A stretch of DNA of 64,000 nt, taken from positions 124,001 to 188,000 of the forward strand of contig PXQU01000001.1 of assembly GCA_003021785.1 (NCBI GenBank), in the 5' to 3' direction. Positions 1 to 64,000 of this stretch are shown here, piece by piece; the stretch's first letter is position 1, and each line of letters starts with the position of its first letter. The notes below the pieces were generated by a model. That model was not told the DNA's origin and made no database searches. It was given only the letters and a program-made list of their open reading frames with translations. The stretch comes from Halobacteriales archaeon QH_7_65_31. GTDB taxonomy: Archaea > Halobacteriota > Halobacteria > Halobacteriales > Haloarculaceae. The translations under genes and the position numbers were made by a program.

Positions 1-697
1 GCGGCGAGCAGACGAGCAGCGCCATCCACGCGTGGCTCCCGACGGCGAGCAGCGGCGTGCCCGCGACGAGATCACCGAGACCGACGGTGAGCGCGTCCAC
101 CTGATAAATATACTGGACGGCAACCCCTTCGACCCAGAGATCGCCGCGCAGCTTGAGTACGGCATTGACGGCGTAGACGACGACCACCTGAACGAGGACG
201 CCCGCAGTGGCCAGCGAGGCGATGCGGTCGGTAGTGGAGCCACGGCGGGCGTCCAGCCCCCAGCGTCGACCGGCGGGGACGAGTGCAAACCACAACATGA
301 GCCGGCGCAGGAGCCAGTCACCCGCGTTGACGACGGCGATATTCCGCGTGTACAACGACAACAGCAGGACGAACAGCGCGAACGCGGCCAGCCGGCTCCG
401 GTAACCAACGGTGAAGGCGACCGCAGCCAGTGCCGTCAGTCCGAACAGGAGGAGGGCCCACACGAGCGACCCCGAGAGCGTGTACAGCGAGAGCTGTCCG
501 ATGAACGGATACGCCTCCAACAGGAGCGAGCGCGGTAGTACGCCGGCGTCGGTGTACATCGCGGCGAGGTTCGGGAGTCGGAGCGCGAGATCACAGAGGA
601 CGAGGAGACCGAGCGCGATACGGGCGACGGCGAGACCACGGGCGTCGATACCGAACCGGTCGGCAAGCGGCTCGCGAAGCGACGGAGGGAGGGACAC
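1..697 (-). CDS. HTTM-domain membrane protein, C-terminally truncated by the window edge
   Basis: Translated by hand from the minus strand, because the ORF track shows only shadows here. The frame starts at a GTG (VSLPPSLREPLADRFGIDAR) 37 nt after the stop of the S9 peptidase gene and stays open to base 1. It reads as a polytopic membrane protein: ARIALGLLVLCDLALRLPNL, a helix around LVWALLLFGLTALAAVAF, then RLAAFALFVLLLSLYTRN. The order of an N-terminal DxxLR-type helix, a YTDAGVLPRS-like loop and later 'NAVLKLRGDLWVEG' resembles HTTM (vitamin K-dependent carboxylase-like) proteins common in haloarchaea. The substrate is unknown. No earlier in-frame start was found, but the start is inferred. 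Confidence 0.7.
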   Translation of the reverse strand, partial: MSLPPSLREPLADRFGIDARGLAVARIALGLLVLCDLALRLPNLAAMYTDAGVLPRSLLLEAYPFIGQLSLYTLSGSLVWALLLFGLTALAAVAFTVGYRSRLAAFALFVLLLSLYTRNIAVVNAGDWLLRRLMLWFALVPAGRRWGLDARRGSTTDRIASLATAGVLVQVVVVYAVNAVLKLRGDLWVEGVAVQYIYQVDALTVGLGDLVAGTPLLAVGSHAWMALLVCSP

Positions 698-734
698 AGA
701 AACAGGAACGGCGAGTCGCCGTATATGTGTTCGG

Positions 735-2624
735 TCAGTCGTCGGCGGAAGCGGGAACCGTCGTTCCGACCCGGCGATCGAGGAACTCGTCGAGGATGCG
801 GAACAGACGGATCTTCTGGTCGATGTCGGAGGAGGCGTGGCCCTCCTCGCCGAGTTCGACGTACTCGAACTCGCCGTCCTCGCCGCCGTCGTAGCCGAGG
901 GATTCGAGCCGGTCGCGGTAGAGCCGCGCCTGCGAGACGGGAACACGGCGGTCGTTGACCCCGTGGACCATCAGCAGCGGGCAGTCGAGGTGCTCCGCGT
1001 GCTCGATCGGCGAGCGCTCGCGGTACAGCTCCGGATTCGCCTCGGGCGTGCCGAGGTTCTTCTCCATCAGCTCCGTGCGGAAATGCGGCATCGTCGTCTC
1101 GAACATCTCCGTCAGATCGGTGAGACCGATCCACGCGATCCCGGCCGCGTAGAGGTCCGGATACTGGACGGTCTGCCAGTAGGCGGAGTAGCCGCCGTAA
1201 GAGCCGCCGAAGGAGACGACGCGGTCGGCATCGAGATAGTCGTGCTCACCGAGCACGTGCTCGGTCGCGACGGCGATGTCTCCCTGTTCGGCCCCGCCCC
1301 AGTCCTCGTACAGCGTCTCGACGAACTCGCGGCCGCGACCGGTCGAGCCGCGGTAGTTCACCTTCAGGACGGAGAAGCCCCGAGAGACGAGGAACTGCGT
1401 GTACAGATCGAAGTTGCGGTAGTCCGCCGCACGCGGGCCGCCGTGCGGGTTGACGATGAGCGGCGACGGGCGAACGCCCGAGTCGTACAGGAGCCCACCG
1501 ATTTCGAGCGTCTCGGAGGGGTCGTGCTCGACGGCGGCCTGTCGGGTCTCCGGGACGCCGTCGGAGTCGAACGTGAAGTACTCCGCATCGGCGAAGTCGT
1601 CGGCATCGAACGGGCCGTAGTCGGCCGCGAGCAGGGTCTCCGTCGTATCCTCAGACAGATCGTACGCGTACAGCGACGATCGCGTCGTCGGCGTGGTGTT
1701 CGTGAGGATGACGCGGTCGTCGTCGATCTGCGTGTTGTCGGTCCCGGCGAAGGCGGCGACCCCCTCGTCGGTGTCGAGTTCGCGCGACTCGCCGGTGTCG
1801 AGATCGTAGACGATCGGGACGACGGCCGCATCACGCGTCCGGTGTGCGAGAAACCGGGAGCCGTCATCGAGGAAGGCAACGGGCGACTCCTCGCTGTCGG
1901 AGTCGAACCACTCGACCGACTCCGTCTCGAAGTCGTAGACGCCGGCTCGACCGAGATCGGTCGAGTTGTCCGAGACGAGCAGGCTCGACCCGTCCGGTGA
2001 GAAGTCGGTCGGCGAGGCCTCTGCGCCCTCGTCGCCGAGTTCGAGGTTTCGCGGGTTCGACCCGTCGCTCTCCATCACGTAGACGTCCTGATTCTCGAAG
2101 TCGTCGGACTCGTTGGTCGAGAAGGCGACTCGGCTCCCGTCGGGGGACAGCGTCGCACCGCCGGCGGCACGCTCGTAGTCGGTGAGCTTCGTCGTCTCGT
2201 CGCCGTCGCGATCGTACCGATAGACGTTCATCTGGCCGTCGCGCGACGAGCCGAAGTAGAGGGTGCGACCGTCGTCGCTGACCGCCTGGAGAGAGTTCTG
2301 GCCGTCCTGTTCGACGACCGGCTCGGTGTTCCCCTCGCGGTCGACGACGTGGATGTCGTTCTGCTCGTTGCCGTCGTCGTCCATGTGGAAGAACACCTCG
2401 TCGTCGGTCCCCCACTTCAGATACCAGCGGGCGTTGCGAGGGACCTCGCCGTCGGTCACCTGTCGCATCTCACCGGTGTCGGTGTCGATGAAGTGGAGTT
2501 CGTTCCGGCCGGAGCCGTCGTGATACACCGCGACGGTCGAGCCGTCCGGCGAGACGGTCGGATGCTGGAAGCTCGGAAGCCCGGCGAGCTCTTCTAAGAC
2601 GTTCTCTGTGTCGTGAAGTGACAT
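735..2624 (-). CDS. S9 family peptidase (prolyl oligopeptidase / acylaminoacyl-peptidase type)
   Basis: Serine peptidase that cleaves short peptides, probably cytoplasmic because no signal peptide is visible. The N-terminal ~370 residues are a beta-propeller built of repeated 'SPDGS' blades, which in this family screens substrate size. The C-terminal alpha/beta-hydrolase carries the nucleophile in GGSYGG (Ser ~475), an Asp in VHGVNDRRVP (~558) and a His in EEGHASS (~596), a complete triad. I start at MSLHDTENV (629 aa). The track's extra 57 N-terminal residues overlap the divergent promoter region and are low complexity. A divergent HTH_10 regulator gene begins about 200 bp away. Confidence 0.93.
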   Translation of the reverse strand: MSLHDTENVLEELAGLPSFQHPTVSPDGSTVAVYHDGSGRNELHFIDTDTGEMRQVTDGEVPRNARWYLKWGTDDEVFFHMDDDGNEQNDIHVVDREGNTEPVVEQDGQNSLQAVSDDGRTLYFGSSRDGQMNVYRYDRDGDETTKLTDYERAAGGATLSPDGSRVAFSTNESDDFENQDVYVMESDGSNPRNLELGDEGAEASPTDFSPDGSSLLVSDNSTDLGRAGVYDFETESVEWFDSDSEESPVAFLDDGSRFLAHRTRDAAVVPIVYDLDTGESRELDTDEGVAAFAGTDNTQIDDDRVILTNTTPTTRSSLYAYDLSEDTTETLLAADYGPFDADDFADAEYFTFDSDGVPETRQAAVEHDPSETLEIGGLLYDSGVRPSPLIVNPHGGPRAADYRNFDLYTQFLVSRGFSVLKVNYRGSTGRGREFVETLYEDWGGAEQGDIAVATEHVLGEHDYLDADRVVSFGGSYGGYSAYWQTVQYPDLYAAGIAWIGLTDLTEMFETTMPHFRTELMEKNLGTPEANPELYRERSPIEHAEHLDCPLLMVHGVNDRRVPVSQARLYRDRLESLGYDGGEDGEFEYVELGEEGHASSDIDQKIRLFRILDEFLDRRVGTTVPASADD

Positions 2625-2821
2625 TCGTTCGCGACTTCGGTCCCACCCCTCCTGAACGTTTGGTGAACCGCGATTCGGTAACAAATCAGATACTTTGCTG
2701 TCGATACCGCCGGCTCGTGGGGATACACGCGATAGCGCCGACCGGCAGCGGCTCGAACCCGATCTCGGATCGGCGGGCGGTGACCCAGAAAACACTTTCC
2801 GGGCTAACGGCTCTGTCCCAC

Positions 2822-3529
2822 ATGACCTGTCCCTGTCCCGGAGCGACAGAAGCCGCGAGCGACCCGGCCGTTCACGCGCGGGTCACCGTCGCGCCGACGC
2901 GCGACTGCCCCGTCGCTCGGCTCGGTGAGCAGCACGGGCTCCGCGAGCTGATCCCGCCGAGCACCCCGGTCGACGCGCCACAGGCGGTCGTCGAGACGAC
3001 CGACGAGGACGCGCTCCGCGCGCTCGACGTTTGTCCGATCGTCCCGGTCGGTGACGCGACGGTGTGTCGGCTGGACGCGCTCGAACGGGACGGCGAGCGC
3101 GTCCACGCCTGCGGACACGACCACTGTCTGGCCCACGGGTTCGACTTCCTCCCGCTGGATCCGTACCACAGCCACTGGGCGGGCGATCGCGTCCGGTGCT
3201 CGTTCGCGGCGGTCGATGCTGACGCCGTCCGCGAGACGACCAGCGCGCTCGCCGACGCCGGATTCGACGTCTCGCTCGATCAGCTCGTCCGCGACGACAA
3301 GGGAAGTGACGGGGAACTCCCCGAGATCGCTCAGATCGCACTCGGCGGGCTGACGGAGCGCCAGCGCGAGGTCGCGGCCGTCGCCGTCGATCGGGGATAC
3401 TTCGATCCGGACGGTCCCACTGCCGAGACTGTCGCGGCCGATATCGGCGTGTCGAAGTCGACGCTCTCCGAACATCTCCGCGCCGTTCAGCGGGCGCTCG
3501 TTCGACAGACGTTCGTGACGGAGTCGTGA
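2822..3529 (+). CDS. HTH_10 (bacterio-opsin activator-like) transcriptional regulator
   Basis: 235-aa protein starting at MTCPCPGATEA; the track's longer version adds unlikely residues from the intergenic region. The C-terminus has the haloarchaeal HTH_10 pattern: 'LTERQREVAAVAVDRGYFD' followed by 'ETVAADIGVSKSTLSEHLR' (about residues 178-225), a sigma-70 region-4-like helix-turn-helix. The N-terminal half is a sensory or oligomerisation region with several Cys and His residues (CPCPGA, CGHDHCLAHG) that could bind metal or sense redox state; that is inference. It is divergent from the S9 peptidase gene, so it may act locally, but the sequence does not prove a target. Confidence 0.85.
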   Translation: MTCPCPGATEAASDPAVHARVTVAPTRDCPVARLGEQHGLRELIPPSTPVDAPQAVVETTDEDALRALDVCPIVPVGDATVCRLDALERDGERVHACGHDHCLAHGFDFLPLDPYHSHWAGDRVRCSFAAVDADAVRETTSALADAGFDVSLDQLVRDDKGSDGELPEIAQIALGGLTERQREVAAVAVDRGYFDPDGPTAETVAADIGVSKSTLSEHLRAVQRALVRQTFVTES

Positions 3530-3602
3530 CCCCGGGAGTACATAAACAGACGAACTGTTCGCCAGTACGTCGAATACGTGTCGGCGCATACGGTTAGGTG
3601 GA

Positions 3603-4556
3603 ATGAACGACCAGACCACCCGTCGACGGTTCGTGCAGCTGACCGGCGCGACGGTCGCCGCGACCGCCGGACTGGGAACGGCCGCGGCCGGCGACGAGAC
3701 GGCGACGAACTGGACGACTGTCGAGACGCCGACAGGGCGCACCCTCTACGACGTGGCGGCGACCGACGCCGGCGTCTACGCCGTCGGGGCCGGTGGCGTC
3801 GTCTTGGAACGCGGTGAGGCGGGCTACGAGACGGTGCTCGACAGCGGGCCGACCGGTAACGGCAACAGCCTCTACGGCTCCGCCATCACCGACGACGGCG
3901 AACGGCTCTGGTTCGTCGGCTCGTCCGGTGCGATCGGCGAGTACGACCCCGCACGCGGGACGTTCACCGACTACTCCGCCCCGAACGACGTGACGAACAA
4001 CTTCAACGACGTGGCCGTCACCGGTGCGGCGGGCGAGGCGAACGTCTACGTCGCCGGCGACTCCGGGAAGATCTACTACTCGTTCGACAACGGCGAGACG
4101 TTCGAGGACGTGACGCCCGCGTCCGGCTCGAACGTCAACGCCGTCGACTTCCACGACGACCGCGCGGGCCACATCGTCGATGGCAACGAGACGGTGCTGT
4201 ACACCGAGGACGGCGCGACGTGGAACACCCTCGGCATCGCTGACGCCAACGTCAACTTCTACGGCGTCGATTCCGACGGGTTCGACGACGTGACCGTCTC
4301 CGGCGGCGGGGGCGTCGTCTGGAACTGGGACGGCAGCGAGTGGCGCGCGGAGGACACCGGGGACGCCGGTCTCCGCGATATCGAGGTCACCGATAGCTCG
4401 GGTCTCACCGTCGGCGGCGGCGGGAAGATGTATCGTCGCGGTCCCGAGGGCTGGATACAGGAGCCGACGCCGACCGGCTCGAATCTGAAGGCCGTCCTTC
4501 GCGGCGATATCGAGGTCGCCGTCGGCGCGGGCGGAACCGTTATCGAGAACCTGTAG
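3603..4556 (+). CDS. Tat-exported beta-propeller protein (YCF48/BNR-like repeats)
   Basis: 317 aa. The N-terminus 'TTRRRFVQLTGATVAATAG' is a twin-arginine signal followed by a short Ala/Gly-rich hydrophobic stretch, so the protein should be exported folded. The mature part consists of repeated ~45-residue units of the kind 'VYAVGAGGVVLERG', 'LWFVGSSGAIGEYD' and 'VYVAGDSGKIYYSFDNGETF', typical of YCF48/photosystem-assembly-like and BNR propellers. No catalytic residues are recognised; it is probably a surface binding or scaffold protein. No lipobox or C-terminal anchor is evident. It stands alone, 73 nt after the HTH_10 gene. Confidence 0.8.
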   Translation: MNDQTTRRRFVQLTGATVAATAGLGTAAAGDETATNWTTVETPTGRTLYDVAATDAGVYAVGAGGVVLERGEAGYETVLDSGPTGNGNSLYGSAITDDGERLWFVGSSGAIGEYDPARGTFTDYSAPNDVTNNFNDVAVTGAAGEANVYVAGDSGKIYYSFDNGETFEDVTPASGSNVNAVDFHDDRAGHIVDGNETVLYTEDGATWNTLGIADANVNFYGVDSDGFDDVTVSGGGGVVWNWDGSEWRAEDTGDAGLRDIEVTDSSGLTVGGGGKMYRRGPEGWIQEPTPTGSNLKAVLRGDIEVAVGAGGTVIENL

Positions 4557-4649
4557 GAGAGCGTGGTGTAGAACAGCTTGCGCGGTTTTGTTTTACGCTC
4601 ATCAATACTGAACTGGCTGGTCAGTAGGTATGCGGATTGACCACGACAA

Positions 4650-4658
4650 AACATTTAG
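4650..4658 (+). promoter_or_regulatory. TATA box for the 62-aa membrane protein gene
   Basis: An A/T-rich box (aacatttag) is centred about 29 nt upstream of the ATG at 4683, the spacing expected for a leaderless haloarchaeal transcript. It supports the short ORF being real. Confidence 0.5.
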
Positions 4659-4682
4659 ATCGATAGCTGTCGTTCCTCTCGT

Positions 4683-4871
4683 ATGGAGAGTCGATGGCTC
4701 CTCTTGGGTTTCGGGCTGCTATTTGGAGTCCTGCTACTCGTGCATATCTATCAGGGAAACACCATCCATGCTCTCATCGCGGTCTGTTTCACGACGTTTG
4801 GCCTCGGTGGCTTCTGGTGGAATACGACTCACGAAAACACGATTGAAACGAGGTTCTCACGGTCCAGTTGA
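4683..4871 (+). CDS. small two-helix membrane protein, function unknown
   Basis: 62 aa. Two hydrophobic segments are visible, 'WLLLGFGLLFGVLLLVHIY' (about 5-23) and 'IHALIAVCFTTFGLGGFWW' (about 28-46), joined by a short polar turn, with a Ser/Arg C-terminus. No family was recognised. A TATA-like box lies about 29 nt upstream. The flanking genes (Tat propeller, alcohol dehydrogenase) give no functional hint. Base composition is lower in GC than its neighbours, so it could be an accessory gene or partly eroded sequence. Confidence 0.5.
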   Translation: MESRWLLLGFGLLFGVLLLVHIYQGNTIHALIAVCFTTFGLGGFWWNTTHENTIETRFSRSS

Positions 4872-4933
4872 CGTGCTACTCTAATGCCCTGTACTGACCA
4901 GCGTAGCAGTATCGGTAGATGGCTAAAACCCTC

Positions 4934-5980
4934 TTAGAACGTCAGCAGCTCGATACCGTCGGTGTCGTAGCTCGTCATCGCGGCGAGCCGATCCGAGACG
5001 CCGTCGAGTCCGACCTCTCTGCCGACGAGCGCACCGGGATCGAGCCGGCCGCTCTCGACCATCCCGAGTAGCTCACCGAACCGGGTCGGCGGCATCCCCC
5101 GTGCGCCGAGCCAGTCGATCTCCCAGCGCGTCATCCAGTCGATCGGAAGCGACACCTCGCCCCGCTCCGTCTTGGTCGTGAGTCCGACCTGCGCGTGCGT
5201 ACCGCGCTCGCGGAGACAGCGAACGGAGTTGCGAGCGGTCGTCGCCCGTCCGAGCGCATCGACGCTCACGTCCGCGCCGCCGTCGGTGATGCTTCGAACC
5301 GTCTCGACGGGATCGGACTCGACGGTGGCGACTGCCCCGGCGCGCTCGGCACGCGCGAGCGCGTCGCTCGACACGTCGACGGCGATCGGTCGCGCGCCGA
5401 GCGCGGCGGCGATCTGGACGGTAGAGAGACCGACGCCGCCACAGCCGTGGACCGCGATCCAGTCTCCGCCGCCGACGTCGGCGCGGTGTGCGAGCGTGTG
5501 GAACGCCGTCATATACCGACAGCCGACGGCGGCCACGTCGCGAACGGAGACGTCGTCGGGGATGGGCTGGAGGTTATACGTCGCGTTCGGCACGGCTACC
5601 TCCTCGGCGAAGGCCCCGGGAACCGACCGTTCGAAGCCGAGCGCCCGTCCGTCCGGACAGGTGTTGCCGTGGCCGCTGTAGCAGTGGTGACAGGAGCCAC
5701 AGCCGAGGCTGAACGGGACGACGACGCGATCACCGACCGCGAACCGCTCCACGTCGGGTCCGAGTTCGACGATACGGCCGGCCGGTTCGTGTCCGAGCAC
5801 GTAGTCGAGCGGAACCCGATCGTCGGCCCACTCACCGTGGCCCTGCCACGCGTGCCAGTCGGAGCGACAGATGCCACAGCTCTCGACGGCGACGACGGCC
5901 CCATCGGCGTCAGCTGTCGGATCGGGGCGGGTCGTCACGTCGAGCGGTTCGCCGTACTCGCGGAGGACGCCAGCGCGCAT
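4934..5980 (-). CDS. zinc-dependent medium-chain alcohol dehydrogenase
   Basis: 348-aa NAD(P)-dependent oxidoreductase of the MDR family, starting at MRAGVLREYGEPL; the track's 20 extra residues are rejected. Catalytic zinc ligands: the Cys in ESCGICRSDWHAW, and GHEPAGRIVE. The structural-zinc lobe is complete with four cysteines (CGSCHHCYSGHGNTC). The Rossmann fold shows VHGCGGVGLSTVQIAAALGA. The overall form resembles archaeal alcohol/sorbitol-type dehydrogenases; the substrate cannot be read from sequence. It stands alone, opposite in strand to its upstream neighbour. Confidence 0.9.
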   Translation of the reverse strand: MRAGVLREYGEPLDVTTRPDPTADADGAVVAVESCGICRSDWHAWQGHGEWADDRVPLDYVLGHEPAGRIVELGPDVERFAVGDRVVVPFSLGCGSCHHCYSGHGNTCPDGRALGFERSVPGAFAEEVAVPNATYNLQPIPDDVSVRDVAAVGCRYMTAFHTLAHRADVGGGDWIAVHGCGGVGLSTVQIAAALGARPIAVDVSSDALARAERAGAVATVESDPVETVRSITDGGADVSVDALGRATTARNSVRCLRERGTHAQVGLTTKTERGEVSLPIDWMTRWEIDWLGARGMPPTRFGELLGMVESGRLDPGALVGREVGLDGVSDRLAAMTSYDTDGIELLTF

Positions 5981-6097
5981 ACCGGTATCTCTGTGAGGAG
6001 GACAATAGCCCTGTCCCCGCCTCTGAGTCGCGGCGAACACCGGGGGTGTCCCGTTCGAGGAGTCCGGTCGGCAGCGGAACGACTGGACGAACTCGTA

Positions 6098-6292
6098 TCA
6101 GGCGGGGACGTACGCGCCGTCGGTCGTCGTCACCAGCCCGCGCTCCTCTAACGTGGCGAGCACCGGCAGCAGCGTCAACAGCTGCTCGTCGAGAGCGGCG
6201 GCCAGCTCGTCGGCGGTCGCCGCGCCGCGTTCGGTCAGATACAGATACACGAGCTTCGCCGTCTTCGACGAGAGCTGCTGGAGCGAACCCAT
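6098..6292 (-). CDS. small winged-helix (TrmB/MarR-like) DNA-binding protein
   Basis: 64 aa from MGSLQQLSSKTAK. The pattern 'AKLVYLYLTERGAATADELAAALDEQLLTLLPVLATLEERGLV' is a compact winged helix as found in many short haloarchaeal MarR/TrmB-like proteins. There is no effector domain. The track's 26 extra N-terminal residues run through an A/T-rich promoter-like stretch and are excluded. It lies between the alcohol dehydrogenase and Rieske genes, all leftward, but the gap to the upstream Rieske gene (86 nt) suggests its own promoter. Confidence 0.75.
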   Translation of the reverse strand: MGSLQQLSSKTAKLVYLYLTERGAATADELAAALDEQLLTLLPVLATLEERGLVTTTDGAYVPA

Positions 6293-6378
6293 GATACCAA
6301 CTACGAAGCAACGACAGCTACTAAACATTTCCACGACGATCGTCGAACTCTTGCTCCCGAATCTGTCCACCGAGACGG

Positions 6379-6789
6379 TTAAAACCCGAGATGCGAACTC
6401 GACTCGGGCATCTCGTCGCCGTCGTCGATCCCGCCGACGTGGTCGAACTGAAGCTCGTCGTCGGTGAGATACACGTCGTTGCGGTTGACGGCGACGGACA
6501 CCTCTGCGAGCGTCGAGCCGGCGGCCTTCCCGTTGTCACAGTAGCCCGTCGTCCCGTCGAAGATCGAGCCGTGTTTCGGACAGATGACACCGCCCTCGCG
6601 GGTCGCCGCGCCGTCTCCGCGGTCGAGCCGCTGGTCGATCTCGTGCGTGCAGAAGTTCCGCCATGCGGCGATCTCACCCTCGCTATCGCGGATGAGAATG
6701 ACCTCCGCCTCGTCGCCGTCAGAGTCGGTCACCGTGAACAGAAACGACCCCTGCTCTGGAACCTCGTCGGTCGTCGTAACGCGTTCCAT
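6379..6789 (-). CDS. Rieske [2Fe-2S] domain protein
   Basis: 136-aa soluble Rieske ferredoxin-like protein. The cluster-binding pairs are visible as CTH in 'NFCTHEID' and CxxH in 'VICPKHGSIFD', separated by about 20 residues, with the Gly-rich loop after the second pair. No membrane anchor or catalytic domain is fused, so it likely carries electrons for an oxygenase or reductase encoded elsewhere. The Asp/Glu-rich C-terminal tail is typical of haloarchaea. Confidence 0.9.
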   Translation of the reverse strand: MERVTTTDEVPEQGSFLFTVTDSDGDEAEVILIRDSEGEIAAWRNFCTHEIDQRLDRGDGAATREGGVICPKHGSIFDGTTGYCDNGKAAGSTLAEVSVAVNRNDVYLTDDELQFDHVGGIDDGDEMPESSSHLGF

Positions 6790-6827
6790 GCGCGTCGCTT
6801 GTTCCCGAACGGAACTGTGTGTTTCGC

Positions 6828-8696
6828 TCAGCGGTCGACGACGTCGAGTTCGGACAGCTCGACGCAGAGACCGCCGGCGTCACTCTCCGACAGCGAGAGC
6901 GTCCAGCCGTGGGCATCGGCGATACGGCTCACGATCCCGAGCCCGAGACCGCTCCCGTCGCTGCTCGTCGTGTAGCCGGACTGAAGCACGTCGTCGCGCT
7001 CGTCGGCGGGGATACCGGGACCGTCATCACAGACGGAGATCGCCGCGCTGCCGTCGGCGATCGCCGCCCGCACGTCGATGTGTGGCTGGTCGGCGTGTTC
7101 GACGGCGTTCCGGAGCACGTTCTCCAGCGACCGCTTGAGTCGCGGCTCGTCGGCCAACACTGTTATCTGTTCGTCGAACACCGAGATCGTGGCGTCGCCG
7201 TCGCCGACCCCGTTCCACGCGGTTCGGACCAGCTGTGGGAGCACGACCGGCGACTGCGACTCGACCGTGCGGCCGTCACGCGCCAGCGTCAGTGCGTCCT
7301 GAATGAGCTGTTCCATCCGGTCGAGCGCGCGCTCCGCGTCGTCGAGATGCGACAGCTCCCCCGACTGACGGGCCAGCCGGATCCGACCGTCGGCGACGTT
7401 GAGCGGGGTCCGGAGATCGTGGCTCACGACGGAGGCGAACTCGTCGAGCCGCTCGTTCTGCCGGCGAAGCTCCTCTTCTCGCGCCTTTCGATCGGAGATA
7501 TCGCGGGCGACGCCCAACAGCATCGGCTTGTCGCCGTGGACGATACGCCGAGTGTTCAGCTGGTAGGGGATCCGTTCGCCGTCGACGCTTTCCACCTCGA
7601 CCTCGCTGCGAAGCGAGCCACCGGTGTCGAGCAGCTCGGCGAACTGCCGAGAGACATCTTTGTTCAGTAGTTGGGTCTCGATATCTGCGGTCGACATCTG
7701 TATCAGCTGGTCGTGGTCGTACGGGACGGTGGCGACCAGCGCGTCGTTGACCGTGTCGACTCGAAGCGAGTCGTCGAGGATATACACCGGATCGGGAATC
7801 GAGTTGAGCACCTCACGGAAGAACCGCTCCTGTCTGGCGATATCTCGCTCGCGGTCGATACGCGAGAGCGTCTCCGCGAGATGATCACACAGGAGGACGG
7901 CCGCCTCGCGGTCCTGTGTGGTGAAGACGCCGGTGTCCTCGCCCACGGCCTGAAAGATGCCGTGTTTACCGATCGGGACGCTGAGCAGTGCGACCTCGTT
8001 GCCGCCCTCGGTGTGTGGATACGCCGAGACGTCGTCGATGAGAATCGACTCCCCCGACTGGTAGGAGAGTCCCGCGATCCCCTCGTCGTTCGGGATCACG
8101 TCGGTTTCACCGTGTTCGTCGCCGCGTTCCTGAGTGACGTAGAGCATACCGTCACGCTCGATCCCGAGCGAACAGCGGTCGAACGCGAGGATCTCGCGCG
8201 CGGCGTCAGCGGCCATCCGAATGGCCTCGCGTTTGTCGGTGCAGGCGTGTAGCTCGCTCGTGAACGCGGCAAGCGGCTGCATCCGTGTCGTCACCTGTGC
8301 GACCGACTCCTGCTCGTAGCGAGCGGCCGTCGTCTCGATGTGGTCGAGCAGCGTCGCGTACGCGTTCGCGTCCGTCATCGAGACGTAGTCAGTGACGCCG
8401 GCACGAACTGCCGTCTCGGCGAACGCACCGGGATCGAGAGCGGTGAAGAGCAGGATCGGCAACAGCGGGTCGTGCTCGCGAACGATCTCGATCGTCTCGA
8501 AGTCGCTGACCGCCGGATCGACGACGAGCGAGTCTGCGGTATCGAGTCGCCCGATGATCTCGCTGGGCTCGGGAGCGCGCTCGATCGGGATCACGGACAG
8601 CGAGGGAGCGCGCCGGGAGAGCTCTGCCGCCACGCGGGCCGATGCATCGGTGATCACGAGAACCGTGTGGCCCGTGTTCTCTCCCTGTGAACTCAT
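6828..8696 (-). CDS. sensor histidine kinase (receiver-like, GAF, PAS, HisKA, HATPase)
   Basis: 622 aa, no membrane segment, hence a cytoplasmic sensor. Order: receiver-like domain (about 10-125; Asp in LVVDPAV ~60 and Thr in LLFTA are kept), GAF (about 140-280), PAS (about 290-405), then HisKA with the phospho-acceptor in VVSHDLRTPL (His ~426), and an HATPase with NVLRNAVEHA (N box), CDDGPGIP (G1) and GSGLGLGIV (G2). This architecture is common in haloarchaea. The next gene downstream of its promoter region is an HTH_10 regulator, a frequent pairing, but direct partnership is inference. Its start is supported by a TATA box at leaderless spacing. Confidence 0.93.
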   Translation of the reverse strand: MSSQGENTGHTVLVITDASARVAAELSRRAPSLSVIPIERAPEPSEIIGRLDTADSLVVDPAVSDFETIEIVREHDPLLPILLFTALDPGAFAETAVRAGVTDYVSMTDANAYATLLDHIETTAARYEQESVAQVTTRMQPLAAFTSELHACTDKREAIRMAADAAREILAFDRCSLGIERDGMLYVTQERGDEHGETDVIPNDEGIAGLSYQSGESILIDDVSAYPHTEGGNEVALLSVPIGKHGIFQAVGEDTGVFTTQDREAAVLLCDHLAETLSRIDRERDIARQERFFREVLNSIPDPVYILDDSLRVDTVNDALVATVPYDHDQLIQMSTADIETQLLNKDVSRQFAELLDTGGSLRSEVEVESVDGERIPYQLNTRRIVHGDKPMLLGVARDISDRKAREEELRRQNERLDEFASVVSHDLRTPLNVADGRIRLARQSGELSHLDDAERALDRMEQLIQDALTLARDGRTVESQSPVVLPQLVRTAWNGVGDGDATISVFDEQITVLADEPRLKRSLENVLRNAVEHADQPHIDVRAAIADGSAAISVCDDGPGIPADERDDVLQSGYTTSSDGSGLGLGIVSRIADAHGWTLSLSESDAGGLCVELSELDVVDR

Positions 8697-8720
8697 CTGT
8701 ACAAACGTTGCACGCGATCA

Positions 8721-8730
8721 TACATATAAC
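8721..8730 (-). promoter_or_regulatory. TATA box for the sensor kinase gene
   Basis: On the minus strand GTTATATGTA is centred about 30 nt before the ATG at 8696, consistent with a leaderless transcript. Confidence 0.6.
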
Positions 8731-8826
8731 CACACGTACAACCAGTCACACACCGAGAGGCGAGCAGCAGCACGGTTCGACGACGAGGGCTGCGACCGAC
8801 GTGTCGCGTCGGTCGCGTATCGAGAC

Positions 8827-9474
8827 TCACTCGGGAAATCCTTCGGCCAGCGAGTCGCCGACGAACGCGCGAACGATAGCCCCTTCGGCGCGGTGGAGCG
8901 TCTCCGAAGCGGTCGATTTCGCCACGTCCGCGGCCGTCGCGAGTTCAGTCAACGTGCAGTCGCGGGGCGTGTCGTAGTAGCCGGCGTCGACCGCCGTGAG
9001 CACGAGATCGCGCTGGCGCGGGGTCAGAAGCGTCTCCACGTCGATCTCCTGTCGCAGCGACTCCACCTCGAACCGGAGCCCGTACTGGTTGAAGTAGTCC
9101 GTCAGCTCCGAGATAGCGGTGTCGGGGGCGGTCGCCTGGAGCGAGGCCCGCCCGTTCCGGCAGGTGAGCGGCGGCTCGAACGGTATCGAGGCTCGATGGA
9201 GACAGAACACGGTGAGGGGCGTCTCCGAGCGGAATCTGACGACCGTCGCGCCCGCGGCCTGCTGGACGACCGAGAAGGAACGAAACCCCCCCACGTCGCG
9301 CATGAACTCGACGGGACGATCCGGCTCACTCGCCGAGACGCGAACGAGCTGGAAACACTCCATCGCACCGGGTTCGAGCGCCAACAGCTCGAACTTGGCG
9401 TCGGGAAACTGTGTCGAGACGGTGTATGCCCACCCCCCTTCCGAGAGCTGGACGACGAGATTCGCGCGTGCCAC
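8827..9474 (-). CDS. HTH_10 (Bat-type) transcriptional regulator
   Basis: 215 aa. The C-terminus 'LLTPRQRDLVLTAVDAGYYDTPRDCTL' followed by 'ELATAADVAKSTASETLHRAEG' is the HTH_10 module (about 152-205). The N-terminal half resembles the GAF/HTH-associated sensor region (BAT-type) found in haloarchaeal regulators, with 'FQLVRVSASEPDRPVEFMRDV'. It is co-directional with, and upstream of, the sensor kinase gene, with a 130-bp promoter-containing gap. The target genes cannot be told from sequence. Confidence 0.87.
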   Translation of the reverse strand: MARANLVVQLSEGGWAYTVSTQFPDAKFELLALEPGAMECFQLVRVSASEPDRPVEFMRDVGGFRSFSVVQQAAGATVVRFRSETPLTVFCLHRASIPFEPPLTCRNGRASLQATAPDTAISELTDYFNQYGLRFEVESLRQEIDVETLLTPRQRDLVLTAVDAGYYDTPRDCTLTELATAADVAKSTASETLHRAEGAIVRAFVGDSLAEGFPE

Positions 9475-9512
9475 CCGTACATGTTCGCCTCCTCGGGACT
9501 AAAAGCTGCGGG

Positions 9513-10034
9513 TCACTGGGAGTCGAGCTGGTCGGCCAGCCCCCACTCGTCGGCCGTCGCCGCCGCCTCGGTCCGCGCCTCTCGGCGGAGTTCGGCGATC
9601 CGTTCCGGATTGTCGAGAAACGCCGCCACCGGATCGTCCTCCGGATCCTCGGGCGCGCGGTCGCGAGTCCGGGCGGCGAGATCGGGGCTGTCAGTTCGCT
9701 CGGCCACGGTCCCGGGGTCGATACGACACACCGGGCGGTCGCGGAGGCGAGCCAGTTCGTCAGCCGTGGTCGCGGTGCGTTCGACTCGAAACGGGCCGGT
9801 CTCGGGGAGTGCCGCGAGCGCGGACGCACCGGTCCGGTCGCCGTCGGGAACGACGGCCGTAGTCGGAACGCCGTCTTCGACGGTGACGACGACAGGCTCC
9901 CCGGCGGTGACCGGAACGCCCGATTCGATGCGGAGATAGCCGGTGAGATGAGTTTCGAGACACGTTTCCAGTGGCGCGGACAGCGACTGGACGACCCGCG
10001 AGGCGAGCAGCGTCCCGTCGGGGAGGGTCGTCAT
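9513..10034 (-). CDS. conserved haloarchaeal protein paired with a MinD-like ATPase
   Basis: 173 aa, no recognised fold. An N-terminal region (LPDGTLLASRVV, 'TGYLRIESGVPV') is followed by a beta-rich middle and a helical, charged C-terminus ('NPERIAELRREARTEAAATADEWGLADQLD'). Its start overlaps the end of the MinD-like gene by 4 nt (ATGA), so the two are translationally coupled. I infer a partner or effector of that ATPase, by analogy with ParA/MinD operons. There is no direct evidence of function. Confidence 0.75.
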   Translation of the reverse strand: MTTLPDGTLLASRVVQSLSAPLETCLETHLTGYLRIESGVPVTAGEPVVVTVEDGVPTTAVVPDGDRTGASALAALPETGPFRVERTATTADELARLRDRPVCRIDPGTVAERTDSPDLAARTRDRAPEDPEDDPVAAFLDNPERIAELRREARTEAAATADEWGLADQLDSQ

Positions 10035-10792
10035 GGCGGATCGGGGATGACCGCCGAGCGGAAGCGGTCGGCGACCGCCTCGCCGTCGCCGGCGCGCACG
10101 TCGAGCGCGTCCGCCGCGCGACGGAAGGCGGCGGCAGCCGTCGACTCCGGAGCGTGTGCGAGCAGCGGCTCGCCGGCGGCCCGGGCGGCGCGAGCGGCGT
10201 CGGCGTCGGGAATCTCCGCGAGCGTCGGTCCCTCGAAGTAGCGGTCGGCCTGCTCGGCGACCGACTCGCCCTCGTGGACCTTGTTGAACAGGACGCCTGC
10301 GACGTCGGTCCCGTACGAGAGCGCGTACTCCTGTACCTTCAGCCCGTCAGAGAGCGCGGGAACGGTCGGCTGGAGCACGACGACCGCACGGTCGGCCAGC
10401 ACGACGGGGAGCACGGCGGCCTTCGAGCCGAGCGTCGCCGGCGAGTCGAGCAGCAGCACGTCGGTATCGGTCGCCAGCTCGGCGATCACGTCGCGCAGCC
10501 GGTCGGGATCGGCCCGCTCGAAGGCGGCAAGGGAGGTCCCGCAGGGAACGACCGACATCCCGAACCGCTCGTAGGTGGCCGCCTCGACGGAGTCGCCGCC
10601 CTCGACGAGCACGTCGTGAAGCGTGGCGTCGGCGTCCGACAGCCCGGCGTGAAAGAGCAGATTCGCCATCCCGGTGTCGGCATCCACGACCGTCACGTCG
10701 TGCGAATCGGCGAGGGCCATCCCGAGCGCGAGCGTGCTCGTCGTCTTCCCCGTTCCGCCCTTCCCCGAGGCGACGGCGAACGCTTCCACCAT
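10031..10792 (-). CDS. MinD/ParA-type P-loop ATPase
   Basis: 253 aa with an intact deviant Walker A, 'VASGKGGTGKTTSTLALG', both lysines present. A switch I region follows (VTVVDADTGMANLLFHAGL) and 'TDVLLLDSPATLG' corresponds to Walker B/switch II. It belongs to the SIMIBI MinD/ParA family that positions cargo or protein complexes; in haloarchaea MinD homologues place archaella and chemosensory arrays. No C-terminal amphipathic membrane helix is obvious. The downstream overlapping 173-aa gene is its likely partner. Confidence 0.92.
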   Translation of the reverse strand: MVEAFAVASGKGGTGKTTSTLALGMALADSHDVTVVDADTGMANLLFHAGLSDADATLHDVLVEGGDSVEAATYERFGMSVVPCGTSLAAFERADPDRLRDVIAELATDTDVLLLDSPATLGSKAAVLPVVLADRAVVVLQPTVPALSDGLKVQEYALSYGTDVAGVLFNKVHEGESVAEQADRYFEGPTLAEIPDADAARAARAAGEPLLAHAPESTAAAAFRRAADALDVRAGDGEAVADRFRSAVIPDPP

Positions 10793-10902
10793 TTGCTTTC
10801 GTTCGGCGGTTCGAGAACAAAAGCGTTCGGGACGCGACGGACGGGACCGGGGCAGAGAGCGACCCCCGTGTACCGTCGGTTCACGCCGCGGGGAGCGCGG
10901 CG

Positions 10903-11988
10903 TCAGTACTCCGGAAGCCGGGCCGACCGGGCCGAGCCGTCCACGAACGGGAGCGACTCCCGGCGCGCCGCGATCTCCGTCTCGTCGACACGGACGGTGA
11001 GATCGGTCAGTTCATCGGTGAAGCCGACGAGCGCGAGCGCGATAGGCGACTCCCGGATCGGGGAGCTGTCGGCCCGCGTCACCTCGCCGATGTGGCTGTC
11101 ACCGGCGAAGACGGCCGCACCCGGCTCCGGGACGGTATCGAGCGAGAGCCCGACCAGTCGCCGCGAGGGCCGTCCCCGGTTCTCGATCTTCGAGACGACC
11201 TCTTGGCCGACGTAACAGCCCTTCGCGAAGTCGAGCGCGTTCCGCAGTCCGAGCACGTTCGGGACCGTCCCGTCGAGTTCGGTCTCGAACAGCGGCGTGC
11301 CGGCTTCGAGCGTCAGCGTCTCCCACGTCCGGTGGCCGAACGGGACGGCGTTGTTCCCCCGGACGGTGAGCGTCTCGAACACCTCGCTCGCGTCGTCGGC
11401 CGCACAGACGACCTCGTACCCTTCCTCGCCGGTGGGATTATCTGTCCGGATGACGGTGACGCCGGCCTCGCCCATCGAGCCGCGGACGAAGCCGAGCCGT
11501 TCGTCCGGGCTGGCGGCGCCGCCGTGGAGAACGCTGGCGACCTTCTCCGTCGCCGTCGGTCCGTGGACGCCGAAGACAGCAAGCTCCTCGGTGGCGTTCT
11601 CGATCGTCACGTCCTGAATGAACGTGGTCTCGCGCCACCCCTCGGCGAGGGAGGTCGTCTCACCGGGCGGGGTGAAACAGAGCAGTCGCTCGCCGGCGTT
11701 GTAGACGTAGAGGTCGGTCTCGATCCGCCCCTGTGGATCGAGGAGGAGCGCGTAGACCCCCTGCCCGTCTGCCGTCGGGACGGCGTTGGTGACGGCGTTG
11801 TCCACGAAGTCGATGCGGTCGTCGCCGGTGATCCGGAGGACGCCACAGCGGCGCTCGATGACACCGACGCCGTTGCGGACGGCCCGGTGAGTGCGGTCGG
11901 GCCGACCGTAGGAGTCGACGACGCGACGGCCGTCGTACTCGCGGAAGCTGGCCCCGTGGCGCTCGTGGATCTCGGCAAGGACGGTCAT
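10903..11988 (-). CDS. ygfZ: YgfZ/GcvT-family folate-binding protein
   Basis: 361 aa starting at MTVLAEIHERHGASF. The fold is that of aminomethyltransferase (GcvT), but the YgfZ signature 'KGCYVGQEVVSK' is present (about residue 240), which in YgfZ proteins includes the conserved Cys. YgfZ supports repair or assembly of certain Fe-S enzymes through tetrahydrofolate. Known GcvT proteins work in the glycine cleavage complex, but no gcvP or gcvH lies nearby, which favours YgfZ. The start chosen drops nine residues given in the track. Confidence 0.85.
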   Translation of the reverse strand: MTVLAEIHERHGASFREYDGRRVVDSYGRPDRTHRAVRNGVGVIERRCGVLRITGDDRIDFVDNAVTNAVPTADGQGVYALLLDPQGRIETDLYVYNAGERLLCFTPPGETTSLAEGWRETTFIQDVTIENATEELAVFGVHGPTATEKVASVLHGGAASPDERLGFVRGSMGEAGVTVIRTDNPTGEEGYEVVCAADDASEVFETLTVRGNNAVPFGHRTWETLTLEAGTPLFETELDGTVPNVLGLRNALDFAKGCYVGQEVVSKIENRGRPSRRLVGLSLDTVPEPGAAVFAGDSHIGEVTRADSSPIRESPIALALVGFTDELTDLTVRVDETEIAARRESLPFVDGSARSARLPEY

Positions 11989-12033
11989 TACCCTCCGAAC
12001 ACGATCGAGAGGCAAAAGCGACTCGTCGGTGGC

Positions 12034-12324
12034 TCAGAAGGGGAGCTTCTCGCGGACGACATCGGTAAGCGAGGGCTGGTCGGTCTCGTCGTCGGGGATG
12101 ACCCGGTCGCGGGGGTAGAGACGCGTCTCGCTGTCGGTGTCGGTGACGCGGATGAGATCGTCGCTCTTGAGCGTCGCGAGGGACGTCTCGATCTCGTCGA
12201 TGGACGCGTCGACGCTTGCGCGCAGTTCGAAGATCGTGAGTCCGTCGTCGCGGTTGTCGACCAGCGCGTCGAGCACCGCAACGTCCGTGTCATCACGGTC
12301 ACGGTAGGTCGACTTCACACCCAT
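12034..12324 (-). CDS. small winged-helix haloarchaeal protein
   Basis: 96 aa from MGVKSTYRDRDD. 'DVAVLDALVDNRDDGLTIFELRASVDASIDEIETSLATLKSDDLI' reads as a winged helix followed by a short beta wing ('RLYPRDRVIP'). The family is uncharacterised but seems conserved in haloarchaea (I recall a DUF number near 6432, unverified). It sits upstream of ygfZ on the same strand with a 45-nt gap, so it may be co-transcribed. Its role is unknown. Confidence 0.75.
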   Translation of the reverse strand: MGVKSTYRDRDDTDVAVLDALVDNRDDGLTIFELRASVDASIDEIETSLATLKSDDLIRVTDTDSETRLYPRDRVIPDDETDQPSLTDVVREKLPF

Positions 12325-12429
12325 GGCCGCGGATATGCGACGTGAGGTCATAACGGTTCGTGGGGCACGCGTCAGACGGTCGCCAACGGCGTCGGTAGCC
12401 TTATGCTCGCCACGGCGAGAGTGTGGACA

Positions 12430-13092
12430 ATGGGAGTCACGTGTTCGCTACTCGGGCACGCCTTCGAGGAGGCGGACACCGAGCGTGAACGGACCGAACA
12501 GGGCAGTGAAGCCGTCACCATCGTCCGTGAGTTCGAGGAGTGTCACCGCTGTGGCGAGCGTCGGATCACCTCCGAGAGCAAGGAGGTCACCTCGATCGTC
12601 GAACCGGCAGCGGTGGGCGTCGAGACCGACGCGGAATCGGAGCCGACGACGGACCCGGCGTCCGACGCACCGTTGGGACCGGACGGTGACGAATCGGCCG
12701 TCGACGAGGGGATACCGGAGCGATCGGTGGAGACGGAACCCGAGGAGCCGCCGGACCCCGAAACGGAGGACGCCGAGATCCTCGACGACGACGAGCCGGC
12801 GGAGTCACCGGTGCGCGATCCCGGTCAGTGGCCCGACGAGGCGACCGAGGAGTTCGATCCCGGGTCGCTGACCGAGGAACAGTCCGGCTCCGCCGTCGCG
12901 TCGGACACGGAGTCAGCGGCCGACGACGGGACCGAGCCGGAGCCGGCGGCGACGACGGTGCTGGACGGCGAGTACGTCTGTCCCGACTGCGGCTTCGCCG
13001 AGCCGATGGACGCGTCCTCGTTCCGGGACGGGGACGCGTGTCCCGTCTGTCATCAGGGGTATCTCGACGCTCGGACGCTCCGTAATCGGTAA
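12430..13092 (+). CDS. acidic two-zinc-ribbon haloarchaeal protein
   Basis: 220 aa from MGVTCSLLGHAFEE. The N-terminus contains the start of a zinc-binding motif, with 'CHRCGERRI' around residue 38. The middle (about 60-175) is a low-complexity Asp/Glu/Pro/Thr linker. The C-terminus has a CPxCG-type ribbon, 'YVCPDCGFAEPMDASSFRDG' plus 'CPVCHQGYL'. Such ribbons mediate protein or nucleic acid contacts. No enzymatic domain is present. Divergent from the winged-helix gene above; followed 24 nt later by the DUF5611-like gene. Confidence 0.8.
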   Translation: MGVTCSLLGHAFEEADTERERTEQGSEAVTIVREFEECHRCGERRITSESKEVTSIVEPAAVGVETDAESEPTTDPASDAPLGPDGDESAVDEGIPERSVETEPEEPPDPETEDAEILDDDEPAESPVRDPGQWPDEATEEFDPGSLTEEQSGSAVASDTESAADDGTEPEPAATTVLDGEYVCPDCGFAEPMDASSFRDGDACPVCHQGYLDARTLRNR

Positions 13093-13116
13093 ACCATCGG
13101 GTGGCAAAGCCTCCGT

Positions 13117-13503
13117 ATGGAAGAGTACAAGATGCGGCGCGGGGAGTATCTAGAGGAGCGAGTCCCCGATCTCGAAGCGACCGTCGAGTCGTACTTCGGC
13201 GAGATCACCGACACACAGGAGTACAACGGCTCGGAGCTGTTCGTCGTCGGCGAGCCGGACAACCCCGTCTTCGAGCACATCGTCGCCGGCAGCATGAACT
13301 ACGCCGGCAAGAAGGACACGCTCGCGGTCGATTTCGTCGAGCGCGAGCTGGCAGCGCTGATGGAGACCGACGACGTGGACGCCGCCGGTGACGCCAATAG
13401 CCTCAAAAACGAGTTCCTCCTCGAAGCGACCGGTCGCGACGCGAAGGCCCGACGCGACTCGATGAAACGCGACGTGGAGGACGACGCCCCCGACGACTTC
13501 TGA
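13117..13503 (+). CDS. DUF5611-like conserved archaeal protein
   Basis: 128 aa. 'MRRGEYLEERVPDLEATVESYFGEI' followed by a beta-rich core ('SELFVVGEPDNPVFEHIVAG', 'DTLAVDFVERE') matches my memory of the DUF5611 family of small archaeal proteins. The C-terminus is charged and helical. The start could alternatively be Met6. No motif suggests catalysis. It forms a likely small operon with the zinc-ribbon genes on both sides. Confidence 0.8.
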   Translation: MEEYKMRRGEYLEERVPDLEATVESYFGEITDTQEYNGSELFVVGEPDNPVFEHIVAGSMNYAGKKDTLAVDFVERELAALMETDDVDAAGDANSLKNEFLLEATGRDAKARRDSMKRDVEDDAPDDF

Positions 13504-13545
13504 CGACGGCGCTGTGTTTTTGTCTCCCGACTTCTCACGTCGCGT

Positions 13546-13971
13546 ATGGGCTACGCGTGTCCCGTCTGTGACGACCCGCAGGTCGACGCCCGACATCTGG
13601 CGAACCACCTCGCATTCACCGCCATCCTCGGTGACGAGGGCCACGAAGCGTGGCTCGACGACCACGCCCCGACGTGGGCCGACGACGGTGAACGGGAGCT
13701 TGCCGCGACCGTCCGTGAGTTCGCCGACGAGGAGACGTATCCACAGGTGTTCGAGGACACGACCGAGGAGCGAGCCGAACGCGAGGGCGGTCGCTCCGGC
13801 GAGCTGTTCGAGTCGGAGGGCCACACACACGGGGGACCACAGCCACACGGTCACAGCCACGATCAGCGGCTTCCCCCTCAGGCGGATCTCGATGTCGACG
13901 AGGACACGGAGGCGGTGTTAGCGGAAGCCCGCGAGCTGACGAAGGAGATGCTCGGCGACTCGGACGAGTAG
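13546..13971 (+). CDS. DUF5810-like protein with CxxC and His-rich segment
   Basis: 141 aa. It begins with 'MGYACPVCDDPQVDARHLANHLAFTAI', a C2H2-like CxxC...HxxxH arrangement that should bind zinc. A His-rich patch ('EGHTHGGPQPHGHSHD', about 103-118) could bind transition metals. The C-terminus is acidic and helical. I recall this as the haloarchaeal DUF5810 family; another member of the same numeric series (DUF5809-like) lies at 15413. Function unknown. Confidence 0.8.
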   Translation: MGYACPVCDDPQVDARHLANHLAFTAILGDEGHEAWLDDHAPTWADDGERELAATVREFADEETYPQVFEDTTEERAEREGGRSGELFESEGHTHGGPQPHGHSHDQRLPPQADLDVDEDTEAVLAEARELTKEMLGDSDE

Positions 13972-13999
13972 CGAGACCGCGGCGGCGACGAGTCGACGG

Positions 14000-15340
14000 C
14001 TATCGCCCGACTGCAGCCCGAATCCGGTCACGTCGCCACCACAGCTCTGTCACGCCCCACCCGAACAGCGTGAGCGCCAGCGCGGACGCGACGAGCAGTT
14101 CGGGGTAGAGGATCCACGACGGAGCGACGTAGAGCAGGCCGTTGGGGACCAGCTGTGGGATCCCCGTCCGGAGCGTGTAGCCAGGGTTCGTGAACAGGCC
14201 CGAACTGGGATCGACACCGGCGTCGTCCGGCGCGAGGGCGGGACCGCCGCCGCCGGACTCCGTTGGCGTGGCGAGTCGTTCCGCCTCGTACGGAAGTCGG
14301 ACAGTCGCCGACCACAGTACCGAGCCGTCGGGGGCGACTTCGATGACGCGGTCGCCGTGGCTGTCCGTGACGAGCGTGGAGCCGTCGGGGAGCCGGTCGG
14401 CGTCACGCGGCCACTGGAGCCGAGCGTCGGTCCACGCCCACGTCTGGATCCACTCGCCGTCCTGTCGCTGATACTCGACGACGCGGCGGTTCTCCGAGTC
14501 GGCGATCGGGACGCTCGGGCCACCGGCCGACTCGGGGACGTAGTCGGGGTTGTGCTGTTCGTAGAGGGTATCGTGTGCGCCGTCGGCGCCGATCGTCTGC
14601 CCGGCGAGTAGCCCCTCACCCGGTCGGACGAAGATGACGGCGTCCTGATTGCGGAGACTGGCCATGAACCGACCGTCGGCCACCGCCTCGATGTCGTTGA
14701 CGTGAGTCCAGTCGCCGGAGGCCCCACCGGACGAGCGATCGTACGCCTCGTCGGCGGTCCAGCGCCACGGCTCCTCGCCGGTCGCGAGCTCGACGGTGTA
14801 GATGGCGTCGTCGTAGATATCGGCGACGGCGATGTGCGTCTCGTTGACGCGATCGATGTCGTGATAGCGGTTCGACGGAAGCCGAGGCGTGATACGCGAC
14901 CAGAGGCGGGTCGTCTCGTCGGTGCGGAGGTTCACCCGCTCGTAGACGTTACGCGAGCAGGTGTCGGTGGAGACGCGGGCACAGGCCGCACCGGTCAGCC
15001 GCTCCGCGCCGACGTACTCGACGACGTACGGCTCGTCAGGGACGGGGTCTACGTCGAAGTAGGTCTGGAGCGTGCTGTTCCGGTAGGCGATCTCTCCCTC
15101 GTCAGTGAGCGCGAGTAGCTCACCGGTGGCGTCGGACTCAGCGACGCCCTGCGTGGCGACGACGGTGACGTTCGCGGCAGCGTCGAGCGCGGCGGGATCG
15201 ACACCGTCGGCGTCGGTCGAACGGAACTCGTCGGTCGTCGCCGCGGGCGTCGGGCCGGTGAGATAGCCGACCAGCAGGCCGACGAGACAGACGACGACGA
15301 GCGCGAGGAGGGTACGGCGGACGGTCGAGCGGGCGGGCAT
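14000..15340 (-). CDS. membrane-anchored arylsulfotransferase-like (ASST) beta-propeller protein
   Basis: 446 aa from MPARSTVRRTLLALVVV. An N-terminal membrane segment ('LLALVVVCLVGLLVGYLTG', about 10-28) and a C-terminal one ('LLVASALALTLFGWGVTELWW', about 412-432) bracket an extracytoplasmic propeller. Repeats of the type 'HDIDRVNETHIAVADIYDD', 'HVNDIEAVADGRFMASLRNQD' and 'WPRDADRLPDGSTLVTDSHGDRV' are those of arylsulfotransferase/NHL-like haloarchaeal proteins. Sulfotransferase activity is not assured, as many haloarchaeal members are uncharacterised. The track's longer N-terminus is rejected as low-complexity antisense sequence. Confidence 0.82.
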   Translation of the reverse strand: MPARSTVRRTLLALVVVCLVGLLVGYLTGPTPAATTDEFRSTDADGVDPAALDAAANVTVVATQGVAESDATGELLALTDEGEIAYRNSTLQTYFDVDPVPDEPYVVEYVGAERLTGAACARVSTDTCSRNVYERVNLRTDETTRLWSRITPRLPSNRYHDIDRVNETHIAVADIYDDAIYTVELATGEEPWRWTADEAYDRSSGGASGDWTHVNDIEAVADGRFMASLRNQDAVIFVRPGEGLLAGQTIGADGAHDTLYEQHNPDYVPESAGGPSVPIADSENRRVVEYQRQDGEWIQTWAWTDARLQWPRDADRLPDGSTLVTDSHGDRVIEVAPDGSVLWSATVRLPYEAERLATPTESGGGGPALAPDDAGVDPSSGLFTNPGYTLRTGIPQLVPNGLLYVAPSWILYPELLVASALALTLFGWGVTELWWRRDRIRAAVGR

Positions 15341-15412
15341 CGACTCGCATATCCTCGTCGGGGTAGGATACTGTTTCGGTATATCTACGGCCGGTCGGCC
15401 CGTACGAGCGGT

Positions 15413-15847
15413 ATGCACGAGGACGGGTGGCTCGCCCCGGCGACGGAGGCGGAGGCGCACGAGACGTACAGCGATCTCGCACCGGCGGCCCGGACGGTCG
15501 TCCGGGAGACGGCGAAGGCGATGTCGTTCGACCGCGAGGAGTACGACGACCGCGTCACGAACGAGGTCGTCGAGACGGCGCTGGACGCGCTGTTCGCCTC
15601 CCTGCTTCGGGTGACGGTCGGGACGCGCGCGGAGTTCGAGACGGCGCGTGCGGAGACCGGCTACGACGCCGATATCGAGGGGAGCGACGCGGTCGAAAAC
15701 GCCGTCTGGCACGTCGCGCCCGCGACGGAGACGATCGTCGCCGCGACGTTTCAGGACGCCGAGACGGCGGCCGTCGGGACGCTCCGGCGACAGGCGTTCG
15801 GAAAGGTCTACCGCGACGTACTCAGCACCGAGGGAGCCGAGCCGTGA
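15413..15847 (+). CDS. DUF5809-like haloarchaeal protein
   Basis: 144-aa, all-helical soluble protein: 'MHEDGWLAPATEAEAHETYSDL' leads to 'TNEVVETALDALFASLLRV', and 'HVAPATETIVAATFQ' recurs late in the family as I remember it (DUF5809). No catalytic motif. Its stop overlaps the GTG start of the next gene (GTGA), and that gene overlaps the Nudix gene by 4 nt, so the three form a coupled operon. Confidence 0.8.
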   Translation: MHEDGWLAPATEAEAHETYSDLAPAARTVVRETAKAMSFDREEYDDRVTNEVVETALDALFASLLRVTVGTRAEFETARAETGYDADIEGSDAVENAVWHVAPATETIVAATFQDAETAAVGTLRRQAFGKVYRDVLSTEGAEP

Positions 15848-16242
15848 GACGGATCACGCGGAACGTCACCCTCGCCGTGCTGGTCGTCGCCGTCCTCCTG
15901 CTCGCGCTCGGGGCGCTCCCCTCCTTCCTCCAGAGCGGCGATCCGTACTACGCCGAGGCGACCGCCACCGACCCACCGGCGTCGGTGACGCCAGCCGACG
16001 GCGGAAACATCTCGGCCCAGCGGTTCCCCTACACGTACGCGGCGGTGAGTGCAGCCGACGACGGGACGGCCCGCTCGAAGCCGTACTACGAGGGACCGCT
16101 CGGTCTCAAGGAGCCGTTCACCCACTCCGTGTTCGACGAGCGCGACGTGTTCAGACAGCGGTACGCGTCGAGCGTCTCCGACGGCGCGGTGTACGTCCGT
16201 TTCGAAAACGTCACCTATCGCGTGACGGTGGTACAGTCATGA
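15844..16242 (+). CDS. single-pass membrane-anchored protein, function unknown
   Basis: 132 aa, read in the frame ending the 15427..16242 ORF. GTG start (VRRITRNVTLAVLVVAVL) in a GTGA overlap with the preceding gene. One N-terminal hydrophobic segment ('LAVLVVAVLLLALGALPSFL') precedes an extracytoplasmic domain with 'RFPYTYAAVSAADDGTARSK', 'GPLGLKEPFTHSVFDERD' and 'AVYVRFENVTYRVTVV'. The family is unassigned. The tight coupling to the Nudix gene does not itself indicate a shared function. The alternative internal starts would lose the membrane anchor. Confidence 0.75.
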   Translation: MRRITRNVTLAVLVVAVLLLALGALPSFLQSGDPYYAEATATDPPASVTPADGGNISAQRFPYTYAAVSAADDGTARSKPYYEGPLGLKEPFTHSVFDERDVFRQRYASSVSDGAVYVRFENVTYRVTVVQS

Positions 16243-16781
16243 CTGACCACGCTACCCACGACTGGCCGGTCGTCGAGTCGGTCGCCGAGTACGAGACCGG
16301 CTGGTACACCGGCGGCTACGACGAGGTGCGCCAGCCCGACGAGACGACGAAAAAATACTATTGGGCGGATCTCCCGCCCGCGGTCGTGGTCGTCGCGTGC
16401 GACGGCGAGGAGCTGGTGATGATCGAGCAGTTCCGGCCCGCGATCCGCGAGCACTGTCTGGAGCTCGTGGCCGGTATCGTCGAGGACGGCGAGACGTACG
16501 CCGAGGCCGGCGCGCGCGAACTTGAAGAGGAGACCGGATTCGTCCCCGAATCGGTCACGCACGTCGAGGAGTTCTGGTGTTCGACGGGCGTCCTGCGTCA
16601 CCGCCGCGGCATCGTCTACGCGGAGGGGCTCACCGCCGGCGAGCGGAAGCTGGACGGCAACGAGTTCATCGACGTGACGCGTGTTCCGGTCGAGACGGCG
16701 CTCGCTCGGGCGCGCGCGGAGCCGGCCAACGACGCCACGATGGAAGGGATTCTCCTCGCACAGGCCGACGGACTGCTCTGA
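16239..16781 (+). CDS. Nudix hydrolase (ADP-ribose pyrophosphatase-like)
   Basis: 180 aa, start in an ATGA overlap with the preceding gene. The Nudix box 'GIVEDGETYAEAGARELEEE' continued by TGF is complete (G-x5-E-x7-REUXEExGU, about 72-94), supplying the Mg2+-binding glutamates. The upstream 'VVVVACDGEELVMIEQFRPA' and downstream 'EEFWCSTGVLRHRRGIVYAEG' resemble ADP-ribose pyrophosphatases. The exact nucleotide-diphosphate substrate cannot be fixed. Confidence 0.9.
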   Translation: MTDHATHDWPVVESVAEYETGWYTGGYDEVRQPDETTKKYYWADLPPAVVVVACDGEELVMIEQFRPAIREHCLELVAGIVEDGETYAEAGARELEEETGFVPESVTHVEEFWCSTGVLRHRRGIVYAEGLTAGERKLDGNEFIDVTRVPVETALARARAEPANDATMEGILLAQADGLL

Positions 16782-16793
16782 GGAATCGTCCGA

Positions 16794-17264
16794 CTACTGC
16801 ACCGAGCAGACCAGCACGAGCGCGTCCTCGCCGTCGTCGTAGTAGCGCGGGAGCCGGCGGTACGGCTCGAAGCCGAACCGCTCGTACAGCCGTCTCGCGG
16901 TGTCGTTGCTCTCCCGGACTTCGAGCTTGACGCGACCGACACCCTGCCCGCGACAGACGCTGAGTGCCGTGCCGAGGAGGTTCGCGCCGAGCCCCTGCCC
17001 GCGAGCGTCGGGCCGGACGGCGAGGTCCTTCACGTGACCGAGCGGACTGCCGCCGTTCGGGACGGTGTCGGTGACGATGAAGCCGTCGACCGGCCGGTCG
17101 CCGGCGACGAGGAAGCCGGGGTTGCCGAGGAACCGCTCGAAGGCGGTGTAGGGCCACGGCTGGGCGAACGACGCGGTCTCGATGCGGTAGATGTCGAGCA
17201 GGTCGGCGCGCGTCGCCTGCCGGATCGTCGGCTCGTCGGCGGGTTCGCTCCCGGCGATAGTCAC
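16794..17264 (-). CDS. rimI: ribosomal protein/N-terminal acetyltransferase RimI (GNAT)
   Basis: 156-aa GNAT acetyltransferase. The acetyl-CoA pyrophosphate loop appears in 'VRPDARGQGLGANLLGTAL' (R/Q-x2-G-x-G/A) and is followed by 'VGRVKLEVRESNDTARRLYERFGFEPYRR', typical of archaeal RimI/Ard1, which acetylates protein N-termini. It is convergent with the Nudix gene, with a 12-nt gap between the stops. Confidence 0.88.
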   Translation of the reverse strand: MTIAGSEPADEPTIRQATRADLLDIYRIETASFAQPWPYTAFERFLGNPGFLVAGDRPVDGFIVTDTVPNGGSPLGHVKDLAVRPDARGQGLGANLLGTALSVCRGQGVGRVKLEVRESNDTARRLYERFGFEPYRRLPRYYDDGEDALVLVCSVQ

Positions 17265-17357
17265 ACGTACGCTACGTCGGGCAGTGAGTAAACGTCGTCG
17301 GCCGCCGGACGACTGCGCTCGGGTCGTCCGAACCCGTGAGACGCGTATCGACGCGGC

Positions 17358-17531
17358 TCAGCTCGGCGTCCAGCCACAGACCGTACACTCGGAGGCGTCC
17401 ATCTCGTGGAGACCGCCGCAGTCAGGACAGCGCTTCTTGTTGTAGTCCTCCTCCCACGCCGGCGTCTCGGTTTCCGACTCGTGGCCTCTGTCCGCGAGGA
17501 ACTCGTCGAAGATGTCGTTTGCGGTCGCCAT
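17358..17531 (-). CDS. 57-aa zinc-ribbon protein (HVO_0416-like), missed by the ORF track
   Basis: Translated by hand from the minus strand: MATANDIFDEFLADRGHESE, then 'DYNKKRCPDCGGLHEMDASE' and CTVCGWTPS. Two CxxCG knuckles (CPDCG and CTVCG) make one zinc ribbon at the C-terminus; the N-terminal 30 residues are acidic. It strongly resembles the haloarchaeal small zinc-finger proteins I recall as the HVO_0416 family. Too short for the track, and the antisense ORFs over it are shadows. It lies between rimI and the M32 carboxypeptidase on the same strand. Confidence 0.85.
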   Translation of the reverse strand: MATANDIFDEFLADRGHESETETPAWEEDYNKKRCPDCGGLHEMDASECTVCGWTPS

Positions 17532-17607
17532 ACGGGTAGAACAACGGGCGGGAGAGAATTAAATGTGTGGTACATCGTGCCACAATGAGAGCCGGCACTC
17601 GACGCAG

Positions 17608-19104
17608 TTAGAGCCCGTACAGCGCGGAGAACTTCTGTTCGGCGTACTCGATGAAGGCGTCCGCGGACAGCGGCTCGCCCGTCGCCACCTCGACGAGCTC
17701 GTCGGCGGTGTACCGCTGGCCGTGACGGTGGAGGTGGTCGGTCTGCCACTCCCAGAGCTTCCCGAACGCCTCGTCGCGGATACAGCTCTCGACGTCGATA
17801 TCTTCTTCCATCGCGGCCGTCAGCTGTGCCGCGAGCACGCTCCCGACGGTGTAGCTGGGGAACCCACCGAACCGGGTCGTCCAGTGGATATCCTGGAGCG
17901 GGCCGGCGGCGTCGTCCTCGGGCGTGACGCCGAGATACTCGTCCATCTTCTCGTTCCAGCGAGCCGGGATCTCGTCGACGGTGAGGTCGCCGTCGAGATA
18001 CGACTGCTCGATCTCGTGGCGGAGGATGATGTGGAGGTGATACGTCAACTCGTCGGCCTCGACGCGGATCGCGTTCGTCGGCGTGATGCGGTTCGCGGCC
18101 TCGTACGCCTCCCGAACGGTGAGATCGTCGACGCCGGAGAGATGTCGCTTGAACGTCGGGAGGAACGTCTCCCAGAAGGCGCGCGTTCGCCCGACGTGGT
18201 TCTCCCAGAAGCGCGACTGCGACTCGTGGACCTCACCGCGGGCCGTGCCGAGGGGCGTCCCGTAGGCGTCGTCGGAGAGCCCGAGCGCGTAGCTCGCGTG
18301 ACCGAACTCGTGGATGGTGGCCGTCAGCCCGTCGAGGGGGTCCGTCTCCTTGTACCGGGTCGTGATGCGCGCGTCGAACTGCGTGCCCGAGGTGAACGGA
18401 TGTGCCGACTCGTCGAGACGGCCGCGGTCGTCGGGGTAGCCGAGGAACTCGGCGACGGCCTCGTTCAGCGACGCCTGCTCGCTCGCGGGGAACGTCCGGT
18501 CGACGAAGGGGTCCGCAAGGTCGTCACCGTTGGCCCTGATGTCGTCGATGAGCGGGACGAGCCGCTCCTTCAGGTCGGCGAAGATCTCTTCGACCGTCTC
18601 CAGCGGAAGCGTCGGCATGCCGCCGTCGTACAGCGTCGGATACGTCGGAGCGTCGGGCGCGATGTGGTCCGCGCGCTCGATCCGTAGCTCGCGCAGCTCG
18701 TCCAGCGTCGGCGCGAACGCGTCCCACTCGCTGTCGGCCTTCGCCGACTGCCACGTCGCCTGTGCGTCGGCGGAGGCCGCCGCGTGCCGTTCGACCAGCT
18801 CGCTCGGGACGCTCGTCGCCCGGTCGTGTTCGCGTCGCAGCTCTCGGACGACCGCCTGCTTGTCCTCCTCCAGTGAACCCGCCTCACAGCGGTCGAGCAG
18901 CTCGCCCATCTCGTCGTCGGTGAGCAGCTCGTGTGTGACACCGGACAGGGCAGAGAGCTGTTCGGCTCGGGCGGTCGCGCCGCCGTCTGGCATCGTCACC
19001 TGCTGGTCCCAGCCGAGCACACCGCCGGCGTCTCGGAGATAGGTGAGTCGTTCGATGCGATCGAGCAGCGCGTCGTACGCGTCCGTCGGTTGCAGCTCCT
19101 GCAT
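17608..19104 (-). CDS. M32 family metallocarboxypeptidase (Taq carboxypeptidase type)
   Basis: 498 aa from MQELQPTDAYDALLDRIER. Zinc site 'TIHEFGHASYALG' (HExxH, about residue 264) and the later family motif 'EVHESQSRFWENHVGR', which supplies the third ligand region. Mostly helical, cytoplasmic, releases C-terminal amino acids and works as a dimer in known members. The start removes about 155 track residues derived from intergenic DNA. The N-terminal 'YLRDAGGVLGWDQQVTMP' is characteristic of the family. Confidence 0.95.
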   Translation of the reverse strand: MQELQPTDAYDALLDRIERLTYLRDAGGVLGWDQQVTMPDGGATARAEQLSALSGVTHELLTDDEMGELLDRCEAGSLEEDKQAVVRELRREHDRATSVPSELVERHAAASADAQATWQSAKADSEWDAFAPTLDELRELRIERADHIAPDAPTYPTLYDGGMPTLPLETVEEIFADLKERLVPLIDDIRANGDDLADPFVDRTFPASEQASLNEAVAEFLGYPDDRGRLDESAHPFTSGTQFDARITTRYKETDPLDGLTATIHEFGHASYALGLSDDAYGTPLGTARGEVHESQSRFWENHVGRTRAFWETFLPTFKRHLSGVDDLTVREAYEAANRITPTNAIRVEADELTYHLHIILRHEIEQSYLDGDLTVDEIPARWNEKMDEYLGVTPEDDAAGPLQDIHWTTRFGGFPSYTVGSVLAAQLTAAMEEDIDVESCIRDEAFGKLWEWQTDHLHRHGQRYTADELVEVATGEPLSADAFIEYAEQKFSALYGL

Positions 19105-19344
19105 ACGTGATAAACTGTGTGTCACGGTATCAATCCACTGGTCGGGGAGCGGGGACCGACCGGTTGCGGAGGCGGCGTGCGGGGACGCGGGACGGCGCGC
19201 GATCGATATGCCGTGCGAGGCGGGATCGAAGGAGCTGGGGCGTTCCGTCGGCTGTCGTGTCGTCGCCGGTCGGCTCACTCGCGGTCGAAGAGCACCCTCA
19301 CAGAAGCCACGGCACTTATACGGGACGATCCTGTTTCTGTTTGT

Positions 19345-21186
19345 ATGACTGACGACACGCAGCTGACCCGGCTGTTCGGTGGGCCCGGCAGCGGGAAGAC
19401 CACCGCGCTGCTCGACCGCGTCGACGAGATGCTCGACGACGGCGTCGACGTGCGCGACATCCTCGTCGTCTCCTACACGCGCGCCGCGGCCACGGAGATC
19501 CGCGAACGGCTCGCCGACCGGCTCGACCGCTCGCCCAAGTCGCTGAAGGGGAACGTCGCGACCATGCACGCGAAGGCGTACGAGCTGCTCGATCTGTCGC
19601 GCAGCGACGTGGTCGGCGAGGACGAGAAGAAGGAGTTCTGTTCGGAGTACGGCATCGAGTTCGAGGGCGAGTACGACTCGAACCGACGGCGCTCCTCGCG
19701 GTCGACGACCATCGGCAACAAGATCCTCGCCACCTCCGAGTGGCTCCAGCGCACCCGCCGTGACGTGGCCGACTGGTACGACGTCCCCTTCCAGTGGGAC
19801 ATCGACGAGGTCAGGCTTCCGCCCGAGAAGGACCCCAACTCACAGACCGGCAACAAGTACACGCCGACGTGGTCCTCTGACGACGACCGCATCGACGTGC
19901 CGGAGGTCATCCGGGCGTGGCGCGCGTACAAGGGCGAACACGGCGTCGTCGGCTTCGCGGATATGCTCGAACGCGTCACGCAGCGGTCGCTCGTTCCCAA
20001 CGTCGATCACCTCGTCATCGACGAGTTTCAGGACATCACGACGCTGCAACACGACGCGTATCAGGAGTGGCGACCGCACATGGACTCGGTCCTCATCGCC
20101 GGCGACGACGATCAGGTGGTCTACGCGTGGCAGGGGGCCGACCCCGCGCTCCTGCTCGAAGCCGATCCCGACGAGGACGTCGTTCTCCCGAACTCCTACC
20201 GACTACCGTCGAACGTCCTCAACGTCGTCAACCGACAGATCCGCCACATCGGGAAGCGACAGGAGAAAGACCTCAACCCCCGCAAGGAGGGCGGAACCGT
20301 CGAGGGGATCCGCTCGCCGTCGATGTACGATCTGACGCGCAACGTCCGTGACACCGTCGAGGCGACCGACGACGAGACGGTCATGGTGCTGTTTCGCGCG
20401 CGCTACCAGCTGTTCCAGTTCATGGAGGAGTTCACCTCGCTCGGGATCCCGTACACCTCCCTGACGGACATCCGGATGTGGACCGACCGGCTACAGGGGT
20501 ACGTCAGCGCGATCGAGAAGACGACCGACGAGGCGCATCTGACCGGCCTTGAAGCGCGGCGACTCGCTGAGATGCTCGCCGATTCCGCCTTCGGAACGAA
20601 GGAGCGCGACGACCTCTTCGACGCGCTCGATGACCTCAAGGACAGGAACGACGCCCGTCTGGAGGAGTTCGAGGTCAGTCCCGAGTTCGTCGAGGAGTAC
20701 GCGCCGTTCACGCCGGGCGTCGACGGCGCGTCGGATATGCTCACCCGCACCTCGAACTTTCAGGAGCGGTCCGTCGACGCCTACTTCGACGGGCCGTATC
20801 AGGGGACGGACGCCGACCGCGTCCGCGTCGGCACGATCCACTCCGCGAAGGGCCGCGAGGCCGACCACGTCTTCGTCTGTACGGACCTCACGGAGAAGGT
20901 GGTCGAGCAGATGGCGGCGAGCGTCGATCCCGAGACGCTCCCGGATGACGCGACCTTCGAGAAGGGGACCGACCCCGTGCCCGTGTTGACGGACAACGAA
21001 CGCCGGGTCTTCTACGTCGGGATGTCGCGTGCCCGCGAGCGGCTCGTCCTGCTGGAGAATCTCGTCGACGGCGCGCCGACGCTCCCGCTCGACGTGCTCA
21101 TCGACGACGCGCCGAGTGAGCTGTCGCTCGCGGAGTTCATCGAGCAGGCACAGGAGCCGCTGGAGCGGCCCGAACCGGCCGACTAA
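19345..21186 (+). CDS. UvrD/Rep-type superfamily 1 DNA helicase
   Basis: 613 aa from MTDDTQLTRLFGGPGSGKTT. Motif I GGPGSGKTTALLD; motif II 'HLVIDEFQDITTLQHD' (DEFQD); motif III 'IAGDDDQVVYAWQGAD'; motif V-like 'VRVGTIHSAKGREADHVFV'; motif VI 'RRVFYVGMSRARERLVLL'. All SF1A signatures are present, so it is probably an active 3'-5' helicase in repair or replication restart. The track start lies upstream in low-complexity sequence and is rejected. No nuclease domain is fused. Confidence 0.94.
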   Translation: MTDDTQLTRLFGGPGSGKTTALLDRVDEMLDDGVDVRDILVVSYTRAAATEIRERLADRLDRSPKSLKGNVATMHAKAYELLDLSRSDVVGEDEKKEFCSEYGIEFEGEYDSNRRRSSRSTTIGNKILATSEWLQRTRRDVADWYDVPFQWDIDEVRLPPEKDPNSQTGNKYTPTWSSDDDRIDVPEVIRAWRAYKGEHGVVGFADMLERVTQRSLVPNVDHLVIDEFQDITTLQHDAYQEWRPHMDSVLIAGDDDQVVYAWQGADPALLLEADPDEDVVLPNSYRLPSNVLNVVNRQIRHIGKRQEKDLNPRKEGGTVEGIRSPSMYDLTRNVRDTVEATDDETVMVLFRARYQLFQFMEEFTSLGIPYTSLTDIRMWTDRLQGYVSAIEKTTDEAHLTGLEARRLAEMLADSAFGTKERDDLFDALDDLKDRNDARLEEFEVSPEFVEEYAPFTPGVDGASDMLTRTSNFQERSVDAYFDGPYQGTDADRVRVGTIHSAKGREADHVFVCTDLTEKVVEQMAASVDPETLPDDATFEKGTDPVPVLTDNERRVFYVGMSRARERLVLLENLVDGAPTLPLDVLIDDAPSELSLAEFIEQAQEPLERPEPAD

Positions 21187-21422
21187 TCCTCGTCCGGCTC
21201 TTCGACGACCGCACCGACCGTCTTCTCCGCCACCAGCCCCGGGATATCGGTCGGCGTCGTGAGATACTCCTCGACGAGTACCATCGCCGCCGCGACCGCG
21301 AGCACGATACTCCCGACCAGACGCTCACCGGCGAGCAGCTGCTCGATACCGAAGATGACGAGCGGCACGGCCAGCGCGACGGTCGCCGCCAGCCCGACGG
21401 TGCTCAGGATAGACCGCGCCAT
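21183..21422 (-). CDS. small two-helix membrane protein
   Basis: 79 aa from MARSILSTVGLAATV. Two hydrophobic helices ('TVALAVPLVIFGIEQLL' and 'GSIVLAVAAAMVLVEEYL') are followed by an acidic tail 'TPTDIPGLVAEKTVGAVVEE'. Its stop overlaps the end of the helicase gene by 4 nt, tail to tail. It is divergent from riboflavin synthase. I know such proteins recur beside ribE in haloarchaea but cannot assign a function. Confidence 0.75.
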   Translation of the reverse strand: MARSILSTVGLAATVALAVPLVIFGIEQLLAGERLVGSIVLAVAAAMVLVEEYLTTPTDIPGLVAEKTVGAVVEEPDED

Positions 21423-21518
21423 ACCATCAGTGGGTCGCGGGTGACCGAAAACGCTCGGATTCGTCGTCTTAGATGCGAGAACCCGAACGCATTTGCCTCG
21501 TCTCGCGGTAACTCGGAT

Positions 21519-22118
21519 GTGTTCACCGGAATCATCGAGACGACGGGCGAGCTGCTCGCCCGCGAGCAGACGACCGACGGCGTTCGGCTGCGACTGGCCG
21601 CTCCGTTCGCCGGCGAGCTCGATCACGGGCAGTCGGTCGCGGTGTCGGGCGCGTGTCTCACCGTCGAGGAGACGACCGACGACTCCTTTACCGTCTTCCT
21701 CGCCGATGAGACCGTCGACGTGACGTATCTCGGCGATCTCGCCGTCGGCGAGCGCGTGAACCTCGAACGCGCACTCCCTGCGGAGGGTCGCTTCGACGGT
21801 CACGTCGTTCAAGGCCACGTCGACGGCGTCGGCGAGGTCACCGGTATCGAACAGGTGGGCGGTGAGGACGGCGACTGGTACTTCGAGTTCACGCTGCCCG
21901 AGACGATGGGCCGGTACGTCGTCTCGAAAGGCTCGATCACCATCGACGGGATCTCCCTGACGGTCGCCGATCTCGACGGCGAGTACGTCGCGGTCGCCGT
22001 CATTCCGGCGACGTACGAGATCACGACGCTCTCGGAGAAGTCGGTCGGCGACCCGGTCCATCTCGAAGTGGACGTCATCGCGAAGTACGTCGAGTCCATC
22101 ACCGAACAGTACGCGTGA
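21519..22118 (+). CDS. ribE: riboflavin synthase, alpha-type
   Basis: 199 aa using a GTG start (VFTGIIETTGELL), which places the universally conserved 'FTGII' at the N-terminus; the track's longer ORF is rejected. The enzyme dismutates two lumazines to riboflavin. The two tandem lumazine-binding barrels are visible through internal repeats: 'GQSVAVSGACLTVEE' and 'VHLE' in the first half against 'KGSITIDGISLTVAD' in the second, with 'DGHVVQGHVDGVGEV' between. Most methanogens use an unrelated riboflavin synthase, so this bacterial-type enzyme fits haloarchaea. No other rib genes are adjacent. Confidence 0.93.
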   Translation: MFTGIIETTGELLAREQTTDGVRLRLAAPFAGELDHGQSVAVSGACLTVEETTDDSFTVFLADETVDVTYLGDLAVGERVNLERALPAEGRFDGHVVQGHVDGVGEVTGIEQVGGEDGDWYFEFTLPETMGRYVVSKGSITIDGISLTVADLDGEYVAVAVIPATYEITTLSEKSVGDPVHLEVDVIAKYVESITEQYA

Positions 22119-22162
22119 AACGCGTGACATCGCGTGCTCAGGTCACGCTACGCGCCACGGTA

Positions 22163-22181
22163 CGCTTTAGCCTCTGGCTAA
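22163..22181 (+). promoter_or_regulatory. TATA box overlapping a palindromic operator candidate for the toxin-antitoxin operon
   Basis: A TATA-like core (gcttta) sits about 29 nt upstream of the ATG at 22195. Partly overlapping it, and lying between it and the expected transcription start, is a perfect 6-3-6 inverted repeat, TTAGCC-TCT-GGCTAA (22167-22181). Binding there would block the promoter, as expected for autorepression by a toxin-antitoxin complex. Confidence 0.45.
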
Positions 22182-22194
22182 CCAACTTATCTGC

Positions 22195-22479
22195 ATGAGC
22201 CGGCAACAGTATCGAATCATCCCGGGGACGGAATCCGACATTCACGGCGAGCCGCATATCAGTGGGAGTCGAATGACAGTCCGGCACGTTCATGCCCGAG
22301 TAGAGGGGCGAGGGCTTCGTCCCGAGACCGTCGCACAGCAGCATAACGTCGACGTCGGAGAGGTGTACGATGCTCTCGCGTACTACCACCGGAATCAGGA
22401 GGAGATGCAGGCAGTCGAGACTCGACATGAACGCGCCGCCGCCGCTGCCGCTGAGCGTTCCCCGGCCCCTGAGGAATGA
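22195..22479 (+). CDS. DUF433 antitoxin-like protein (VapB45-type)
   Basis: 94 aa. 'SDIHGEPHISGSRMTVRHVHARVEGRGLRPETVAQQHNVDVGEVYDALAYYHRN' is the DUF433 pattern: GxP.I.GTRi.V and a helix-turn-helix of homeodomain-like fold. Such proteins are encoded immediately before DUF5615 PIN-like toxins, as here, and act as antitoxins and repressors. The stop overlaps the toxin start (ATGA). The Ala-rich C-terminus (RAAAAAAERS) may be the toxin-binding tail. Confidence 0.88.
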   Translation: MSRQQYRIIPGTESDIHGEPHISGSRMTVRHVHARVEGRGLRPETVAQQHNVDVGEVYDALAYYHRNQEEMQAVETRHERAAAAAAERSPAPEE

Positions 22480-22817
22480 CGTACCGGCTCCTGCTCGATG
22501 AGAATATCGAATATCAGACCCGTCACCGGCTCCGGAGCCACGGACACGATACAGAGCACGTCGATGATCTGGCGAGTATCGGGAAAGGAAGCGACGACCA
22601 CAGCATCGCTGCCTACTGCACCCGTGAAACCCGTCTCGTCGTCACGTACGACGATGATTTCGTACTCGAAATCGACGAGTCGGCGCACGATGATGTTCTG
22701 TACGTGAACGATGCGACCGTCTCGGCGAAAGCCGTCGCGGACGCCATTCACCGCTTGTCATCTCAGTACCCGCAGCCACAGATACGAGACGTGGTGTACC
22801 TCGATCAGTGGATGTGA
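22476..22817 (+). CDS. DUF5615 PIN-like toxin (predicted RNase)
   Basis: 113 aa. 'MTYRLLLDENIEYQTRHRLRSHGHDTEHV' with the DEN acidic motif, 'DDHSIAAYCTRETRLVVTYDDDF' with the second acidic cluster (DDD), and a C-terminal 'VVYLD'. These match the DUF5615/Mut7-C-like PIN fold whose acidic residues would bind the catalytic metal. Paired and translationally coupled with the DUF433 gene. Known relatives are predicted ribonuclease toxins; activity here is inferred. Confidence 0.87.
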   Translation: MTYRLLLDENIEYQTRHRLRSHGHDTEHVDDLASIGKGSDDHSIAAYCTRETRLVVTYDDDFVLEIDESAHDDVLYVNDATVSAKAVADAIHRLSSQYPQPQIRDVVYLDQWM

Positions 22818-22888
22818 GTTGCTGTCGCTTCGGGCAGCCCTGCGAGCGCTCTCCGTGTTTTTATAGTGTCGACGCCCCTCCGATCCGT

Positions 22889-24748
22889 ATGGAGATTCTT
22901 CCGGACACGAGCGCGGTCGTCGATGGCCGTGTGTCCGAGCGCGACGACGTGACACACGTCTACGTGCCGAACGCCGTCGTCGCCGAGCTGGAGTCACAGG
23001 CGAATCAGGGGCGCGATTCCGGGTGGGCTGGACTCGAAGAGCTACAGCGGCTCGCCGAGGCGGCCGACGCCGCCGAGCTCTCGGTCGAGTACGTCGGTCG
23101 CCGTCCGACCCACGACGAGACCGAGGGAGCGGACGAGGGTGATATCGATGCGCTGATCCGCGAGCTGGCGGCGGACCACGACGCGACGTTGCTCACCAGC
23201 GACAGGGTGCAGGCGGAGGTCGGCGAGGCGATGAGTCTCACCGTCGAGTACGTCGAGCCGAAGGTGGAGACGACCGACGACGGCGACACGGGCCTCGATA
23301 TCGAACGGTACTTCGACGAGCAGACGATGTCCGTCCATCTGAAGACCGGCGTCGCGCCGATGGCGAAACGCGGCGAGATCGGCGATATCGGCTACGGCCC
23401 GATCAGAGAGGAGCCGCTGTCGGAGGCAGAGACGCTCGCGCTCGCGAACGACGTCGAATCGACCGCACGCGCCTCCTCGCGCGGCTTCGTCGAGCTCGAA
23501 GAGCCGGGGATGGCGATCATCCAGTACGCCGACTACCGTATCGCCGTCGCCCGGCCGCCGTTCGCCGACGGCATCGAGATCACCGCCGTCCGACCGATCG
23601 CCTCGCCGACGCTCGACGAGTACGACCTCCCCGGAGGGCTGCGCGACCGGTTCACCGAACAGCAGCGCGGGGTGTTGCTCTCCGGCTCGCCCGGGGCCGG
23701 CAAGTCCACGTTCGCGCAGGCGGTCGCCGAGTTCCTCGCCGACTCGGAGTTCGCCGTCAAGACGATGGAGAAGCCGCGTGATCTCCAAGTCGACGACCAC
23801 ATCACCCAGTACACCGAACTCCGCGGGTCGATGGAACGAACCGCCGACTCGCTGTTGATGGTGCGGCCGGACTACACCATCTACGACGAGGTGCGCAAAA
23901 CGTCGGACTTCAACACCTTCGCCGATATGCGACTCGCCGGGGTGGGGATGATCGGCGTCGTCCACGCCACCCGTGCGATCGACGCGCTCCAGCGGCTCGT
24001 CGGCCGGGTCGAGCTGGGGATGATCCCGCAGGTCGTCGATACGGTCGTCTACATCGAAGCCGGCGGCGTGGACACCGTCTACGAGATCGAGACGCAGGTG
24101 AAGGTCCCGCACGGCCTGATAGAGGAGGACCTCACCCGGCCAGTGGTCGTCATCTCCGATTACGAGACCGGCGAGCCGGCATACGAGATTTACACGTTCA
24201 ATCAGCAGGTCGTCACCGTCCCGCTCGAAGACGGTGACGAACAGGAGTCGGGCGTCAGCCGCATCGCGAGAGACGAGATCGAGCGAGAGATCAGCTCCGT
24301 CGCGTACGGGCAGGTAGAGGTCGAGATAACGAGTGACAACACCGCGACCGTCTACGTCTCGGACGAGGACATCTCGTCGGTCATCGGGAAGGGCGGCGGT
24401 CGCATCACCGATATCGAAAACCGGCTCGGCATGGAGCTTGACGTGCGAACGCTCGACGAGTACACCGGCGGCTTCGGTGAGCGCAGTAGCGGTGGCGGTA
24501 ACAGCAGCCACGCTGGCAGCAGTAGTCAGGGCGAGATCGTCACGCCCGAGATCACCTCACGGCATATCGTGCTCCCCGTCGAGGGACACCCGGGGGAGAC
24601 GGTCGAGGTGCAGGCCGGCGGAAAGTATCTGTTCACGGCGACCGTCTCGCAGGGCGGCGAGGTGCAGATCTCGCGGGGAAGCGGGCTCGCCGACGAACTG
24701 GAGACGGCAGTCGATCGCGGTCAGCAGGTCACGGTCTCACCGCAGTGA
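22889..24748 (+). CDS. PINc domain - PilT-type ATPase - KH domain protein
   Basis: 619 aa from MEILPDTSAVVDGRVSERD. Order: N-terminal PIN (about 1-135; acidic residues in PDTSAVVDGRV and 'LLTSDRVQAEV'), then a secretion-type ATPase with Walker A 'VLLSGSPGAGKSTFAQAVAE' (about 270) and 'YDEVRKTSDFNTFADMRLAG' as the Walker B region, and a KH domain with 'SVIGKGGGRITDIENRLGM' (about 510) followed by a Ser/Gly linker and a TRAM-like end. This archaeal family (PINc/VapC-ATPase) is thought to handle RNA; a precise role is not established. Its own promoter region begins just after the toxin gene. Confidence 0.92.
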   Translation: MEILPDTSAVVDGRVSERDDVTHVYVPNAVVAELESQANQGRDSGWAGLEELQRLAEAADAAELSVEYVGRRPTHDETEGADEGDIDALIRELAADHDATLLTSDRVQAEVGEAMSLTVEYVEPKVETTDDGDTGLDIERYFDEQTMSVHLKTGVAPMAKRGEIGDIGYGPIREEPLSEAETLALANDVESTARASSRGFVELEEPGMAIIQYADYRIAVARPPFADGIEITAVRPIASPTLDEYDLPGGLRDRFTEQQRGVLLSGSPGAGKSTFAQAVAEFLADSEFAVKTMEKPRDLQVDDHITQYTELRGSMERTADSLLMVRPDYTIYDEVRKTSDFNTFADMRLAGVGMIGVVHATRAIDALQRLVGRVELGMIPQVVDTVVYIEAGGVDTVYEIETQVKVPHGLIEEDLTRPVVVISDYETGEPAYEIYTFNQQVVTVPLEDGDEQESGVSRIARDEIEREISSVAYGQVEVEITSDNTATVYVSDEDISSVIGKGGGRITDIENRLGMELDVRTLDEYTGGFGERSSGGGNSSHAGSSSQGEIVTPEITSRHIVLPVEGHPGETVEVQAGGKYLFTATVSQGGEVQISRGSGLADELETAVDRGQQVTVSPQ

Positions 24749-24752
24749 GCGG

Positions 24753-25025
24753 TCAGTCGTCCGCGGCGGCGACGGTCTCGGTCGACTGCTCGTCGGTGTC
24801 GGTGAGCTCGTACAGGTTCTGTCTGGCGTCGGCGAAGTAGACGTCTTCGCTCACCACGTCGATGGCTTCGAGCCGTTCGAGGGCGTACCGAACGGTTCGG
24901 GCCGACAGCATCGACTCCTCGACGATCCCCTTCTGGGTCATCGGGCCGTCGTACTCCAGTACCTTGTAGACGAGCTTGGCGCTCGGAGGGAGGTCGGCGA
25001 CTGTCTCCCCATCAGAGTCACTCAT
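24753..25025 (-). CDS. MarR/TrmB-like winged-helix regulator
   Basis: 90 aa from MSDSDGETVADLPPSAKLVY. 'AKLVYKVLEYDGPMTQKGIVEESMLSARTVRYALERLEAIDVVSEDVYF' is a classical winged helix, ending in 'YFADARQNLYELTDTDEQS'. The length and tail resemble widespread haloarchaeal MarR-like proteins. Convergent with the PIN-ATPase gene with a 4-nt gap. Target unknown. Confidence 0.82.
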   Translation of the reverse strand: MSDSDGETVADLPPSAKLVYKVLEYDGPMTQKGIVEESMLSARTVRYALERLEAIDVVSEDVYFADARQNLYELTDTDEQSTETVAAADD

Positions 25026-25177
25026 GCTGTCTTCAAGCACGCGCCGTGACGGCATAAACGTGAAGGTGAGCTATTGCTAACCGCCTCATGGCAGAGCCGA
25101 CAGCGCCGAAACCCCCCGCGAGACGGTGGTGTTGCGGCTTCGAATCGCTTTTGCCGTCGGGGCAAGGACGGGGTGAC

Positions 25178-25492
25178 ATGGCGACCGACAATAGTGGCCG
25201 CTTCTCCTCGCATATGCGTGGCGTCGTGGTCACATCGTTCGCGTGCTCGATGGGGCTTGTCGCTGCGGTCGCGTCGTCGGTCGTGACGGCCGGTCTCGAC
25301 GCACCCGCGACCAGTAGCCAAGCACTGTACGTGCTGGTGGGCGCGGTTCTCGTGCAGTTTCCCGTGCTGTCGGTTATCGGTATCGACATGGACGAGTTCT
25401 CCGCGAAGGATTACCTCTACGTCGCGTTCATGACCTTCGCGCTCTGGTTCATCAGCTGGGGGATCCTGCTGACCACAGGGAGTACGTTCTGA
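25178..25492 (+). CDS. EMC6-like membrane protein
   Basis: 104 aa from MATDNSGRFSSHMRGVVVTS. Three hydrophobic segments: 'GVVVTSFACSMGLVAAVASSV', 'ALYVLVGAVLVQFPVLSVIG' and 'YLYVAFMTFALWFISWGILL'. Archaeal EMC6-like proteins of this form are commonly found next to rli and may help insert membrane proteins. Its stop overlaps the RLI start by one base (TGATG), so the two are coupled. The track's upstream extension is rejected. Confidence 0.8.
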   Translation: MATDNSGRFSSHMRGVVVTSFACSMGLVAAVASSVVTAGLDAPATSSQALYVLVGAVLVQFPVLSVIGIDMDEFSAKDYLYVAFMTFALWFISWGILLTTGSTF

Positions 25493-27339
25493 TGGCCGGC
25501 GACTCCATCGCCGTCGTCGATCTGGACCGCTGTCAGCCCGACCGGTGTAACTACGAGTGTATGAACTACTGCCCGCCGAACCGGACGGGCAAGGAGTGTA
25601 TCGTCGAGCGCGGCGACCACTTCGACGAGGGGGAACCCCACGAGGGGGGCGACGACCAGATCCTCATCTCCGAGGAGATCTGTCTGGGCGAGAGCTGCGG
25701 GATCTGCGTCGAGAAGTGTCCGTTCGACGCCATCGAGATCATCAATCTCCCACAGGAGCTGGCGGAGAATCCGACCCACCGGTACGGCGAGAACGCCTTC
25801 GGGCTGTACGGGCTTCCCGCCCCCGAGCCGGGGAAGGTGACCGGTATTCTCGGGCCGAACGGGATCGGGAAGACGACCGCCGTCCGGATCCTCGCGAGCG
25901 AGATCGAGCCGAACCTCGGTCGACACACCGACCACCCCTCGTGGGAGGAGGTGATGGACGCCTACCGCGGGACCGAGCTGCAGTCGTATCTCGCACAGCT
26001 GCGCGACGGGGACGTGACCGTCGCCCGGAAGCCGCAGTACGTCGATAAGATTCCGAGCAGTTTCTCGGGAATCACGCGCGAGCTGATCGAGCGCGTTGAT
26101 GAGCGGGGCGTCGCCGACGAGCTCACCGAGCGACTCGGTATCCGACCGGTCCTCGATCAGCCGATCGACACGCTGTCGGGCGGAGAGCTACAGCGGGTCG
26201 CGCTCGCGGCCACGCTCGTTCGCGACGCCGACTTCTACTTCCTCGACGAGATCACGCCGTATCTCGATATCGGGCAGCGCGTCACCGCCGCGCGGCTCAT
26301 TCAGGAGCTCGCCGCCGACGGTGACCGCTCGATGCTCGTCGTCGAACACGATCTCGCCGTCCTCGATCTGCTCGCGGATTCGATCCACGTCGCGTACGGC
26401 GAGCCCTCGGCGTACGGTGTCATCACCGATCCGAAGAGCACGAAAGGCGGCATCAACGAGTATCTCTCCGGCTATCTCGACAACGAGAACATGCGAATCC
26501 GACAGGACGCGATCGAGTTCGAGCAGCACGCACCGCGTGTCGCCTCCCGGACCGATACGCTCGTCGAGTACCCCGCGCTCTCGAAATCTTACGGCGACGG
26601 CGAGTTCTCGCTGGAGGTCGACGCCGGCGAGATCCGCAACAACGAGGTACTCGGTATCGTTGGCCCGAACGGGATCGGGAAATCGACGTTCGCGAAGCTC
26701 CTCGCCGGACAGCTCGACGCCGACGAGGGGACGATCGGTGCGGATCTCGACATCTCGTACAAGCCGCAGTACGTCGATATCGACCGACCGATGCGCGTCG
26801 ATGCGTTCTTATCCTCGATCACCGACCAGTTCGGCTCCTCCTACTGGGAGACCGAGATCGCCCAGCCCCTCCAGCTCCAGCGGATCATGGAGCAGAATCT
26901 GACCGATCTCTCGGGCGGTGAACGGCAACGCGTCGCCATCGCGGCGTGTCTCTCGAAAGACGCCGACCTGTATCTCTTGGACGAGCCGTCGGCGCACCTC
27001 GACGTGGAACAGCGGGTGCTCGCGACCAGCGCCATCCGCCGTTACACGGAGAATCACGAGGCGACGGCAATGGTCATCGACCACGACATCTACATGATCG
27101 ACCTACTAGCCGACCGGCTCCAAGTGTTCGACGGTCAGCCGGCCGAACACGGCCACGCCGGCCAGCCGGTCGGTATGCGCGAGGGGATGAACGAGTTCCT
27201 CGCGAATCTGGACGTGACGTTCCGACGCGACCAGCGAACGGGTCGCCCGCGCATCAACAAACCCGGCTCACAGAAGGACCGCACACAGAAGAGCGCCGGC
27301 GAGTACTACTACGCGCCGGCAGGCGACGAGGAACTGTAG
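25492..27339 (+). CDS. ribosome recycling / translation initiation ATPase RLI (ABCE1)
   Basis: 615 aa. The N-terminal Fe-S domain carries eight cysteines in two clusters ('CQPDRCNYECMNYC', then 'CLGESCGICVEKCPFDAI'). Two ABC nucleotide-binding domains follow: Walker A 'GPNGIGKTTAVRILA' and 'GPNGIGKSTFAKLLA'; signatures LSGGELQR and LSGGERQR; Walker B 'YFLDEITPYLD' and 'YLLDEPSAHLD'. The length is normal for the family. ABCE1 splits ribosomes after termination and is essential in archaea and eukaryotes. It is the second gene of a coupled pair with the EMC6-like protein. Confidence 0.97.
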   Translation: MAGDSIAVVDLDRCQPDRCNYECMNYCPPNRTGKECIVERGDHFDEGEPHEGGDDQILISEEICLGESCGICVEKCPFDAIEIINLPQELAENPTHRYGENAFGLYGLPAPEPGKVTGILGPNGIGKTTAVRILASEIEPNLGRHTDHPSWEEVMDAYRGTELQSYLAQLRDGDVTVARKPQYVDKIPSSFSGITRELIERVDERGVADELTERLGIRPVLDQPIDTLSGGELQRVALAATLVRDADFYFLDEITPYLDIGQRVTAARLIQELAADGDRSMLVVEHDLAVLDLLADSIHVAYGEPSAYGVITDPKSTKGGINEYLSGYLDNENMRIRQDAIEFEQHAPRVASRTDTLVEYPALSKSYGDGEFSLEVDAGEIRNNEVLGIVGPNGIGKSTFAKLLAGQLDADEGTIGADLDISYKPQYVDIDRPMRVDAFLSSITDQFGSSYWETEIAQPLQLQRIMEQNLTDLSGGERQRVAIAACLSKDADLYLLDEPSAHLDVEQRVLATSAIRRYTENHEATAMVIDHDIYMIDLLADRLQVFDGQPAEHGHAGQPVGMREGMNEFLANLDVTFRRDQRTGRPRINKPGSQKDRTQKSAGEYYYAPAGDEEL

Positions 27340-27381
27340 TCGGACCCGAAGCTTCCTACCGATGGCTCTCCTCGATAGGGT

Positions 27382-28155
27382 ATGCGCTGTGATTATCACA
27401 CCCATACGACCTACTCGGACGGCTCGTTTCTCAGTTGGATGGTGAGCGCGGCCGAGCGGGCAAGACTCGATGCGATTGGTATCACTGACCACTGTACGAT
27501 CTCCGCACGCGAGGGGCCGCGCCGGCAGCGCGCGAACATGGGGTTCAATCTCGACGTGACGTACGAGCGACGGCGGTCGGCCATCGAGGCGATGCGCGAG
27601 CGTCGCGATATCGAGATTCACGACGGCGTCGAGATGGATTTCCATCCCGACGACAGCGGAGAGATCGCCGCGTTTCTCGACGAGGTCGGCTTCGATTACG
27701 CGATCGGAAGCGTTCACGAGCTGGACGGCACGAACGTCCACTCCGAGGACCACTTCGCCGAGCAGTCGGCGGCTGCTCGCCGGAGCCACGTCGCGACCTA
27801 CTTCGACCGGCTCGTCACGCTCGTCGAATCGGAGCTGTTCGACGTCGCCGCCCACATCGATCTCGTGGAACGCAACAGCGCGCTCCGGGGGTTGGCGACC
27901 GACGAGCAGTACCGACGGGTGGCGGAGGCGTTCGCCGACTCCCGGACCGTTCCGGAGCTGAACGCCGGACGCGTCCGCTCCGAGTACGGCGAGGTGCATC
28001 CGACGCCGCAGTTCACCGAGATACTGCTGGAGGAGGGTATCGAGTTCGTCCTCGGCACGGACTCGCACGAGCCGAAGGAGATCGAACCGCGCAAAGCGGA
28101 GCTGGAGACGTTCACCGCGACCCACGATGTCGAGACGACGACGCTGTCGCTGTAA
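27382..28155 (+). CDS. PHP-domain metal-dependent phosphoesterase (HisPPase-like)
   Basis: 257 aa. Metal ligands: 'YHTHTTYSDGS' (motif I), 'ITDHCTIS' (motif II), EMDFHPDD, 'SVHELDG' and 'GTDSHEPKEI'. The arrangement is that of PHP proteins close to histidinol-phosphatase. hisI lies about 10 kb away but the two are not in an operon, so a histidine role is possible rather than shown. The start is at the first Met of the track. Confidence 0.88.
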   Translation: MRCDYHTHTTYSDGSFLSWMVSAAERARLDAIGITDHCTISAREGPRRQRANMGFNLDVTYERRRSAIEAMRERRDIEIHDGVEMDFHPDDSGEIAAFLDEVGFDYAIGSVHELDGTNVHSEDHFAEQSAAARRSHVATYFDRLVTLVESELFDVAAHIDLVERNSALRGLATDEQYRRVAEAFADSRTVPELNAGRVRSEYGEVHPTPQFTEILLEEGIEFVLGTDSHEPKEIEPRKAELETFTATHDVETTTLSL

Positions 28156-28268
28156 CAGGGGCGAACAGGTGGTCCCGGCAGGCCGGTAGCAGCTGGACCA
28201 CGCGGTCACCTGAGACTGCTACCGCGATCGTCAGCGCACGCGGTCGGTGGCGCGGCATCGGGGATAAA

Positions 28269-28484
28269 CTACCACTCCTTGCAGTCGGCACAGACGAAGC
28301 CGCCGTCGTCGTGCCAGCGTCTGGTGACGGCGTCACCGCACGCCTCACAGGGCGCGCCGTCGGGCGAAAACCGCGTGGTCGCGGGTGGGTCGTCACTCGC
28401 GTCGGGTTCCGTCGACCCCGAGTCGGCGTCGTCACTCGCGTCCGACTCCGCGCCGTCGAACTCCGACAGCGAGCGGTCGCTCAC
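28269..28484 (-). CDS. small acidic protein with C-terminal zinc ribbon
   Basis: 71 aa. The N-terminal ~40 residues are Ser/Asp-rich; the C-terminus 'CEACGDAVTRRWHDDGGFVC' plus ADCKEW carries two CxxC knuckles (four cysteines) of a rubredoxin-like ribbon. Such small ribbons are frequent in haloarchaea and presumably bind protein or nucleic acid. Divergent from the 68-aa membrane protein. No further clue. Confidence 0.75.
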   Translation of the reverse strand: MSDRSLSEFDGAESDASDDADSGSTEPDASDDPPATTRFSPDGAPCEACGDAVTRRWHDDGGFVCADCKEW

Positions 28485-28560
28485 GGCTGAGGGTCAGTAC
28501 AGACACGTAAGAACGTGACGGACCCGCAACTGGCAAGTAGTCGCACGCTAACCGTTTCGT

Positions 28561-28767
28561 ATGGCAGGATTCGTGCAGAACACGATCGACGGCGTCATCA
28601 ACTACTTCGGTGGGGTCATCATGCAGAGTCCCGAGCAGGCGATTCTCGTCGCGCTCGGTGGGCTCATCGTCGGCGCGGCGTCGGCGGTGTTCGGCGTCGT
28701 CTCGTTCGGTGCAGTCGCCAGCCTCGTCGCGCGCGCGCTCCCGAGCGCCGGCCCGCCGGAGCAGTAG
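28561..28767 (+). CDS. small membrane protein, function unknown
   Basis: 68 aa. An amphipathic N-terminus ('FVQNTIDGVINYFGGVIM') precedes a long hydrophobic helix or pair of helices ('ILVALGGLIVGAASAVFGVVSFGAVASLV'). The last base of its stop codon abuts the stop of the oxidoreductase gene on the other strand. No family recognised. Confidence 0.6.
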   Translation: MAGFVQNTIDGVINYFGGVIMQSPEQAILVALGGLIVGAASAVFGVVSFGAVASLVARALPSAGPPEQ

Positions 28768-29742
28768 CTACGAGAGCGTCTCCCCCGCCAGCTCGATCGC
28801 CGTCTCAACGTCGGGACCGAGCGGCGATCCGACGACCAGACTGTCTGCGTGTTCTAACACGTTCGCCGCCCGCGTAGCGACCGCGTTGGGAGAGCCGGCC
28901 ATGCAGAACGCGTCGATCATCGGCTCGGTCACCCGCTCAAACGCCGCCTCGAACTCGCCGCTCGCGATGTCGTCACCGATGGCGGCGGCGGTGGCGGAGT
29001 CGATACCGTGACGGTCGAGCACCGGCGGTGCGGCCCCGGAGGCGATGAACGCGACCGGTGGCCGGGCGGCAGCCCGCGCGACATCCTCGTCCTCGGCGAC
29101 GGAGACTGAGGCGTACGCCGCCAGCTCGAACCCACCGCGCTCGGCCGGGCGGTCAGTCTTCCCCTCCTCGACGCGGTCGCGCGCCCACGCGAGATCGTCG
29201 GGATGCGAGCCGTTGAACAGCAGCCCGTCGGCGTGTTTGCCGGCCATCCGACACATATGCGGCCCCTCGCCGCCGACGTACACCGGCACGTCGGCTCCCT
29301 GTGGCGGCTCGAAGTTCAGCCCGGCATCGACGGCGGTGTGGACGCCGTCGCGCGTGACCCGTTCGCCGGCCCAGACGCGCTGTGCGTCCTTGAACGCCTG
29401 TAGCGTGGCCGAGAGCCCTCGGTCGCGCTCGACGCCGAGGTTCCGGAGCGTCGAGGGATCACCCGGCCCGAGTCCGAAGACCGCGCGCCCGTCGGAGGCC
29501 TCATCGAGCGTCGCGACCTTTCCGGCGAGCGCGAGCGGATGCGTGTCGTACGGGTTCGCGACGCCGGGCCCGAGACGAGCGCTATCGGTCCGTCGGGCGA
29601 TGCGATCGAGCGCGACGAACGGATCGCGGTTGTTGTAGTGCGACGAGCAGAAGATCGTGTCGAAGCCGGCGGTTTCGGCGTGCGCACCGAGCTCGCCGAG
29701 CCGAGAGACGGGGTGTTCGGGCGTGAGTTCGATACCGAGCAT
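28768..29742 (-). CDS. luciferase-like F420-dependent oxidoreductase (Mer-like)
   Basis: 324 aa. TIM-barrel LLM-family features: 'AETAGFDTIFCSSHYNNRDP', 'TDSARLGPGVANPYDTHPLA', 'ASDGRAVFGLGPGDPSTLRN' and 'VPVYVGGEGPHMCRMAGKHADG'. The length and form match haloarchaeal proteins annotated as 5,10-methylene-H4MPT reductase, which use reduced F420. Haloarchaea have no methanogenesis; members are thought to serve folate/C1 metabolism. A cofE gene 2.3 kb away supplies polyglutamylated F420, consistent with an F420 enzyme, but the substrate is not proven. Confidence 0.87.
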   Translation of the reverse strand: MLGIELTPEHPVSRLGELGAHAETAGFDTIFCSSHYNNRDPFVALDRIARRTDSARLGPGVANPYDTHPLALAGKVATLDEASDGRAVFGLGPGDPSTLRNLGVERDRGLSATLQAFKDAQRVWAGERVTRDGVHTAVDAGLNFEPPQGADVPVYVGGEGPHMCRMAGKHADGLLFNGSHPDDLAWARDRVEEGKTDRPAERGGFELAAYASVSVAEDEDVARAAARPPVAFIASGAAPPVLDRHGIDSATAAAIGDDIASGEFEAAFERVTEPMIDAFCMAGSPNAVATRAANVLEHADSLVVGSPLGPDVETAIELAGETLS

Positions 29743-29845
29743 ACCTCGTCTTCGGTGGCCACTGCCTTTGTGTCGTCGGCCGCTCGGTGTGTTGCCGGTG
29801 GCGGTAGCTACGACGCTGAAAAAAACGGAGAAGCCGGATGAACGC

Positions 29846-31813
29846 TCAGTCGTCGGCAGGCGCCGCGCCTCCGGTATCGTACTGCGACCGCGTGAGCGAC
29901 AGCTTCCCGCCGGCGGAGAGAATCTCGCGCTCGCGAGGCGAGGCGTCGAGCGTGGCGGTCAGCTCCCAGTCGTCGTTGACGCGGACGGTGAACGCCTCCT
30001 GCCCGGAATCGACGGCAGCAGCGACGTCATCGACGATCTCGATATCGTCGCCCTGCTCGATCTGCTCGTAGTCCGACTCGTCGATGGTGAGCGGAATCAG
30101 GCCGAAGTTGAACAGATTCGCCTTGTGGATGCGGGCGAACGACTGCGCGAGGACGCCCTCGATGCCGAGATACATCGGACAGAGGGCGGCGTGTTCGCGA
30201 GAGGAGCCCTGTCCGTAGTTCTCACCGGCGACGAGGAAGCCGCCGTCGGAGTTCAGCGCGCGCTCGGCGAACGTGTCGTCGACACGCGAGAGCGTGAACT
30301 CCGAGAGCTTCGGAATGTTCGACCGGTACATCAGGATGTCCTGCGTCGCCGGGATGATGTGGTCGGTCGTGATGTTGTCGTCCATCTTGAGCAGTGCGTC
30401 GCCGTCGAGCGTCGAGCCGAGCGGGTCCTTCAGCGGCACGTCACCGATGTTCGGCCCCTTGACGAGCTCGTCGTCGACGGCCTCGTCGGGCGCGATGAGG
30501 TCCGTCTTCGAGCCGTCGTACGCGTCGGGCATCTGGACGCCCGGCGCGTCGAGCCCGAGCTCGTCGGCCAGATCGCGCGGGTCCGTGAGTTCGCCTTTGA
30601 TAGCAGCGGCGGCCGCGACCTCCGGCGAGGAGAGGAACACCGAGTCGTCCTCGATCCCGGAGCGACCCTCGAAGTTGCGGTTGAACGTCCGGACGGAGAC
30701 CGAATCCGAGGCCGGCACGTGGCCGATTCCGATACACGCGCCACAGGTCGCCTCGGAGAAGTTCACGCCGGCGGCCATCATCTCCGCGGTCCAGCCCTCA
30801 CGGGCGAGGATCTCGGAGGCCTGCTTGGAGCCGGGCGCGACGATCATCTCCGTTTTCATGTCGATCTCCTGCCCCTGCAGCATCTTCGCGGCCGGGAGGA
30901 TGTCCTCGTAGCCGCCGTTCGTACAGGAGCCGACGATGACCTGCTCGACGTCCTGTCCTTCGACCTCGCGCACGGGGACGACGTTGTCAGGCATCGACGG
31001 CTGTGCGACGAGCGGCTCGATCTCGCTCAGATCGACGACGATCTCGTCGTCGTACTCCGCGTCCTCGTCGGGACCGACCTCCTCAAAGACGTCCTCACGG
31101 CCCTGTCGGGAGAGATACTCTCGCGTCTCCTCGTCCGTCGGGAAGATGGAGGAGGTCGCGCCGAGCTCCGTCCCCATGTTGGTGATCGTCGTCCGCTCCG
31201 GGACGTTGAGCGTCTCGACGCCGGGACCGGTGTACTCGAAGATCTTGCCGACGCCGCCTTTCACGCTCAGCCGGCGGAGCATCTCGAGGATGACGTCCTT
31301 CGCGCTGGACCACTCCGGCAGCTCGCCTTCGAGCCGCACGTTGACGATCTCCGGCATCTCGATGTAGTACGGGCCACCGCCCATGGCGACGGCCACGTCG
31401 AGTCCGCCCGACCCGATGGCGAGCTCGCCCAGTCCGCCCGGCGTCGGCGTATGCGAGTCCGAGCCGAGCATCGTCTTGCCCGGCGCGGCGAAGTTCTCCT
31501 TGTGGACGTTGTGGCAGATACCGTTGCCCGGCCGCGAGAAGTGCGCGCCGAACGTCCCCGCAGCGGAACGGAGGAAGCGATGGTCGTCCGTGTTCTTGAA
31601 GTCGAACTGGTAGGTCTGGTGGTCACAGTACTGGGCCGCGACCTCGGTCTGGACCTCGTCCAGCCCGAGTGCCTCGAACTGTAGCCAGACGAACGTCCCG
31701 GTCGTGTCCTGCGTGAGGACCTGATCGATCTCGATCCCGATCTCTTCTCCCGTCTCGAGCTCCCCCTCGACGAGGTGCTCCGAGAGGATTTTCTCTGTTA
31801 GCGTCTGTCCCAT
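29846..31813 (-). CDS. acn: aconitate hydratase
   Basis: 655 aa from MGQTLTEKILSEHL. Three cysteines for the [4Fe-4S] cluster lie in 'VGSCTNGGYEDILPA' and 'ATCGACIGIGH'; 'MLGSDSHTPTPGGLGELAIG' and 'GENYGQGSSREHAAL' (swivelling C-terminal domain) are family signatures. It isomerises citrate to isocitrate in the TCA cycle. The length matches the archaeal/bacterial ~650-aa class. An alternative in-frame start three residues upstream (MPVMGQ) is possible. A TATA box at 31841-31849 supports a short or absent leader. Confidence 0.96.
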   Translation of the reverse strand: MGQTLTEKILSEHLVEGELETGEEIGIEIDQVLTQDTTGTFVWLQFEALGLDEVQTEVAAQYCDHQTYQFDFKNTDDHRFLRSAAGTFGAHFSRPGNGICHNVHKENFAAPGKTMLGSDSHTPTPGGLGELAIGSGGLDVAVAMGGGPYYIEMPEIVNVRLEGELPEWSSAKDVILEMLRRLSVKGGVGKIFEYTGPGVETLNVPERTTITNMGTELGATSSIFPTDEETREYLSRQGREDVFEEVGPDEDAEYDDEIVVDLSEIEPLVAQPSMPDNVVPVREVEGQDVEQVIVGSCTNGGYEDILPAAKMLQGQEIDMKTEMIVAPGSKQASEILAREGWTAEMMAAGVNFSEATCGACIGIGHVPASDSVSVRTFNRNFEGRSGIEDDSVFLSSPEVAAAAAIKGELTDPRDLADELGLDAPGVQMPDAYDGSKTDLIAPDEAVDDELVKGPNIGDVPLKDPLGSTLDGDALLKMDDNITTDHIIPATQDILMYRSNIPKLSEFTLSRVDDTFAERALNSDGGFLVAGENYGQGSSREHAALCPMYLGIEGVLAQSFARIHKANLFNFGLIPLTIDESDYEQIEQGDDIEIVDDVAAAVDSGQEAFTVRVNDDWELTATLDASPREREILSAGGKLSLTRSQYDTGGAAPADD

Positions 31814-31840
31814 AACGGGCATATATGTCTCAGCAGGAAA

Positions 31841-31849
31841 CATAAATCC
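31841..31849 (-). promoter_or_regulatory. TATA box for the aconitase gene
   Basis: GGATTTATG on the minus strand, centred about 31 nt upstream of the chosen ATG, at the usual distance for haloarchaeal leaderless mRNAs. Confidence 0.5.
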
Positions 31850-32068
31850 GGCGTGTTTGCCCGATTTTGCGTGGAACAGCCCGTGAAACGGTCGGTGACG
31901 TGACGAAACACGCGACCGCCCGCGTGCCGCAAACGTCGCCCACGGGGTCGGAGAGAGACGTTCACGACAGCGGGTGCTAACGCGGCGCACGGAGATCCGT
32001 CCGCTCGATCAGCCCGCACCGACGGGGGGAACCGGGTCGCTTTTTCCACGCTGTCCCGACGGAGCGAT

Positions 32069-32815
32069 ATGAACCTCTCTGCGGTCGCCGGACTCCCGGA
32101 GATCGAGCGCGGTGACGATCTCGCCGCGCTCATCGACGCCCGAGTTGAGTTCGAGGACGGTGACGTGCTCTGTGTCGCCTCGACCGTCGTCTCGAAGGCG
32201 GAGGGTCGCGCGTTCGACTACGACGACTTCGACGCGGGCGAGCGGAGCCGTGCCATCGCCGACCGACTCGCGGAGATCACGGGCGACGAGAAAGACCCCC
32301 GGTTCGCACAGGCCGTCATCGAGGAGAGCGAGGAGCTTATTCTCGAAGCGCCCTTCATCCTCGCGGTCACGAGATTCGGCCACATCACCGTCAATGCGGG
32401 CATCGACCGCTCGAACGTGCCCGGCGGCGACCTCCTCCTGTTGCCGGAGGACCCCTCGGCGTCCGCCGAACGGCTCTCAGAGCGGCTCGGCGTGCCGGTG
32501 ATCGTCACCGACACGTCCGGGCGACCGTTCCGCTACGGGCAACGCGGCGTCGCCGTCGGCTGGGCCGGGATGCCGGCCTCCCGGGACTGGCGCGGCGAGC
32601 GCGACCGCGACGGCCGTGAACTCGGTGTCACGGTCCAGTCAGTCGTTGACGAGCTCGCGGGGGCGGCGAATCTCGTCGCCGGGGAGGGCGACGGCGGGAC
32701 GCCTGCCGTCATCGTGCGCGACTGGGCGTTCGGCGACCACGGCGGCTCGGACAACCTGTTTCGCGAGGAGGAGGACGATATCGTCCGGGCCGCGCTGCGC
32801 GACTGGGAGTACTGA
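32069..32815 (+). CDS. cofE: coenzyme F420-0:L-glutamate ligase CofE
   Basis: 248 aa. It adds gamma-linked glutamates to F420-0 using GTP. Family motifs: 'DVLCVASTVVSKAEGR' near the N-terminus, 'RFGHITVNAGIDRSNVPGGD' centrally, and 'VPVIVTDTSGRPFRYGQRGV'. The length is typical of archaeal CofE. A GGAG stretch lies just before the ATG. Isolated from other cof genes here; the LLM oxidoreductase nearby would use the cofactor. Confidence 0.94.
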   Translation: MNLSAVAGLPEIERGDDLAALIDARVEFEDGDVLCVASTVVSKAEGRAFDYDDFDAGERSRAIADRLAEITGDEKDPRFAQAVIEESEELILEAPFILAVTRFGHITVNAGIDRSNVPGGDLLLLPEDPSASAERLSERLGVPVIVTDTSGRPFRYGQRGVAVGWAGMPASRDWRGERDRDGRELGVTVQSVVDELAGAANLVAGEGDGGTPAVIVRDWAFGDHGGSDNLFREEEDDIVRAALRDWEY

Positions 32816-32835
32816 CGCCCGACGGCGCAGGTGGA

Positions 32836-33624
32836 TTACTCGATGATGCCGTAGCCGCGCCGGAACAGCAGGATATCGACACCGACGACGACGGCTGTCA
32901 GCCCGGCGAGCACGGCCAGCGAGAGGTTCGCGTTCACGTCGGCGTAGCCGAGGAAGCCGTATCTGACGCCGTTCACCATGTACACCATCGGATTCAGCAG
33001 GGAGACGGTCGCCCAGAAGTCGGGAAGCGTCTCCAGCGAGTAGAAGACGCCGCCGAAGAAGGTGAGCGGTCGGAGGATGAACTGGTTGAGCACGGTCAGA
33101 TAATCGAAATCCTCCGCCCACAGACCGCCGACGATGCCGAAGGCGGCAAACAGCGTCGTGATAGTCAGCATGAACGCGACGAGATAGAGCGGTCTGCGAA
33201 TCGGAACGCTCCCGCCGTCGATGGTGAACGGGACGAACAGCAGCCCGACGCCGACGATGATACCGCCGACCACGAGCCCGCGGAGCGCGGAGGCGACGAC
33301 GTACGCGAGCACCTGACTCGAATACGGGAGCGGCGAGGTGAGCACCTCGTGAATGTACTCGTTCCAGCGGCCGTGAAAGATCGAGAAGGAGGCGTTCTCG
33401 AAGGCGTTTGACACCGCGCCGAGCACGACGAGTCCGGGGAGGATGAAGAGGATGTAATCGTACCCCTGAATTGCGGCGATTCTGTCCCCGAGGATGACGC
33501 CGAAGACGGCGAAGTAGAGCACGTTCGTGATCGCGGGCGGAACGAACGTGTTGCGTGGCCGGCGCACGAAGCGAAGAATTTCGCGCGTGAGCAGCGACCG
33601 GAACCCCGTTCCGAACGCGCTCAT
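32836..33624 (-). CDS. ABC-2 type exporter permease
   Basis: 262-aa integral membrane protein with about six hydrophobic segments, e.g. 'YILFILPGLVVLGAVSNAF', 'LVVGGIIVGVGLLFVPF', 'LVAFMLTITTLFAAFGIVGG' and 'VLAGLTAVVVGVDILLF'. 'FGGVFYSLETLPDFW' and 'NPMVYMVNGVRYGFLG' are typical of the ABC-2 (DrrB/NodJ-like) permeases. Its start overlaps the stop of the ATPase gene (ATGA), so the two form a transporter operon. Substrate unknown. Confidence 0.93.
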   Translation of the reverse strand: MSAFGTGFRSLLTREILRFVRRPRNTFVPPAITNVLYFAVFGVILGDRIAAIQGYDYILFILPGLVVLGAVSNAFENASFSIFHGRWNEYIHEVLTSPLPYSSQVLAYVVASALRGLVVGGIIVGVGLLFVPFTIDGGSVPIRRPLYLVAFMLTITTLFAAFGIVGGLWAEDFDYLTVLNQFILRPLTFFGGVFYSLETLPDFWATVSLLNPMVYMVNGVRYGFLGYADVNANLSLAVLAGLTAVVVGVDILLFRRGYGIIE

Positions 33625-34562
33625 CCGGTCACCTCCCCGCTCGCGTCGGTGTCGGTGCGCGTCATCCCGACGAACACCTCTTCGAGCGAGGCGCGCCGCA
33701 GCTCCAGATTCACTACCTCGTGCCCGGAGCGGTCGAGCGTGCGAATCACGGCCGCCGCCCGCGAGCCGGCGTCGTCGACCGTCACCGACAGCTCAGTTCC
33801 GTCGAGCGTCGCCCTGCCGACGCCGTCGAGATCGAACGTCGGCGGGCGAGCCGGCGCGTCAGCGAGCGTGACGAGGAGGGTGTCCTCACCGCGGCCGCGG
33901 AGGTCGTCGGGCGAGGCGACCTCAATCTTCCGCCCGGTATCCATGATCGCGACCGTGTCACAGAGCTGTTCGGCCTCCTCGATGTAGTGGGTGGTGAGGA
34001 GCACGGTCGTCCCGTCGTCGTTGAGCCGCTGGACCAGCTCCCACAGCTCGCGTCGCAGCTCCACGTCGACGCCGGCGGTCGGCTCGTCGAGGATGAGGAG
34101 ATCGGGATCGGTGACGAGCGCACGCGCCAGCAGAAACCGGCGTTTCATCCCGCCCGAGAGCCAGTCGAAGCGGGTGTCGCGTTTGTCGTAGATGCCGACC
34201 GTCTTGAGCGCCTCGGCGGCGCGACGCTCGGCCTCCTCCGATTCGATGCCGTGGTAGCCGGCCTTGTGTTCGAGCACCTCGTGGATCGGAAAGAAGCGGT
34301 CGACGTTGAACTCCTGTGGCGCGAGACCGATCCGGTCGCGCGCCTGCTGGTAGTCGTCCTCGACGTCGTGGCCGAACACCTCGGCGGAGCCGGTCGTCGA
34401 GCGAGCCAGCCCGACGAGGATGTTGATGAACGTCGTCTTGCCGGCTCCGTTCGGCCCGAGCAGGCCGAAGAACTCCCCCTCGTCGATTTCGAGCGAGAGA
34501 CCGTCGAGTGCCCGTACGTCGCCGTACTCCTTGACGAGATCGTCGGCGCGTATCGCGGTCAT
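33621..34562 (-). CDS. ABC transporter ATP-binding protein (DrrA-like)
   Basis: 313 aa. Walker A GLLGPNGAGKTTFINIL (about 35), Q-loop 'GLAPQEFNVD', signature WLSGGMKRRFLLA, Walker B DLLILDEPTAGVD, H-loop 'VLLTTHYIEEAEQL'. The C-terminal ~90 residues form the DrrA-type regulatory extension. It powers the ABC-2 permease encoded immediately downstream. Drug, lipid or polysaccharide export are all possible for this class. Confidence 0.94.
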   Translation of the reverse strand: MTAIRADDLVKEYGDVRALDGLSLEIDEGEFFGLLGPNGAGKTTFINILVGLARSTTGSAEVFGHDVEDDYQQARDRIGLAPQEFNVDRFFPIHEVLEHKAGYHGIESEEAERRAAEALKTVGIYDKRDTRFDWLSGGMKRRFLLARALVTDPDLLILDEPTAGVDVELRRELWELVQRLNDDGTTVLLTTHYIEEAEQLCDTVAIMDTGRKIEVASPDDLRGRGEDTLLVTLADAPARPPTFDLDGVGRATLDGTELSVTVDDAGSRAAAVIRTLDRSGHEVVNLELRRASLEEVFVGMTRTDTDASGEVTG

Positions 34563-34606
34563 ACCGGAACCAGCGGCGGCGGCCGGGTAAACGACGCGTT
34601 TCGTCG

Positions 34607-34954
34607 CTACTCCAGTCGCGAGCGGGCGACGGAGATGCCGCCCGGCGTGATGATGAGCTGGTCGTCGTCCTTCTGGATGATGTCACCGCCCACCTCGTCG
34701 GCGACCTGTTTCAGCTCGTCGGAGATATGCTCCATCGTGCGATCGGTCGTCGTGTGACGGGTGATATCGGCGACGACGATGTCCCCGTCGTAGATGGCGT
34801 CCTTGATCGGGACGACGTCCCCCTGTTCACCGATCGTGGCGATATGCACCTGCGTCCCCGAGTTCGAGGGGGAAGCGTCGAAGTCGTCGATACCGAGCGC
34901 GACGTAGTCGTCGGTGCTCCGGTCGCCACCCAACAGCCTGCTCATCAGTCCCAT
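34607..34954 (-). CDS. sepF: archaeal cell division protein SepF
   Basis: 115 aa from MGLMSRLLGGDRSTDDYVAL. The N-terminal amphipathic membrane-targeting sequence (GLMSRLLGG) is followed by an acidic linker and the compact SepF core ('DAIYDGDIVVADITRHTTTDRTMEHISDEL...IITPGGISVARS'). SepF anchors FtsZ at mid-cell in haloarchaea. The long track ORF is antisense to the next gene; only this portion is real. Divergent from the DUF1028 gene. Confidence 0.93.
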   Translation of the reverse strand: MGLMSRLLGGDRSTDDYVALGIDDFDASPSNSGTQVHIATIGEQGDVVPIKDAIYDGDIVVADITRHTTTDRTMEHISDELKQVADEVGGDIIQKDDDQLIITPGGISVARSRLE

Positions 34955-35041
34955 ACTGGCGAAACGCGGCGTCGCAGGGCAAAACTCTTGCGTCAGACGT
35001 TCCATCACAAACGTTTCATCGCGAGCGGCAGATCTCCGCGT

Positions 35042-35767
35042 GTGACATTCAGCATCTGCGTCCGCGAGCCGTACGAGACCGACGACGGCACGGAGACCCG
35101 CTTCGGCGTCGCCGTCACCACCCGACTGGCCGCCGTCGGAACGCTGTGTCCGTTCGCCAACGAACACGGGGCCGTCGCCACCCAGTCGCTCGTCAACGTC
35201 GAACTCGGGCGAAAGGGCGTCGCGTATCTCGCTGATGGGCTGGCCGTCGAGGACGCCCTCGACGCCCTGCTCAACGCCGACGACGACAGCGCGAGTCGAC
35301 AGCTGCACGGCGTCGATAGCGAGGGGGCCTTCGTCTTCTCCGGTGACGACTGCAAGGGCTGGTACGGTCACGTCGAGCGCGACGGCTTCACCGTCGCCGG
35401 CAATCTCCTGACCGGCGAGTCCGTCATCGAGGCGACCGCCGACGCGTACGAGGCGAGCGACGACTCGCTCCCGCTTGCCGAGCGGCTCGTGGACGCGCTC
35501 GCTGCCGGACAGGCCGAAGGCGGTGACAAGCGTGAGGAGCTTGCGGTCCAGTCGGCCGCGCTCCTCGTCACCACGACCGAGGACCGCGAGGCAGAGCCGT
35601 ATTACAACGATCTGCGCGTCGACGCCTCCGAGACGCCGATCGAAGATCTGCGCGAGACGTATGAACTCGCCGCCGAGAGCTATCAGGCCGCGCTCGACAG
35701 ACACGAAGCGGACGAGGAGACGGACGACCACGACGACACCGACGACGAGAGCGCCGAAGCGGAGTGA
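35042..35767 (+). CDS. DUF1028 domain protein (Ntn-hydrolase-like)
   Basis: 241 aa with a GTG start (VTFSICVREP), which matches the family's N-terminal 'TFSI' strand. 'RFGVAVTTRLAAVGTLCPFANEHGAVATQSLVNVELG' and 'QLHGVDSEGAFVFSGDDCKGWYGHVERDGFTVAGNLL' are DUF1028 hallmarks. The fold resembles Ntn hydrolases, and members are often linked with peptidases or flavin oxidoreductases, but the activity is not established. A long acidic C-terminal tail (HEADEETDDHDDTDDE) is a haloarchaeal addition. Confidence 0.87.
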   Translation: MTFSICVREPYETDDGTETRFGVAVTTRLAAVGTLCPFANEHGAVATQSLVNVELGRKGVAYLADGLAVEDALDALLNADDDSASRQLHGVDSEGAFVFSGDDCKGWYGHVERDGFTVAGNLLTGESVIEATADAYEASDDSLPLAERLVDALAAGQAEGGDKREELAVQSAALLVTTTEDREAEPYYNDLRVDASETPIEDLRETYELAAESYQAALDRHEADEETDDHDDTDDESAEAE

Positions 35768-35907
35768 GTCGGGCGTCCGCTCGGGTCGTTCCGATCTACC
35801 CTTCTGGGCACGGGACGTTCGGGCCGGACGCGCGTCCGGAGTCACACGACGAGCGAGACGGAACGGACGAGCGGAACAGCCAAACCAGCGCCCCACGAGG
35901 TCCGGGT

Positions 35908-36411
35908 ATGTTCGACGAAATCATGGCGAAGTTCGCCGACTCGCCCGGCCAGCGGGCGGTCGTGCGGCTGCTCCTCGAACGGGGGTTCTCGGTCAACGCC
36001 GACGGTCGCGTCGTCTCGGGCGGGATCGAGATCCCCGACACCGGGCTGGCGCGAGAGGTCGGCGTGGATCGCCGGGTCGTCGACGCGACCACCGACGCCA
36101 TCCTCGCGGACCCCGATCTCGAACGCGTCTTCCGCAATATCTCGGCGATCCCGTCGCTGATGGACCTCGCGCCCGTCCTCGGATTAACCGTCGTGACAAT
36201 CCATCCGAACAGCGCCGACGTGCCGGGGATCGTCTCGGCCGTGACGACGCGGATCGCCGACGACGACATCTCCATCCGGCAGACGATCTCCGAAGACCCC
36301 GAGTTCACCGACGACCCGAAGCTCTACGTCGTCACCGACGAGCCGCTGCCCGGCGAGCTGGTGACCGATCTCAAGGCGATGTCGTTCGTCCGGAAGCTGG
36401 AGCTCGAATGA
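35908..36411 (+). CDS. HTH-ACT regulator of amino acid metabolism
   Basis: 167 aa from MFDEIMAKFADSPGQRAVVR. N-terminal winged-helix-like region ('RAVVRLLLERGFSVNADGR...TGLAREVGVDRRVVDAT') then an ACT domain ('GLTVVTIHPNSADVPGIVSAVTTRIADDDISIRQTISEDPE') for small-molecule binding. Archaeal proteins of this kind are annotated as ACT-containing regulators of amino acid metabolism; the ligand is unknown. Its stop overlaps the start of the IMPACT gene (ATGA). Confidence 0.88.
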   Translation: MFDEIMAKFADSPGQRAVVRLLLERGFSVNADGRVVSGGIEIPDTGLAREVGVDRRVVDATTDAILADPDLERVFRNISAIPSLMDLAPVLGLTVVTIHPNSADVPGIVSAVTTRIADDDISIRQTISEDPEFTDDPKLYVVTDEPLPGELVTDLKAMSFVRKLELE

Positions 36412-37022
36412 GCGATCAGGAGGCCGACAGCTACCGAACCGTCGAGACGGCGGCCACTGCCGCCTTCGAGGTGCGCGGCTCGGAGTTCATCGGCCACGTC
36501 CGACCGGTCGAGCGCGTCGCGGCGGCAGAGCGGTTCATCGACGACGTTCGCGACGAGTACGAGGACGCGATCCACAACGTCCCCGCGTATCGCGTTCGCG
36601 CCGACCCGTTCCGCGAGTACAGCAGCGACGACGGCGAACCGTCGGGGAGCGCCGGCAAACCGGCGTTGAACGTCCTCGAAGGTCAAGAGCTGGAGAACGT
36701 CGCCGTCGTCGTGACCCGCTACTACGGCGGGACGAATCTCGGCGTCGGTGGACTGGTCAGCGCCTACGGAGAGGCCGTCGCACGGAGCGTCGAGCGCGCC
36801 GGCGTCGTCGAACGCGAGCCGCACGAGCAGTTCGCGGCGACCGTCGGCTACGACGACTCCGGGACGGTGCGTGCCGTACTCGACTCGGCCGGAGTCAGCT
36901 ACGAGGCACGCTATGAAGAGACGGTGACGTTCTCCGTCGAAGTGCCCGTCACCGACGCCCCCGCGCTCCGCGACCGCCTCCAGAGCGCGACGAGCGGCCG
37001 TGTCAGTATCGAGCGGCGCTGA
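36408..37022 (+). CDS. IMPACT/YigZ family protein
   Basis: 204 aa. The N-terminal UPF0029 domain shows 'FEVRGSEFIGHVRPVERV', 'HNVPAYRVR', 'SSDDGEPSGSAGKPALNVLE' and 'VAVVVTRYYGGTNLGVGGLV', which define the family. The C-terminal 'VGYDDSGTVRAVLDSAG' region matches the DUF1949-like ferredoxin fold. Homologues are linked to translation control (mammalian IMPACT) or are uncharacterised (YigZ). Coupled to the ACT regulator by a 4-nt overlap. Confidence 0.92.
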   Translation: MSDQEADSYRTVETAATAAFEVRGSEFIGHVRPVERVAAAERFIDDVRDEYEDAIHNVPAYRVRADPFREYSSDDGEPSGSAGKPALNVLEGQELENVAVVVTRYYGGTNLGVGGLVSAYGEAVARSVERAGVVEREPHEQFAATVGYDDSGTVRAVLDSAGVSYEARYEETVTFSVEVPVTDAPALRDRLQSATSGRVSIERR

Positions 37023-37044
37023 GGAAAACCGCAGGACTGCGCGG

Positions 37045-37064
37045 CGTCTGACGGGCGGCAGACG
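37045..37064 (+). terminator. small hairpin after the IMPACT gene, possible terminator
   Basis: CGTCTG and CAGACG form a 6-bp stem around an 8-nt loop, 23 nt after the stop codon. No strong T-run follows, so the terminator role is weak. The rest of the 37023-37220 gap shows nothing further that I recognise. Confidence 0.3.
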
Positions 37065-37220
37065 AATCTTCCGCTGGAAGTTGGATTCCGTCGCCGTCGG
37101 CCACATCTGCATATGAACCAGAGGGGTTACGGGCCGTGACGGCTCACGAGCAGTCCGGACTCGTCCGTATTCGGGTGGTACGTATCAATCCATCGAAGAA
37201 GGGAAGAGGAGCCGAGCGAG

Positions 37221-37631
37221 CTACCCGAGTCGGAACGACGGCTCTTCCTCCTGCTCGCCGTCGAGGTCCTCCAGCTGGATGACCTCCTCGTCGGACTCGT
37301 CTTCGAGCTGCTGGGAGAGCTTCGTCACGTAGCGTTTGTACTCGTCGAGCTGCTCGCGGAGATGCTCCGCTTCGAGTTCGAGCCGCTCGTGTTCGCGAAC
37401 GAAGCTCTTGGGAACCTCGACCTTCGGCGGGAACGACTCCTCGTCGGCGTCCCTGTCGCCGATCTCGTGTTCGGGGACGACCTCGACCTGCCCGTCGTGG
37501 GCAACGAGCGTCTCGACGTAGTCGCGAAACACCGCCGACAGCGAGATGTCGCGCTGTTCGGCGATCTCTCGCAGGGTCTCGAACGCGTCCTCGTTGACCC
37601 GGAAGGAGATGGTCTTGTTCTTGTTGCCCAT
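37221..37631 (-). CDS. ribbon-helix-helix protein with coiled-coil tail
   Basis: 136 aa from [17 protein letters not shown]. The first ~50 residues are a CopG/MetJ-like RHH ('[37 protein letters not shown]'), a DNA-binding dimer. The second half is a heptad-rich coiled coil ('[33 protein letters not shown]') that could make higher oligomers. The track's ten extra residues precede a better Met. A TATA box at leaderless distance and a nearby AACGT/ACGTT inverted repeat suggest possible autoregulation. Confidence 0.85.
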
Positions 37632-37657
37632 GGATGTCGCCACTCGACGCCCCACGC

Positions 37658-37680
37658 TCATAAACGTTCGTCAGACGTTG
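37658..37680 (-). promoter_or_regulatory. promoter and inverted repeat upstream of the RHH gene
   Basis: A TTTATGA-like TATA box on the minus strand is centred about 30 nt before the ATG at 37631. It adjoins AACGT-N7-ACGTT, a short inverted repeat that could be an RHH operator. The repeat is short enough to be chance. Confidence 0.35.
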
Positions 37681-37749
37681 CCACGGCAGACGCAGCGTCC
37701 GTCGCCGGCGCGTGAAAAGACCTATTCGACGCCGTGTCCCACTCGCGGT

Positions 37750-38124
37750 ATGAGCGAATCCGTGACGGTCGCGTTCGACGAGGACGGTCTCGTCCCCGCC
37801 GTCGCACAGTCGGCAGAGGACGGTACGGTCCTCATGCTGGCGTACGTGAACGAAAGGGCGCTCGAACGCACTCGCGAGACGGGCGAGGCCCACTACTACT
37901 CCCGGTCGCGCGACGAGCTCTGGCACAAGGGGGGCAGTTCGGGCCACACCCAGTCCGTCGAAGAGATCCGCGTCGACTGTGACGCCGACACGCTGCTCTA
38001 CGTCGTCGAGCAGGACGGCGGGGCCTGTCACACCGGCTTCGAGTCCTGTTTTCACCGGACGCTCGACGGTGAGGCGGTCGGCGAGCGCGTCTTCGATCCC
38101 GACGAGGTGTACGACGACGGATGA
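37750..38124 (+). CDS. hisI: phosphoribosyl-AMP cyclohydrolase
   Basis: 124 aa from [20 protein letters not shown]. Catalyses the third step of histidine synthesis. Signature '[45 protein letters not shown]' supplies the catalytic zinc cysteines (VDCD, GACHTG, SCF) and Mg-binding Asp residues. Monofunctional, as in most archaea, with no HisE fusion. No other his gene lies in the window, apart from a PHP protein of uncertain role. Overlaps the following gene by 4 nt (ATGA). Confidence 0.95.
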
Positions 38125-39254
38125 CCGACGATGCGCCCGACCCCGAGCACGTGCGGGCAAAAGTCCGTCGGGCGACCGGCGAGTACGAGCGCGTACGCGA
38201 GGCGGTCGAATCGGGCGGCGGGGAGGCCGCGATCCGCGAGACGACCGGTGCGTACCGTCGGTTCCGGCAGCTGCTCGCCGAGAACGAGGAGTCGGCGACC
38301 GGCTCCGGCTTTCAGGCGTACATCGAGTTTCAGGAGGCCGTCGCCTCCGCGACCGAGGAGCTGGACGAGTCGATGCCGGCGTACGAGGCGTTCGAGGCGG
38401 CTGACGACTCTCTCCACGTGAACCGTCTCTCCGCGAGCGACTTCGAGAAGGCGCGCGAGGCGCTCGATCCCGCCCGCGAGTACGCCGACCTGCTCGTGGA
38501 GTGGGAGGCCGCCGAGGAGCTGCTTCGCGAGACGCGTCGCGCGGCCCGCGACCGGCTCGCGACGCTGGACGAGGAGATCGAGACGGCGACGCGACTGCTC
38601 GATCTGGGCGAGGCCGATCTCGACGCCCCCGTCGAACGGCTACGCGAGCCGATCGAGCGGTACAACGAGCGCGCGTTCGCCGACTTCGACCGGCTCATGC
38701 GCGAGGCGTCGGCCCGCGAGCTGTTCGGCGTCGTCGAGAGTGCCGACAGCTACCCGCTCGTCGACTTCCGCGACCCGCCGACCCGGCTGCGCGAGTACAT
38801 CGAGTCGGACGCCGCCGGCGAGGAGTCGGTGAAGACGCTCCTGAAGTACGCCGACTATTCCGCCGAGAAGCTGGGCCACTACGTCGAGAACCCCGGCGAT
38901 CTGAGTCGGTTCGTCGCGACGAATCAGACCTATCTGGCGAATCTGGACGCGTCCCCGTTGACCGTCCCGTACCCGCCGCCGGAGGCCGGCGAGCTGGAGT
39001 ACGAGTGCAAGGAACGGATCGCCGTCTGCAACCGATTCGCCGACGAGACGACGCTGGCCGCGCTCCGCGAGGTGCGGTCGCTCCCGAACGAGACCGACTA
39101 CGAACGGCTCCGCGAGAGCGCGCTCGCGCTCACAGAGCTGGAGGAGCGGGAGCGCGAGCGACTTCAGGCCGGCGAGGTCGAACCACGGCGGAGACAGCAT
39201 CGGGCCGAACGGGACGCGCTCGCCGAGGCGCTCGACGCGACGCCAGAGTCGTGA
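38121..39254 (+). CDS. helical, coiled-coil haloarchaeal protein (DUF7118-like)
   Basis: 377 aa, almost entirely helical and charged, with heptad stretches around 110-190 ('[37 protein letters not shown]') and at the C-terminus ('[22 protein letters not shown]'). A less charged central block ('[22 protein letters not shown]') may be globular. I recall the family as a haloarchaeal DUF (7118) often next to hisI; unverified. Coupled to hisI by overlap. No catalytic motif. Confidence 0.8.
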
Positions 39255-39261
39255 GTCTCGG

Positions 39262-40620
39262 CTACTCGCGTGCGGCGAGCAGTCGGTCGTGCACGTCCGC
39301 GACGAGCGACTCGGCGCGATCGCGGTTGCGTCCCTCGGCGTAGAGCCGAACGACCGGCTCTGTCCCCGACGGTCGCGCGAGCAGCCACGCGTCGCCGTAG
39401 TCGAGCCGGTAGCCGTCGGTCGTGGTCGGCTCGACCGTCGCCTGCTCGGCGTAGCGCTCAAGGGCGGCGAGCAGCGTCTCTCGCTCGGCGTCGGAGTCGT
39501 ACTCGACGTTCCGCCTGACGTTGGCGTAGCCGTCGTAGGCCGCGACCGCCTCGCTCGCAGACTGATCGGCGAGCAGTTCGAGGAAGCGAGCCGCAGTGTA
39601 GGCTCCGTCGCGTGCGAGCCGGTACTCCGGAAAGAGGACCCCCCCGTTCCCCTCGCCGGCGACCGGGACGCGTTCGCCCTCGGTGGTGAGCTCGCGGATG
39701 CGCGTGATGATGTACGTCGAGCCGATGGGGGTGAGATCGAGCGTCGCGCCCACGCGGTCGATCACGTCGACGAGCCGCTGGGAGACGTTGACGGCCGAGA
39801 CGACGGTCTCGCCGGCGTCGAGCGTCGCCTCGGCGAGCGCGGCGAGAGTGGCGTCGCCTTCGATGTAGTCGCCGTGTTCGTCGTAGAAGATGGCACGGTC
39901 GGCGTCGCCGTCGTGGGCGATCCCGACGTCCGCGTCGGTCGCGCCGGTGAGCGCGCCCAGCTCGTCGAGGTTTCCGGCGACCGGCTCCGGGTCCCGACCG
40001 GGGAAGTGGCCGTCCGGCTGGGCGTTGACCGTGACGACCCGACAGCCGAGCTCGCGGAAAAACTCCGGCGAGGTGAGCGCGCCGGCCCCGTGTCCGGGAT
40101 CGAGCGCGACCGTCAGATCGGCGTCGGCTATTCGCTCGCGGTCGACGGCGTCGAGCAGCTGCTCGACGTACGTGCGACGGACGCCGTCGACGCGTTCGCT
40201 CTCGCCGGTCTCGTCCCACGACTGCGGCTCGTAGCGGTCGGCGAGCAGGCGGTCCTCGATCCGTTCGAGCGCGTCCCGCGACAGTTCGACCCCGTCCCTG
40301 CCGACGAGCTTGACGCCGTTGTACGCCGGCGGGTTGTGACTCGCCGTGATCACCACGACGGGGATCTCCGCCCGCTCGGCGTACGCCTGTGCGGCGGGCG
40401 TGGGAGCGACACCGAGCTGGTGGACGTCGGTCCCGACGGCCGTCAGCCCGCCGGCGGCGGCGTCAGCGAGCATCCCCCCCGTGCGGCGGGTGTCACGCGC
40501 CACGGCGACGGTCTCGGAGCCGAGCGAGGAGCCGGCGGCCTTGGCGACCCGACCGACGAACGCCGGCGTGATGGTTTCCCCGACGACGCCGCGGACTCCG
40601 CTCGATCCGAAGATCTTCAT
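39262..40620 (-). CDS. glmM: phosphoglucosamine mutase / phosphohexomutase
   Basis: 452 aa from MKIFGSSGVRGVVGETITPA. Alpha-D-phosphohexomutase with the catalytic phospho-Ser in 'ITASHNPPAYNGVKL' (Ser ~94), the metal loop 'AHDGDADRAIFYDEHG', the sugar-binding 'GEGNGGVLFPEYRLARDG' and the phosphate-binding 'LLARPSGTEPVVRLYAEG' at the C-terminus. Archaeal members interconvert glucosamine-6-P and -1-P (or act as phosphopentomutase); substrate choice cannot be settled here. The track's 330-residue N-terminal extension is antisense to the next gene and rejected. Confidence 0.93.
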   Translation of the reverse strand: MKIFGSSGVRGVVGETITPAFVGRVAKAAGSSLGSETVAVARDTRRTGGMLADAAAGGLTAVGTDVHQLGVAPTPAAQAYAERAEIPVVVITASHNPPAYNGVKLVGRDGVELSRDALERIEDRLLADRYEPQSWDETGESERVDGVRRTYVEQLLDAVDRERIADADLTVALDPGHGAGALTSPEFFRELGCRVVTVNAQPDGHFPGRDPEPVAGNLDELGALTGATDADVGIAHDGDADRAIFYDEHGDYIEGDATLAALAEATLDAGETVVSAVNVSQRLVDVIDRVGATLDLTPIGSTYIITRIRELTTEGERVPVAGEGNGGVLFPEYRLARDGAYTAARFLELLADQSASEAVAAYDGYANVRRNVEYDSDAERETLLAALERYAEQATVEPTTTDGYRLDYGDAWLLARPSGTEPVVRLYAEGRNRDRAESLVADVHDRLLAARE

Positions 40621-40701
40621 ACGGACTGCTATCGCCGGCGAAGGCAAGTCGGTATCGGTCCGAAGAGATACGCCTTTGCCGACGCGAGAGTCAGTCCGGC
40701 C

Positions 40702-41478
40702 ATGAGCGCAGACGAGGACATCTCGCTGTCGGAGAAACGCGTCTACGCCGGCGGCGCTGCCCGTCCGGCCTTCGTCGCCGCCGACGCCGGACTCGCCCGT
40801 GTCTCCGTCTCGGGCGATCTCGTCGGTGAGTTCGGCCTGACCGTCCGCGAGCCAGCCAGCGACGTGGCGACCGACGACGGTCGAGTCGTCGCGGCGGGCG
40901 ACGAGGTCCGACTGCTCACCGGTGACGACAGCGAGCCGCTCGGCTTTGCGGGCGCGATCGCAGTCGGCGTCGCGAGCGGTATCGTCGCCGCCGGCGACGG
41001 TCGGCTCGCCCGGTACGACGGCGACGAGTGGAGCACACTCGCCGGGATCGAGGGCGCGACCGCAGTCGGAGCCGGCGTCGTTGCCACCGACGACGGCGTC
41101 GTCGGCTTCGGCGGGACCCATCGAGGCCTCGACGCGGTACGCGACGTCGCCGGCGATTACGCCGCGACGGCCACGGGACTGTACCGTGGTCCCGACTGGG
41201 AGCCGATTCTGGACGGAGCCGTACGTGCTGTCACCGCCCGCGCGGGACGACTCCTCGCCGTTACCGACGGCGGTGACCTGCTCGAACGCGACGGAGACGA
41301 CTGGCGAGAGCTCGATCCGCCCGGCGACGTAGCCGACGCCGCAGCTACCACCGATGCTGTCTACGCCGTCGCGACGGACGGGACCTTCCTCGTCGACGCC
41401 GGCGACGGGTGGCGCTCGCGCGCGCTCGGACTGCCGGGCGCTCGTCGCCTCGCCGTGCCGAGCGGTCGGGGCAAATAA
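40702..41478 (+). CDS. haloarchaeal beta-propeller protein (HVO_0234-like)
   Basis: 258 aa from MSADEDISLSEKRVYAGGAA. Repeated short blades such as 'LVGEFGLTVREPASDVATDDGRVVAAGDEVRLL', 'GIVAAGDGRLARYDGDEWST' and 'GRLLAVTDGGDLLERDGDDW' give a compact propeller. No signal peptide, so cytoplasmic. I recall this as the HVO_0234 family found near prs in haloarchaea, which matches the location here, 226 nt before prs. Function unknown. Confidence 0.82.
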   Translation: MSADEDISLSEKRVYAGGAARPAFVAADAGLARVSVSGDLVGEFGLTVREPASDVATDDGRVVAAGDEVRLLTGDDSEPLGFAGAIAVGVASGIVAAGDGRLARYDGDEWSTLAGIEGATAVGAGVVATDDGVVGFGGTHRGLDAVRDVAGDYAATATGLYRGPDWEPILDGAVRAVTARAGRLLAVTDGGDLLERDGDDWRELDPPGDVADAAATTDAVYAVATDGTFLVDAGDGWRSRALGLPGARRLAVPSGRGK

Positions 41479-41492
41479 AAGTGGGAGGGACT

Positions 41493-41600
41493 GGAAGGGG
41501 CTGAGCCGCGAGGGGACGGCGCGAACGAGCAAGCACCGCAGCGAACGAAGTGAGCGAGGCGCGCAGCCGTCGCACCGACCGTCGCGGCTCAGGGGCTTCC
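41493..41600. repeat. structured intergenic element with 19-bp imperfect inverted repeat
   Basis: Left arm GGAAGGGGCTGAGCCGCGA and right arm TCGCGGCTCAGGGGCTTCC pair at 16 of 19 positions across a 70-nt spacer rich in GCGAACGA-type motifs. It lies between the propeller gene and prs, with no credible ORF. I have the impression of similar sequences scattered through haloarchaeal genomes. It could be a mobile-element relic, a structured RNA or a terminator. Confidence 0.55.
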
Positions 41601-41703
41601 GAGCTGTTGTCACCTGATAGATCGATCGCAGCAGATGAACGGCGAGAAGAAACGGAGACCGAGAAGAACAACACTTGTTAGCGAGCGGGCGGCAGGGTCG
41701 GAT

Positions 41704-42549
41704 ATGATACTGCCGGGGTCGGTCTCACAGTCGCTCGCCGCCGCGCTGGCCGATCAGCTGGACGAGCCGCTCGCGGTCGTCGAGACCGACCGATTCGCCG
41801 ACGGGGAGTTCAAGCTCCGCGTCCCCGACGCCGGCGGCGACCGTGCCATCATCGTCGCCGCGACCACCTCCGCCGAGTCCCATCTGGAACTGCTCCAGCT
41901 ACAGGACCTCGCACGGGCGAACTTCGACGAGGTGGTGACCGTCCTCCCGTACATGGGCTACGCGCGACAGGACGAGGCGTTTCGCGACGGCGAACCGGTG
42001 TCGGCTCGCGCGGTAGCGCGCGCGCTCTCGGCGAGCACCGACCGCGTCGTCAGCGTCAACCCCCACGAGCCGACGATCGGCGACTTCTTCGACGTGCCGT
42101 TCGACGTGATCGACGCCGCGCCCCGGCTCGCCGAACCGCTGCCCGATCTCGACGGGCCGCTGTTTCTCGCCCCGGACGAGGGAGCGGTCGGGTTAGCCGA
42201 GACCGTCCGTGACGCCTACGGCGCCGGCGAGACCGACTACTTCGAGAAGCACCGCTCGTACGACACCGGTGACGTCGCCGTCGAGCCGGCGGGCACGGAG
42301 CCAGCGGGCAGGTCGGTCGTGCTCGTTGACGATATCGTCGCGACCGGCTCGACCATGGCCGCGGCCATCGACCAGCTCCACGAGCAGCGGGTCGCTGGGG
42401 TGTACGTCACCTGTCTCCATCCGATGTTCGCGGCGAACGCTCGCTCGAAGCTGGCCGCGGCGGGTGTCGACGGCGTCTGGGGGACCGACACCGTCGAACG
42501 ACCGACGAGCGCCGTCTCCGTCGCGCCCGCGATAGCCGACTACTTCTGA
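41704..42549 (+). CDS. prs: ribose-phosphate pyrophosphokinase (PRPP synthetase)
   Basis: 281 aa from MILPGSVSQSLAAALADQL. Makes PRPP from ribose-5-phosphate and ATP, feeding purine, pyrimidine and histidine synthesis. Signature regions: 'VVETDRFADGEFKLRV', 'LPYMGYARQDEAFRDGEPVSA', and the PRPP loop 'VVLVDDIVATGSTMAAA'. The length is the shorter archaeal class III-like form. It overlaps the metalloprotease gene tail to tail by 10 nt. Confidence 0.95.
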   Translation: MILPGSVSQSLAAALADQLDEPLAVVETDRFADGEFKLRVPDAGGDRAIIVAATTSAESHLELLQLQDLARANFDEVVTVLPYMGYARQDEAFRDGEPVSARAVARALSASTDRVVSVNPHEPTIGDFFDVPFDVIDAAPRLAEPLPDLDGPLFLAPDEGAVGLAETVRDAYGAGETDYFEKHRSYDTGDVAVEPAGTEPAGRSVVLVDDIVATGSTMAAAIDQLHEQRVAGVYVTCLHPMFAANARSKLAAAGVDGVWGTDTVERPTSAVSVAPAIADYF

Positions 42550-44021
42550 CGGTCTACGAGCACGACGCCGAGCGCGACACCGACCACCAGTGGCCCGAAT
42601 CCGGGCTGGTCGGAGTGTGTCGTCTGTCCCGTTCTCGTGGCCGTTACCGTCGGTGTCTTGGCCGCCATCGTCCCCGTGGTCGTTGCCGTCGGCGTCCCGG
42701 CTACTGTCGTCTCCGTAGCCGGCGCTGTCATCGTCGGTGTGCTGGTTGGCGTCGGCGTCGCGGTCACGGCCGTCCCGTCGAACGCACGGCGGTGTCGCTC
42801 GCGTGACCACGGGCGCGGTGCGGATTCCGTCTCGATGAGTCGCTCGGCGTTGGCGCGGACGGTCGCGTTCCCCGCCGTTTCGACCGCGTCGTAGAACGCT
42901 GAACGCGACAGCTCACCGTCGATTCCATCGAGTGCCGTGGCGAGCGTCGCCGTTCCGTCCGACGCGAGCCGGATCTGTCGGTCGATTTCTCCCGCGACGA
43001 GACTCCCCTTCGCGTACGGGACTGACCGGCTCTCCCAGCGGTCCGGCGTGGCGAGCACGGCGTCGTCGTAGCGGGTCCCTCGGTCGAGCTGTCGGCGGAA
43101 CGCCTCGAAGGTGATCCGCTCCTGTCGGAGGGTTTCGAGGGCAGCGTAGTAGTCGGCGCTCCCCTCGATTGACCACCGCATCCCCGATGTCGTCTCCGTC
43201 TGCTGGCGCGTGTGGACGTACTCGTGGATCCAGACGTTGCTGGCGGCGTCGACCGGCTGATTCGCACGCACCCAGAAATCGCGTTGTCCGCGGGTGGACC
43301 CCGCTACCCCCCACGTCACGTTCCCCGTCGGGGCGGCGATGACGACGTGACGCCCCTCGGCCGTTCCGATGTCGAGTCGGTCGGCGGCAGTCGCCAGCGT
43401 ATCGAGGATACGGGCCGGCGGCGCTCGCGGCGCTGCCGCTGTGGGCACGACGAGTCGGAACTGGCTGTCACCTACCGTTCGCTCGCGAAGGGCGTAGTCA
43501 CCGAGGAACAGCATCGACCGACCCGCGACGCCGGAGCCGGCGATCTCGTAGCTCGTCTCGACCGACGGCTCCGAGCCGCGGTACTGGTAGGAGAAGGCCG
43601 CCTGCGGCGTCGGCACGATTGCCCACGAGCCTACATCGACGTATCTGTACCCCTGTCTCGTCGTCTCGTTCGCCGGGAGCGTGTACCGTATCGACGGCCT
43701 GTCCGTCGTCGACCGATAGCCGTCGTCGGTCGATTCGAAGCCGGTCGTCTCCCGCACCGTCGCTCGATTCGGGAGTCGCGTCGTCAGTTCGGACACGTCG
43801 CTCGGTAGCTCGAACGTCATGACGACCTCGGTTTCGCCCGGGTGGTCGGGAGTAAGCGACACCGCGAACGTCTGCGTTATCGTTCCGGCCTGCACGGCCG
43901 GTTCGGACGCGCTGGTGTCACGAACCGCGCTGTCGGAACCGACGGGGGCGGCAGCACTCGTCGATACGACGACCAGTAGACAGAGCACACAGGCGAGACC
44001 GGTCGCCGTTCGTCGCGACAT
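42540..44021 (-). CDS. secreted gluzincin-like metalloprotease with PGF-CTERM-type anchor
   Basis: 493 aa. Sec signal peptide ('ATGLACVLCLLVVVSTSAAA'), an extracytoplasmic beta region, then a zinc site 'NVWIHEYVHTRQQ' (HEYxH) with a downstream glutamate in 'SIEGSADYYAALETL', the arrangement of M1/M61-like gluzincins. Residues ~425-470 are a Thr/Pro/Ala-rich, probably glycosylated stalk. The end 'QPGFGPLVVGVALGVVLVDRQK' looks like a PGF-CTERM signal (PGFG, hydrophobic helix, basic tail), suggesting archaeosortase-mediated lipid anchoring. Substrate unknown. Confidence 0.82.
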   Translation of the reverse strand: MSRRTATGLACVLCLLVVVSTSAAAPVGSDSAVRDTSASEPAVQAGTITQTFAVSLTPDHPGETEVVMTFELPSDVSELTTRLPNRATVRETTGFESTDDGYRSTTDRPSIRYTLPANETTRQGYRYVDVGSWAIVPTPQAAFSYQYRGSEPSVETSYEIAGSGVAGRSMLFLGDYALRERTVGDSQFRLVVPTAAAPRAPPARILDTLATAADRLDIGTAEGRHVVIAAPTGNVTWGVAGSTRGQRDFWVRANQPVDAASNVWIHEYVHTRQQTETTSGMRWSIEGSADYYAALETLRQERITFEAFRRQLDRGTRYDDAVLATPDRWESRSVPYAKGSLVAGEIDRQIRLASDGTATLATALDGIDGELSRSAFYDAVETAGNATVRANAERLIETESAPRPWSRERHRRAFDGTAVTATPTPTSTPTMTAPATETTVAGTPTATTTGTMAAKTPTVTATRTGQTTHSDQPGFGPLVVGVALGVVLVDRQK

Positions 44022-44058
44022 ACCGGATATACGCCGGCGAGCCGCTTGGGCGTGTGGG

Positions 44059-47000
44059 TCAGCTCGCCGGCTCGACGCCGAGGGTCACCTCGACGCCCTC
44101 GATGTCGTACGTCTCGCGGAAGCCGTCGGTCGCGTCTGCGAGCGTCGCGCGCGTCTCCTCGGTGATGAGCGTCTCGTACTCCATCGCGAGGTCGGCGATT
44201 CGCCCGTTCGCGATCTCGACGCCGAGCCGGATCTCGGCGTCGAGATCGAGATCGAGGTCCTTTCGCGCCTCCTGCACCCGACGGATGACCTCGCGGGCGT
44301 ACCCCTCGGCCTCGATGTCGTCGGTAAGCTCGGTATCGACGTAGACGACGCCACCCGACTCACCGGCGACGCGGAACTCGGTTCCCTCGATGCCCGCCGG
44401 CGTCTCGGTGACGAACTCCACCATCTCCGGCGTCAGCTCGACCGCGCGACCCAGCTCCTCGGCGACGGCGGCTTCGAGCGCGTCGAGGTCCTTCCGATTG
44501 ACCGTGACGCTGTTGAGCGCGTCCATCACCGCACCGGCGTCACCGCCGAACGCCGGCCCGAGTACGGACATATCCGCGCGAGCACCGTAGGCGAGTTCGG
44601 CCCAGTCGTCGGTCGCCTCGATGAGCTCGATCTCGCGGGCGTTGAGCCGCTCGCGCAGGAGGCTCCGCCGGCGATCGACGCTGTTCGCGACTCCGTCGGC
44701 GTCGGCGGCGACGACGACCCGAGTGACGGGCCACCGGAGCTTGCGTCCCGCCTGCTGGCGGGCGTTCGCGCCCGCCTCCTCCACGGCGCGGACGGTCTCG
44801 ATGTCCGCTTCGAGCTGTGGCTCGTACCACTGTTCCTCGAACGTCGGCCAGTCTTCCATGTGGACGGTCGGATGGGCCGACTCGCCGGTGAGCGTGCCGT
44901 ACACTCGCTCGGCGACGAGCGGGGCGAACGGGGCGAACAGCGCCACCGTCTTCGTGAGGACGTGATGGAAGGTGGCGTACGCCGCCGTCTTCGACGCCGA
45001 GTCGGCCTCCGCCCACATCCGCTCGCGGACGACCTGGATGTAGAAGCGCGACAGGTCCTCGACGAGGAACTCCAAGAGCACGTCGAGCGCCTCGTCCTGT
45101 CGGTACGACTCCCATGCGGCGGTCATCTCCTCGGTCGTCGTCTGGAGCCGCGAGAGCAGCCACTCGTCGACGGTTTCGAGCTCGCAGTCGGCGAGCGCGG
45201 TCACGTCGGGATCGAACCCGTCCATCCGCATATACGGCAGCGGGAACCGGAACACGTTCCAGAGGATGTTCAGGTCCCGCTGCATGTTCTCGGTCTCCTC
45301 CCACGAGAAGCGCATGTCCTCGCCCTGCGGGGTCCGCGAGAGCAGGAACAGACGCATCGGATCCGCGCCGTACTCGTCGATGACCTCGCCCGGCTCGACG
45401 GTGATGTTCTTCGATTTCGACATCCCGCGGCCGTCGGGCATATTCGCGTAGCCGTGCATCAACACGTCCGAATACGGAACCTCACCGAGCGCAGCCGTAC
45501 CCATGCCGAGCTGTGACCAGAACCAGCCGCGCGTCTGGTCGTGCGCCTCCATGATGAGATCGGCCGGCCACAGCCGGTCGAACGCCTCCTCGTTCCCCGG
45601 ATAGTCGAGCGTTCCCCACGAGGCGACCGAGGAGTCGATCCACACGTCGAACACGTCGGGCACGCGCTCGTAGGTCGTCCCGTCTTCGGTGATGGTGATA
45701 TCGTCGACGGTCGGTCGGTGGAGATCGATATCGGCGGTGTCGATCTCCTGATCCGCCCGGCTCGCGAGCTCCTCGCGCGAGCCGATGACGATCGCCTCGT
45801 CCATGTCGCCGCTCCACGACTCCGGCAGCCAGATCGGGATCGGCGTCCCCCAGTAGCGCTGTCGGGAGACGTTCCAGTCGGGCGAGTCCTCGACGAAGTT
45901 CTTGAACCGGTCTTCTCGCGCCTCGTGCGGATACCAGTCGCTGTCGTCGATGTTGGCGAGCAGTTCGTCCTTCACGTCGGTGACGGTGATGAACCACTGG
46001 TCGGTCGCGAGGAAGATGATGTCCGTGTCACACCGCCAGCACTGCCCGTAGTCGTGGGTGTACGACTCGTGTGCGAGCAGCTGACCGTTCGCATCGAGAT
46101 CAGCGATGATGTCGTCGTTGGCATCGCGGACGAACTGGCCGGCGTAGCTGCCGGCGCGCTCGTCGTAGACGCCGTCGGAGCCGACCGGACAGTAGATATC
46201 GAGTCCGAGCTCGTCGCCCCGCTCGAAGTCCTCCTGTCCGTGGCCCGGGGCGGAGTGGACCAGTCCCGTCCGATCGACCTCGACGTAGTCGGCGTGATAC
46301 ACCTCGCCGCTCCCCTCGAAGTCGGGGTACTCGGCCACCTCGTCGGCGAGCGGGTGGTCGTACGTCCAGCCGAGCAGCTCCGCGCCCGCCAGCGTTTCGA
46401 GCACGTCGTACGACTCGTAGCGACCCGCCTTGAGCACGTCCTCGACGACGGCCTCGGCGACGTACAGCACCTCGGTCTCGCCGTCTTTCTCGGCTTCGAC
46501 GGCGGCGTAGGTCACGTCTTCATCGACAGCGATGAAGGTGTTCGCCGGCACGGTCCACGGGGTAGTGGTCCACGCGACGAGGGAGCCTTCGCGCTCGGTC
46601 AACGAGAACTTCACGTAGATGGAGGGGTCATCGACCTGATGGTACTCGACCTCGTTCTTCGCGATGGCCGTCTCACACCGCGGACACTGCGTGATAGAGC
46701 GTTTCCCCCGCTCGACGAGCCCGCGCTCGTGCGCCTGCTGGAATCCCCACCAGACCGCCTCCATGTACTCCGTCGAGGCCGTCTCGTACGGGGCGTCCCA
46801 GTCCATCCAGACGCCGAAGGATTTGAAATCCTCCTGTAGCCCGTCGAGCTGTTCGTCGGCGTACTCCTGACAGGCGTCGATGAACGCCTCCATCCCGTAC
46901 GCCTCGATATCCTTCTTGTTCTCGAAGCCGAGCTTCGACTCCACCTTCGTCTCGATAGGGAGTCCGTGCATATCGTAGCCGGGGCGGTCGGTGACGTCGT

Positions 47001-47235
47001 ACCCCTGCATACGCTTGTAGCGGATGTAGGCGTCTTTGAGCGTCTTGTTCCACGTCGTCCCCATGTGGGCGGCTCCGGAGGTGTACGGCGGCCCGTCCAC
47101 GAAGAAGAACTCCTCGCCGTCACGGCGATGTTCCCGGGTGCGCTCGTAGGCGTCCGTCTCCGCCCAGTAGTCGAAGATCTCGGCTTCGACCTCGTCCGGG
47201 TCGTACTGCTCGGAGACCGGTGTGAAGCGTTCCAT
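44059..47235 (-). CDS. ileS: isoleucyl-tRNA synthetase
   Basis: 1058 aa from MERFTPVSEQYDPDEVEAEI. Class I synthetase with the HIGH-type motif in 'PPYTSGAAHMGTTWNKTLKD' (about 50), the KMSKS motif as GMSKSKN (about 605), a CP1 editing domain around 'WTTTPWTVPANTFIAVDED', and a zinc-like 'CPRCETAIAKNEVEYH' in the middle. The length fits eukaryote-like archaeal IleRS. The C-terminal anticodon-binding region is intact. The adjacent small membrane genes are unrelated. Confidence 0.97.
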   Translation of the reverse strand: MERFTPVSEQYDPDEVEAEIFDYWAETDAYERTREHRRDGEEFFFVDGPPYTSGAAHMGTTWNKTLKDAYIRYKRMQGYDVTDRPGYDMHGLPIETKVESKLGFENKKDIEAYGMEAFIDACQEYADEQLDGLQEDFKSFGVWMDWDAPYETASTEYMEAVWWGFQQAHERGLVERGKRSITQCPRCETAIAKNEVEYHQVDDPSIYVKFSLTEREGSLVAWTTTPWTVPANTFIAVDEDVTYAAVEAEKDGETEVLYVAEAVVEDVLKAGRYESYDVLETLAGAELLGWTYDHPLADEVAEYPDFEGSGEVYHADYVEVDRTGLVHSAPGHGQEDFERGDELGLDIYCPVGSDGVYDERAGSYAGQFVRDANDDIIADLDANGQLLAHESYTHDYGQCWRCDTDIIFLATDQWFITVTDVKDELLANIDDSDWYPHEAREDRFKNFVEDSPDWNVSRQRYWGTPIPIWLPESWSGDMDEAIVIGSREELASRADQEIDTADIDLHRPTVDDITITEDGTTYERVPDVFDVWIDSSVASWGTLDYPGNEEAFDRLWPADLIMEAHDQTRGWFWSQLGMGTAALGEVPYSDVLMHGYANMPDGRGMSKSKNITVEPGEVIDEYGADPMRLFLLSRTPQGEDMRFSWEETENMQRDLNILWNVFRFPLPYMRMDGFDPDVTALADCELETVDEWLLSRLQTTTEEMTAAWESYRQDEALDVLLEFLVEDLSRFYIQVVRERMWAEADSASKTAAYATFHHVLTKTVALFAPFAPLVAERVYGTLTGESAHPTVHMEDWPTFEEQWYEPQLEADIETVRAVEEAGANARQQAGRKLRWPVTRVVVAADADGVANSVDRRRSLLRERLNAREIELIEATDDWAELAYGARADMSVLGPAFGGDAGAVMDALNSVTVNRKDLDALEAAVAEELGRAVELTPEMVEFVTETPAGIEGTEFRVAGESGGVVYVDTELTDDIEAEGYAREVIRRVQEARKDLDLDLDAEIRLGVEIANGRIADLAMEYETLITEETRATLADATDGFRETYDIEGVEVTLGVEPAS

Positions 47236-47294
47236 ACCGTCTCTGGCGGGTGCGACCACAAAGACGAATCGGTCTCGCAGGTGTGGCTGTCAGG

Positions 47295-47525
47295 TCACGC
47301 GTTCGCGCGCAGTCGCGGGAGCAGACGCTCGCGTCCGACCAGAGCCAGCCCGGCGTACAGCGCGAGCACGCCCATGAACCCGAACCAGAGCGCGAGCGTC
47401 GTGTTGCTCCCGTAGCTGTGGAGACTCGACAGTTCGGCCTCCAGTCCGATAGTCGTGAGCGCGATCGTGAGCACGGCATCGAGCGCGAGCGGCAGCGTCT
47501 CGACGAGCGTCTCCTGTAGCGTCAT
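47295..47525 (-). CDS. small two-helix membrane protein
   Basis: 76 aa. Hydrophobic segments 'TLPLALDAVLTIALTTIGL' and 'LALWFGFMGVLALYAGLALVG', then a basic end (RERLLPRLRANA). No family recognised. Divergent from the 75-aa membrane protein gene. It lies upstream of ileS on the same strand with a 59-nt gap. Confidence 0.65.
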   Translation of the reverse strand: MTLQETLVETLPLALDAVLTIALTTIGLEAELSSLHSYGSNTTLALWFGFMGVLALYAGLALVGRERLLPRLRANA

Positions 47526-47605
47526 ATCCCTGCTGGTCGGTGTACGAGTAAAGTCGTTTCGTGCTGGAGGGAAAGAGCTACACTCGTGGGTCGGTCAGCG
47601 GTCGT

Positions 47606-47833
47606 ATGAGCCACACCGGAACGACCGACTACGCGGTGGTGACGAAGCGCGCAACGGCACTCGGCTTCGGGCTGTTCGCGCTCGGTGCAGGGATCGAACT
47701 ACTCACGCACGCCGTCGGCGTCCCGCTCCCGGCGTGGGAGCACACCCTCCTCGCGGATATGGAGATCCTCGGGATCCTCGTCTTCGCCGTCTCGCCGTTC
47801 CTGTTCGGCATCGTGCTCCCGCTGATCGAGTAA
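47606..47833 (+). CDS. small two-helix membrane protein
   Basis: 75 aa from MSHTGTTDYAVVTKRATALG. Two hydrophobic stretches ('ALGFGLFALGAGIELLTHAVG' and 'MEILGILVFAVSPFLFGIVLPLI') separated by a loop 'VPLPAWEHTLLAD'. The family is uncharacterised. It is followed by a disrupted gene for another small membrane protein. Confidence 0.65.
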   Translation: MSHTGTTDYAVVTKRATALGFGLFALGAGIELLTHAVGVPLPAWEHTLLADMEILGILVFAVSPFLFGIVLPLIE

Positions 47834-47882
47834 ATCGGGAGACAGCGGAATGATTTTCCGCGGACGCATTCCAGTCACCCGT

Positions 47883-48641
47883 ATGCCGTCCCAGACTGCA
47901 CTCCTCGCATCGATTCGCCGCTGGCTCGTCGGCGGCGTGCTCGCGCTCGGTGTCATCATCTTCCAGCTGTCGTCGATTCAGAGCGGCGTCGCTGTCGGTC
48001 AGGGCGGTCTTCCCGATTTGACATCCTCCCTGCCCTGAAGGGCGAGGATTCCAGCGCGGGACAGCGGGCCGGTCCCGCGTCCCCGCTGGCAACGTCTCGC
48101 TTGCCGGATGGGATCCGGCGAGGCGATACCGGGTTCGTGCGCGATCCGTCGGCCCCGCGAGGGGTGTGGCGTGTTCGGCGTCCATTCGGACGCGGTATCC
48201 GCTTGCACCGTGCATCCCGTTCGTCTCGGAGAGACGGCGGGGATGCCCCCGGTCGCCCCTTTCGGAGCGTCCGGGCACGGGCCGTGCCATCGGCCTGCCT
48301 GCCCTTCAGGCCACGGTGGGCAGGCACAAGCGAGCGAGGGTCGCGTTTTGTCTGCCGTGTCACCACGGCCTCGGAGACGCCCTCTCGGGAACGGTATGGT
48401 GGCCTTCGTCGTCCGGGCGGACCCCAATCCAACCGCCAGTTTTTGCTCGTTGTGCTTACCCTGATATACGCTGTCAGGAGACTTAATGCCGGCGGTTGTG
48501 GCGGCGTTGTCGGATTCATCCCCGCCGTGAACGGCGGGGCTTTCTCCTCGAACTTCCGTAATGCGACTCGTCGGGTTTGGTATCGTCGCTGCGGCCCTGT
48601 TCGTTCTGGGAAATACATCCTTCGACACGAGCGGGGAGTAG
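47883..48641 (+). pseudogene. small membrane-protein gene split by a 540-bp MITE
   Basis: The 5' part (MPSQTALLASIRRWLVGGVL... to GQGGLPD, 45 codons, ending at 48017) holds one transmembrane helix. The 3' part (VMRLVGFGIVAAALFVLGNT ... SGE, from 48558 to the TAG at 48639) holds a second. Deleting 48018-48557 joins them in the same frame to give a 72-aa two-helix protein with a normal acidic end. As it stands, translation from 47883 runs into the element and stops at 48036-48038 (TGA). The C-terminal part could start internally at the ATG at 48561. Function of the intact protein is unknown. Confidence 0.75.
48018..48557 (-). mobile_element. non-autonomous IS200/IS605 (IS608-like) element, 540 bp
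   Basis: Read on the minus strand, the left end follows a TTAC target (48561-48558) and has AAAG (48543-48540) directly 5' of a perfect 8-bp hairpin CCCCGCCG-TTCA-CGGCGGGG. The right end has GAAT (48051-48048) 5' of an imperfect hairpin around GCCC-TTCA-GGGC and finishes in TCAA (48021-48018). TTAC/AAAG and TCAA/GAAT are the cleavage and guide tetranucleotides known for IS608-type TnpA. No target duplication is present, as expected. No TnpA or TnpB coding sequence was recognised inside, so it would need a transposase in trans. The right end also resembles the region where TnpB-associated guide RNAs end. Confidence 0.8.
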
Positions 48642-48746
48642 TCACCGAGCGACGGTGGCTCACGGACGGGCGTGTCAGACGGGGAGAAAGAACTCATCGC
48701 TTCCCGACGGCAGCAGGCTTAGTAGTCGGGCGCGTTATCTGTCGGT

Positions 48747-49172
48747 ATGAGCGACGACTGCATCTTCTGTCAGATCATCGACGGCGACATCCCGGCTCGC
48801 ACCGTGCACGAGACCGCGGAGACGCTGGCGTTCCTCGACGCGAATCCATTGGCTGAGGGACACACCCTCGTCGTCCCGAAGACCCACGAGAGACGGCTTC
48901 AGGATCTCGATACCGAGCGGGCGACCGCGGTGTACGAGACGCTCCACCGGCTCGTGCCGGCGGTGGAGACGGCCGTCGACGCCGACGGCTCCAACGTCGC
49001 GTTCAACAACGGACCGGCCGCCGGACAGGAGATCCCACACGTCCACGGTCACATCATTCCGCGGTTCGACGACGACGGGGGCAGCCCCGTCCACGCGATC
49101 GCAGGGAGTCCTCCCGAGCTGAGCGACGACGAGCTGGACGCGATCGCCGCGGAGATCGAGTCGGGCGGCTGA
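48747..49172 (+). CDS. HIT family nucleotide hydrolase
   Basis: 141 aa. N-terminal 'CIFCQIIDGDIPARTVHET' and the histidine triad 'PHVHGHIIPRFDDDG' (H-x-H-x-H) are clear. The fold is that of Hint/HinT-like AMP-lysine or dinucleoside polyphosphate hydrolases. The two N-terminal cysteines (CIFC) are common in zinc-binding members. It starts shortly after the MITE-interrupted gene, with its own upstream region. Confidence 0.92.
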   Translation: MSDDCIFCQIIDGDIPARTVHETAETLAFLDANPLAEGHTLVVPKTHERRLQDLDTERATAVYETLHRLVPAVETAVDADGSNVAFNNGPAAGQEIPHVHGHIIPRFDDDGGSPVHAIAGSPPELSDDELDAIAAEIESGG

Positions 49173-49247
49173 GCAGGCCGCGCTCGCGGGGCGTGAGCGA
49201 CGAACCGGGAGAGGTGTATTTTTCACTTCACGGTGTGAAAACAACGC

Positions 49248-49949
49248 ATGAGCAGAGCGACTGCGTTCGTCGGGACGGCCGGTGGTGCGGGCGTGACGCG
49301 GCTCTGTGTCGAGAGCGCGGCGCTGCTCTCGACGGAAGGGGTCGGTGTCGTCGTTCTCGATGCCGCGTTCGCGACACAGGGGTTGGCGAGGCATCTATCG
49401 GGGCGACTGCCGACCGACGTGACGACGCTCGTGACCGAGGGGCGACCGCTCGGCGAGGCGGCGTACGAGCTACCGACCGCCGGTGACGGAACCGTCGTCT
49501 GTGTGCCGGCTCGTGCCCCGTTCGAGCGACTGGCACGGGCGAAAACACCAGCCGCCGCGGAGGCGTTCGAGCGGCTGGTCGCCACGGCCCGTGACCGCGC
49601 CGAGTACGTCATCATCGACGTGCCGCCGATCGCCTCGAACGAGGCCGTGGCGGCGGTGACAGCCGCCGACGCCGTGACGCTGATCGCGCCCGGCGACCGG
49701 ACGGAGACCGTTCCCCGTACGCGTGATCGACTCTCCGACATCGACGCCAGCACCGATACCGTCGTCGCGACCCGGACGGAGGAGTCAACTGTGGCTGACG
49801 TGACCGTTCCGACCGAGACGACACCAGCAGGGGAGACGCCCGTGGCCGACAGCGACGGCGGGCCGTTCACCGCCGGTGTCGCCGCGGTCGTCGAGAACAG
49901 CTTCGATATCGTCGTCGAGCAACCGACGAACGAGGGACTGTTCTGGTAG
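49248..49949 (+). CDS. ParA/MinD-like protein with degenerate P-loop
   Basis: 233 aa. The ParA-like fold is visible from 'AFVGTAGGAGVTRLCVESAALL', 'GVGVVVLDAAFATQGLARHL' (switch I-like) and 'AEYVIIDVPPIASNEAVAAV' (Walker B-like). In the P-loop, both lysines of the ParA consensus (KGGxGKT) are absent: AGGAGVT. It is therefore unlikely to hydrolyse ATP in the usual way. The C-terminal ~60 residues are Thr/Glu-rich, ending with 'ENSFDIVVEQPTNEGLFW'. Convergent with a 164-aa gene with no gap. Confidence 0.78.
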   Translation: MSRATAFVGTAGGAGVTRLCVESAALLSTEGVGVVVLDAAFATQGLARHLSGRLPTDVTTLVTEGRPLGEAAYELPTAGDGTVVCVPARAPFERLARAKTPAAAEAFERLVATARDRAEYVIIDVPPIASNEAVAAVTAADAVTLIAPGDRTETVPRTRDRLSDIDASTDTVVATRTEESTVADVTVPTETTPAGETPVADSDGGPFTAGVAAVVENSFDIVVEQPTNEGLFW

Positions 49950-50444
49950 CTATCCGAGATCGGTCACGTCCGAGCGCGCGTCGGCGAGCGGGTCGTCCGG
50001 CTCGACGGAGAGACGCCCGTCGAGTGCCGTCTCAGCGACGGGGAGCCGGTCGTGGCTCTCGACGTACACCGCGAGCGCGAACGTGTCGTCGTCGGTCTGG
50101 GTGAGCGTCTTCGCGTCTGCACGCGAGATACTCGCATCGAGCCAGTCGCGGACCACCGCACGACCGGTCGGCCCGAGCGGCGAGGTGTCCTCACCGAACA
50201 GATGGAGCGTCTTCGCCGCCGTCACCGACGCGACGTTCGCGGCGCGGGCGGCGTCGCCGATGCTCGCGCCGTCCGCGTACGCCTCGACGAGCGTGACGGC
50301 CGCGGCGGGCGTACACGGCAGTTCGTCGGCGACCGGCTCCAGCCGCTCGATCAGCGGCGTCTCCGTCCGGTCGGTGACGGCGACGCCGCGCTCGCGCTGG
50401 CTGGTCGTCACCGCCACGCCGGCGGCGATGTCGTCGAGGCTCAT
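49950..50444 (-). CDS. HTH-like haloarchaeal protein (DUF7858-like)
   Basis: 164 aa from MSLDDIAAGVAVTTSQRERG. Helical protein; 'VTLVEAYADGASIGDAARAANVASVTAAKTLHLFGED' (about 48-85) looks like a helix-turn-helix, and the C-terminal half is a charged alpha/beta region. I associate it with a haloarchaeal DUF (7858) that sits beside tfb in the same order; unverified. Divergent from tfb, with a TATA box at leaderless distance. Confidence 0.72.
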   Translation of the reverse strand: MSLDDIAAGVAVTTSQRERGVAVTDRTETPLIERLEPVADELPCTPAAAVTLVEAYADGASIGDAARAANVASVTAAKTLHLFGEDTSPLGPTGRAVVRDWLDASISRADAKTLTQTDDDTFALAVYVESHDRLPVAETALDGRLSVEPDDPLADARSDVTDLG

Positions 50445-50467
50445 ACCGGCTCGACGGAGCCGCGCGA

Positions 50468-50476
50468 CTAAATTGT
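50468..50476 (-). promoter_or_regulatory. TATA box for the 164-aa HTH-like gene
   Basis: ACAATTTAG on the minus strand is centred about 28 nt upstream of the ATG at 50444. Confidence 0.45.
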
Positions 50477-50628
50477 TTCGCCGAACTTGAGGAACAAAGC
50501 TATCACATCGCGGTGGGTATACCGGATGGGGACGGTCGAAGCCTCGTCTCCGCGTCTTCGTCTCGTAACCGACCGGTGACCGGTGGGTAGTCGTCACGCA
50601 GTCGGGTTCTATTCCGTCGAATCGACTT

Positions 50629-50637
50629 CGTTTTTAA
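50629..50637 (+). promoter_or_regulatory. TATA box for tfb
   Basis: cgtttttaa is centred about 30 nt upstream of the tfb ATG at 50663, which supports that start and a leaderless transcript. Confidence 0.55.
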
Positions 50638-50662
50638 CCCCCATCCTGCCCCATGTTCGAGT

Positions 50663-51526
50663 ATGAGCACGACGGCAGAGAGCTGTCCGGAGTGTACAGG
50701 GACGGTAACGACGAGCGGGACCGAGCGGATCTGCTCGGAGTGCGGGCTGGTCGTGAGCGAGGACAGTCTCGACCGCGGCCCAGAATGGCGCTCGTTCGCT
50801 GACGACGACGGCGATTCGAAGCGGACGGGCGCGCCGCTGACTCGATCGCGCCACGACAAGGGGCTCTCGACGGAGATCGGCCACGCGACGCGGCTCAAGG
50901 GACGCAAGCGCCGTCGTGTGGCGCGGATGCGCCGCCAGCACAAGCGCGCACAGATCGCAACGAAACGGGAGCGCAATCAGGTGTACGGCTTCACGGAGAT
51001 TCGCGGGCTGGTGAGTGAGCTGTCGCTCGGCGAGCCGATGCGCGAACAGGCGTGTGCGCTGTTCGAGTCGGCGCAGTCGGCGGATCTGTTTCAGGGCCGC
51101 TCGCTCGAAGGGTTCGCCGCCGCCGCGGTGTACGCCACCTGTCGCGTGAACGGGCTCTCGCGGACCATCGACGAGATTACGGCGACGGCGAAGGCCACTG
51201 CCGACGAGCTACGGGCCGCCTACGACGCGATGAACCGCGAGCTCGGGCTGCCGGTCGGGCCGGTCCATCCACGAGAGTATCTCGCCCGGTTCGGCTCGGA
51301 GCTGGGCGTCGGCTCGTCCGTCGAACAGCGCGCTCGCGAGCTGGCAGAGCGCGCCCACGACGAACAGCTCTCCGTCGGCCGCAACCCCGCTGGCGTCGCC
51401 GCCGGCTGTCTCTACGCGGCGACACGGGAGCACGGGAAGTCGTTCACGCAGGCCGAGATCGGCGACGTCGCAGGGGTGACGCCCGTGACGCTCCGGCGGA
51501 CGTACGCGGATCTGCGCGAGGAGTAG
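50663..51526 (+). CDS. tfb: transcription initiation factor IIB (TFB)
   Basis: 287 aa. N-terminal zinc ribbon 'CPECTGTVTTSGTERICSEC' (four Cys), then the B-finger/linker ('GPEWRSFADDDGDSKRTGAPLT') and two cyclin-like repeats ('EGFAAAAVYATCRVNGLSRTIDEI' and 'AGVAAGCLYAATREHGKSFTQAEI'). It recruits RNA polymerase to TBP-bound promoters. Haloarchaea encode many TFBs; this one is about 30 residues shorter than the commonest form. It sits between two ParA-like genes, one upstream of its divergent neighbour and one downstream (convergent). Confidence 0.95.
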   Translation: MSTTAESCPECTGTVTTSGTERICSECGLVVSEDSLDRGPEWRSFADDDGDSKRTGAPLTRSRHDKGLSTEIGHATRLKGRKRRRVARMRRQHKRAQIATKRERNQVYGFTEIRGLVSELSLGEPMREQACALFESAQSADLFQGRSLEGFAAAAVYATCRVNGLSRTIDEITATAKATADELRAAYDAMNRELGLPVGPVHPREYLARFGSELGVGSSVEQRARELAERAHDEQLSVGRNPAGVAAGCLYAATREHGKSFTQAEIGDVAGVTPVTLRRTYADLREE

Positions 51527-51553
51527 CGACCGTTCGATCAGAGCACCGGAGTA

Positions 51554-52216
51554 TCAGACGTTCGCTCGACGCACGACCGAAGCCAGCTCTGTTACCGCCG
51601 TCGCTGCCGGCGAATCCGGCGCGTACGTCGTCACCGGGAGACCGTGGCGCGTCGCCCCGCGAACCGCTTCCGATTCCGGGACGCCGACCGCCGGCGCACC
51701 GAAGCAATCACGCGCCGCCGCCGTGTCCGTGCTGCGCGTGACGGCGACAGCAGCTAACCCGGTGTCGAGTCCTCGGGCCAGCCGGCGGACGCGATCCGCG
51801 CCCGCGAGCGCACCGTCAGTCGCCCGAGTGACGAGGACGGTCGCGTCCGCGGCGGCGAGCAGCGCACCGACCGTCTCCCCGAGTCCGGACGGACAGTCCA
51901 CCACGACCCGGTCGTACTCGCTCTCGACCGCGCGAACGGTGTCGGCGACGGAGGCGAGATCACAGGCCGCCGCACCCGCGAGCGTCCGGCCACAGGCGAG
52001 CAGTGCGACCGGACCGGACTCGTCGATCGCCTCGATCGGGTCGGCACGGCCGGCGAGCACGTCGTGGAAATCCGGGCCGCGCGACTCGGGCAGGTCGGCC
52101 ATCGCGAGATCGCCGTCCACGCAGACCGCGTCCAGTCGGTCCGCGAGCGCGAACGCGACCGTCGACGTGCCGACCCCGCCGGTTCCGCCGGCGACTGCGA
52201 GAATCACGATAGCCAC
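51554..52216 (-). CDS. ParA/MinD-like protein lacking P-loop lysines
   Basis: 220 aa. The P-loop region reads AVAGGTGGVGTSTVAFALAD; against KGGVGKTT, both the signature lysine and the phosphate-binding lysine are Thr. The rest of the fold is conserved: 'DAVCVDGDLAMADLPES' (switch I), 'YDRVVVDCPSGLGETVGALL' (Walker B), 'ATVLVTRATDGALAGADRV'. It overlaps the preceding 123-aa gene by 13 nt and is the last gene of the leftward mcm cluster. Nucleotide binding without turnover, or a purely structural role, is inferred. Confidence 0.82.
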   Translation of the reverse strand: MAIVILAVAGGTGGVGTSTVAFALADRLDAVCVDGDLAMADLPESRGPDFHDVLAGRADPIEAIDESGPVALLACGRTLAGAAACDLASVADTVRAVESEYDRVVVDCPSGLGETVGALLAAADATVLVTRATDGALAGADRVRRLARGLDTGLAAVAVTRSTDTAAARDCFGAPAVGVPESEAVRGATRHGLPVTTYAPDSPAATAVTELASVVRRANV

Positions 52217-52575
52217 TCCGGAGCGACCGAGTCCGGTGGCGATTCGGGACCGACGAGTGCCCGTCGCGGCGGCCGTGAGCCGCCGAGCGCGTCGAGCAGT
52301 CGCGCCGGATCGACCGTCTCCGAGACCGGGGTTTCCCGTTCCACGGTCGCCAACGGCTCGCTGTCGGGGGGTGCGGGCGTCTTGAACCCGGTTCCAACGG
52401 TCGCGTCCGCAGGGACGCGCACCCGGAGCGTTCCGCTCGGCTGGTCGGGCGGTGTCGCCTCGGACTGTGGAATCGCCACCGTCACGAGCCGCGGATCGTC
52501 GCGTTGGTTCGTGAGCCGACAGGTGACGAGCGTCCAGTCGCGCTCGCGAATCGCCGTCGTCGTGAGGGTCACCAC
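52204..52575 (-). CDS. haloarchaeal protein of the mcm cluster (DUF7857-like)
   Basis: 123 aa from a GTG (VVTLTTTAIRERDWTLVTCR), 22 nt after the preceding stop; an adjacent GTG is an equally good start. Beta-rich first half ('TCRLTNQRDDPRLVTVAIPQ', 'GTLRVRVPADATVGTG'), then a linker and a short helix 'VDPARLLDALGGSRPPRRAL'. No recognised fold. It resembles an uncharacterised family that keeps the same place between mcm and parA-like genes in haloarchaea as far as I recall. Confidence 0.7.
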   Translation of the reverse strand: MVTLTTTAIRERDWTLVTCRLTNQRDDPRLVTVAIPQSEATPPDQPSGTLRVRVPADATVGTGFKTPAPPDSEPLATVERETPVSETVDPARLLDALGGSRPPRRALVGPESPPDSVAPEWLS

Positions 52576-52597
52576 AGCGAGCGTGGTGCGGTATCGG

Positions 52598-53416
52598 CTA
52601 TAAATCTCGACAGCGGATGACCCGTTCTCCCGTGGCTGCGGCGATCTCGCTCGCGTCGAGCGGGCCGGCGGCGACGACCAGCGGCGCGGCGAGTCGAGCA
52701 GCGCGAGCGGCGGCGAGTCGCCACGCGACGGGGGAGTCACGATCGAGCGGTGTCGTCTCGTCCACGCTGTCGAGCGCACGCGTCACCAGCGGGTCGGCGC
52801 GATCAGCCAGCGCGGCCCGTGCCGCGCGCTCGCAGTTCGCGACCCGGTCTTCGAGTTCGAGCCGACGCTGGTGGGTGTCGTAGCGACCGATAGCCCGTTT
52901 GCGCTCTCGGGCGAGTCGGTCCGTCGCCGCCGTCGCTTCGGTCCCCACCTCGGAGAGCCGCGCGGCCGCCTCGCGGTACGCGGCGAGTGCCTCCTCGGGT
53001 GGCTCCGTACCGAGTTCACGCCGGCTGTCCACGACGCCGCGGCGTCGAGCGACCTCCTCGCGAAGGGTGGCCCGGTCCTCGGCACTCGTGTTCGCGACCT
53101 GCTCGCGCTCGCTCGCGAGGGCCGTCGGTTCGGTCGTGTGGTCGGCGAGACGAGCACGGGCGTCGGCCAGCGCGTCGATCTCCGGAACCCAGATCCCTCG
53201 CGATCGAGCGACTGCTGCGAGCGTCGCCCGCCGTGTCGGCGCGGCTCCGACGCCGATCCCGCCGACCACGTCGTGGACGGGCGATGCCCGCCAACACCGA
53301 ACTCCGTCGGCAGACGGATCGCGAACGGCGTCCAGCACCCGAGCGGGATCGAGATCCGTGTCGCGACAGTCGATGACGCGGCCGGTACGGTCCGGGTCGG
53401 TGAGTCGGAGCCTCAC
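52598..53416 (-). CDS. coiled-coil haloarchaeal protein of the mcm cluster (DUF7856-like)
   Basis: 272 aa from a GTG in a GTGA overlap with the upstream gene (VRLRLTDPDRTGRVIDCRDT). N-terminal alpha/beta part ('GVRCWRASPVHDVVGGIGVG'), a long helical middle (about 95-215, 'VANTSAEDRATLREEVARRR', 'AAYREAAARLSEVGTEATAA'), and a C-terminal part 'LAAPLVVAAGPLDASEIAAA' that could be a small globular domain. No known catalytic motif. The track's N-terminal extension lies over the neighbouring gene. Confidence 0.72.
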   Translation of the reverse strand: MRLRLTDPDRTGRVIDCRDTDLDPARVLDAVRDPSADGVRCWRASPVHDVVGGIGVGAAPTRRATLAAVARSRGIWVPEIDALADARARLADHTTEPTALASEREQVANTSAEDRATLREEVARRRGVVDSRRELGTEPPEEALAAYREAAARLSEVGTEATAATDRLARERKRAIGRYDTHQRRLELEDRVANCERAARAALADRADPLVTRALDSVDETTPLDRDSPVAWRLAAARAARLAAPLVVAAGPLDASEIAAATGERVIRCRDL

Positions 53417-53757
53417 GGATCGCGATCGAGCACCCGATCGCGCAGCGTCTCTGGTCCCGGATGGTCGGTCCCGGTCGCAAACCGCGCGTACGGGGTGTAC
53501 TTCGAGGCCTCTCGCTCGTAGGCGACGGCCGCATCGTGGATCTCGGGGACGGTGAACTCGTTGAACGGTCGGGTCCGCTCGACCCGAACCGCGTCGGGAT
53601 ACCGCTCGCGGAGCCGACACGCGAGGAGCGCGCCGTGGCCGGTTGGCTCGAACAGGACCGCGCGGCCGAACTCCCGAATGACGGTCTCCTCGTGCTCACG
53701 ACAGAGATTTCTGAGCGTCCGTCTGGCCGCCCGCGAGTACGCGACGACGAGTAACAT
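53413..53757 (-). CDS. small haloarchaeal protein of the mcm cluster (DUF7855-like)
   Basis: 114 aa from MLLVVAYSRAARRTLRNLCR. 'AYSRAARRTLRNLCREHEETVIREFGRAVLFEPTGHGALLACRL' followed by 'PFNEFTVPEIHDAAVAYERE' suggests a compact alpha/beta fold; the basic first helix could bind nucleic acid. Family unassigned. It has its own TATA box (53780-53788) and overlaps the downstream gene by 4 nt, so a sub-operon may start here. Confidence 0.72.
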   Translation of the reverse strand: MLLVVAYSRAARRTLRNLCREHEETVIREFGRAVLFEPTGHGALLACRLRERYPDAVRVERTRPFNEFTVPEIHDAAVAYEREASKYTPYARFATGTDHPGPETLRDRVLDRDP

Positions 53758-53779
53758 ACGACGCCTATTTTTGCGATTG

Positions 53780-53788
53780 TATTTAGTC
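53780..53788 (-). promoter_or_regulatory. internal promoter TATA box in the mcm cluster
   Basis: ACTAAATAC on the minus strand is centred about 27 nt before the ATG at 53757, in the 46-nt A/T-rich gap after the 89-aa gene. It suggests that the distal genes can be transcribed separately from mcm. Confidence 0.45.
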
Positions 53789-53803
53789 GTTTTGCGTCGT
53801 AAG

Positions 53804-54073
53804 TTACACTCGCTCGATCTCGAACTCCGGCTCACCGGAGAGCAGCTCCGTGAGCCGTTCACGAGCTGCGCCTGCAGACGGGGCAAGCACCACTCGGCCG
53901 TCGGCCGGCTCGTCGCCCGTCGCGCGGTAGGCTCGCTGGTCGCCGTCCAGTTCGGTCGCGTACGTCCGGAGCGTGCCGCGAACCCGACGTTCGAGCGTCG
54001 AGAGATCACAGTCACCGTCCTCGAACTCGGCGAGCGCGTCCTCGATGTTGCGGAGCGTGGAGATTCGGTCCAT
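53804..54073 (-). CDS. small haloarchaeal protein coupled to mcm (DUF7854-like)
   Basis: 89 aa. 'MDRISTLRNIEDALAEFEDGDCDLSTLERRVRGTLRTYATELDGD' is helical, followed by a short beta/alpha part 'GRVVLAPSAGAARERLTELL'. Its ATG overlaps the mcm stop by one base (TGATG), so translation is coupled to the helicase. A role in replication is a reasonable inference from the coupling, but no motif proves it. Confidence 0.75.
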   Translation of the reverse strand: MDRISTLRNIEDALAEFEDGDCDLSTLERRVRGTLRTYATELDGDQRAYRATGDEPADGRVVLAPSAGAARERLTELLSGEPEFEIERV

Positions 54074-57000
54074 CAGACCGTTCGGAGATGATCGGTCGCC
54101 GGTTCGTACAGCTCACCGCGGTTTCTGAGCTTCTCGATCTCGTGTTCGGCCTTGCTCCGCTCCATCCCGACGGCGTCTGCTCGCTCGTACACCTCCTCGA
54201 CGGGCGCGCCGTCCTCGTACTCGTCTTCCAGCTCGTTGATGATCCCCTTGATGTTCTTGATCCGGTCGCGCTGGCTCTTGGAGGTCCCTGATTCGATGAT
54301 ATCCGCGTCGAACTCGCCGGTCTCGGGATCGACGCCGACGTCCTCCAGCGACGACCGCACGATGTCGATGACGCGGTCGGCGTCCTGCTCCTCGACGGTG
54401 TCGGAGAGCCGCACCCGCGCGCTGGCCTCCGCGAGTCGGACGAGCGCCTCCAGCTTCCGTGCGGTGATCGGGATCGGGTTGTCGTTCCCCTCGCCGTCGA
54501 GCCGGAGATCCACGTAGAACTCCCGGATCGCTTGCTTGGCTTCCTCCGTCATCGTCGGGAAACAGCTCCGCTTCGCGTGGGCGACGTACTTCCGGAGCAG
54601 CTCGGTGTCGATCGTCGGCTCGACGTCCTCGCCGACGCTGTCCACCTGATCCCCGCTGACGTTCGGAGTCGCCATGTTCTCGTGGTGGGTGAACAGCTCG
54701 CCCGCGTAGTTCGTCTCGATGATGTGGTCAGCGAGCGCGCGATCCTCCTCCTCGTTCGGCTTATCGGTCACGGTGAAGATGAGATCGAACCGCGAGATGA
54801 GCGGCGGGTCGAGATCGATCTGCTCTGCCATCGCCTCGTACTCGTCGAACCGACCGTGGACGGGGTTCGCCGCGCCGAGCAGCGAACACCGCGACTTCAG
54901 CGTCGCGTTGATGCCGGCCTTGGAGATGGAAATCTCCTGCTGTTCGAGGGCCTGATGCATCGCCGACTGGTCGTTCGCGTCCATCTTGTCCAGCTCGTCG
55001 ATGGCCGCGACGCCCTGATCCGCGAGCACCAGCGCGCCGGCTTCGAGCGTCCACTGTTGCCCCTCGCCGAAGTCATCTCTCACAGCTGCCGCGGTGTTGT
55101 GTGTGATGAGACCGTTGCCGACGAAGTTGTTCGTGTCGGGAACGGTGAGATCGAACAGTTCCTTGCTGCCGGTGTCTTCCGCTACCGTCACCTCGTCCCA
55201 GCGGAGGTCTGCATCGACGGTTTCCCGAACAGTCGGCTCCACGCCACCGAGGTCGATATCCGAGAGCATCGCTGCTGCCCGTTCGCGGCTCGGGTTGTCA
55301 CCACGTCGGACGTTCGAGTGGTACGCACCAGCGGCCCCATCGACCGCAGTGAGCGCGCTACTGACCGGGAGCATCTCTGCTTGGCGTCGATCCGTCGTGG
55401 TTGCCGTTTCGAGTGCGGCTCGTTTCCGCTCGCTCTCGAAGCCGATCGTCGAGGCATAGCGGTCGATGTCTGCGCCGTATATTTCGACGAACTCCTGTGT
55501 GTGCTTCGTCTCGATTTCCCTGCCGTCTGCGAGTTCGTACGTGCCCCGGCGGTCGCGTGTGCGACGGCTCGCTCTGATATCGTACGTTTCGAGCATCGAC
55601 TGCACCTGTTCGGCAAGCGGCTCACTGATCGTCGAGAGGAGGACACTCGATCCGCCGTTCTCGCGCACCGAGACCGACCCGTCGGCGTCCATCAGCCCGC
55701 GGAGAAACGCGTCTGCGTCGGCTGCGACGGTGAGTTCGGATGCGAGCGACAGCTCCTCTTTCGGCGTCTCCATTCCAGCGTTCGCGAACAGGCGTGCGAT
55801 CGTCACGTTCGAAACGCGGATACACGGGACCCGCTCCTCCTGTCGCTCGATCTCGGGCCGTATATCGAACTTCGATTCGAAGATATCGGCCGCGCGTTCA
55901 AGCAGCGTCTCGTTACCGTTCGAGAGTCTGACCATACCGCGATTCCCGTCGCGACGGTTCACACGGATATCGCCGTCGCCGACGACGAGCCCGAGCAGAT
56001 ACAGTAGCTCATCGTCGAACGTCTCGGGAACCGTGATGCTACTCCCGTGGCGAACCATCAGCCGTTCGAACTCGACGGCGTCACGCGTCGCATCGACGGC
56101 GTCCAACATCCGGTCGAGCTTGTCGAGCGGAACGTGTCGGTTCTTCAGGTGGAGATAGATGAAGTCCTCAGAGAGACCGAGTTCCTCGGCGGCGTCACGG
56201 AGGGTTCCGAAGGTCTCGGTGAGCGACGTGCGGAGGAACTCGATCGATTGCTCCGCGAGACGGACCTTCTCGGTCGTGAGTTCGAGATACTCCCGGACAG
56301 ACGGCTCCTGACGTTCGATACCGTCGTACTTCGGTGAAGCGATGTAGTCGCCGGATTCGACATCGCCGATCGCGCGCCACTCGATGCCTCGCTCGCCACA
56401 GACCAGTACGGGCGTGTTCACCGATGCTTCGAGCGTCTTTCCGTGGCTCGTTTCCAGCCGGCGACACGGCTTCTCGGGCATCCGCCAGACGTGAGAGCTG
56501 TCGACGGGAGCCATCTCACCGGCATCGCGGTCGAACGTCTGAAGTTCGATCGATTTCGGAACGCGCGTCTCGGTCTCGACCGGCTCGGGAAGCTCGTCGG
56601 TGACGAGATCACGGATCGGAACGAATCCGTCGCTCGTCTGAATCGTCGTGTCGCCGGTGACACAGAGTCCCGCCGAACTGCTGCCCTTCCCCGAGGTGTA
56701 CACCGAACGGGGTGAGAGCTTCTTCACGTACTGGAGGATCTGGGAGTTGTGTGAGACGACGTTGTCAGAGATGTAGCTGTGGGTCCCCTCCACTTCGAGA
56801 TCGTACACCCACTCGTAGTCGGGAGCGACCGCGTCGATGGACTCGATACGGTCCCAGCGCACGTCGCTCTCGGCGAGCCGACGAAGCGACGCGGTACGAT
56901 CCGCAGCAGCGAGTCCCTCGTCAATACGATCGAGGACCGCGTTTTTCGCGGCCGTAGTCCCCCCGCCGTCCGGGACTGCCTCGTTCCGTTCGTAGTAGCT

Positions 57001-59325
57001 CACGGATCCCTGCGTGACGCCCATCCGCTCGGCGAGGTCGTGTTGTGACAGGCCGAGTTCGCCCCGGACGGCTTGGATATCCGACCAGTTGCCGTCCTCC
57101 ACGCGGGCCTTCGTCTCCCGAAGCCAGTCGAGCCGGTCCTCGAACGCAGTGACGACATGCCGGAGACTCTCTCGACTCGGGTTCCGGTCTCCGCGCTCGT
57201 AGTGCTGGTACGTCGACCGCGGGAGCCCACACTCGGACTGGGACAGTGCAAGTGTCTCGCGCACCTTCTTGAGCGCCGCGCCGACGTCTGGCACTACGTC
57301 GCGGTTCGGGTTGCTCTCGACATCTGCGACCGCCGCGGCGGCCGTCGTCTTTCTGCCCGTGACGAAGCCGACACGGGAGACGTATCGCTCGAAGTCGTCG
57401 CCGCCGATCCGAAGTCGGTAGCTCCCGTTTTCTCGCGGCGTGATACTCGCCGAGACGCCGACGGACAACAGCAGCGATTCGACGCCCTCGAGCAACTCGC
57501 GGCTCATCGACGCGACGGACAGTTCACGCTGGTCTGCCGAGACGTGGGTCTCGGCGTCGACGTACGCACGGAGGAACGCACGCTGGATATCGGCCGACGC
57601 ACCGAGGATATCGTCCGGCACGCGCTGGTCGGCAGACCGCTCCAGTATCGCCGGCTCGACTCCCTCGAGAAAGCTCGCGAGCTCGCTGGATGACGACCGT
57701 ACGATCGACGCGGAGTGCTCTTCTCGGCCGTCCTCAGTGGTGTAGTTGAGACCGAGCCGGTCGAAGGTGTCGGCCACGTCCGTAAGGATCTCCGCGTCCG
57801 CGTTCGTCACCCGGACATCCGCGCTGTGGTCGTCCGTTACTCTCACGTGGCCTTCGGCGACGACGTAGCCGACGAACCGTGCGAGCCACGGCGTCCACGT
57901 GTTCGGGAGGTCGAGCCTGATGGCGTTGTTCGCCCGCGAAGCCCGATAGTCGACAGCTAACGTATCATCGGCGCGCGTCGACAGCGATCGCGGAGTGGCG
58001 ATGAACGCGCCTTCCCGCAGGTCGGCCGCCTCGACCGCCTCGATGCGGCCGTCGGACCCGACGAAGAGGGGGTGTGACGGAGTCACCTCGACTTCCTTGC
58101 CGCTGGCCATGCGGACGCGATACATCCGGTCGGGGGCCTCGCGCTTCCAGACTCGCGTCGCGCGGCGTTCGGTGATACGGCCGTCGGTATCCATCGACGG
58201 GAGTGGAATATCGGTCTCGTCGTACACCCCGTCGTCGATGGGTGTCGGGTCGTCGAGACGCTCTTCGACCAGTGACCGAATTTCGCGCTCACGCCCGTCT
58301 GCGAGCGTTACCTTGCTGTCCCCCTTTAGACACTTTCCGGTTCCCGGGTCCCCGATCAGGAGAATGTGCAGATCGCCGCGGATTCGTGAGCCGTCCGGCA
58401 AGTTCTTTCGGACGCCGGAGAACAGCTGGAGGATGATCGCCTGCTTCTGCTTCTCGTAGCCGTAGATGGAGGGGGCCATCGAGGCGACCATCTGCTCGTA
58501 GATGTCGGGCTCGTTCGACAGCTCGATGATCTGTTTTTTGTCCTCCTCCGTGATATCCATCTCCTCGAACTGCTCGTCCTCGATGGCGACGGACATCCCG
58601 TCCATGTAGAAGTCGAAGATGGCGGATTTCTCCTGCTGGTTCCCCTGCTGTTCGAGCCGAAGGATACCGGAGACGGTGACGTGGTCGCCGGCGGTGACGT
58701 GCCCGGTGATGTCGTCTTCGATGTTCACGTCGATGGCCTGTGGCGTCTCGCCGCCGCGCAACCCCTCGGGCGACTCCTGAACCCGTATCTTCTGGGAGTC
58801 GACGAACTCCGACTGATCGAAGTTGATCTGGAACGGTCCCTGTCGCTCACAGCCCTGACACTCGTGTGGCTCCTGAAAGTCGCCGTCCGACTGCGGAATG
58901 CGGGTCATCGTCCCGCAGCGCTGACACTCGAAGGCGGCCTGCTGCATCTTCGGGCGCACGTCGGTCGCCTTCCGGACGATCCCCTGAACGGAGACGAGAT
59001 TGCCGACGTGATCCGCTCGGATGGCACGGATGCCGGTCTTCTCGGAGAGACTCCTGACGCGGACGTGCGCGGAGCCGAGCTTCACGTCGATCGGGAGATC
59101 GTACAGACGGAGCGCCTCCTCGGCGTACTCGCGCATCTGCTGTGGCTGTGCGATGAAGTCGTCTGCGATGTCCGGATCGAACCGGTAGAGATCGTTCCAG
59201 TCGACGTAGAGGGATTTCTGTTCGTTGGGGTACTTCTGTGCCAGCTCACCGATCTCGTTCCGGTAGTAGCTGCGATAGAACTCCTCGAACCGGTCGATGA
59301 TCTCGGCGTTCTCTGCGCGGGCCAT
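54073..59325 (-). CDS. mcm: replicative minichromosome maintenance helicase (MCM) containing two inteins
   Basis: 1750-aa precursor; removing the inteins leaves a 698-aa MCM, normal for archaea. Extein 1 (1-331): N-terminal domain with a zinc site (CQRCGT and CQGC, about 134-159), ending at Walker A GDPGTGK. Extein 2 (861-887) runs from the Walker Ser to SSSAGL. Extein 3 (1411-1750) has Walker B 'ALVLADQGVAAIDELDKM', sensor 1 'LLGAANPVHGRFDEYE', the arginine finger 'PPLISRFDLIF' and a C-terminal winged helix. As Walker A is interrupted, splicing is required for ATPase and helicase activity. First gene of the leftward cluster. Confidence 0.97.
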   Translation of the reverse strand: MARAENAEIIDRFEEFYRSYYRNEIGELAQKYPNEQKSLYVDWNDLYRFDPDIADDFIAQPQQMREYAEEALRLYDLPIDVKLGSAHVRVRSLSEKTGIRAIRADHVGNLVSVQGIVRKATDVRPKMQQAAFECQRCGTMTRIPQSDGDFQEPHECQGCERQGPFQINFDQSEFVDSQKIRVQESPEGLRGGETPQAIDVNIEDDITGHVTAGDHVTVSGILRLEQQGNQQEKSAIFDFYMDGMSVAIEDEQFEEMDITEEDKKQIIELSNEPDIYEQMVASMAPSIYGYEKQKQAIILQLFSGVRKNLPDGSRIRGDLHILLIGDPGTGKCLKGDSKVTLADGREREIRSLVEERLDDPTPIDDGVYDETDIPLPSMDTDGRITERRATRVWKREAPDRMYRVRMASGKEVEVTPSHPLFVGSDGRIEAVEAADLREGAFIATPRSLSTRADDTLAVDYRASRANNAIRLDLPNTWTPWLARFVGYVVAEGHVRVTDDHSADVRVTNADAEILTDVADTFDRLGLNYTTEDGREEHSASIVRSSSSELASFLEGVEPAILERSADQRVPDDILGASADIQRAFLRAYVDAETHVSADQRELSVASMSRELLEGVESLLLSVGVSASITPRENGSYRLRIGGDDFERYVSRVGFVTGRKTTAAAAVADVESNPNRDVVPDVGAALKKVRETLALSQSECGLPRSTYQHYERGDRNPSRESLRHVVTAFEDRLDWLRETKARVEDGNWSDIQAVRGELGLSQHDLAERMGVTQGSVSYYERNEAVPDGGGTTAAKNAVLDRIDEGLAAADRTASLRRLAESDVRWDRIESIDAVAPDYEWVYDLEVEGTHSYISDNVVSHNSQILQYVKKLSPRSVYTSGKGSSSAGLCVTGDTTIQTSDGFVPIRDLVTDELPEPVETETRVPKSIELQTFDRDAGEMAPVDSSHVWRMPEKPCRRLETSHGKTLEASVNTPVLVCGERGIEWRAIGDVESGDYIASPKYDGIERQEPSVREYLELTTEKVRLAEQSIEFLRTSLTETFGTLRDAAEELGLSEDFIYLHLKNRHVPLDKLDRMLDAVDATRDAVEFERLMVRHGSSITVPETFDDELLYLLGLVVGDGDIRVNRRDGNRGMVRLSNGNETLLERAADIFESKFDIRPEIERQEERVPCIRVSNVTIARLFANAGMETPKEELSLASELTVAADADAFLRGLMDADGSVSVRENGGSSVLLSTISEPLAEQVQSMLETYDIRASRRTRDRRGTYELADGREIETKHTQEFVEIYGADIDRYASTIGFESERKRAALETATTTDRRQAEMLPVSSALTAVDGAAGAYHSNVRRGDNPSRERAAAMLSDIDLGGVEPTVRETVDADLRWDEVTVAEDTGSKELFDLTVPDTNNFVGNGLITHNTAAAVRDDFGEGQQWTLEAGALVLADQGVAAIDELDKMDANDQSAMHQALEQQEISISKAGINATLKSRCSLLGAANPVHGRFDEYEAMAEQIDLDPPLISRFDLIFTVTDKPNEEEDRALADHIIETNYAGELFTHHENMATPNVSGDQVDSVGEDVEPTIDTELLRKYVAHAKRSCFPTMTEEAKQAIREFYVDLRLDGEGNDNPIPITARKLEALVRLAEASARVRLSDTVEEQDADRVIDIVRSSLEDVGVDPETGEFDADIIESGTSKSQRDRIKNIKGIINELEDEYEDGAPVEEVYERADAVGMERSKAEHEIEKLRNRGELYEPATDHLRTV
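55096..56664 (-). other. MCM intein 2 (523 aa) with LAGLIDADG homing endonuclease
   Basis: Residues 888-1410 of the precursor. It starts with Cys (CVTGDTTIQTSDGFVPIRDL, block A), has a block B-like 'LETSHGKTLEASVNTPVLV', the endonuclease blocks 'LLYLLGLVVGDGDIRV' and 'FLRGLMDADGSVSVREN' with both catalytic acids present, and ends in 'NNFVGNGLITHN' (blocks F/G) before a Thr +1 residue. A helix-turn-helix-like stretch ('FGTLRDAAEELGLSEDFIYL') precedes the endonuclease. Splicing residues are intact, so an active intein is likely. It is inserted after SSSAGL, 27 extein residues after intein 1. Confidence 0.93.
56746..58332 (-). other. MCM intein 1 (529 aa) in Walker A, with divergent LAGLIDADG motifs and Cro-like HTH repeats
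   Basis: Residues 332-860. It starts with Cys (CLKGDSKVTLADGREREIRS) exactly between Lys and Ser of GDPGTGKS and ends 'THSYISDNVVSHN' before the Ser +1 residue. Block B is 'MASGKEVEVTPSHPLFV'. The endonuclease-like motifs are 'LARFVGYVVAEGHVRV' and 'FLRAYVDAETHVS', with Glu in place of Asp and the second motif lacking its Gly. Two XRE/Cro-type HTH segments follow: 'LALSQSECGLPRSTYQHYER' and 'LGLSQHDLAERMGVTQGSVS'. Splicing residues look complete. Confidence 0.92.
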
Positions 59326-59436
59326 CAGTTGTCGGACCTTGTGCGGCTTCGGGTATGAACGTTCCTCCCGGCCGGCTCCGTCACGGGAGACCGACCAAGC
59401 CGACTGCTCGACGTGTTCGTTTTTCGGAGAAACGCA

Positions 59437-59509
59437 TGGGATCGCCCGGATTTGAACCAGGGTCTACAGCACCCAAGGCTGTGAGTATACCAAGCTAACC
59501 CACGATCCC
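59437..59509 (-). tRNA. tRNA-Pro (anticodon TGG)
   Basis: 73 nt on the minus strand. Acceptor stem GGGATCG pairs with CGATCCC, discriminator A. The anticodon stem ACAGC/GCTGT closes the loop CTTGGGT, giving anticodon TGG (proline, CCA codon). The T-arm CCTGG-TTCAAAT-CCGGG is canonical. CCA is not encoded, and no intron is seen. Upstream of the 5' end, a box A-like sequence is centred near 59542. Confidence 0.95.
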
Positions 59510-59534
59510 TGTACCGATAGTTCCGCGACTACCG

Positions 59535-59549
59535 ACGAAAGCGTTTCGT
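59535..59549 (-). promoter_or_regulatory. box A candidate and palindrome upstream of tRNA-Pro
   Basis: A perfect inverted repeat ACGAAA-GCG-TTTCGT is centred about 32 nt before the tRNA 5' end, where a TATA/box A is expected. The rest of the 59550-59699 gap contains a TCCGCC-TGC-GGCGGA hairpin (near 59590-59604) and no gene I can support. Confidence 0.35.
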
Positions 59550-59699
59550 TTCGGGCGGACCCCGTCTCGTGGGCGAAACTCTCCGCCTGCGGCGGAAGCG
59601 AGTCGCCGGTATCGATCGTCTCTCAGCAGGATACCGCGCTGATCGGTGCGTCCGTTCATGTGGAACGGCAAACTGAGATCACGGAGAGTGTCGTGCCGA

Positions 59700-61742
59700 C
59701 TACTCCTCGTCGTCGAGTTCGAGCGCGGCAACGATGTCGTACGGATGCCGACCCTTCCGGATCCCGTCGAGCATCACGAACGCCTCGTCCGGCGCAAGGA
59801 AATGCCGACACACCGCGTAACCGAGCGGAGTCGATTCCAGCCCCTCGATGAAGCCGTATTCGAGCAGCTTCCCGAGCGCGAACTTCGTCGGCAGTTCGCC
59901 AACCATCCGGTCGTTGAGCCGCTTGGTCTCTGCCCCCGCGACGACGAGATTCGCCAGCGTCTCCTCTATCGCGGAGGACTCGTCGTAGGTCGTCACGACC
60001 GACTCCATCTCGCCTTTCAGCAGCTTGAACGCCACCTCGTCTTCCGTCATCTCCTGTGAGCCGTGATAGGAGCCGTCCGGCTCCACGAGCAGATAGACGG
60101 TCCCCTCGTCGTGGTAGTCCGGTCGCCCGGCCCGCCCGAGCATCTGCTCGAACTCCTGCACGCTGAGCCACTCGATCCCCATCGCCAGCGAGTCGAAGAT
60201 GACCTGTGAGGCCGGAAAGTCGACGCCGGCGGCGAGTGCGGCCGTCGTCACGACCGCCGCGAGCTCCTGTTCGCCGAACTGTCGTTCGACCGTCTTCCGA
60301 CGGCCGTAGTCGAGTCCGGCGTGATACGGTGCGGCGTCGTACTCCAGCTTTCGCGCGATCTCGTGACATCGCCGCCGGGAGTTCGTGAAGATGATCGTCT
60401 GCCCGCGATACCCCTTCGAAGATTTCCGGTCGAACGCCCGCCTGACGAGCTTGTTCTCGATGCGGGGCTTCTCCTGGCCGTCGGCGAAGGTGACGTGTCG
60501 CTCGATGGGGATGGGCCGCTCCTCGAACTCGACGAGATTCGCCCGTAGTTGTCCGGCAAGCTGTTCGGGGTTGCCGACCGTCGCCGAGAGATACACCCAC
60601 TGTGTCCCCTGATTGCGCGACTCGGTGTAGTGTTTCAGCCGGGAGATGAGACCGTCGAGCCGGTGACCGCGGCCCTGCTCGCCGAGCGTATGCACCTCGT
60701 CGATGACGACGGTTCCGATCTCGCCGAGGTCCTTCCCCGTCCGGAGCGCGTGGTCGATACCCTCGTACGTGCCGACGATGACGTCGGCGTTCGGGTCGAA
60801 GCGGTTACCCTCGTCGGCGATGCGCGAGGAGCCGACGCGGATCGAGACGTTCGCGATATCGCCGTAGGCGTCCCGGAAGTCCTCGTGTTTCTGGTTCGCG
60901 AGCGCGACCAGCGGGACGAGAAACAACATCTTCCCCTGCCCGTTGAGCACGCGGTCGAGGCCGGCCATCTCACCGATGAGCGTCTTCCCCGTCGCCGTCG
61001 CGCTGACGATCAGCTGGTCGCTGCCGTCGGTCGCGCCGTGCTCGACAGCGAGACTCTGCACCGGGAGGAGGGTATCGAACCGGGCTTCGAGCTTCGACTG
61101 GATTCCGGGATGGAGCGACAGCGACTCCGTCGAGACCAGCTCCACCTCGTCGGTCGTCGCGGAGACCGTATCGAATCTGGTCACGTCGGGATCGAGGGTT
61201 CCCGAGAGGAGGTCCGTGATCTGTTCGAGGTCCTGTACGTCGAGCAGCAGGGATTCGAGCCGGTCGCGCGCGCCGGAGCGGAGCCCACGGAAGTTCGCCT
61301 CCCGGTCGAGCTCCCGCATCGCGCAGTCGAGACAGATATGTTCGTCGTCAGCGCGGATCGCGCTGTCCTCCGTCAGCGGCGAGTAGCGACCGTCGGTCGC
61401 ACAGTGGCGACAGGTCCGGACGGCCTTCACCTTCCCGTCGAGCTGGTAGCCGGCGAACAGCTCGCGCAGGCGGTCGCGCTCCTCGCGGCTCGTCTGCTGG
61501 GAGATGCGAATGCGTGCCGCCCGGCGAGCGAGCTCGACGAACTGATCCGGCGAGCGCGGGTCCTCGTCGCTCCCGGATTTCACCCGGAGCCGGGCGGGCC
61601 GCGGGCCGGCGCTCGTCTCCTTCAGTTCGAGCCGTCCGTGGAGCGTCCGCTCCCCGTCGTCGCTGGCGACGGCGACGGTGAAATCCCCGTCGCGCCGCTC
61701 GTGACAGAAGAGCGTCCCGACGCCGGCGGCCTGCTGAGACAC
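59700..61742 (-). CDS. DEVH-box superfamily 2 helicase with N-terminal zinc domain (DUF5814-like)
   Basis: 680 aa. N-terminal ~190 residues form a separate domain with a zinc site (CRHCATDG and CLDCAMRE, about 111-140), which I recall as DUF5814. The SF2 core follows: Q-region 'LLPVQSLAVEHG', motif I 'IVSATATGKTLIGEMAGLD', motif II 'GTVVIDEVHTLG' (DEVH), motif III 'VYLSATVGN', motif V 'VVTTAALAAGVDFPASQVI', motif VI 'QMLGRAGRPDYHDEGTVY'. This resembles Hel308/Ski2-type helicases, but domain order and N-terminus differ. Its nucleic acid substrate is unknown. Confidence 0.9.
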   Translation of the reverse strand: MSQQAAGVGTLFCHERRDGDFTVAVASDDGERTLHGRLELKETSAGPRPARLRVKSGSDEDPRSPDQFVELARRAARIRISQQTSREERDRLRELFAGYQLDGKVKAVRTCRHCATDGRYSPLTEDSAIRADDEHICLDCAMRELDREANFRGLRSGARDRLESLLLDVQDLEQITDLLSGTLDPDVTRFDTVSATTDEVELVSTESLSLHPGIQSKLEARFDTLLPVQSLAVEHGATDGSDQLIVSATATGKTLIGEMAGLDRVLNGQGKMLFLVPLVALANQKHEDFRDAYGDIANVSIRVGSSRIADEGNRFDPNADVIVGTYEGIDHALRTGKDLGEIGTVVIDEVHTLGEQGRGHRLDGLISRLKHYTESRNQGTQWVYLSATVGNPEQLAGQLRANLVEFEERPIPIERHVTFADGQEKPRIENKLVRRAFDRKSSKGYRGQTIIFTNSRRRCHEIARKLEYDAAPYHAGLDYGRRKTVERQFGEQELAAVVTTAALAAGVDFPASQVIFDSLAMGIEWLSVQEFEQMLGRAGRPDYHDEGTVYLLVEPDGSYHGSQEMTEDEVAFKLLKGEMESVVTTYDESSAIEETLANLVVAGAETKRLNDRMVGELPTKFALGKLLEYGFIEGLESTPLGYAVCRHFLAPDEAFVMLDGIRKGRHPYDIVAALELDDEE

Positions 61743-61799
61743 ACCGAACGTCGGTCGTCGGACGGCAAAACCTCTCCGGCTCGCCGGGCCGGTTCGAGT

Positions 61800-62198
61800 T
61801 CACACCAGTTCGATGCTGTCGTCGCCGTTCGGCACGGCGCAGATGAACGTACCCGGCTCGTCGCCTTCGTTGCGATACCAGTGGACCGCACCCGCCGGGA
61901 TGTGGATCGAATCACCGGCAGAGACGGTGTACTCCGTCTCGCTGGCAGCGTCGCCGTCTATCGGCGTCTCCGACGGCTCGCTGATCCCGACGACGTACTC
62001 GCCGCTGAGTACGTACTGCTCGTGTTCGATCTCGTTCGTGTGCTCCGGGACGGTCGCTCCCGGGTCGAGCTCGAACCGCCGGAGCGAGAGGGTCGGGGTG
62101 GTCTCGGGGCCGAGTAGGACGCCTTTCGACATCCCATCGGCGGCATCGACCGGTTCGGACTCGATACCGTCACCGCGCACGACACGTGCGTCTGTCAT
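61800..62198 (-). CDS. cupin-domain protein
   Basis: 132 aa from MTDARVVRGDGIESEPVDAA. Cupin motif 1 is 'PGATVPEHTNEIEHEQYVLSGEYVVG' (His-His-Glu type pattern, here H/E/H/E) and motif 2 'AGDSIHIPAGAVHWYRNEGDEP'. Small single-cupin proteins bind a metal or ligand and may be enzymes or sensors. No fused domain. The long track ORF covering this gene continues antisense into the protease gene and is not real. Confidence 0.85.
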   Translation of the reverse strand: MTDARVVRGDGIESEPVDAADGMSKGVLLGPETTPTLSLRRFELDPGATVPEHTNEIEHEQYVLSGEYVVGISEPSETPIDGDAASETEYTVSAGDSIHIPAGAVHWYRNEGDEPGTFICAVPNGDDSIELV

Positions 62199-62282
62199 AC
62201 CGACGAGTCGGGGGTGAGCGGGGAAACGGTGTCGGGAGCCCGTCGCGACCGTAGTTAAGTAACAGCGGTCACAACAAACCGT

Positions 62283-63479
62283 ATGCGCAGCTTCCGAATC
62301 GGGCGACTGTTCGGGATTCCCATCGAGCTTGATCTGACGTTTCTGCTCGTGCTCCCGCTGTTCGCGTATCTCATCGGGACGACCCTCGCCGAGTACGCAT
62401 CGCTCGTCAACGAGGTGCTCCGGCCGACGAACCTCGTCGAGGTGTCGGCGCTCGCCGGCGAGCCGACCGTCGCGCTCGTCGTCGGGCTGGTGGCTGCCGT
62501 CGGGCTGTTCGTTGGCGTCACGCTCCACGAGCTCGGCCACTCGCTCGTCGCGATGCGCTACGGCTTCCCCATCTCCTCGATCAAGCTCTGGCTCTTCGGC
62601 GGGGTCGCTCAGCTGAGCGAGATGCCGGACGACTGGAAACAGGAGCTGAACATCGCCGTCGCCGGTCCCGTCGTCAGCATCCTGCTCGGTGTCGTCTCCT
62701 ACGCCGCGTTCACCGCCGTCCAGCCGGGCGGGACTGCTGTCGCCGCCCTCCGCTTCCTGCTCGCGTATCTCGCCGTGGTCAACGTCGCACTCGCGATATT
62801 CAATATGCTCCCGGGCTTCCCGATGGACGGTGGCCGCGTCCTGCGCGCACTGTTGGCTCGCAAGCGCTCGTACGCCCGCGCGACCCAGATCGCCGCCGAA
62901 GTCGGGAAGCTGTTCGCCATCGGGCTCGGCCTGTTCAGCCTGTTCGGTGGCGGCGGGCTCTTCCTGATCGCGATCGCCTTCTTCATCTACATCGGAGCGT
63001 CCTCGGAGGCCCAACGGACCGTGATGGCCGCCGCCTTCGACGGGGTTATGGTCCGCGATATCATGACGCCCGCGGCCGATCTCGAAACCGTCTCGCCGGA
63101 TGCCTCCGTCGCCGACCTGCTCGGGCAGATGTTCACCGAGCGACACACCGGCTACCCCGTCGTCGAGGACGGTCGCCCCGTCGGCGTCGTCACGCTCGGC
63201 GACGCCCAGTCCGTCAAGGAGGTCGAACGCGACGCCTACCGAATCGAGGAGGTGATGAGCCGCGAGATCGAGTTCGCTGCGCCCGACACGAGCGCCATGG
63301 ACGCGCTCGAACAGATGCAAGAGACCGACGTCGGTCGCCTGCTCGTCATGGACGACGGAGAGCTGGTCGGGCTGCTCTCCCGCACCGACCTGATGACCGC
63401 CCTCGAGATCATCAAGCAGGGCGGCGCTGTCTCGCGGTCGGGCGAGAGTCTGGGGACCGCGTTCGGGCAGACGGACTGA
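62283..63479 (+). CDS. M50 site-2 protease with CBS domains
   Basis: 398 aa. Intramembrane zinc protease with about six hydrophobic segments in the first 230 residues. Active site 'GVTLHELGHSLVAMRYG' (HExxH, His82/Glu83/His86) and 'NMLPGFPMDGGRVLRALL' (Asp182). Two CBS repeats at the C-terminus ('VMVRDIMTPAADLETVSPDA', 'EVMSREIEFAAPDTSAMDAL') probably sense an adenine nucleotide. Length and order are typical of archaeal S2P-CBS proteins, which may release membrane-held regulators. Confidence 0.95.
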   Translation: MRSFRIGRLFGIPIELDLTFLLVLPLFAYLIGTTLAEYASLVNEVLRPTNLVEVSALAGEPTVALVVGLVAAVGLFVGVTLHELGHSLVAMRYGFPISSIKLWLFGGVAQLSEMPDDWKQELNIAVAGPVVSILLGVVSYAAFTAVQPGGTAVAALRFLLAYLAVVNVALAIFNMLPGFPMDGGRVLRALLARKRSYARATQIAAEVGKLFAIGLGLFSLFGGGGLFLIAIAFFIYIGASSEAQRTVMAAAFDGVMVRDIMTPAADLETVSPDASVADLLGQMFTERHTGYPVVEDGRPVGVVTLGDAQSVKEVERDAYRIEEVMSREIEFAAPDTSAMDALEQMQETDVGRLLVMDDGELVGLLSRTDLMTALEIIKQGGAVSRSGESLGTAFGQTD

Positions 63480-63489
63480 GTCTGCACGA

Positions 63490-63512
63490 TTTATATACAA
63501 GTAGTATAAGCT
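63490..63512 (+). promoter_or_regulatory. tandem TATA-like boxes before the lipoprotein gene
   Basis: 'ttatatac' (centred about 38 nt upstream of the ATG) and 'tataagct' (centred about 25 nt upstream) lie just after the protease gene. Either could drive the lipoprotein gene at 63533. Confidence 0.45.
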
Positions 63513-63532
63513 ATAGTAACGTATCACCGAAT

Positions 63533-63931
63533 ATGGATGTAACGCGGCAACACGCGTCTGTCCTGCTCTCGCTCGTCCTGCTCGCCGGTTGTGCGGGTAC
63601 GCCGCTGGGCCAGTCTGGTGGTGACGCATCGACGTTCGACGGCTCGACGGAGAACGTCACCGAGACGGCGATGAACGCCGAGGAGGCGTATTTGACTAGC
63701 GTTCTGGAGAACGCGCCGTGTCTGGAGAGCTGGGGCACGTTCGCGACAGTCACGAGCCCCGAGGCGACCGTCGAGAACCGAACAGCCGGGAAGGCGTACG
63801 TCAGCATCCGGCATCCGTACTGGTACGGAACAGAATCGGAGAGCTTCGACGGGGCGTCTCGCGCGATGTACGTCGTCAACGCCGACGGCGCGTGGCGGAT
63901 TCACGGCGACTCCGTTGCCCCGTGTGAGTGA
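63533..63931 (+). CDS. lipoprotein, function unknown
   Basis: 132 aa. Signal peptide with a lipobox ('VLLSLVLLAGCAGTPLGQSG', LAGC) predicting lipid attachment at Cys ~20 and surface exposure. The mature part is about 110 residues with two further cysteines (NAPCLESW and SVAPCE) that could form a disulfide. 'KAYVSIRHPYWYGTESESFDG' and 'YVVNADGAWRIHGD' suggest a small beta-rich fold. Family not recognised. Confidence 0.8.
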   Translation: MDVTRQHASVLLSLVLLAGCAGTPLGQSGGDASTFDGSTENVTETAMNAEEAYLTSVLENAPCLESWGTFATVTSPEATVENRTAGKAYVSIRHPYWYGTESESFDGASRAMYVVNADGAWRIHGDSVAPCE

Positions 63932-63970
63932 ACGGATGCCTCGTGGATTAACGCTGATTGTAGTTTGGGC

Positions 63971-64000
63971 TCATACCATCGCCCGGAGGTCCCGCGCCGC
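63971..64000 (-). CDS. C-terminal end of a gene cut by the window edge (tentative)
   Basis: On the minus strand an open frame enters at the edge and ends with AARDLRAMV and a TGA at 63973-63971. Too short to assign. Strand and composition fit a convergent neighbour of the lipoprotein gene, but chance cannot be excluded. Confidence 0.3.
   Translation of the reverse strand, partial: AARDLRAMV

Follow-up and report, generated by a model that had tools for sequence, protein, structure and literature searches.

We examined a 64,000-nt window of a haloarchaeal genome (positions 124001 to 188000 of contig C1 of the source genome, G000; the assembly holds 2.25 Mb in 16 contigs and is 90.6% complete). 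In this window, a 540-bp mobile element splits a small membrane-protein gene and carries a conserved, covarying RNA akin to the omega RNA of one tnpB lineage; the element has no tnpB gene of its own. The element is a palindrome-associated transposable element (PATE), and we think it probable that it serves as a TnpB-less mobile omega-RNA gene that TnpA would move in trans and that TnpB may help retain, likewise in trans.

Insertion, ends and copies of the element

The interrupted gene lies on the plus strand. Its 5' part (47883 to 48017) comprises 45 codons, and its 3' part (48558 to 48641) comprises 27 codons followed by TAG. Joined, the two encode a protein of 72 amino acids, with which a Pfam search retrieved nothing. 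The first-pass annotation of this DNA predicted that removal of the element would regenerate this gene and proposed a search for an uninterrupted homologue with an empty site. We found intact 71-amino-acid orthologues in G003 (about 74 to 75% identity) and G001 (68%), with E values of about 1e-25, adjoining the same ileS-side genes as the split gene. Both parts of the gene align with orthologues, the 5' part without gaps (L037 and L038). Because the whole orthologues run gap-free over the predicted junction between GGLPD and VMRLVGF, the insertion is a clean one. The prediction thus held: the empty site in G001 and G003 is exact, and the frame of the orthologues agrees with the junction.

The insertion is missing from both relatives that carry the gene, and the gene had no match in the three other genus members searched, so that it is probably dispensable. 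Given both observations, the insertion appears to have disrupted a dispensable gene in this lineage only. The length of 540 bp had been given weight as a multiple of 3. This property is irrelevant, since precise excision of any insertion made without target duplication regenerates the target; restoration of the frame is therefore to be expected and is not evidence of regulation.

IS608 (ISHp608) of Helicobacter pylori has a TTAC target, the guide tetranucleotides AAAG and GAAT, and a TCAA right end. Its TnpA cuts after TTAC guided by AAAG and at TCAA guided by GAAT, and the target is not duplicated. The element (48018 to 48557, minus strand) has all four signals, as the annotation had recognized. 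At the left end (48557), the target TTAC (48561 to 48558) lies outside the element and is followed by AAAG (48543 to 48540) and the hairpin CCCCGCCGTTCACGGCGGGG (48539 to 48520), a block (48520 to 48543) conserved in other copies. The right-end block (48018 to 48051) consists of GAAT (48051 to 48048), the hairpin CCTCGCCCTTCAGGGCAGGGAGG (48047 to 48025) and the terminal TCAA (48021 to 48018), and also occurs in tnpB-bearing elements of the source genome. Unlike IS608, the element contains neither tnpA nor tnpB, and its host belongs to another domain. It has near-terminal palindromes without terminal inverted repeats, a fixed target oligonucleotide without target duplication (shown by the empty-site orthologues), and no transposase gene in the list of its open reading frames. 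The element is therefore a PATE, a kind already known from the IS200/IS605 superfamily; with no Y1 TnpA gene inside, it is not an autonomous IS608-like insertion sequence.

Copies at unrelated loci in other species and genera have identical start and end bases (e.g., G004:C15, 93-95%). The IS608-type end chemistry and the lack of target duplication proposed in the annotation are supported. Full copies were found in G004, G105, G122 (two full and one in pieces), G061, G117, G056 and G107, the last with an internal deletion. Of the nine TCAA-type copies, seven follow TTAC and two follow TGAC. The source genome holds at least two further copies with the same boundaries, present as three pieces that end contigs C3, C5 and C6. 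These contigs break inside the copies; the assembly may therefore hide further copies and possibly a TnpA gene. As to mobility, two insertions in the genus are missing at the matching loci of relatives. In G000, G001, G002 and G003, the corresponding locus lacks one of the G004 copies, a statement made at the level of the locus because the spacer has diverged.

The annotation further suggested that the element could act as a reversible switch if the genome holds a TnpA elsewhere, and called for a search of the genome for a Y1-family tnpA. The search recovered a trace of such a gene but no intact one: in the 90.6%-complete assembly we detected seven tnpB genes and a single broken Y1 TnpA trace with two in-frame stops. 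Most of the element-bearing genomes also have TnpA genes. In G115, a TnpA gene lies directly behind a left end that is 87% identical to that of the element, TTAC included; it encodes an HVH motif, and its frame is open, partial and runs off the contig. We take this TnpA as our leading candidate for the type of mobilizer. The TnpA elements of two sister species (L082 and L083) were considered and rejected, as their ends are of another type. A reversible switch, in which excision and reinsertion of the element turn the membrane-protein gene on and off, would gain from scarless excision, which would restore the 72-amino-acid gene, and from the existence in the family of an autonomous TnpA with the element's left-end type. 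Against it stand the lack of an intact TnpA in the source assembly, the gene's missing matches in the three genus members, an insertion that relatives do not share, and the lack of any sign of excision in the population. Although a relative has a partial, open-frame TnpA behind the same left end, the switch draws no support beyond the end chemistry that all such elements have in common, and we regard it as very improbable.

A conserved structured RNA in the element

The first-pass annotation was right about the ends of the element and missed its main content. The 3' part of the element, about 280 nt (48018 to 48298, minus strand), falls within an RNA family that numbers at least 22 copies and shows strong covariation. 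RNAalifold, applied to 22 aligned 3' parts, returned 46 pairs, 16 of which have both sides changed in some copy. In this structure, 97.3% of cells are paired, compared to 34 to 47% with slid partners, and all 500 shuffles fell below the covariation score of the alignment. Because the structure was derived from the same alignment on which it was scored, we also trained structures on nine TCAT copies or nine TCAA copies and tested each on the other group. Applied to the TCAA group, the TCAT-trained structure paired 81% of cells (31 to 43% slid), and the TCAA-trained structure paired 67% in the TCAT group (37 to 55% slid). The alignment contains 85 G-U cells versus 7 A-C cells, a strand polarity that would be expected of an RNA read from the left end to the right end. 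As in TnpB omega RNAs, the secondary structure is conserved and ends at the right-end hairpin. Some of the conservation might be explained by TnpA recognizing DNA hairpins.

At its 5' side, the RNA has a stem formed by GCCTGCCC and GGGCAGGC (48297 to 48325, minus strand), which, read by eye, differs in other copies and still pairs. A TATA-like box, ATTAAG (48482 to 48487, minus strand), is a candidate promoter for the RNA. Most TCAA-type copies have an A/T-rich box at the same place, about 70 bases in, whereas G056 and G117 show no clear box; in TCAT-type copies it reads TTTAGG or TTTATG. Past the right end, the first 16 nt after TCAA (48002 to 48017, minus strand) are a putative guide, assigned by position according to the known organization of TnpB omega RNAs (PMC10097598).

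These observations bear on the reading that the element is a passive, degenerate PATE, in which the interior is a functionless, decaying remnant of the 3' end of a tnpB gene and TnpA moves the element by its ends alone. Core-deletion derivatives of IS605-type elements are indeed known, including HqIRS71, which retains a C-terminal remnant of tnpB (PMC3119063). However, decay would not be expected to leave compensatory changes throughout the interior, invariant blocks and a G-U polarity in 22 copies, or to keep the box ahead of the RNA in many TCAA-type copies. We therefore disfavor passive decay and consider it improbable.

An Rfam scan of the element produced no match that reached its threshold. 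Only HgcC (24.9 bits; gathering score, 50) and sot0042 (14.2 of 88 bits) were obtained; neither sot2652 nor HEARO was among the matches listed. We rejected HgcC as the identity of the element, since known tnpB right ends give it similar scores and its match thus shows only that a right end is present. HgcC (RF00062) gives weak, repeated matches of 24 to 31 bits at haloarchaeal tnpB right ends, seen at 48006 to 48108 of the window (minus strand) and at the right ends of L045, L046 and L047. This hints that HgcC may itself be an IS200/IS605 right-end RNA.

Kinship with tnpB-linked RNAs and a candidate nuclease

A 29-mer is common to the element and to many tnpB genes, in which it encodes PMARPV near the C terminus of TnpB. 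Among these is a tnpB gene of the source genome, inside an element whose ends are likewise of the TTAC and TCAA type. From the block onward, the element tracks the 3' end of tnpB in order: GCGCACGAACC, GTTGCC, a stem, GGAATCC and the right-end hairpin. The P1 and P2 stems, the 3' stem and the right-end junction are common to the element RNA and the tnpB-linked RNAs, and P2 covaries in the latter (GTGCG/CGCAC and GTGTA/TACAC). RNAalifold on the tnpB scaffolds alone gave few pairs. Hence model R1, for which we used tnpB-linked scaffolds alone and omitted the right-end hairpin, is mostly a sequence profile. It matched sister copies of the element with E values of 5e-8 to 1.5e-4. In the window copy, the full-length match fell in the orthologous place (48046 to 48142, minus strand) and was weak (11 bits; E, 0.6), so that the link of this copy to tnpB-linked RNA runs via its sisters, above all G117 and G004:C10. 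By these sequence comparisons, and through the sister copies, the element RNA is homologous to the omega RNA that one tnpB lineage produces from its 3' end. A tnpB gene of this lineage is not found nearby on the same strand at 29 of the 30 sites with the RNA pattern; at the remaining site, there is only a distant, nonoverlapping tnpB match (28%).

The candidate partner in the source genome is a tnpB-only element with an intact frame and TTAC and TCAA ends, located outside the window (G000:C1:34930-36267). The usual RuvC glutamate motif is VEDL. In this gene and its relatives the motif reads VGDI, with G for the usual E, which makes the nuclease activity of the putative partner uncertain; the activity may be altered, or another position may supply the glutamate.

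The RNA could also be functional and not be a cutting guide for TnpB, e.g., by binding another protein or by acting with a nuclease-dead TnpB as a regulator. The altered motif would suit this alternative, as would the P2 domain, which is far larger in the element than in tnpB-linked RNAs. The features shared with those RNAs argue against it. So does co-occurrence: of the 23 family genomes in which the element matched strongly, about 20 also contain the tnpB lineage, versus 94 of 148 overall, a comparison made among the matches listed and confounded by the load of insertion sequences. On balance, a role other than guiding TnpB seems unlikely, though somewhat less so than passive decay.

A proposed life cycle and relatives of the element

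Under the favored reading, that of a mobile omega-RNA gene without tnpB, the PATE would derive from a TnpB-bearing element that lost most of tnpB and kept both ends and the RNA-coding 3' end. This homogeneous PATE entered the minus strand just 3' of TTAC and so split the membrane-protein gene. A transcript of about 400 nt would start from the TATA-like box and continue past the right end into the flanking DNA, joining an omega-RNA-like scaffold to a guide copied from the insertion site. Movement would depend on TnpA in trans. Were the RNA loaded by a TnpB of the matching lineage, the nuclease would cleave the sites that the element has left (TTAC plus guide) and so help the element to be retained or recopied. 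Tentatively, and with less confidence than we give to this account of the single element, such elements may be widespread haloarchaeal satellites of TnpB: promoter-bearing omega-RNA genes without tnpA or tnpB that would rely on borrowed TnpA for movement and on borrowed TnpB for cutting the sites they leave, and that would acquire a new guide from the flank at each insertion.

PATEs are numerous in haloarchaea and have so far been regarded as leftovers. If the guide RNA works, the family would be a nuclease-dependent parasite of TnpB, which would explain the persistence of elements without tnpB. It would also provide a natural omega RNA free of overlap with coding sequence, with an enlarged scaffold and a guide set at each insertion.

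HEARO RNAs and the omega RNAs of IscB are ornate mobile RNAs of IS200/IS605 elements, some of them reported to lack an open reading frame. The element is similar in having such an RNA without a nuclease gene; it differs in its kinship to TnpB instead of IscB, and HEARO is bacterial (the sequences were compared by the Rfam scan only). Haloarchaeal tnpB genes are known to express omega RNAs (PMC12558985). Like these sotRNAs (Rfam RF02656 and RF02657; PMC12558985), the element RNA lies at the right end, includes the right-end hairpin and is followed by a guide position. Unlike them, it belongs to another lineage (14 bits only with sot0042), is larger and does not overlap a tnpB gene. The existence of PATEs and their descent from IS605-type elements were reported previously (PMC3119063). 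The closest known elements are the PATEs of Haloquadratum and the IS605-type elements of Natronomonas described there, above all HqIRS71. They share near-terminal palindromes, a target oligonucleotide, the absence of a transposase gene and of target duplication, and small mobile repeats inserted in palindromes. No RNA was proposed for them, whereas the family described here has a covarying RNA and spans several haloarchaeal families. The literature searched, which reached few subscription papers, yielded no mobile omega-RNA element without tnpB. What is new is thus the interior, with its covarying omega-RNA-like RNA; the PATE itself was already known.

The 30 sites with the RNA pattern lie in Haloferax, Halobellus, Halegenticoccus, Halobiforma, Natronomonas and Haloglomus and in metagenome-assembled genomes; the viral contigs searched contained no exact match. 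Cultured carriers of full copies include Natronomonas aquatica, Halobellus clavatus, Halobiforma haloterrestris and Halegenticoccus tardaugens. In Halobellus rufus (L147), two copies of the pattern (2472 and 2942) lie on the same strand only 470 bases apart. The loop of the RNA's 5' stem takes up small mobile-repeat inserts in other copies, namely, those of G004 (L019) and G056 (L057). The inserts consist of two hairpins with variable yet pairing stems, joined by GTGATGA and ending in CTCGAACCAC. They are also listed at L095, L075 and L048, and two exact-pattern copies occur in the source genome (C9:51730-51764, which is L048, and C16:171645-171677). They resemble the SMR-A repeats of Haloquadratum, which target PATE palindromes.
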